Positions 1 through 19,255 of a DNA stretch of 19,255 nucleotides are shown here, piece by piece (positions within the stretch are counted from its first letter, which is position 1; every line of letters starts with the position of its first letter). Source of the stretch: an uncultured Prevotella sp. (GTDB taxonomy: Bacteria; Bacteroidota; Bacteroidia; Bacteroidales; Bacteroidaceae); contig CAKPWR010000052.1 of NCBI GenBank assembly GCA_934196725.1, positions 1 to 19,255 of the forward strand, written 5' to 3'. The position numbers and the translations under genes were made by a program. The notes beneath the pieces are model-generated. The model had not been told where the DNA came from and searched no databases. It was given only the letters and a program-made list of their open reading frames with translations.

Positions 1-264
1 CTAAATCGTTAGCAGTTACATTCTTTGTTATACTTAATTCGTTGATATTCAATCAATAAAAGATTTTATTATGACTCGTCATGTGCAAGACCAATATAAA
101 CATCCTTATACATACAAATAATATTAATTCGTAACTATACACATATAACAAATGTATTGCCTAGTGATAAACTGCATGACACTTAACATTTTGTTTGGCG
201 CAATTCGCACAGTAATTATTGCCATCATTTATAAAACCAGGACATTTATGAGATGGTACGTTCT
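1..264. other. AT-rich intergenic end, no supported gene
   Basis: I see no gene with a credible start here. Two perfect inverted repeats lie side by side: AATAAAA-GA-TTTTATT at 55-70 and ATGAC-TC-GTCAT at 71-82. Neither is followed by a T-run, so I do not call a terminator for the von Willebrand gene that ends at 265. On the minus strand an open frame without a start codon (164-274) encodes a short cysteine-rich stretch; see findings. Confidence 0.5.
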
Positions 265-888
265 TTATTTCTCCTCAAAATAACTACCCACTTCCATCTT
301 GCAATCCATCGCACGGCACTTGTTATAGCGCTCCCTGGCTCTGTTTTCTCTTGCAAACATCGCCTTGGTGCCAGCCTCATCTTCTGAAAACTGGAGGTGG
401 TTGTCGATGCCCATACCATGAGCAATGTTTTCCACATCAAGGTCATCGGTGCCGATGAAGGTAAAGGTCCAGTTCTGCTTCTTCAACTTCTCAATGAGGT
501 TCTTGATCATCTTCAAATCATACTCCTCGCTGCAGTTCTCCTCACCATCCGTAATGATAGTTACCAACACGCTGTCATCCTCGGTGGTCACGGCGTTGAT
601 CTTGGCAATACCCATGCCAATGGCATCATAAAGAGGTGTGCCGCCACATGGGTTGTAATCCCTAGATTTCAAAGGGTTGGCATGGCGGGCAGACACATTA
701 TCGTAGAACTGCTTCTTGTGGGTGCTGTCGAAGGTGATGAGCGTTACCCGCTGCTCCATGTCCTTATGCACTTTCTGCATTTTCTGAATCGTGGTCAGGG
801 TCTCGTTGATACCCACCAGTGCCTGGTGTTCGATAATACTCATGCTGCCACTCTCATCTACTACCAAAAGATTGAATACTCGTTTCAT
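265..888 (-). CDS. von Willebrand factor A (vWA) domain protein
   Basis: A 207-residue stand-alone vWA domain protein. The metal-ion-dependent adhesion site is complete: DESGS at residues 11-15, Thr84 in GGTPLYDA, and Asp114 in ITDGEEN. Such domains bind a partner through a divalent metal, but the partner here is unknown. There is no signal peptide and no membrane segment, so a cytoplasmic location is inferred. The C-terminal 30 residues are charged and contain Cys191 and Cys196. The start is supported by AGGAG about nine bases upstream of ATG. The gene is divergent from crcB and stands alone. A candidate minus-strand -7 element (TATTTTTG, 1040-1047) lies about 150 bases upstream but lacks a clear -33. 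The fold assignment is firm and the function is unknown. Confidence 0.88.
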   Translation of the reverse strand: MKRVFNLLVVDESGSMSIIEHQALVGINETLTTIQKMQKVHKDMEQRVTLITFDSTHKKQFYDNVSARHANPLKSRDYNPCGGTPLYDAIGMGIAKINAVTTEDDSVLVTIITDGEENCSEEYDLKMIKNLIEKLKKQNWTFTFIGTDDLDVENIAHGMGIDNHLQFSEDEAGTKAMFARENRARERYNKCRAMDCKMEVGSYFEEK

Positions 889-1049
889 AACTTGTTTCTC
901 CTATTTATTTTAATTGTTCAACATAATCTTATCTGTAAGAAGAGGAACCTTCCCTGCTTCATTATAGCCTTCAGATTGCTTCTTTATCCCTTAAAAGAAA
1001 GATTAGAGTAGAAAATTAAGCAGAGGATGATCTTTTTTCCAAAAATATT

Positions 1050-1080
1050 TTTGCCAGTAGAAATAAAACCCGTACTTTTG
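1050..1080 (+). promoter_or_regulatory. Bacteroidota-type promoter of crcB
   Basis: TTTG (1050-1053), 19 bases, then TACTTTTG (1073-1080) match the -33 TTTG / -7 TAnnTTTG pattern of this phylum. The expected transcription start is near 1086, which leaves a leader of under 30 nt. It also shows that the upstream in-frame ATG at 1027 cannot be the start, because it precedes the promoter. Confidence 0.6.
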
Positions 1081-1113
1081 CACCAAATTATTATACATAT
1101 ATTATATAAGGAG

Positions 1114-1494
1114 ATGAAAGAAATATTAATAGTCAGCATAGGCAGCTTCTTCGGAGGCGGCATGAGATATTGGATTTCAAAGATGGTGCAATCCTGCACG
1201 GTGATAGCCTTTCCTTTCGGAACGATGGCGGTGAATGTGACGGGATGCCTCATCATCGGGTTCCTCTCGGGATTGAGCTGGCGGGAAGGGGGATGGATGT
1301 CGCCATCTGCCAAACTGCTGCTTACCACGGGATTCTGCGGAGGATTCACTACCTTCTCTACCTTTATGAACGAGGGGGCGGGATTGATGAAGGAGGAAAA
1401 TTACCTCTATATGATGCTCTATCTCTTCGGAAGCCTGGCACTGGGACTCGTCGCCGTGCTCGCCGGACATTATCTGGCGAAGATTATTGCATAA
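1114..1494 (+). CDS. crcB: CrcB/Fluc fluoride ion channel
   Basis: A 126-residue membrane protein of the CrcB (Fluc) family, which exports fluoride passively as a dual-topology dimer in the inner membrane. Family signatures are present: GGGMRYW at 14-20, FGTMAVNVTG around Asn41, and GFCGGFTTFSTF at 73-84, which includes the pore phenylalanines and the central sodium-site segment. Four hydrophobic helices are visible (about 3-20, 32-53, 66-88 and 98-122) and the length is normal. I chose ATG 1114 rather than the in-frame ATG at 1027 because the promoter lies between them and the family motif begins a few residues after 1114. The gene is monocistronic. The leader is too short to hold a fluoride riboswitch, so expression may be constitutive. 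Confidence 0.93.
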   Translation: MKEILIVSIGSFFGGGMRYWISKMVQSCTVIAFPFGTMAVNVTGCLIIGFLSGLSWREGGWMSPSAKLLLTTGFCGGFTTFSTFMNEGAGLMKEENYLYMMLYLFGSLALGLVAVLAGHYLAKIIA

Positions 1495-1590
1495 AATACT
1501 TCGGAAAACAGAAAGAAGAAGAACCCGGATTGCCGAGAAAGAAGACCGGAGAACGGAAAGAAGAAGCCCCCGATTTATCGCATAAAATAC
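1489..1590 (+). repeat. Direct repeat GCATAAAATAC flanking a purine-rich segment
   Basis: GCATAAAATAC occurs at 1489-1499, where it includes the crcB stop codon, and again at 1580-1590. Between them are three imperfect copies of a purine-rich unit built on GAAAGAAGA. The arrangement looks like a duplicated 3' end with an inserted or expanded repeat. Confidence 0.5.
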
Positions 1591-1592
1591 AG

Positions 1593-1641
1593 AAGATAGT
1601 ATTCCATCAAATGAAGAAATGATGAAAATACTATCTTTTTT
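1593..1641 (+). terminator. Intrinsic terminator of crcB
   Basis: AAGATAGTATT (1593-1603) pairs with AATACTATCTT (1627-1637). An inner CATCA/TGATG stem lengthens the hairpin, and a T-run follows to 1641. Confidence 0.8.
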
Positions 1642-1685
1642 ATTATTTTATATTTTCAAAATGCCTTAATTACGAAATTTATTCG

Positions 1686-1693
1686 TAAATTTG
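1686..1693 (+). promoter_or_regulatory. Candidate -7 element for the 1764-4759 gene group
   Basis: TAAATTTG matches TAnnTTTG and is followed by GCAG, as is common in this phylum. I find no good -33 TTTG at the expected distance. It lies about 70 bases before the chosen start of the first gene and just after the crcB terminator. Confidence 0.45.
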
Positions 1694-1763
1694 CAGAAAT
1701 AATCTGCATTCGACAATTTGAAAGCAAACTTTCATAATGCTCGTTTGCTTAATTTTTGCACCA

Positions 1764-2372
1764 ATGAATACATTAGATACAAACAATATAAAATGGAGCG
1801 AGAATGTAATCATCGCTGACGCCGATTATATCGACCGAGTGGCTTTCGACCTGATAGTCAACTTCGAACGAATGATCAACCGCCGCATCCAGCCAGCTGA
1901 TATGGCACAATGGGCAGTCTGCATTGCCCTTGACGGAGGTCTTAGAGAGGGCGAGCACGAAACACAGGTTGTGCTTATCCACGACAAACAGTCGATGGCG
2001 ATGAAGAACTTCCGCCCTGCCAACTATGAGAAGGATCTGAACGCTCAGGCTTTCAAGGATGACAAGCTTGGAGAATTCATCATCTCTTCTTATCCTACAG
2101 AGGAAAAGATGGTAGGCAAGGATGACTTCCTCGTAGATGTGGCACGCACCGTATGCAACGCCAAGGAGGTGAAGCGAGTGATGGTAATCCCAAATTCTGA
2201 GAATGGAGATGCTTACGACCGGCTCCGCGATATGCTGAGAAAGGTGGAAGATGACGACAAGCGCATCACCCTCTTCGCCATGCAGCCAATGCCGGGAGGA
2301 AACTTCCGACAGGAGATTCTCGGATATTCGCTCATGAATGCCCTGGGAATTTCGGCAAACGAGATAAAGTGA
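1764..2372 (+). CDS. DUF6621-type conserved protein of unknown function
   Basis: A 202-residue soluble protein that I recognise from memory as resembling the Bacteroidota family DUF6621; function unknown. Recognisable stretches are NVIIADADYIDRVAFDLIVN near the N-terminus and FAMQPMPGGNFRQEILGYSL near the C-terminus. It has no signal peptide or membrane segment. An in-frame ATG nine codons earlier (1737) is possible, but it would add a hydrophobic stretch that looks atypical, so I prefer MNTLDTNN at 1764. The carboxynorspermidine dehydrogenase-like gene starts 93 bases later on the same strand with no terminator between, so the two are probably cotranscribed. A link to polyamine metabolism is only suggested by this adjacency. 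Confidence 0.8.
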   Translation: MNTLDTNNIKWSENVIIADADYIDRVAFDLIVNFERMINRRIQPADMAQWAVCIALDGGLREGEHETQVVLIHDKQSMAMKNFRPANYEKDLNAQAFKDDKLGEFIISSYPTEEKMVGKDDFLVDVARTVCNAKEVKRVMVIPNSENGDAYDRLRDMLRKVEDDDKRITLFAMQPMPGGNFRQEILGYSLMNALGISANEIK

Positions 2373-2398
2373 AGAACGAAGAGTGAAGAGTGAAGAAT
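2371..2398 (+). repeat. Four heptamer repeats starting at the stop codon
   Basis: Four consecutive 7-base units (GAAGAAC, GAAGAGT, GAAGAGT, GAAGAAT) run from the last two bases of the DUF6621-type stop codon. Confidence 0.75.
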
Positions 2399-2425
2399 TC
2401 AATAGCTCGTTGGCACAAGCCTAAT

Positions 2426-2460
2426 TTAACATTTAACATTAAACACTTAACATTAAAGAT
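2426..2460 (+). repeat. Five heptamer repeats upstream of the dehydrogenase
   Basis: Five consecutive 7-base units read TTAACAT, TTAACAT, TAAACAC, TTAACAT, TAAAGAT. They end six bases before the next start codon, so they occupy the position of the ribosome binding region. Confidence 0.75.
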
Positions 2461-2465
2461 AAAAA

Positions 2466-3707
2466 ATGAGTAGAGTACTTATGATTGGCGCAGGTGGCGT
2501 GGCTACCGTGGCTGCCTTCAAGATCGTCCAGAACCAGGACGTTTTCACCGAGTTTATGATTGCTAGCCGTCGCAAGGAAAAGTGCGATAAGCTGGTTAAG
2601 GATATCCATGCCAAGGGCTACAAGATGGATATTCAGACAGCTGAGGTGGATGCCGACGACGTTGAGCAGTTGAAGGCTCTCTTCAATAGCTACAAGCCTG
2701 AGCTTGTCATCAACCTCGCTTTGCCTTATCAGGACCTCACCATCATGGATGCCTGTCTGGCTTGCGGTTGCAACTACATGGATACCGCTAACTATGAGCC
2801 TAAGGACGAGGCTCACTTCGAGTACTCATGGCAGTGGGCATACAAGGATAAGTTTGAGCAGGCAGGTCTCTGCGCTATCCTCGGTTGCGGTTTCGACCCA
2901 GGTGTATCAGGCATCTTCACCGCTTATGCAGCCAAGCATCACTTCGATGAGATTGAGGTGCTCGACATCGTGGATTGCAACGCCGGTAACCATCACAAGG
3001 CTTTCGCAACCAACTTCAACCCTGAAATCAATATCCGCGAGATTACCCAGAAGGGACTCTGGTATAAGGATGGCGAATGGATCGAAACCGACCCATTGTC
3101 TATCCACAAGCCTCTCACCTACCCTAACATCGGCCCTCGCGAGAGCTATCTGATGCACCACGAAGAGTTGGAGAGCCTGGTAAAGAACTACCCTACCATC
3201 AAGGAGGCACGTTTCTGGATGACCTTCGGTCAGCAGTATCTCACATACCTCGACTGCATTCAGAACCTCGGTATGAGCCGCATCGACGAAATCGAGTACG
3301 AAGCTCCATTGGCAGACGGTTCCGGCAAGACAGCCAAGGTGAAGATTGTTCCATTGCAGTTCCTCAAGGCAGTATTGCCTAACCCACAGGATCTCGGCGA
3401 GAACTATGATGGCGAAACATCTATCGGTTGCCGCATCCGTGGTAAGAAGGATGGCAAGGAGCGCACCTACTACGTTTATAACAACTGCAAGCACCAGGAG
3501 GCTTACAACGAAACCGGTATGCAGGGCGTCAGCTACACCACTGGTGTGCCAGCCATGATTGGTGCGATGATGTTCTTGAAGGGCATCTGGAAGAAGCCAG
3601 GAGTTTGGAACGTAGAGGAGTTTGACCCAGATCCATTCATGGAGCAGTTGAACAAGCAGGGATTGCCATGGCACGAGGTGTTTGATGGCGATTTGGAAAT
3701 CGACTAA
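2466..3707 (+). CDS. Carboxynorspermidine/carboxyspermidine dehydrogenase-like (saccharopine dehydrogenase family)
   Basis: A 413-residue member of the saccharopine dehydrogenase superfamily. The N-terminus carries a Rossmann nucleotide-binding turn, GAGGVA at 8-13, followed by a strand ending in ASRRKEK, consistent with NADPH use. Length and sequence fit carboxynorspermidine synthase (EC 1.5.1.43), which reductively condenses a diamine with aspartate semialdehyde so that a decarboxylase can make spermidine or norspermidine. This is the usual polyamine route in Bacteroidota. The decarboxylase partner is not in this window. The protein is cytoplasmic with no signal peptide. recA starts 20 bases downstream with no terminator between, so cotranscription is likely. 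The superfamily is firm. The substrate assignment is inferred from family resemblance, and a lysine-pathway activity cannot be excluded. Confidence 0.85.
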   Translation: MSRVLMIGAGGVATVAAFKIVQNQDVFTEFMIASRRKEKCDKLVKDIHAKGYKMDIQTAEVDADDVEQLKALFNSYKPELVINLALPYQDLTIMDACLACGCNYMDTANYEPKDEAHFEYSWQWAYKDKFEQAGLCAILGCGFDPGVSGIFTAYAAKHHFDEIEVLDIVDCNAGNHHKAFATNFNPEINIREITQKGLWYKDGEWIETDPLSIHKPLTYPNIGPRESYLMHHEELESLVKNYPTIKEARFWMTFGQQYLTYLDCIQNLGMSRIDEIEYEAPLADGSGKTAKVKIVPLQFLKAVLPNPQDLGENYDGETSIGCRIRGKKDGKERTYYVYNNCKHQEAYNETGMQGVSYTTGVPAMIGAMMFLKGIWKKPGVWNVEEFDPDPFMEQLNKQGLPWHEVFDGDLEID

Positions 3708-3727
3708 ACTTTAAATAAAATAAGAAT

Positions 3728-4759
3728 ATGGCAAAAGAAATGCAAGAGGGAAAATTGAATCCCAATGAAGGCAAACTGAAAGCTCTTCAGGCAGCCATGG
3801 CTAAGATAGAAAAGGACTTCGGTAAGGGCTCTATCATGAAACTCGGAGATGAGCACGTTGAGAATATCGAAGTTATCCCTACAGGCAGTATCGCTCTCGA
3901 CAATGCACTGGGCGTAGGCGGTTATCCTAAGGGACGTATCATCGAGATTTACGGTCCGGAATCTTCCGGTAAAACAACATTGGCTATCCATGCCATCGCA
4001 GAGGCTCAGAAGGCCGGCGGTATCGCTGCTTTCATTGATGCTGAGCACGCTTTCGACCGTTTCTATGCGGCTAAATTGGGCGTTGATGTTGATAACTTGT
4101 GGATTTCACAACCAGATAATGGTGAGCAGGCGTTGCAGATTGCAGACCAGCTGATCAGTTCTGCTGCTGTAGACATCGTAGTTGTTGACTCTGTAGCAGC
4201 CTTGACTCCTAAGAAGGAAATCGAAGGCGATATGGGTGACAATGTGGTAGGTCTTCAGGCTCGATTGATGAGTCAGGCTCTCCGCAAGCTCACTTCTACC
4301 ATCAGCAAGACCAACACTACCTGCATCTTCATCAACCAGTTGCGCGAGAAGATTGGTGTTATGTTCGGCAACCCAGAGACAACTACAGGTGGTAATGCAT
4401 TGAAGTTCTATGCATCTGTGCGTTTGGATATCCGCAAGGCAACAGCCATCAAGGATGGCGATGAAGTAGTAGGTAATCTGGTTCGCGTAAAGGTTGTGAA
4501 GAACAAGGTGGCTCCTCCTTTCCGCAAGGCTGAGTTCGACATCATGTTTGGCGAAGGTATCAGCCGTGCCGGCGAGGTATTCGGTCTGGCAGTAGCCAAC
4601 GACATCATCGAAAAGAGTGGTAGCTGGTATAGCTATGGCGGCTCTAAACTCGGACAGGGTGCCGATGCCTGCAAGGCATTGCTCAAGGACAACCCAGAAC
4701 TTCTCGATGAACTGGAGGCTAAGGTTCGCGAAGCACTTGCTGCCAAGGAGCAGAAATAA
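3728..4759 (+). CDS. recA: Recombinase RecA
   Basis: Full-length RecA of 343 residues. It forms ATP-dependent filaments on single-stranded DNA, drives strand exchange in recombination repair, and acts as the co-protease of the damage response. The Walker A motif GPESSGKTT lies at 76-84, Walker B ends at Asp154 (VVVDS), and the DNA-binding loop 2 region ([19 protein letters not shown]) lies at 214-232. The N-terminal polymerisation helix and the KGSIMKLG segment are present. The C-terminus ends with a short mixed-charge stretch and no long acidic tail. It follows the dehydrogenase by 20 bases and is closed by its own terminator. I see no promoter or LexA-like operator immediately upstream, so read-through from 1686 is the simplest supply, although an internal promoter within the upstream gene remains possible. 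Confidence 0.98.
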
Positions 4760-4794
4760 AGTAAGATAAGGTTTTACACCTTAATTATATATAG

Positions 4795-4850
4795 AGGAAT
4801 CAAGATTGGGAATGCGACATTTTATCGCCTCCTATATCTTGATTCCTTTT
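4795..4850 (+). terminator. Intrinsic terminator after recA
   Basis: AGGAATCAAGAT (4795-4806) pairs perfectly with ATCTTGATTCCT (4836-4847). The 29-base loop contains a small GCGA/TCGC inner stem. TTTTATTTT follows. Confidence 0.85.
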
Positions 4851-4854
4851 ATTT

Positions 4855-4881
4855 TGTCAGCATCATCTGACACCTTGTCAG
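4855..4881 (+). promoter_or_regulatory. Inverted and direct repeats upstream of the dnaK promoter
   Basis: TGTCAG-CATCAT-CTGACA (4855-4872) is a perfect 6-bp inverted repeat. A third copy, TGTCAG, follows at 4876-4881. The block ends 22 bases before the sigma-54-like site, so it could be the binding site of an activator or repressor. Confidence 0.4.
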
Positions 4882-4903
4882 CCACCTTGAACTAAAATTC
4901 CCT

Positions 4904-4919
4904 TGGCACATGCTTTGTT
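4904..4919 (+). promoter_or_regulatory. Candidate sigma-54 (-24/-12) promoter of dnaK
   Basis: TGGCACATGCTTTGTT matches the sigma-54 consensus TGGCAC-N5-TTGCW with one change (T for C in the -12 dinucleotide). The -24 GG and the -12 G keep the required spacing. The predicted start is near 4930, giving a leader of about 120 nt that can form AGCGT-ACGCT (4929-4940) and CTTCGG-CCGAAG (4971-4991) hairpins. No TAnnTTTG element is visible in this gap. Confidence 0.5.
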
Positions 4920-5051
4920 ATTAAGGAAAGCGTGAACGCTGAGTTCAGGAAGTTCCCGACAGATGCATATCTTCGGCAGACTTCCCCGAAGGCAGCGATT
5001 CATGAGATAAATAACATATTAATAACGAAAAAATAAAAAAAAGATATAATC

Positions 5052-6956
5052 ATGGGAAAAGTAATTGGAATTGACTTGGGTACCACAAACAGTTGTGTTG
5101 CCGTTTTCGAAGGTAGCGAACCAGTTGTAATCGCTAACAGTGAAGGTAAGCGTACTACTCCATCAGTAGTAGGTTTCGTTAAGGATGGTGACCGCAAGGT
5201 AGGTGATCCTGCTAAGCGTCAGGCCATCACAAACCCTAAGAACACTGTATATTCTATCAAGCGTTTCATGGGTGAGACATACGCTCAGAGCCAGAAAGAG
5301 GCTGAGGCAATGCCTTACACAGTAGTAAACGAGGGTGGTTATCCACGTGTTGAAATCGAGGGTCGCAAATATACTCCACAGGAGATTTCTGCAATGGTTC
5401 TCCAGAAGATGAAGAAGACTGCAGAGGATTATCTCGGACAGGAGGTTACAGATGCTGTCATCACAGTTCCTGCTTACTTCTCTGACTCACAGCGTCAGGC
5501 TACTAAGGAGGCTGGTCAGATTGCAGGTTTGAACGTTCAGCGTATCGTAAATGAGCCTACAGCCGCAGCTTTGGCTTACGGTGTTGACAAGGCTAACAAG
5601 GATATGAAGATTGCCGTATTCGACCTTGGTGGTGGTACATTCGATATCTCTATCCTGGAGTTCGGTGGCGGCGTATTCGAGGTACTTTCTACCAATGGTG
5701 ATACTCACCTCGGTGGTGATGACTTCGACCAGGTAATCATCAACTGGTTGGCTGATGGTTTCAAGGCAGAGGAAGGCGTAGATCTCCGCAAGGATCCTAT
5801 GGCTATGCAGCGTTTGAAGGAGGCAGCTGAGAAGGCTAAGATTGAGTTGTCAAGCTCTACATCTACAGAAATCAACTTGCCTTACATCACAGCCGTTGAC
5901 GGTATGCCAAAGCACTTGGTTAAGACTTTGACCCGTGCACAGTTCGAGCAGTTGGCTCACAACCTGATTCAGGCTTGCTTGGTACCTTGCCAGAATGCCG
6001 TTCGTGACGCTAAGCTCTCTACATCAGATATCGACGAGGTTATCTTGGTTGGTGGTTCAAGCCGTATCCCAGCCGTTCAGACACTCGTTAAGAACTACTT
6101 CGGCAAGGAGCCTTCTAAGGGTGTTAACCCAGATGAGGTTGTTGCAGTAGGTGCAGCTATCCAGGGTGCCATCCTGAACAAGGAAGAGGGTGTTGGCGAC
6201 ATCGTATTGCTCGACGTTACTCCATTGACTCTCGGTATCGAGACTATGGGTGGTGTGATGACTAAGCTCATCGATGCCAATACAACTATCCCTTGCAAGA
6301 AGAGCGAGGTATTCTCTACAGCAGCTGATAACCAGACAGAGGTTACCATCCACGTATTGCAGGGTGAGCGCCCAATGGCAGCTCAGAACAAGAGTATCGG
6401 TCAGTTCAACCTGACAGGTATCGCTCCAGCTCGCCGTGGTGTTCCTCAGATTGAGGTTACCTTCGATATCGATGCCAACGGTATCTTGAACGTATCAGCT
6501 AAGGATAAGGCTACCGGTAAGGAGCAGAGCATCCGCATCGAGGCTTCATCTGGCTTGAGCGAGGACGAGATCAACCGCATGAAGGCTGAGGCAGAGCAGA
6601 ACGCTGCTGCTGATAAGGCTGAGCGCGAGAAGATTGACAAGATGAACCAGGCAGACAGCATGATCTTCACCACCGAGAACTTCCTGAAGGATAACGGTGA
6701 TAAGATTCCTGCTGACAAGAAGCCAGGCATCGAGCAGGCATTGCAGCAGTTGAAGGATGCTCACAAGGCAGGTGATGTTGCAGCTATCGATTCAGCTATC
6801 AACAACTTGAACACCGTAATGCAGGCTGCTTCTCAGCAGATGTATCAGGGCGGTCAGCAGGCAGGTCCTCAGGGTGCACAGGGTGGCCAGCAGGCACAGG
6901 GCGGCAACGACGGCGCTCAAGACGTACAAGACGCTGATTTTGAGGAAGTTAAGTAA
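5052..6956 (+). CDS. dnaK: Molecular chaperone DnaK (Hsp70)
   Basis: Full-length Hsp70 chaperone of 634 residues, acting in the cytoplasm with DnaJ and GrpE to bind and release unfolded proteins in an ATP-driven cycle. The nucleotide-binding domain starts with [16 protein letters not shown] at 5-20 and includes [10 protein letters not shown] near 200 and VGGSSRIP near 340. The conserved linker and start of the substrate domain ([16 protein letters not shown]) lie near 385. The C-terminal tail is rich in Gln and Gly and ends with DADFEEVK, close to the usual EEVD-like acidic end. DnaJ and GrpE are not in the window, so dnaK is monocistronic here, between the recA terminator and its own. Regulation by a sigma-54 promoter is suggested by the upstream sequence. 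The identification is certain. Confidence 0.98.
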
Positions 6957-7001
6957 TTTCACTCAACATTGAGACGTTATTAGATTAGCATAAGATAAAA
7001 G

Positions 7002-7041
7002 GCGTGTAAGACTCTGAAAATGAGTTTTCCACGCTTTTTTT
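7002..7041 (+). terminator. Intrinsic terminator of dnaK
   Basis: GCGTG (7002-7006) pairs with CACGC (7030-7034) and ACTC pairs with GAGT inside the stem. A run of seven T follows. Confidence 0.85.
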
Positions 7042-7095
7042 GTGTCTTTATATTTTTTTATATATATACTTGCGGCTTTATCGCAGAAAAATATG

Positions 7096-7103
7096 TATAT
7101 TTG
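7096..7103 (+). promoter_or_regulatory. Candidate -7 element of the HAD phosphatase gene
   Basis: TATATTTG followed by GCAGG matches TAnnTTTG. The nearest TTG upstream (7070-7072) is 23 bases away, slightly longer than usual. The leader would be about 70 nt. Confidence 0.5.
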
Positions 7104-7180
7104 CAGGTTATGAAGGGGCGGAAGTTCCAGCAAGAGAAGAAAAAGACAAGTTCAAGTAAAAGGAAGAAAGGAAACGGGAT

Positions 7181-8035
7181 ATGGCAAAGAAAAAACCGCA
7201 GGTAGCACTGGTTTATGATTTTGACGGGACATTATCTCCCGGCAACATGCAGGAGTTCGGGTTCATCCAGGCAACCGGAAAAACGAAGGAGGAATTCTGG
7301 GATAAGAATAGGAAGCTGGCTGTAGGTGAGGATGCCAACGGCATCTTGACCTATATGTATATGATGCTGGATGAAGCCAAGAAGAGCCACATCTCGCTCA
7401 CTCGCGAATCCTTTCAGAGCTTCGGCAGGAATGTGGAGCTCTTCCGTGGCGTGAAGCAATGGTTCTCGTTCATCAACGAATATGGCGCAAGCATCGGCCT
7501 CGACATCAGGCACTACATCAACTCCTCGGGATTGAAGGAGATGATAGAGGGCACGCCCATCGCCCATGAATTTGAGAACATCTATGCCTGCTCGTTTCTC
7601 TATAATGACGATGGCATCGCCTACTGGCCAGCCGTTGCTGTGGATTACACCACCAAGACGCAGTTTCTCTTCAAGATTAACAAGGGCATCAAGCAGGTGA
7701 GCGACAACCGCAGGGTAAATCAGTATATTCCTGATAATAAGCGTCCTATCCCTTTCCCGCGAATGATTTATTTCGGGGATGGCGAAACCGATGTGCCCTG
7801 CATGAAGATGGTGAAGGAGCACGGCGGCCACTCCATCGCAGTATATGACACGCCCGAGAAGGAGGCGATGGCTTGCCAGCTGGTGAAAGAGGGACGTGTA
7901 AACTTCATGTGCACGGCTAACTATAGCAGGGGCAGCGTGATGAATATCGTGGTGAAGAGAATTCTGGATAAGATCAAGGCGGATTTCGAATTCGACCGAC
8001 TGATAGAGCTGAACCAGAAAAAGGCGTGGAAGTGA
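7181..8035 (+). CDS. HAD-superfamily phosphatase
   Basis: A 284-residue haloacid-dehalogenase-like hydrolase. Motif I is DFDGT at 13-17, with Asp13 the expected nucleophile and Asp15 the general acid-base. Motif II is the Ser in INSSG at 113-117. A lysine around 159 can serve as motif III, and motif IV is GDGETD at 199-204. The long insert between motifs I and II should form the helical cap that selects the substrate. I cannot name the substrate; phosphoserine phosphatase-like activity is possible from the motif II type. There is no signal peptide, so it is cytoplasmic. ATG 7181 sits just before the conserved MAKKKPQVALVYDFDG start. The next gene has its own promoter 119 bases downstream of this stop. 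Confidence 0.88.
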   Translation: MAKKKPQVALVYDFDGTLSPGNMQEFGFIQATGKTKEEFWDKNRKLAVGEDANGILTYMYMMLDEAKKSHISLTRESFQSFGRNVELFRGVKQWFSFINEYGASIGLDIRHYINSSGLKEMIEGTPIAHEFENIYACSFLYNDDGIAYWPAVAVDYTTKTQFLFKINKGIKQVSDNRRVNQYIPDNKRPIPFPRMIYFGDGETDVPCMKMVKEHGGHSIAVYDTPEKEAMACQLVKEGRVNFMCTANYSRGSVMNIVVKRILDKIKADFEFDRLIELNQKKAWK

Positions 8036-8037
8036 TT

Positions 8038-8100
8038 TAAAGGTAAAAGGGTAAAAAAGTAAAAAGGTAAAAAAAAAGCAAAATGTAAAAGGTTAAAAGG
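8038..8100 (+). repeat. TAAAAAGG-type tandem repeat after the HAD gene
   Basis: Imperfect 6- to 8-base units (TAAAGG, TAAAAGGG, TAAAAAAG, TAAAAAGG) follow the stop codon by two bases, then decay into A-rich copies such as TAAAAGG. Confidence 0.7.
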
Positions 8101-8129
8101 ACTCTTTTATGAATTCCTTGAAACTTTTC

Positions 8130-8161
8130 TTTGGTTTTATCAAGGATTATGCTTAATTTTG
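8130..8161 (+). promoter_or_regulatory. Promoter of the 120-aa gene
   Basis: TTTG (8130-8133), 20 bases, then TAATTTTG (8154-8161) match the phylum's promoter pattern well. An inverted repeat CCTTGA/TCAAGG (8116-8121 and 8140-8145) overlaps the spacer and could be an operator. Confidence 0.65.
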
Positions 8162-8192
8162 CACACAGAAATAATAATATCAAATCATATTA

Positions 8193-8555
8193 ATGGGAAG
8201 AAACAAATACTCAGCAGGAGAAATTAAGGAAATCGGAAAGTTGCTGCGACTCAAGAACGCAGGCAACCGTTTACAACAGAAAATGATACGCCACGACCTT
8301 CGCGTGGATTATGAATTCAACATCTCTGACTTCAATGAGCCGGGCAAGGCTTTCGGCGAGGAGGAACTGCAGGATGCCATCAAGCGTGGCGCCATCCAGA
8401 TTCTCGACGATGCCACCATCGAGGCTATGAAGGCTAAGCGTGCAAGAGACAAGGCTCGCGACGAGGCAGAGAGACAGAAAGAAGCTGTAGCCAGCGGTGA
8501 ACAGACCGATTGGCAGGAGGCTATGAAGCAGTGGAATGAGTATTACGAAAAGTAA
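8193..8555 (+). CDS. Conserved 120-aa protein of unknown function
   Basis: I do not recognise a named family. The 120-residue protein is hydrophilic with no signal peptide or membrane segment. The first 50 residues are basic (GRNKYSAGEIKEIGKLLRLK, then QQKMIRHDLRVDYEF). They are followed by a segment with DFNEPGKAFGEEELQDAIKRG and a helical, highly charged stretch (about 78-105, repeating Lys-Ala-Arg-Asp) likely to form a coiled coil. The C-terminus is Trp-rich (DWQEAMKQWNEYYEK). A good promoter directly upstream and codon use like its neighbours support a real gene. It lies 81 bases before the cyclophilin gene with no terminator between, so the two may be cotranscribed. A nucleic-acid or ribosome-associated role would be a guess. 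Confidence 0.8.
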   Translation: MGRNKYSAGEIKEIGKLLRLKNAGNRLQQKMIRHDLRVDYEFNISDFNEPGKAFGEEELQDAIKRGAIQILDDATIEAMKAKRARDKARDEAERQKEAVASGEQTDWQEAMKQWNEYYEK

Positions 8556-8584
8556 AAAGGTAAAAAAGTAAAAAGGTAAAAAAC
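8553..8584 (+). repeat. Four octamer repeats starting at the stop codon
   Basis: TAAAAAGG, TAAAAAAG, TAAAAAGG and TAAAAAAC are consecutive. The TAA of the first unit is the stop codon of the 120-aa gene. The unit is the same as that after the HAD gene. Confidence 0.8.
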
Positions 8585-8627
8585 ATACTGATTACGACAT
8601 ATACCGATTAATAAAATATACTGATTA
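8585..8627 (+). repeat. Three ATAYYGATTA repeats before the cyclophilin gene
   Basis: ATACTGATTA (ending 8594), ATACCGATTA (ending 8610) and ATACTGATTA (ending 8627) recur with 16- and 17-base spacing. They directly follow the octamers and end nine bases before the cyclophilin start. Confidence 0.6.
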
Positions 8628-8636
8628 TAAATTATT

Positions 8637-9383
8637 ATGGCTAAAGTATTGATTAAGACTTCAGAGGGCGACATCAAAGTGCGCCTCTACGACGAAACAC
8701 CTCAGCATCGTGACAACTTCATCAAGTTGACAAAAGAGGGATATTTCGATGGCACACTCTTCCACCGTGTCATCAAGGATTTCATGATCCAGGGCGGTGA
8801 CCCGGATAGCAAGGGCGCTCCTAAGGGAAAGATGCTGGGCACGGGCGGACCTGATTATACCATCCCTGCCGAGTTCGTTTATCCACAACTTTTCCACAAG
8901 CGTGGTGCCTTGAGCGCTGCCCGTCTTGGCGACGAGGTGAACCCTAACCGCGAGAGCAGCGGCAGCCAGTTTTATATTGTATGGGGAAAAACCTACAAGC
9001 AGAACGAGCTGAAGCAGATGGAGAAGCAGATGGGCATGCAGATGGAGCAGAATATCTTCAACCAGCTTGCCAAGGAGCACCATGATGAAATCATGAACTT
9101 CCGACGCAACCGCGACCGCGAAGGCTTGATGAAACTGCAGGATGAACTGGTGGATGAAACCAAGAAACGCTGCAAGGAGCAGGGCTACCCTAAGTTTACC
9201 GAGGAGCAGCAGAAGGCTTACACCGAAGTGGGCGGCACCCCATTCCTCGACAATCAATATACCGTATTTGGAGAGGTGGAAGAAGGCCTTGATGTAGTGG
9301 AGAAAATTCAGAACTGCGAAACCATGCGTGGTGATAGACCTAAGGAGGATATCAGCATGGAAATCTCCGTTATAGAAGAATAA
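8637..9383 (+). CDS. Cyclophilin-type peptidyl-prolyl isomerase
   Basis: A 248-residue cyclophilin that catalyses cis-trans isomerisation of peptide bonds before proline. Active-site features include FHRVIKDFMIQGGDP at 42-56, with Arg44 and Gln52 in the usual positions, and SGSQFYI at 108-114. The domain is split: a lysine-, glutamate- and methionine-rich helical insert occupies about 118-200, after which the fold resumes with FLDNQYTVFGEVEEGLDVVEKI. The usual single-domain form is about 165 residues, so the extra length is this insert, as I recall for Bacteroidota homologues. There is no signal peptide, so it is predicted cytoplasmic. The terminator follows within ten bases of the stop. The family is certain and the role of the insert is unknown. 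Confidence 0.93.
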   Translation: MAKVLIKTSEGDIKVRLYDETPQHRDNFIKLTKEGYFDGTLFHRVIKDFMIQGGDPDSKGAPKGKMLGTGGPDYTIPAEFVYPQLFHKRGALSAARLGDEVNPNRESSGSQFYIVWGKTYKQNELKQMEKQMGMQMEQNIFNQLAKEHHDEIMNFRRNRDREGLMKLQDELVDETKKRCKEQGYPKFTEEQQKAYTEVGGTPFLDNQYTVFGEVEEGLDVVEKIQNCETMRGDRPKEDISMEISVIEE

Positions 9384-9390
9384 AAGGCAT

Positions 9391-9427
9391 TTCTCGCAGT
9401 TTCCAACGAAATCTGCGAGAATTTTTT
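9391..9427 (+). terminator. Intrinsic terminator after the cyclophilin gene
   Basis: TTCTCGCAG (9391-9399) pairs perfectly with CTGCGAGAA (9413-9421), then six T. Confidence 0.9.
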
Positions 9428-9480
9428 ATTAAGTACCAACAACTATTCATTCGTATTAAATAAAAAACAAACAAATCAAA

Positions 9481-10815
9481 ATGAAAAAGATTCATGGAAA
9501 AATGATGAAGGGCATCACGGCCAAGAGCCTGATGATGCTCCTGGCTTTGGCAGGGTCTAACTACTGCCATGCTCAACAAGCCACCATCGTGGTAAGTAAT
9601 GCTACTTCCGCCTCACGCACGGAGCTTATCTCTCTGAACATGAGTGAGATTAAGGCGAAACTGGGAAACACCGCCCCTAAAAAGGGTGAGGCTTATATCG
9701 TGAAGAACAAGCGAGGACAGCAGATTGGCTCGCAGATTACTCACGACGGTTTTCTGCTCATAGATGCAAGCGTGCGCCCTCACGGATCTGCCACTTACTA
9801 CGTGAGCATCGGCAAGCCTTACCAGCAGAAGGTTTATGCCACCGGCGCTCTCTATAAGATAAGAAAAGACGATATCGCCTGGGAGAACGACCGTTGCGCC
9901 TACCGCGTATATGGCCCTGCCCTGCAGAAGACGGGCGAGCAATCCTTCGGTACCGACATTTGGGTGAAGAATACTCCGGACACCGTGGTTTACGAGCGAT
10001 ACATCAAGGATATGAACGGCAATATCAAGGGCGACAAGATTGATTCCAAGGTAAGAGCTATGCAAAAGCAGGAAAAGGCAGAGAAGAACACAGCAAAGGC
10101 TGCTGCTCTTGCCAAGCAAATCAAGGCTCTGCAGGCAGAATCGCGCGAAATGGATATCACCACTTCCTTCCATCTAGACCACGGCAACGGATTGGATCCT
10201 TATCGTGTGGGCGCCACATTGGGTCTTGGTGCACCAAGCCTGATGGTGGGCAAAAATCAGGTTTTGCCTTACTGCTACAAGGATTATAAGATTCTGGACA
10301 ACGGTCCGCTCCGCTTCACCGTAGAACTGACTTACAACCCATCTACCGTGGGCGATATGAAGAACGTGGTGGAGCATCGCATCATCTCTCTCGACAAGGG
10401 CAGCAATTTCAACAAGATGACCGTATGGTACGACGGCTTGACCACTCCTACCGATTTCGCCACCGGTTTCCCAATCCACGAGGAGGATACGGAGAGTAAG
10501 ACTTTCGCCAAGGACTATGTAAGTTATGCCGACCCAACAGACAATATCGAAGTAAACAACTCACAGGTTTACGTGGGTGTACTCTTCCCAGAAGGCATCG
10601 ACAACACTTACTACCAGCTCTTCGAGAAGAAGCACGATGGTGCTACGGGGCATGCCCTCGGCTTGAAGCGTGGCTTGAAGAACCAGGAGAAATACAGTTA
10701 TTACTTCGGTGCAGCATGGAACAAGTATGATGTAAGGAGTTATGCCGAATGGCAGATTCGCATCAAGGATTTCCTGGATGCACAGAAGACACCACTCGAA
10801 ATTGAAGTGAAATAA
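9481..10815 (+). CDS. Secreted DUF4861 family protein
   Basis: A 444-residue exported protein that I recognise as DUF4861. The N-terminus is a Sec signal peptide with a basic start, a hydrophobic core around 17-25 and a likely cleavage after CHA near residue 32, giving a periplasmic or surface protein. The Cys before the site does not fit a lipobox. The body is beta-rich with aromatic and glycine-rich stretches (DHGNGLDPYRVGATLGLGAPSL, later GFPIHEEDTES). A lysine-alanine-rich helical insert lies at about 190-225. Members often sit in polysaccharide-use loci near pectin-degrading enzymes, but no SusC/D or glycosidase is seen here, so a carbohydrate role is only a family-level guess. I find no clear promoter. 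It is convergent with the DUF4923 gene. Confidence 0.8.
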   Translation: MKKIHGKMMKGITAKSLMMLLALAGSNYCHAQQATIVVSNATSASRTELISLNMSEIKAKLGNTAPKKGEAYIVKNKRGQQIGSQITHDGFLLIDASVRPHGSATYYVSIGKPYQQKVYATGALYKIRKDDIAWENDRCAYRVYGPALQKTGEQSFGTDIWVKNTPDTVVYERYIKDMNGNIKGDKIDSKVRAMQKQEKAEKNTAKAAALAKQIKALQAESREMDITTSFHLDHGNGLDPYRVGATLGLGAPSLMVGKNQVLPYCYKDYKILDNGPLRFTVELTYNPSTVGDMKNVVEHRIISLDKGSNFNKMTVWYDGLTTPTDFATGFPIHEEDTESKTFAKDYVSYADPTDNIEVNNSQVYVGVLFPEGIDNTYYQLFEKKHDGATGHALGLKRGLKNQEKYSYYFGAAWNKYDVRSYAEWQIRIKDFLDAQKTPLEIEVK

Positions 10816-10866
10816 GAAATATATAAAAACGTAAAAGCGATAAGCAAAGATATAAAAGACGAATAA

Positions 10867-10903
10867 AAAGCCGCCCTCATATAATTAGAATGAGGACGGC
10901 TTT
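10867..10903. terminator. Bidirectional terminator between convergent genes
   Basis: AAAGCCGCCCTCAT (10867-10880) pairs with ATGAGGACGGCTTT (10890-10903) with one mismatch. A-runs and T-runs on both sides suit termination of both the DUF4861 (+) and DUF4923 (-) transcripts. Confidence 0.88.
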
Positions 10904-10926
10904 ATTGCTTTTTAATAAAGATTATA

Positions 10927-11793
10927 TTATTTAGTCATCTCAAAACCTACTCGCATGCCGTCATAATTATTGGCAATGCTGCCAACAGCGCTCAATGTAG
11001 AGCTGCCCTTGAAGGCACTGAGGGCCTTGATGAGATTGAGCAGCTTCTTCTGGTCGAAGAGAAGACTGATGCCATTGGTAGTCTTGGTGGCATAACCCGA
11101 AGCACTCAGCAACAGACCTTTCATCTGAATGGCGTGAGTTTTCTCATCAAAGGTATAATTTCCATTCCATGCCTTGCCGTCAATCTTGGCAGAGAAAGTG
11201 CCATCGGTATTAAAGGTGAAGTAGGTATTGGAACTGCTGAATCCGAACTTTTTATAATATCCCTCCAGCTGATTCTCTATCTTGTTAGCAGCAATCTCGC
11301 CACCCGCCTTAGCCAACAGATTCTCGGAAGTGAAGGCGCAACCCGGCTTGCAGTACTTCCAGGTATGGCAGAGGTCTGCCTGCTTGAATGTACTCGAACC
11401 AATTACATTGTTCAAGATTCCGTTGATGATGCTACCTGCAGTGCTTGAGCCCGAATTGCTGGAATTGCTAGAGCTGTTTCCACCCAGGATAGCCCCCAGA
11501 ACACCTGCGACGGTTGCTGCCGAATTGGCAGTAGCTGCAGTATTATTAGCGGTAGAAGTGGTTGCAGAAGAAGAAGCTGCTGCAGAAGAAGTTGTTGTCT
11601 TCTTCGAAGTAGAAGTTGTCTTCTTAGTAGTAGTCTTCTTGGAAGAAGATTTTTTAGTAGTCTTCTTGGTTGATTTCTTGACCGGCATCAACTCAGAGTT
11701 AGAAGCATTCAGCGCAGCTTCGTTCATGGCGCTTGCAGTGCTGCCAGCTGTGCATGCGAGCACGAGTGCAGCCAAAATAAATACCTTTTTCAT
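10927..11793 (-). CDS. Secreted DUF4923 (lipocalin-like) family protein
   Basis: A 288-residue exported protein. Residues 1-22 form a signal peptide ending in STASA. Residues 38-75 are almost only Lys, Thr and Ser (tracts such as KKTTKKSSSKKTTTKK), followed to about 130 by Ala/Ser/Thr/Asn/Gly-rich sequence with a hydrophobic glycine segment (AGVLGAILGG). From about 138 a folded domain begins with DLCHTWKYCKPGCAFTSENLL. It continues with FNTDGTFSAKIDGKAWNGNYTF, which resembles the strand pattern of DUF4923/lipocalin-like proteins. Cys143, Cys149 and Cys153 could form a disulfide. Function is unknown; a periplasmic or surface role is inferred from the signal peptide. The low-complexity linker is longer than I would expect and may be length-variable. 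It shares a terminator with the DUF4861 gene. Confidence 0.83.
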   Translation of the reverse strand: MKKVFILAALVLACTAGSTASAMNEAALNASNSELMPVKKSTKKTTKKSSSKKTTTKKTTSTSKKTTTSSAAASSSATTSTANNTAATANSAATVAGVLGAILGGNSSSNSSNSGSSTAGSIINGILNNVIGSSTFKQADLCHTWKYCKPGCAFTSENLLAKAGGEIAANKIENQLEGYYKKFGFSSSNTYFTFNTDGTFSAKIDGKAWNGNYTFDEKTHAIQMKGLLLSASGYATKTTNGISLLFDQKKLLNLIKALSAFKGSSTLSAVGSIANNYDGMRVGFEMTK

Positions 11794-12057
11794 TTTTACT
11801 TTCTATTTATTTTAATCTAATTCTCTTATATCATTCGCTTTCTTCTCTTCCATATTTCCCACCACAAATGGAAAATACTATTATTATAGATGAAAAAAGG
11901 GGCAAAAGGTTTAATTTGTTGCATAAATAGTGCATAAATCATTCGAAATGTGACGAATTTGTGCCAACGATTGCACATTTTTTTGACATAAATCAAAAAA
12001 TATCATTTTTTATGCATATTTTACCGAAAAGTGTACCCGAAAACGGACAGAATATCC
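11794..12057. other. Intergenic regulatory region between DUF4923 gene and small gene
   Basis: No gene is visible. It should hold the DUF4923 promoter (minus strand), though I find no exact TAnnTTTG for it. It also holds the upstream control region of the 38-codon gene. Notable elements are the direct repeat TGCATAAAT at 11920-11928 and 11931-11939 (11-base period), TGTGC/GCACA around 11960-11977, and the FNR-like palindrome at 11983-11996. Confidence 0.5.
11983..11996. promoter_or_regulatory. FNR/CRP-like palindrome upstream of the small gene
   Basis: TTGACATAAATCAA fits the FNR box TTGAT-N4-ATCAA with one change, and lies within a longer perfect inverted repeat TTTTGA-N6-TCAAAA (11981-11998). 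Its centre is 75.5 bases before the last base of the downstream -7 element, near -81 from the predicted start, a spacing used by class I CRP/FNR activators. Confidence 0.4.
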
Positions 12058-12065
12058 TATCTTTG
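12058..12065 (+). promoter_or_regulatory. Candidate -7 element of the 38-codon gene
   Basis: TATCTTTG followed by GCAG is a strong match to TAnnTTTG. There is no TTTG at -33, which would fit a promoter that depends on an activator. Confidence 0.5.
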
Positions 12066-12093
12066 CAGCGGTTTTAATAATTCACGATAGGTT

Positions 12094-12210
12094 ATGAATG
12101 ATTTAATTAAGGTAAATTCAGAGAATCAGAATCAGGCCATCGACAGATGCCAGCAGATTCTTAATGAACGCCGCGAGGCACTTGCCTCTAAGGCTAGAAG
12201 AAGAGATTAA
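12094..12210 (+). CDS. Small 38-residue protein, unknown function
   Basis: A 38-codon reading frame starting MNDLIKVNSENQ and ending EALASKARRRD, with a normal ATG and TAA. It begins 28 bases after a good -7 element. Its 3' tail ends in a strong terminator, so it sits in a transcript of its own. From residue 14 on it is predicted helical and amphipathic, with a basic C-terminus (Arg35-37). It has one Cys (19), no signal peptide and no membrane segment. GC content and codon use resemble the neighbouring genes and contrast with the AT-rich flanks. I recognise no family. Alternatives are an incidental frame in a regulatory RNA, or a leader peptide, but no gene follows on this strand. Confidence 0.6.
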   Translation: MNDLIKVNSENQNQAIDRCQQILNERREALASKARRRD

Positions 12211-12437
12211 GTCTTTTTGATTTATAACGAACAGGAGACAAGATCCTTCTTGGAAAAGAGATTATTTTCAGAATGACATTCGGTTGGAGAGATTCTGCTG
12301 ATTCCTATTTCTCAGGAATACAAAAGAGAAAGAGAGAGTCAGAGAAACAGAACCCCGAAAACTGAAAATGAGAGAGATTTTTCAGAACGACTCTTAAATT
12401 TTAAGAGGAACTGAAATTTTTGGGAAAAGAAAAAGTT
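12211..12437 (+). other. Structured 3' tail of the small-gene transcript
   Basis: There is no further gene. The sequence holds three hairpins in the + sense: ATTCCT/AGGAAT (12301-12319), CTGAAAAT/ATTTTTCAG (12362-12385) and CTCTTAA-ATT-TTAAGAG (12391-12407), followed by the terminator. The stretch 12320-12378 is very purine-rich. A 3'-UTR-derived small RNA is possible. Confidence 0.45.
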
Positions 12438-12486
12438 AAAATCCCGTTGTCTACCACTTGCATGGTAAGTACAACGGGATTTTTTC
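12438..12486. terminator. Bidirectional terminator
   Basis: AAAATCCCGTTGT (12438-12450) pairs with ACAACGGGATTTT (12471-12483), with an inner TACCA/TGGTA stem. The + strand has six T after it and the minus strand four, so it can end both the small-gene transcript and the M16 peptidase transcript. Confidence 0.9.
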
Positions 12487-12524
12487 ATTTTCTATCCGAT
12501 ATTTGAATCAGATATCAGAATCTA

Positions 12525-15347
12525 TTACTTGTTCTTCTCGCCCTTCATGATAACCTCTACATGGTTGCCGCTCTTCAAGATAACATTCTTGAGGAAGTCG
12601 GAAATCTGAGCGCCATCAATTGACTTCACGAGATTCTTGTAGTTGCTGTAGTCATCTGCCTTGTGAAGCTCAAACATACCCAAGGTCTGAAGCCAGTAGC
12701 CGTTGGTCTTCTCGTCAACACCTGCCTTCTTCAGCAAAATCTCCTTCACCTTCTGCAAATCGTCAGCATCAACCTTGGCAATGACCTCGTCCATACCCTT
12801 GAAGAAGCATGGGATAGCTACATCTGCCTTCTCAGGATTCAACTGAGCCATACCGTTGATGGTAACCATCACCTTGTTGTCTGTATCGAAGAATACACCA
12901 TAGTTGGCACCTGCTGAATATGCTGCGCTCAACTCCTCGCGGATGCTGTGCAGATACTTCATCTCCAGGAGGCGTGCTGCCATATCTGCCAATACGCTGC
13001 TCTTCTGGGTATAAGGCATCTTGGCAAACCACATCTCGCGAGCCTGGCTCTGAGGGTTCTCCATTGCCTTGCAGAATACATTGCTTACCTTGCCATGAGC
13101 ATAAGGCATTGGCTGGTTCTTGATCTTGATCTTCATGCCCTGATTAGGGAGAGATGCAATATACTGCTCGATGAGAGGAAGGAGCACCTTCTCGTCATAG
13201 TTACCTACAAAGTAGAAAGTGAAATCCTTGGCATTGCTGTAGAGCTGATGCCACATTTCGAGACAAGCATCATAATCTATGCCCTGAACATCTGATGCCT
13301 CAGGGATGCGAGCCAACTTGCTGCCCAGGTAAAGGGTGCTCTGTACTGAGTCCTGATATACCAGGCTAGGGTTATTGCTCTTGGTAGCAAGAACGGTAGC
13401 ATAGGTATTCTTCATATTGTCGAATGCCTTCTGGTCCTTGGTAACATTGGTCATAGAGAGGTAAACCAGCTGCATCATCGTCTCGAGATCCTTAGGAGTG
13501 GTGGTACCATTCATACCATGACGGAAGGTAGAGAATGAGAAATTCACACCACACTGCTTGCCGGCAAGTGCCTTCTCCAAATCATTGCTTGAGAAATCGC
13601 CCAAACCACTCAACGACCAGACTGTGCTGGCATTCTGCGCATTGATAGGGTCATTCTGATAAGCTGCATAACCGATATTGGCAGAAGCAGCAAACTGAAT
13701 CTCATCGTCCTTGAAGTCGGTCTTCTTGATGATTACCTTGGCACCGTTGGAGAGGGTAAGCTTCTTGAATCCCAACTGCTTGTTCTCCTCGATCTTCTTA
13801 ATCTTGCCTGCCTTAGGAGCCTGAGCCATCAGTGGCTCCTGCTTTACATTGTCTACGTAAGCCTCGAGCTTCTCGCTGCGCACCTGCTTCACGATGTCGG
13901 CAAGTTCCTGTTCGGTAGGATAAACCGCACCCTCAGCCTCGTGCATGAATACCATGCTTACCAGGTTGGTATCAGTGGTGCAGATGAGCTGCTTCATGGC
14001 ATTGTTCACCATCTCAAGAGGCAAACGTGGCACTACCATCTTATAAATCTGAGTCTCCTCCTCTACCGAAGGAATTGGCTCGTTAGAGATGAAGTGGTCT
14101 ACATACTGGGTAGTAAACTGCTCGTTCTTCATCTTAGTACGGTTCTCGTAAGTCTTCTCTACAAAACTCATGAATTCGTCCTTAGCACGCTGATACTCAG
14201 AAGCCGTGAAGCCGAAATCGTGCACGCGCTTAGCCTCGCGCATCAGGGCAGCATAAGCCTCCTTTGCCTTGCCAGGCTTAGCCACACCCATCATGGAGAA
14301 GGCATCCTTTGTGCTGGAAATCAGATAGTTGCCTATACTACTAGCACCCTGCAGGAATGGACAGTCAGCCTCGCGAGCCATCTCGGAAAGACGAGCATTG
14401 AGCATAGAAGTAGCCACATTCTTCAAATACCCCTCGAGCAGATATGGCAGAGAACCCTTCAATGAATCAGGAGTTGTCTCGTTCTTCATCATGATGTTGA
14501 TGATATCATACTGCTGTTCCTTGTTCTTATCCACTACGTAGATGGCTGTATCGTTGTCAGCTACAGGCACAGGAATCACCTTGGCAGCATCCTTAGGTAC
14601 CTTGATGCCTGAGAAAAGCTCCTTGATCTTGCCCTCGACATGGTTGACGTCCACATCACCCACTATGATAATAGCCTGATTGTCAGGACGATACCACTTA
14701 CGATAGTAAGCACGGAGAGTCTCTGGCTTGCATCCGTCGATAACGCTCATCAAGCCGATAGGCAGACGATAACCATACTTTTCGCCCTGATAGAGCTTAG
14801 GGAGAGCACGCTCCAGCATGAGCTGCTGACCCACCATGCGCATGCGGTACTCATTGTGAACCACATCACGCTCATCCTCGATAGCCTTGGTAGTAAGCGA
14901 GATGCCGTTGCTCCAATCCTTCAGGATGAGCATACATGAATCTACGGCAGAAACACGGGTAGTAGGCACATCGGTGAAGTAATAAACGGTCTTGTCAACA
15001 CTAGTATAAGCATTCAGATTACGACCATACTCCACACCGATGCTCTGCAGATAGTTCTGGAGGGTATTGTCCTTGAAGTGCTCAGTACCATTAAAGGCGA
15101 GGTGCTCAAGGAGGTGAGCCAAACCGCGCTGATCATCGTTCTCGTTAATAGAACCTACTTTCTGGGCGATGTAGAAGCTGGCTACATGCTCAGGATAACT
15201 GTTGTGGCGGATGTAGTAAGTCAATCCGTTGTCCAGACGACCAATCTTCACATCCTTATCCACTGGGATAGGTGGCATCTGCTGTGCCATCGCTGTTCCC
15301 ACAGAGAGCAACAGCACTGCTGCTGCGAAAATCTTTCTTAATCTCAT
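12525..15347 (-). CDS. Exported M16 (insulinase/pitrilysin) family zinc peptidase
   Basis: A 940-residue metallopeptidase with a signal peptide (hydrophobic 7-19, cleavage near AMA-QQ at 21), so periplasmic or envelope-located. The inverted zinc motif HLLEH lies at 78-82 (His78, Glu81, His82). The third ligand is Glu159 in IEDERDVVHNE, 77 residues after His82, as in pitrilysin. The protein contains two M16 halves. The second (from about 525) has no HxxEH and should be the inactive half that closes the chamber. Such enzymes cut short unfolded peptides; the natural substrate is unknown. It is monocistronic: its promoter overlaps the terminator of the upstream MATE gene and it ends at a bidirectional terminator. 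Identification is firm. Confidence 0.94.
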   Translation of the reverse strand: MRLRKIFAAAVLLLSVGTAMAQQMPPIPVDKDVKIGRLDNGLTYYIRHNSYPEHVASFYIAQKVGSINENDDQRGLAHLLEHLAFNGTEHFKDNTLQNYLQSIGVEYGRNLNAYTSVDKTVYYFTDVPTTRVSAVDSCMLILKDWSNGISLTTKAIEDERDVVHNEYRMRMVGQQLMLERALPKLYQGEKYGYRLPIGLMSVIDGCKPETLRAYYRKWYRPDNQAIIIVGDVDVNHVEGKIKELFSGIKVPKDAAKVIPVPVADNDTAIYVVDKNKEQQYDIINIMMKNETTPDSLKGSLPYLLEGYLKNVATSMLNARLSEMAREADCPFLQGASSIGNYLISSTKDAFSMMGVAKPGKAKEAYAALMREAKRVHDFGFTASEYQRAKDEFMSFVEKTYENRTKMKNEQFTTQYVDHFISNEPIPSVEEETQIYKMVVPRLPLEMVNNAMKQLICTTDTNLVSMVFMHEAEGAVYPTEQELADIVKQVRSEKLEAYVDNVKQEPLMAQAPKAGKIKKIEENKQLGFKKLTLSNGAKVIIKKTDFKDDEIQFAASANIGYAAYQNDPINAQNASTVWSLSGLGDFSSNDLEKALAGKQCGVNFSFSTFRHGMNGTTTPKDLETMMQLVYLSMTNVTKDQKAFDNMKNTYATVLATKSNNPSLVYQDSVQSTLYLGSKLARIPEASDVQGIDYDACLEMWHQLYSNAKDFTFYFVGNYDEKVLLPLIEQYIASLPNQGMKIKIKNQPMPYAHGKVSNVFCKAMENPQSQAREMWFAKMPYTQKSSVLADMAARLLEMKYLHSIREELSAAYSAGANYGVFFDTDNKVMVTINGMAQLNPEKADVAIPCFFKGMDEVIAKVDADDLQKVKEILLKKAGVDEKTNGYWLQTLGMFELHKADDYSNYKNLVKSIDGAQISDFLKNVILKSGNHVEVIMKGEKNK

Positions 15348-15396
15348 TTTCCTCTGTTGTAATTAATAAATATGTAATTATTAGTTATTTCGTGTG

Positions 15397-15427
15397 CAAA
15401 ATTACATAAAAATAAAAAGATTTGCAA
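15397..15427 (-). promoter_or_regulatory. Promoter of the M16 peptidase gene
   Basis: On the minus strand, TTG (15425-15427), 20 bases, then TAATTTTG (15397-15404). The leader would be about 43 nt. The -33 element lies inside the stem of the MATE terminator. Confidence 0.6.
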
Positions 15428-15461
15428 GCATTTGGAAGAATATCTTTCCAAATGCCTGCAA
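15405..15461 (-). terminator. Intrinsic terminator of the MATE gene
   Basis: TTGCAAGCATTTGGAA (15422-15437) pairs with TTCCAAATGCCTGCAA (15446-15461) with a single mismatch. On the minus strand the stem is followed by ATCTTTTTATTTTT. Confidence 0.88.
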
Positions 15462-15474
15462 TCTTAACATAAAA

Positions 15475-16854
15475 CTAACATTTGAAGCTCTTCATCCATG
15501 CCCCCCTGAAGAGGCGAATGAGGAAGAGGATGCCACGGAAGGTAAGCTCCGTAGCCATTGCTATCCATACGCCCTCCAATCCATAGTTCTTTGATAGTCC
15601 GTAGGCAAGGGTAAGGCGTACCAGCCACATCGTGCTCAAGTTGATGGCGGCAGGCTTCATCGTATCGCCCGCACCCACGCAAACACTATAGGTTACGATG
15701 CTGGCAGCAAAGAACGGCTCGGCAAACGCCTCGATGCGAAGGCAGGTAGTGCCCAGTTCCCGGATGCTCTCAACCGGTGACAGTACCCCTATCATCTCCG
15801 GCGCAAAGACATACATCACCACGCCCATCAATGCCATCACGCCCATACCTAATCCTACCGTCATATAAGCAAAATTCTTGCAGAGATCCACGCGACCGGC
15901 TCCATGCGTCTGCCCTACCAACGTAGATGCCGCATCGCCGATACCGTAACCCGGCATATAGCAAAGGCTCTCTGCAGTAATGGCAAACGAGTGGGCAGCA
16001 ATGGCAATATTGCCCAATGGAGCTACAATCATGGTGCTCACAATCTGCGCACCGCTCATCAGGATATTCTGTATGGCTATCGGGATACTTATCTTGCAGG
16101 CATGCCTTACATATTCCTTTACCCATCTGAACGGCTCCTTGTCCTGACGGAGATTGAGAAGTCGGTTTCTGAATGCCGAAAGATAGAGATTGGGCAGCGA
16201 GATGCATATATACGCCATAGCCGTACCCATCGCTGCACCCACGACCCCCATCTTCATAATATAGATGAAGAGGTAATTGAACACAACATCACACAGGCAT
16301 ATCAATACCGCCATGATGCTGGGCGTATGCATGTTGCCTGCCGACTTGAGCATCATCTCAGAAATATGATAAAGGAATACAAACGGCAAAACCAAGCTGT
16401 AAATCAGAAAATAACGCGAGGAATTTGGGGCGATATCCTCACCTCCACCCAACCAATAAGGCAGATGGGAATGGATGCCTATACCGATAAGCGTTACGAA
16501 AAGGCTGAATGCCACTCCGCATATCAGGGCATGACGAAACACCTGGCGGGCCTTCACCAGGTCATTGGCACCAATGAAATGAGCCACCTGAACAGAAAAG
16601 CCAGTAGCAGCAGCACTCAGCAAGCTACCTACCAGCCAGGTGGTTGACTCGATGATTCCGATACTTGCCGAAGCCTCAGCACCTAGATGTCCCACCATCG
16701 AAGCATCAATAAAGAACATCAGCACGGTAGAAATCTGTGCCAGCATGGAGGGTACACTCAATCCGGCAATGAGATTCAGCTTCTCACCACCCGTCATCGG
16801 CCGCCCTAAGCGGATAGACTCCATCAGATAATCTGTCTTATTCTTGAATAGCAT
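15475..16854 (-). CDS. MATE family efflux transporter
   Basis: A 459-residue inner-membrane transporter of the MATE family, exporting cationic drugs or metabolites by sodium or proton exchange. About twelve hydrophobic helices are visible, arranged as two similar halves. The first half begins with GLSVPSMLAQISTVLMFFIDASMVGHLG, and the second contains ISIPIAIQNILMSGAQIVSTMIVAPLG, the repeated start signature of the two six-helix bundles. Length is normal for NorM/DinF-like members. The substrate cannot be told from sequence. The only good promoter I find for it is at 17172-17201, giving a leader of about 310 nt with a terminator hairpin just before the start codon; regulation by attenuation is therefore likely if this promoter serves it. 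It ends with its own terminator. Confidence 0.93.
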   Translation of the reverse strand: MLFKNKTDYLMESIRLGRPMTGGEKLNLIAGLSVPSMLAQISTVLMFFIDASMVGHLGAEASASIGIIESTTWLVGSLLSAAATGFSVQVAHFIGANDLVKARQVFRHALICGVAFSLFVTLIGIGIHSHLPYWLGGGEDIAPNSSRYFLIYSLVLPFVFLYHISEMMLKSAGNMHTPSIMAVLICLCDVVFNYLFIYIMKMGVVGAAMGTAMAYICISLPNLYLSAFRNRLLNLRQDKEPFRWVKEYVRHACKISIPIAIQNILMSGAQIVSTMIVAPLGNIAIAAHSFAITAESLCYMPGYGIGDAASTLVGQTHGAGRVDLCKNFAYMTVGLGMGVMALMGVVMYVFAPEMIGVLSPVESIRELGTTCLRIEAFAEPFFAASIVTYSVCVGAGDTMKPAAINLSTMWLVRLTLAYGLSKNYGLEGVWIAMATELTFRGILFLIRLFRGAWMKSFKC

Positions 16855-16882
16855 TTTTTCTCTTCTATTTATGATTTAACGC

Positions 16883-16911
16883 AAAAAAAGGCGACTCCAA
16901 AAGGAACCGCC
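16883..16911 (-). terminator. Intrinsic terminator just upstream of the MATE start
   Basis: In the minus sense, GGCG-gt-TCC-ttttGGA-gt-CGCC (16890-16911) is followed by seven T (16883-16889). It lies 28 bases before the MATE ATG, where a plain end-of-gene terminator would be unexpected: the gene upstream already has its own terminator at 17362-17412. Confidence 0.8.
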
Positions 16912-16940
16912 ATTTTATTTTAACTTTTAAAACTTTTTCG

Positions 16941-16948
16941 TACCTTTG
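16941..16948 (+). promoter_or_regulatory. Possible convergent -7 element, + strand
   Basis: TACCTTTG after TTTTTCG matches TAnnTTTG, but no TTG lies at -33. It faces the minus promoter at 17172 across the G-poor segment. No gene follows it on this strand, so it may be unused or make an antisense RNA. Confidence 0.3.
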
Positions 16949-16986
16949 TTTTTCCCAAAACTGAATCTCCCACCGAAGTAGGACAG

Positions 16987-17166
16987 TACTAAATTACCTA
17001 GAATAAACAACCTATTTTACCTAACAAACTAAATACCTGTCGTCCTTGAATAAACAATCTTTCGTTACCTTAACTAACACCTAAATAAAAAACTAACAAC
17101 CTTAAACCTAAAAACTAAACCTATAAAATCTATTACCTAACTAAAAACCTAAAACTTATTTTTTTC
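16987..17166. repeat. Strand-asymmetric ACCTAA-rich low-complexity segment
   Basis: The + strand is A/C/T-rich and nearly free of G; 17065-17166 has none in 102 bases. Variants of TTACCTAA and AACCTAAA recur about ten times without fixed spacing. Such G-poor tracts resemble untranslated leaders in this phylum. Confidence 0.6.
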
Positions 17167-17171
17167 GATTG

Positions 17172-17201
17172 CAAAGGTACAACTATTTTTCGAAACCGCA
17201 A
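17172..17201 (-). promoter_or_regulatory. Promoter reading toward the MATE gene
   Basis: On the minus strand, TTG (17199-17201), 19 bases, then TACCTTTG followed by CA (17172-17179). It is the best promoter match between the FKBP and MATE genes. Predicted start is near 17166. Confidence 0.62.
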
Positions 17202-17239
17202 TGGATTTGCCCCAAAAAAATGTATCAAACTAACATTTT

Positions 17240-17253
17240 TTGACGTATATCAA
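17240..17253. promoter_or_regulatory. FNR/CRP-like palindrome upstream of the MATE-leader promoter
   Basis: TTGACGTATATCAA fits TTGAT-N4-ATCAA with one change, like the site at 11983-11996. Its centre is 74.5 bases from the last base of the minus-strand -7 element. The 17254-17361 stretch beyond it shows nothing I can assign. Confidence 0.4.
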
Positions 17254-17361
17254 CCACTTGTGTGCGAACACAAACACTTGTTAACACATCAAAAAGGTCT
17301 ATTAACACAAATACGCCATCGGATTGCGTTGCAGTCACACCTCCCTGTCTGGGCAAAGCTG

Positions 17362-17412
17362 TAAAAAGAAAACGTTCCTAAGAATGCTGCATGTACAGCA
17401 ATCCTAGGAACG
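17362..17412 (-). terminator. Intrinsic terminator of the glyS-FKBP transcript
   Basis: Arms 17373-17389 and 17396-17412 pair at 15 of 17 positions around a 6-base loop. In the minus sense, TTTTCTTTTTAC follows. Confidence 0.85.
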
Positions 17413-17496
17413 CGCCCATCTATTTCCTTATTATAATATAAGGTGAAAATCCCCCACATATAAATAAGGTGAAAAACTTAAAGTTCTTACTCTTTA

Positions 17497-18201
17497 TTAC
17501 TCAGTAATCCAAGTTCCCTGATCCCTACCAGCCTCAACGGCTCTAGAACCAGGTACAACTTGACCAATGCGATAATAGCTGTCCAATACGATCTCAAAGC
17601 GAAGCATCGAATAAGCAGGTATCGAGCTTGTAGAACTCTGAGTTGTGCCATAAGCCAACTGATATGGCATGTAAACCATCCAGCGGTCGCCTATATGCAT
17701 ATTGAGCAATGCTGTGGTAAAACCATCTATATAACCACCATTAACCGCCATTGTACTGAGCTGAGCTGTTGTCTTATCATATGTACCGTCGAAAGTCTTA
17801 TCAAATACATAACCGGCAGGATAAGTATCGGTACCCAGTATTCTGCCACGATAGCTCACCTTCACGGAATCGGTATACATCGGACAGCCGCTACCCTTGC
17901 CCTTATCCAAAACGTGAACAACGATGTAATCTTCATTCTTGTAAGTCAAAGGCAATGCATTACCATTGGCATCCTTGTTAGGAGTTTGGTTTTGCAGCGA
18001 CCAGTTGAGTATTACCTTCCATTCATCGCTACCGTTGGCAATCTGCTGACGGGCATAAGCCAAAGTGTCGGCAAAAGCTTTCTCATTGCGCTCCTGCCAG
18101 TTGGCATACTCATCCACGGTGTTGTCATCCTCGCTGCATGATGACAGTGCGAAGACTGCCATCATGAGCAAGAAGAGATATTTAGAAATTCTTAATTTCA
18201 T
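17497..18201 (-). CDS. FKBP-type peptidyl-prolyl isomerase lipoprotein
   Basis: A 234-residue lipoprotein. The signal sequence ends in the lipobox ALSSC (Cys22), followed by Ser-Glu-Asp-Asp. An acidic residue after +1 often marks surface export in this phylum. The FKBP domain occupies about 110-213: SVKVSYRGRILG, GYVFDKTFDG, VNGGYIDGFTTALLNMHIGD, WMVYMPYQLAYG and the closing strand MLRFEIVLDSYY. It catalyses proline isomerisation during folding in the envelope. ATG 18201 is preferred to the in-frame TTG at 18207 because it is a normal start and the signal peptide is complete. It overlaps the 3' end of glyS by 20 bases in another frame, so translation is probably coupled. Confidence 0.9.
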   Translation of the reverse strand: MKLRISKYLFLLMMAVFALSSCSEDDNTVDEYANWQERNEKAFADTLAYARQQIANGSDEWKVILNWSLQNQTPNKDANGNALPLTYKNEDYIVVHVLDKGKGSGCPMYTDSVKVSYRGRILGTDTYPAGYVFDKTFDGTYDKTTAQLSTMAVNGGYIDGFTTALLNMHIGDRWMVYMPYQLAYGTTQSSTSSIPAYSMLRFEIVLDSYYRIGQVVPGSRAVEAGRDQGTWITE

Positions 18202-19255
18202 TACCAAGTTTCTTTAATACGCTAGTAATACTTACGCGCTCCTCGATGATGCTGCGGAGATCAGAGATAGCTACACGCTCCTGCTCCATGGTATCACGAT
18301 AACGCAGAGTTACCTTGTGGTCGTTTGGTGTCTCGTGGTCAACGGTGATACAGAATGGTGTACCGATGGCATCCTGGCGGCGATAACGCTTACCGATGGA
18401 ATCCTTAGGATCGCCATAGTGGGTATTGAAGTGGAACTTCAACTCATCTACAATCTCATGAGCCAACTCTGGCAAGCCAAACTTCTTATCCAATGGGAAT
18501 ACGGCGCACTTCACTGGAGCCAATGCCTCTGGCAGGCGCAATACTACACGTGTCTCACCATTCTCAAGCTTCTCCTCGCAGTAAGAGTGGCACATCACGC
18601 TGAGGAACATACGGTCAACACCGATAGAGGTCTCTACATCGTAAGGCACATAGCTCTCGTTCTTCTCAGGATCGAAGTACTTGATAGAGCGGCCGCTGTA
18701 CTTCTCGTGCTGAGAAAGGTCGAAATTGGTACGGCTGTGGATACCCTCTACCTCCTTGAAGCCGAATGGCATCTTAAACTCGATATCGGTAGCAGCATTA
18801 GCATAGTGAGCCAGCTTCTCGTGGTCGTGGTAACGGTAGTTCTCGTTGCCCATACCCAGCGCCTCATGCCAAGCCAGGCGAACCTTCTTCCAATACTCAA
18901 ACCACTTCATCTCAGTACCAGGCTGGCAGAAGAACTGCATCTCCATCTGCTCGAACTCACGCATACGGAACACGAACTGACGGGCAACTACCTCGTTACG
19001 GAATGCCTTACCAATCTGGCAGATACCGAATGGCAACTTCATACGACCGGTCTTCTGTACGCTCAGATAATCTACGAAGATACCCTGAGCTGTCTCAGGA
19101 CGGAGATAAACCTTGCTTGTAGCATCGCTGGCAGCACCCATCTGGGTAGAGAACATCAGGTTGAACTGACGAACGTCTGTCCAGTTCTTGGTACCGCTGA
19201 TAGGGCAGACGATACCCTCATCCTCGATAATCTGCTTCAGCATCTCCAGGTTAGG
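18182..19255 (-). CDS. glyS: Glycyl-tRNA synthetase, C-terminal part (cut by window edge)
   Basis: The last 357 codons of a single-chain (alpha2-type) class II glycyl-tRNA synthetase, which charges tRNA-Gly with glycine in the cytoplasm. The N-terminal part lies beyond 19255, so the start is not visible. The class II motif 2 region is seen as GKAFRNEVVARQFVFRMREF, with PETAQGIF before it, and motif 3 as SIGVDRMF. The anticodon-binding domain begins around CAVFPLDKK and runs to the C-terminus. It is the alpha2 form, as in Bacteroidota, not the alpha-beta form of E. coli. It is followed by the overlapping FKBP lipoprotein gene, and both end at the terminator at 17362-17412. Identification is firm; the usual symbol for this type varies (glyS or glyQS). 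Confidence 0.96.
   Translation of the reverse strand, partial: PNLEMLKQIIEDEGIVCPISGTKNWTDVRQFNLMFSTQMGAASDATSKVYLRPETAQGIFVDYLSVQKTGRMKLPFGICQIGKAFRNEVVARQFVFRMREFEQMEMQFFCQPGTEMKWFEYWKKVRLAWHEALGMGNENYRYHDHEKLAHYANAATDIEFKMPFGFKEVEGIHSRTNFDLSQHEKYSGRSIKYFDPEKNESYVPYDVETSIGVDRMFLSVMCHSYCEEKLENGETRVVLRLPEALAPVKCAVFPLDKKFGLPELAHEIVDELKFHFNTHYGDPKDSIGKRYRRQDAIGTPFCITVDHETPNDHKVTLRYRDTMEQERVAISDLRSIIEERVSITSVLKKLGNEIKNF

Follow-up and report, generated by a model that had tools for sequence, protein, structure and literature searches.

A predicted ORF-less small RNA upstream of the MATE gene of a Segatella copri-like bacterium, probably part of a Crp/Fnr-type micro-transcript regulon

The DNA upstream of the MATE-family transporter gene in the 19,255-nt stretch analyzed here (the window) probably specifies an ORF-less small RNA that belongs to a Crp/Fnr-type regulon of micro-transcripts and is independent of the transporter. 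It is intergenic, with its own promoter and intrinsic terminator and, at the sequence level, without a conserved ORF. This reading is carried by the architecture of the unit, its recurrence in relatives, the covariation of its terminator, the existence of paralogs and a promoter signature common to the regulon, all of them visible in the DNA itself, and from these we infer transcription, the family of the regulator and an action as a small RNA. In S. copri, one of the major bacteria of the human gut, few regulatory RNAs have been studied. The genome to which the window belongs is Segatella copri-like, since the MATE protein encoded here and that of S. copri iA622 (L001) share 97% identity in the best segment. 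The initial annotation had offered two interpretations, a leader controlling drug efflux by termination or a separate small RNA ending at 16883, and was partly right: the latter is supported by the sequence, and the view that the leader controls drug efflux is corrected by the present analysis.

Organization of the locus

The unit and the related features of the window are listed below.

17258..17273, unstranded: palindrome TTGTGTGCGAACACAA, candidate second operator, read from the sequence
17240..17253, unstranded: FNR-type palindrome TTGACGTATATCAA (minus strand: TTGATATACGTCAA), 60 nt upstream of the -7 box
17172..17201, minus strand: promoter TTG ... TACCTTTG (-33/-7) of the Bacteroidota type, read from the sequence
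16883..17165, minus strand: predicted free-standing RNA of ~280 nt with no conserved ORF, its start deduced from the promoter and its end from the terminator
17131..17159, minus strand: invariant 29-nt 5' segment ATAAGTTTTAGGTTTTTAGTTAGGTAATA, identical in the window and loci L001-L004
17038..17071, minus strand: repeat unit AAGGTAACGAAAGATTGTTTATTCAAGGACGACA, with near copies in paralogs L089-L091
16968..16983, minus strand: hairpin with a cUUCGg loop, lineage-specific (window and L001; variant in L002)
16883..16911, minus strand: intrinsic terminator of the predicted RNA, from the terminator scan and covariation
16869..16913, minus strand: 14-codon frame MAVPFGVAFFCVKS, overlapping the terminator stem, not conserved
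15475..16854, minus strand: downstream MATE-family transporter gene, 459 aa, from the ORF, with the family name taken from the initial sequence reading
11983..12065, plus strand: second operator/promoter module of the window (TTGACATAAATCAA, 61 nt, TATCTTTG)
12094..12210, plus strand: 38-aa ORF MNDLIKVNSENQNQAIDRCQQILNERREALASKARRRD (MNDLIKV...) behind the second module

A minus-strand promoter had been proposed at 17172-17201, upstream of MATE, and reading of the sequence confirmed it as one of the Bacteroidota type, with the -7 box TACCTTTG at 17172-17179 and the TTG at 17199-17201. Scans for E. coli-type promoters do not seek promoters of this kind. Its GTACCTTTGC is invariant across the window and L001-L004, as is TTATTCAAGGACGAC within the repeat unit. 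Sites of the TGTGNNCGNNCACA type, similar to the candidate second operator, adjoin many, not all, of the other modules. The predicted RNA is C-poor (7% C) and rich in TAGGT/AGGTAA. The sequence TACCTTTG also occurs on the plus strand at 16940-16947, inside the RNA, and does so likewise in L001 and L002; it may represent an antisense promoter facing the RNA.

Conservation and repeats of the predicted RNA

A total of 389 coding relatives of the MATE protein were found, and the best 80 of these 389 loci were kept. Many of the 80 have the gene order glyS, FKBP, gap, MATE, and in Prevotellaceae the unit is found repeatedly in this gap. In 46 of 81 loci, the window included, MATE is preceded by the exact module (TTGAYNNNNRTCAA, 60-61 nt, TANNTTTG) at a distance of at most 2.2 kb. 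Among the 35 loci without it are some early-ending contigs as well as L002 and L004, which keep the RNA behind a degenerate operator; these two were added by hand to give the set of 48 loci used below, in which L067 and L068 derive from one assembly. At the MATE-side locus, L002 and L004 have degenerate versions of the FNR-type operator, so that some members of the S. copri complex have not kept Fnr-type control.

Conservation is concentrated at the 5' end of the RNA. In the window and L001-L004, 29 bases (17131-17159) and another block of 15 bases are invariant, against a longest invariant run of 13 nt in the 1371 nt of the MATE ORF (76-91% DNA identity to the window), and the 3' half of the RNA is variable, with 12% invariant columns. 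Across 206 loci, the 29-nt segment was found only at these five sites and in duplicate copies of them. Such invariance suits, and does not prove, a small RNA that makes contact through an exposed 5' region.

The transcripts predicted behind the modules are rich in AGGTA, GATTG and GGATAAC repeats. In 80 regulon regions of 300 nt, many of which are related so that the counts are not independent, AAGGTAA occurs 90 times (8.1 in shuffles), AAGATTG 83 times (5.5) and GGATAAC 52 times (1.6). The 48 MATE-side RNAs hold 66 AGGT..GATTG units (shuffle mean 2.7, maximum 6), with at least one in 33 of the RNAs and at least two in 22. The window copy, with eight TAGGT, four AGGTAA, one AAGATTG and no GGATAAC, has fewer family repeats than many relatives. 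The idea that the repeats are antisense to -7 boxes was rejected, as CAAAGGTA occurs 13 times in the 48 RNAs and AAGGTA 118 times. A plasmid search with the RNA sequence as query returned no match.

Terminator and folding

The strong terminator claimed at 16883-16911, 28 nt before the MATE ATG, holds up. Its stem (16890-16911) has nine pairs, six of them G-C, followed by a U tail to 16883. Terminator-like sites number 17 in the window against a shuffle mean of 16.8, and the terminator scan alone therefore proves nothing. A candidate terminator is present between the RNA and MATE in 41 of the 48 loci, some of these candidates perhaps being other hairpins (e.g. L042), and the terminator finder gave no candidate in L047, L049, L051, L052, L053, L067 and L068. 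The covariation alignment comprised 19 of the 41, chosen as simply alignable (the 22 left out include L004, L007, L008 and L014). In these 19 sequences, 97.7% of the cells pair and seven of the nine pairs show two-sided changes. Out of 500 shuffles, none attained the two-sided changes, the paired percentage or the covariation score, and nine attained the count of further pair types. Slid controls scored far lower than the real stem. In L003 and L004 the U tract is weaker (ATTTTC).

The leader as a whole folds like its shuffles (z 0.01; 48 of 100 equally good), and its last 118 nt have a z of -1.9 (6 of 200 shuffles). The terminator stem is kept in the minimum-energy fold, the one structure examined. 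The initial annotation had proposed aligning homologous leaders for covariation, and such an alignment bears out the terminator stem. The UUCG hairpin exists, at 16968-16983; because it is restricted to the window, L001 and, as a variant, L002, it is not a family feature, and it was discarded as a conserved element. Some other relatives have C(GUGA)G or C(GCGA)G hairpins. The 14-codon frame (16913-16869) is likewise real and not conserved: it starts with GTG in L002, and its length and stop differ in L001-L004. The window has no match in Rfam 15 at gathering score. Seven Rfam matches were obtained for L001, L002, L004, L007, L008 and L014, all below gathering with E values of at least 0.6; one of these sub-gathering matches, to mir-368 (E 2.3), overlaps the L002 terminator.

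Paralogs and the link to MATE

When five genomes were searched by BLAST, the L001 leader serving as query, further copies away from MATE came to light. L089, L090 and L091 represent the same locus from three genomes of the S. copri complex, flanked by a peptidase-like ORF and an rpoN-like region. L092 (S. buccae) sits between ispF-like and glycosyltransferase-like genes, L106 (G003) precedes a similar glycosyltransferase, and L093 and L094 are located elsewhere, the names of neighboring genes being readings of their translations. Except for L094, where the operator deviates by one base, all paralogs have the exact module. They resemble the MATE-side unit in promoter and 5' sequence and have terminators unlike its own. 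As the paralogs stand beside other genes with their own promoter and terminator, the RNA can be separated from MATE.

The transporter gene often has a promoter-like element of its own. A strict TANNTTTG box lies at most 75 nt before the MATE start in 30 of the 48 loci and a looser one in 40, in 36 of these 17-28 nt before the start (raw pattern counts). Even the loose pattern is missing from the window, L001-L004, L049, L052 and L059. A recognizable MATE promoter after the terminator was found in none of the five S. copri-like loci (window, L001-L004), and because this applies to all five, a linkage to MATE is conceivable within the S. copri complex, where the gene may, to judge from the sequence, depend on read-through or on an unrecognized promoter. 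In L001 (3890-4000), degenerate direct repeats of approximately ACGTTTAAATCATAAATAG were seen by eye between the terminator and the MATE start; the window has a single copy. The gap between FKBP and MATE is shorter than 200 nt in 11 of the best 80 loci of the 389 relatives, and the close relative G109 (locus L145; 80% DNA identity over 542 nt) lacks the whole unit, its FKBP-MATE distance being less than 100 nt by eye. Control of MATE by termination, whether as attenuator or riboswitch, is not supported as a conserved role, given the paralogs beside other genes and the MATE boxes after the terminator in relatives, and the unstructured leader also speaks against it.

The promoter signature and its regulon

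The pattern TTGAYNNNNRTCAA-N60/61-TANNTTTG has 9, 9 and 7 matches in three genomes of the S. copri complex (G001, G002 and G003) and 10 in S. buccae (G004), with 0 for reversed-pattern controls. When the spacing was allowed to range over 45-75 nt, 35 of 48 operator/-7 pairs in the four genomes fell at 60-61. The module occurs in 38 of 61 family genomes, including G001, and is absent from 23, the control total being one match. Its targets were examined in the four Segatella genomes. By reading, the 35 module sites comprise 19 tiny ORFs (at most 46 aa, some paired), nine ORF-less repeat RNAs, six larger proteins and the unassigned L096, so that tiny ORFs and ORF-less repeat RNAs account for 28 of the 35. 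Of the nine sites in G001, three are ORF-less RNAs, including the one beside MATE, five are tiny-ORF units and one codes a 116-aa protein. One searchable promoter signature collects 7-10 mostly very short predicted transcripts per Segatella genome in the four genomes.

Four of the six larger proteins are a related, secreted-looking protein of 116-121 aa; the module was noted ahead of such a protein (MKK..ILAVA..) at L097, L103, L122 and L206. A Pfam search with the L122 copy found nothing over cut-off, and searches with regulon proteins, eight against Pfam and seven against NCBIfam, gave the same outcome. The 38-aa ORF behind the second module of the window (12094..12210) has relatives behind like modules in L001, L002, L004 and S. 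buccae (L120). A terminator-like palindrome 3' of this ORF, at ~12440-12486, was seen by eye.

The RNA is placed in the regulon by an FNR-type operator that keeps a fixed spacing to the promoter, save for the degenerate operators of L002 and L004. The TGTGNNCGNNCACA palindrome often takes part in Segatella promoters. In some Bacteroides-type promoters, e.g. in G037 and G060, inspection by eye showed a Cur-like box between the -7 box and the FNR-type operator, which suggests joint control in Bacteroides-type genomes. The helix pattern E..SR is that of FNR. A Crp-family protein with the helix TPETLSR is present in G001, G002 and G004 and not among the two G003 matches; judged by its sequence, this protein is a candidate for the regulator only. 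In excerpts of PMC1274295, the FNR box is written as TTGATnnnnATCAA, and TTGACnnnnGTCAA is named as a site for HcpR. Cur was rejected as the regulator, since its consensus TATGTTnTAnAACATA differs from the TTGAY-N4-RTCAA site, and inspection by eye found no Cur site TATGTTnTAnAACATA in the promoter region of the window. Upstream of fusA2, neither a Cur site nor a TGTGNNCGNNCACA site was seen by eye in three S. copri-complex genomes; S. buccae has TGTGTTCGCACG at this position, and two other family genomes have Cur-like sites.

Micropeptide ORFs in relatives

An ORF of 26-28 aa was read between the repeats and the terminator in 17 of the 48 loci, with start regions like AAAGGGTAAAAAGATG, and an ORF scan found no such ORF in the S. 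copri-like loci. Synonymous codon changes exceed non-synonymous ones in 15 of 18 pairs (e.g. 8/0, 5/0, 12/4 and 11/5), which share sequences and are therefore not independent; the expected synonymous fraction for the micropeptide codon pairs is 0.16-0.22. The exceptions are L042/L070 (6/6), L067/L074 (4/6) and L008/L014 (2/5). At ~3850-3950, L007 has a stop codon in the micropeptide ORF that is kept in L008 and L014. L113 has tandem micropeptide ORFs in one predicted transcript, two near copies of MMVL.MTLAVVAALFAEVVNVNKKISLGK followed by a relative.

Proposed model and alternatives

The combined results suggest a model in which transcription would start near 17165 on a Crp/Fnr-type signal, and the transcript would be released at its own terminator at 16883. 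In this S. copri-like genome the product would be an ORF-less, largely unstructured, C-poor RNA of ~280 nt. It would belong to a regulon of very short transcripts, in whose promoters the FNR-type palindrome is held rigidly 60-61 nt upstream of the -7 box and is often joined by a second, TGTGNNCGNNCACA-type palindrome. Some members code micropeptides behind a repeat-rich leader, and others, this one among them, keep leader and terminator but have no recognizable ORF, placing small RNAs and micropeptides under one probable sensor. The ORF-less RNA probably acts in trans through its exposed invariant 5' segment and its repeats, and MATE would be the next gene, receiving at most read-through. It is conceivable, if rather unlikely, that the micropeptide genes and ORF-less RNAs of the regulon have in common imitations of a translation start region (AAGGTAA..AAGATTG) and that the ORF-less members, this one included, serve as decoys that titrate an initiation factor or an RRM-type RNA-binding protein, in which case translation would be retuned when the Crp/Fnr-family sensor fires. 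The single AAGATTG and the lack of GGATAAC in the window copy lower the probability of this idea.

It is unlikely that the segment is instead a leader of MATE, in which a ligand, a protein or a ribosome on the short frame sets termination at 16883 against read-through. With no TANNTTTG-like box from terminator to MATE in the window and L001-L004, read-through may be the only source of MATE transcripts there, and the weaker U tract of L003 and L004 (ATTTTC) also speaks for it. However, RNAs of this type also lie beside other genes, most RNA-bearing relatives have a separate MATE box, and MATE occurs without room for the RNA in 11 of the best 80 loci and in L145. Moreover, the RNA matches no Rfam class at gathering score, the leader is no better structured than shuffles and retains its terminator stem in the minimum-energy fold, and the 14-codon frame has no constant start, length or stop.

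The presence of the micropeptide ORF in 17 of 48 loci and its absence from the S. copri-like ones would also be expected of a decayed gene, a non-functional remnant left after S. copri lost an ancestral ORF, as would the degenerate operators of L002 and L004 and a 3' half with 12% invariant columns. We regard such decay as decidedly improbable, given the invariant blocks of 29 and 15 nt in the window and L001-L004 (at most 13 nt in MATE), the terminator retained with covariation, and the two further ORF-less paralogs of G001 that keep promoter, repeats and terminator. There is still less reason to believe that the S. copri RNA is an mRNA whose micropeptide begins at a non-ATG codon, e.g. the TTG in AAAGATTGTTTATTCAAGGACGACAGG. 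The AAGGTAA..AAGATTG repeat does resemble the start region AAAGGTAAAAAGATTATG of regulon ORFs, and the frame LFIQGRQ recurs in the window, L001, L002 and L003, but the TTG-started frames differ in length and later sequence among these same four loci, and a hydrophobic micropeptide-like product is absent. The ORF-less small RNA is the preferred reading.

Comparison with known systems

FnrS-type sRNAs are Fnr-activated small RNAs. Like the RNA described here, they are intergenic, with their own promoter under an FNR-type palindrome and an intrinsic terminator. Unlike them, the present unit has a promoter of the Bacteroidota type with the operator ~60 nt above its -7 box, its RNA is poor in C, rich in repeats and related to coding transcripts, and its regulator is a candidate only.

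SrcF is an S. copri small RNA needed for gut colonization (El Mouali et al. 2024, as summarized in an excerpt of the review PMC11814227), and it shares with the present RNA its origin in the S. copri species complex. The present RNA, absent from Rfam 15, could be SrcF, known here by description only, or a paralog of it, and its novelty is provisional for this reason. A literature search found no publication on this RNA or regulon, and one may exist in print.

The following comparisons draw on excerpts of the cited papers. MasB of Bacteroides thetaiotaomicron is an sRNA activated by Cur (PMC10994844), a Crp-family protein (PMC3878776), and would thus resemble the present RNA in being under a Crp-family regulator, as proposed here. 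The Cur consensus TATGTTnTAnAACATA (PMC6989115, PMC3878776) differs from the present TTGAY-N4-RTCAA site, and some promoters carry both, by eye. SnoA/HcpR is a nitrosative-stress RNA locus (PMC13370916, preprint) that similarly ties an RNA to a Crp/Fnr-family regulator in Bacteroides, but SnoA is antisense to the hcp promoter, which the present unit is not. FopS and GibS are paralogous sRNAs bound by RbpB, and sORFs were excluded in the FopS loci (PMC11697453). Compared by description only, they offer a likeness as paralogous Bacteroidaceae sRNAs that are bound at single-stranded 5' parts.
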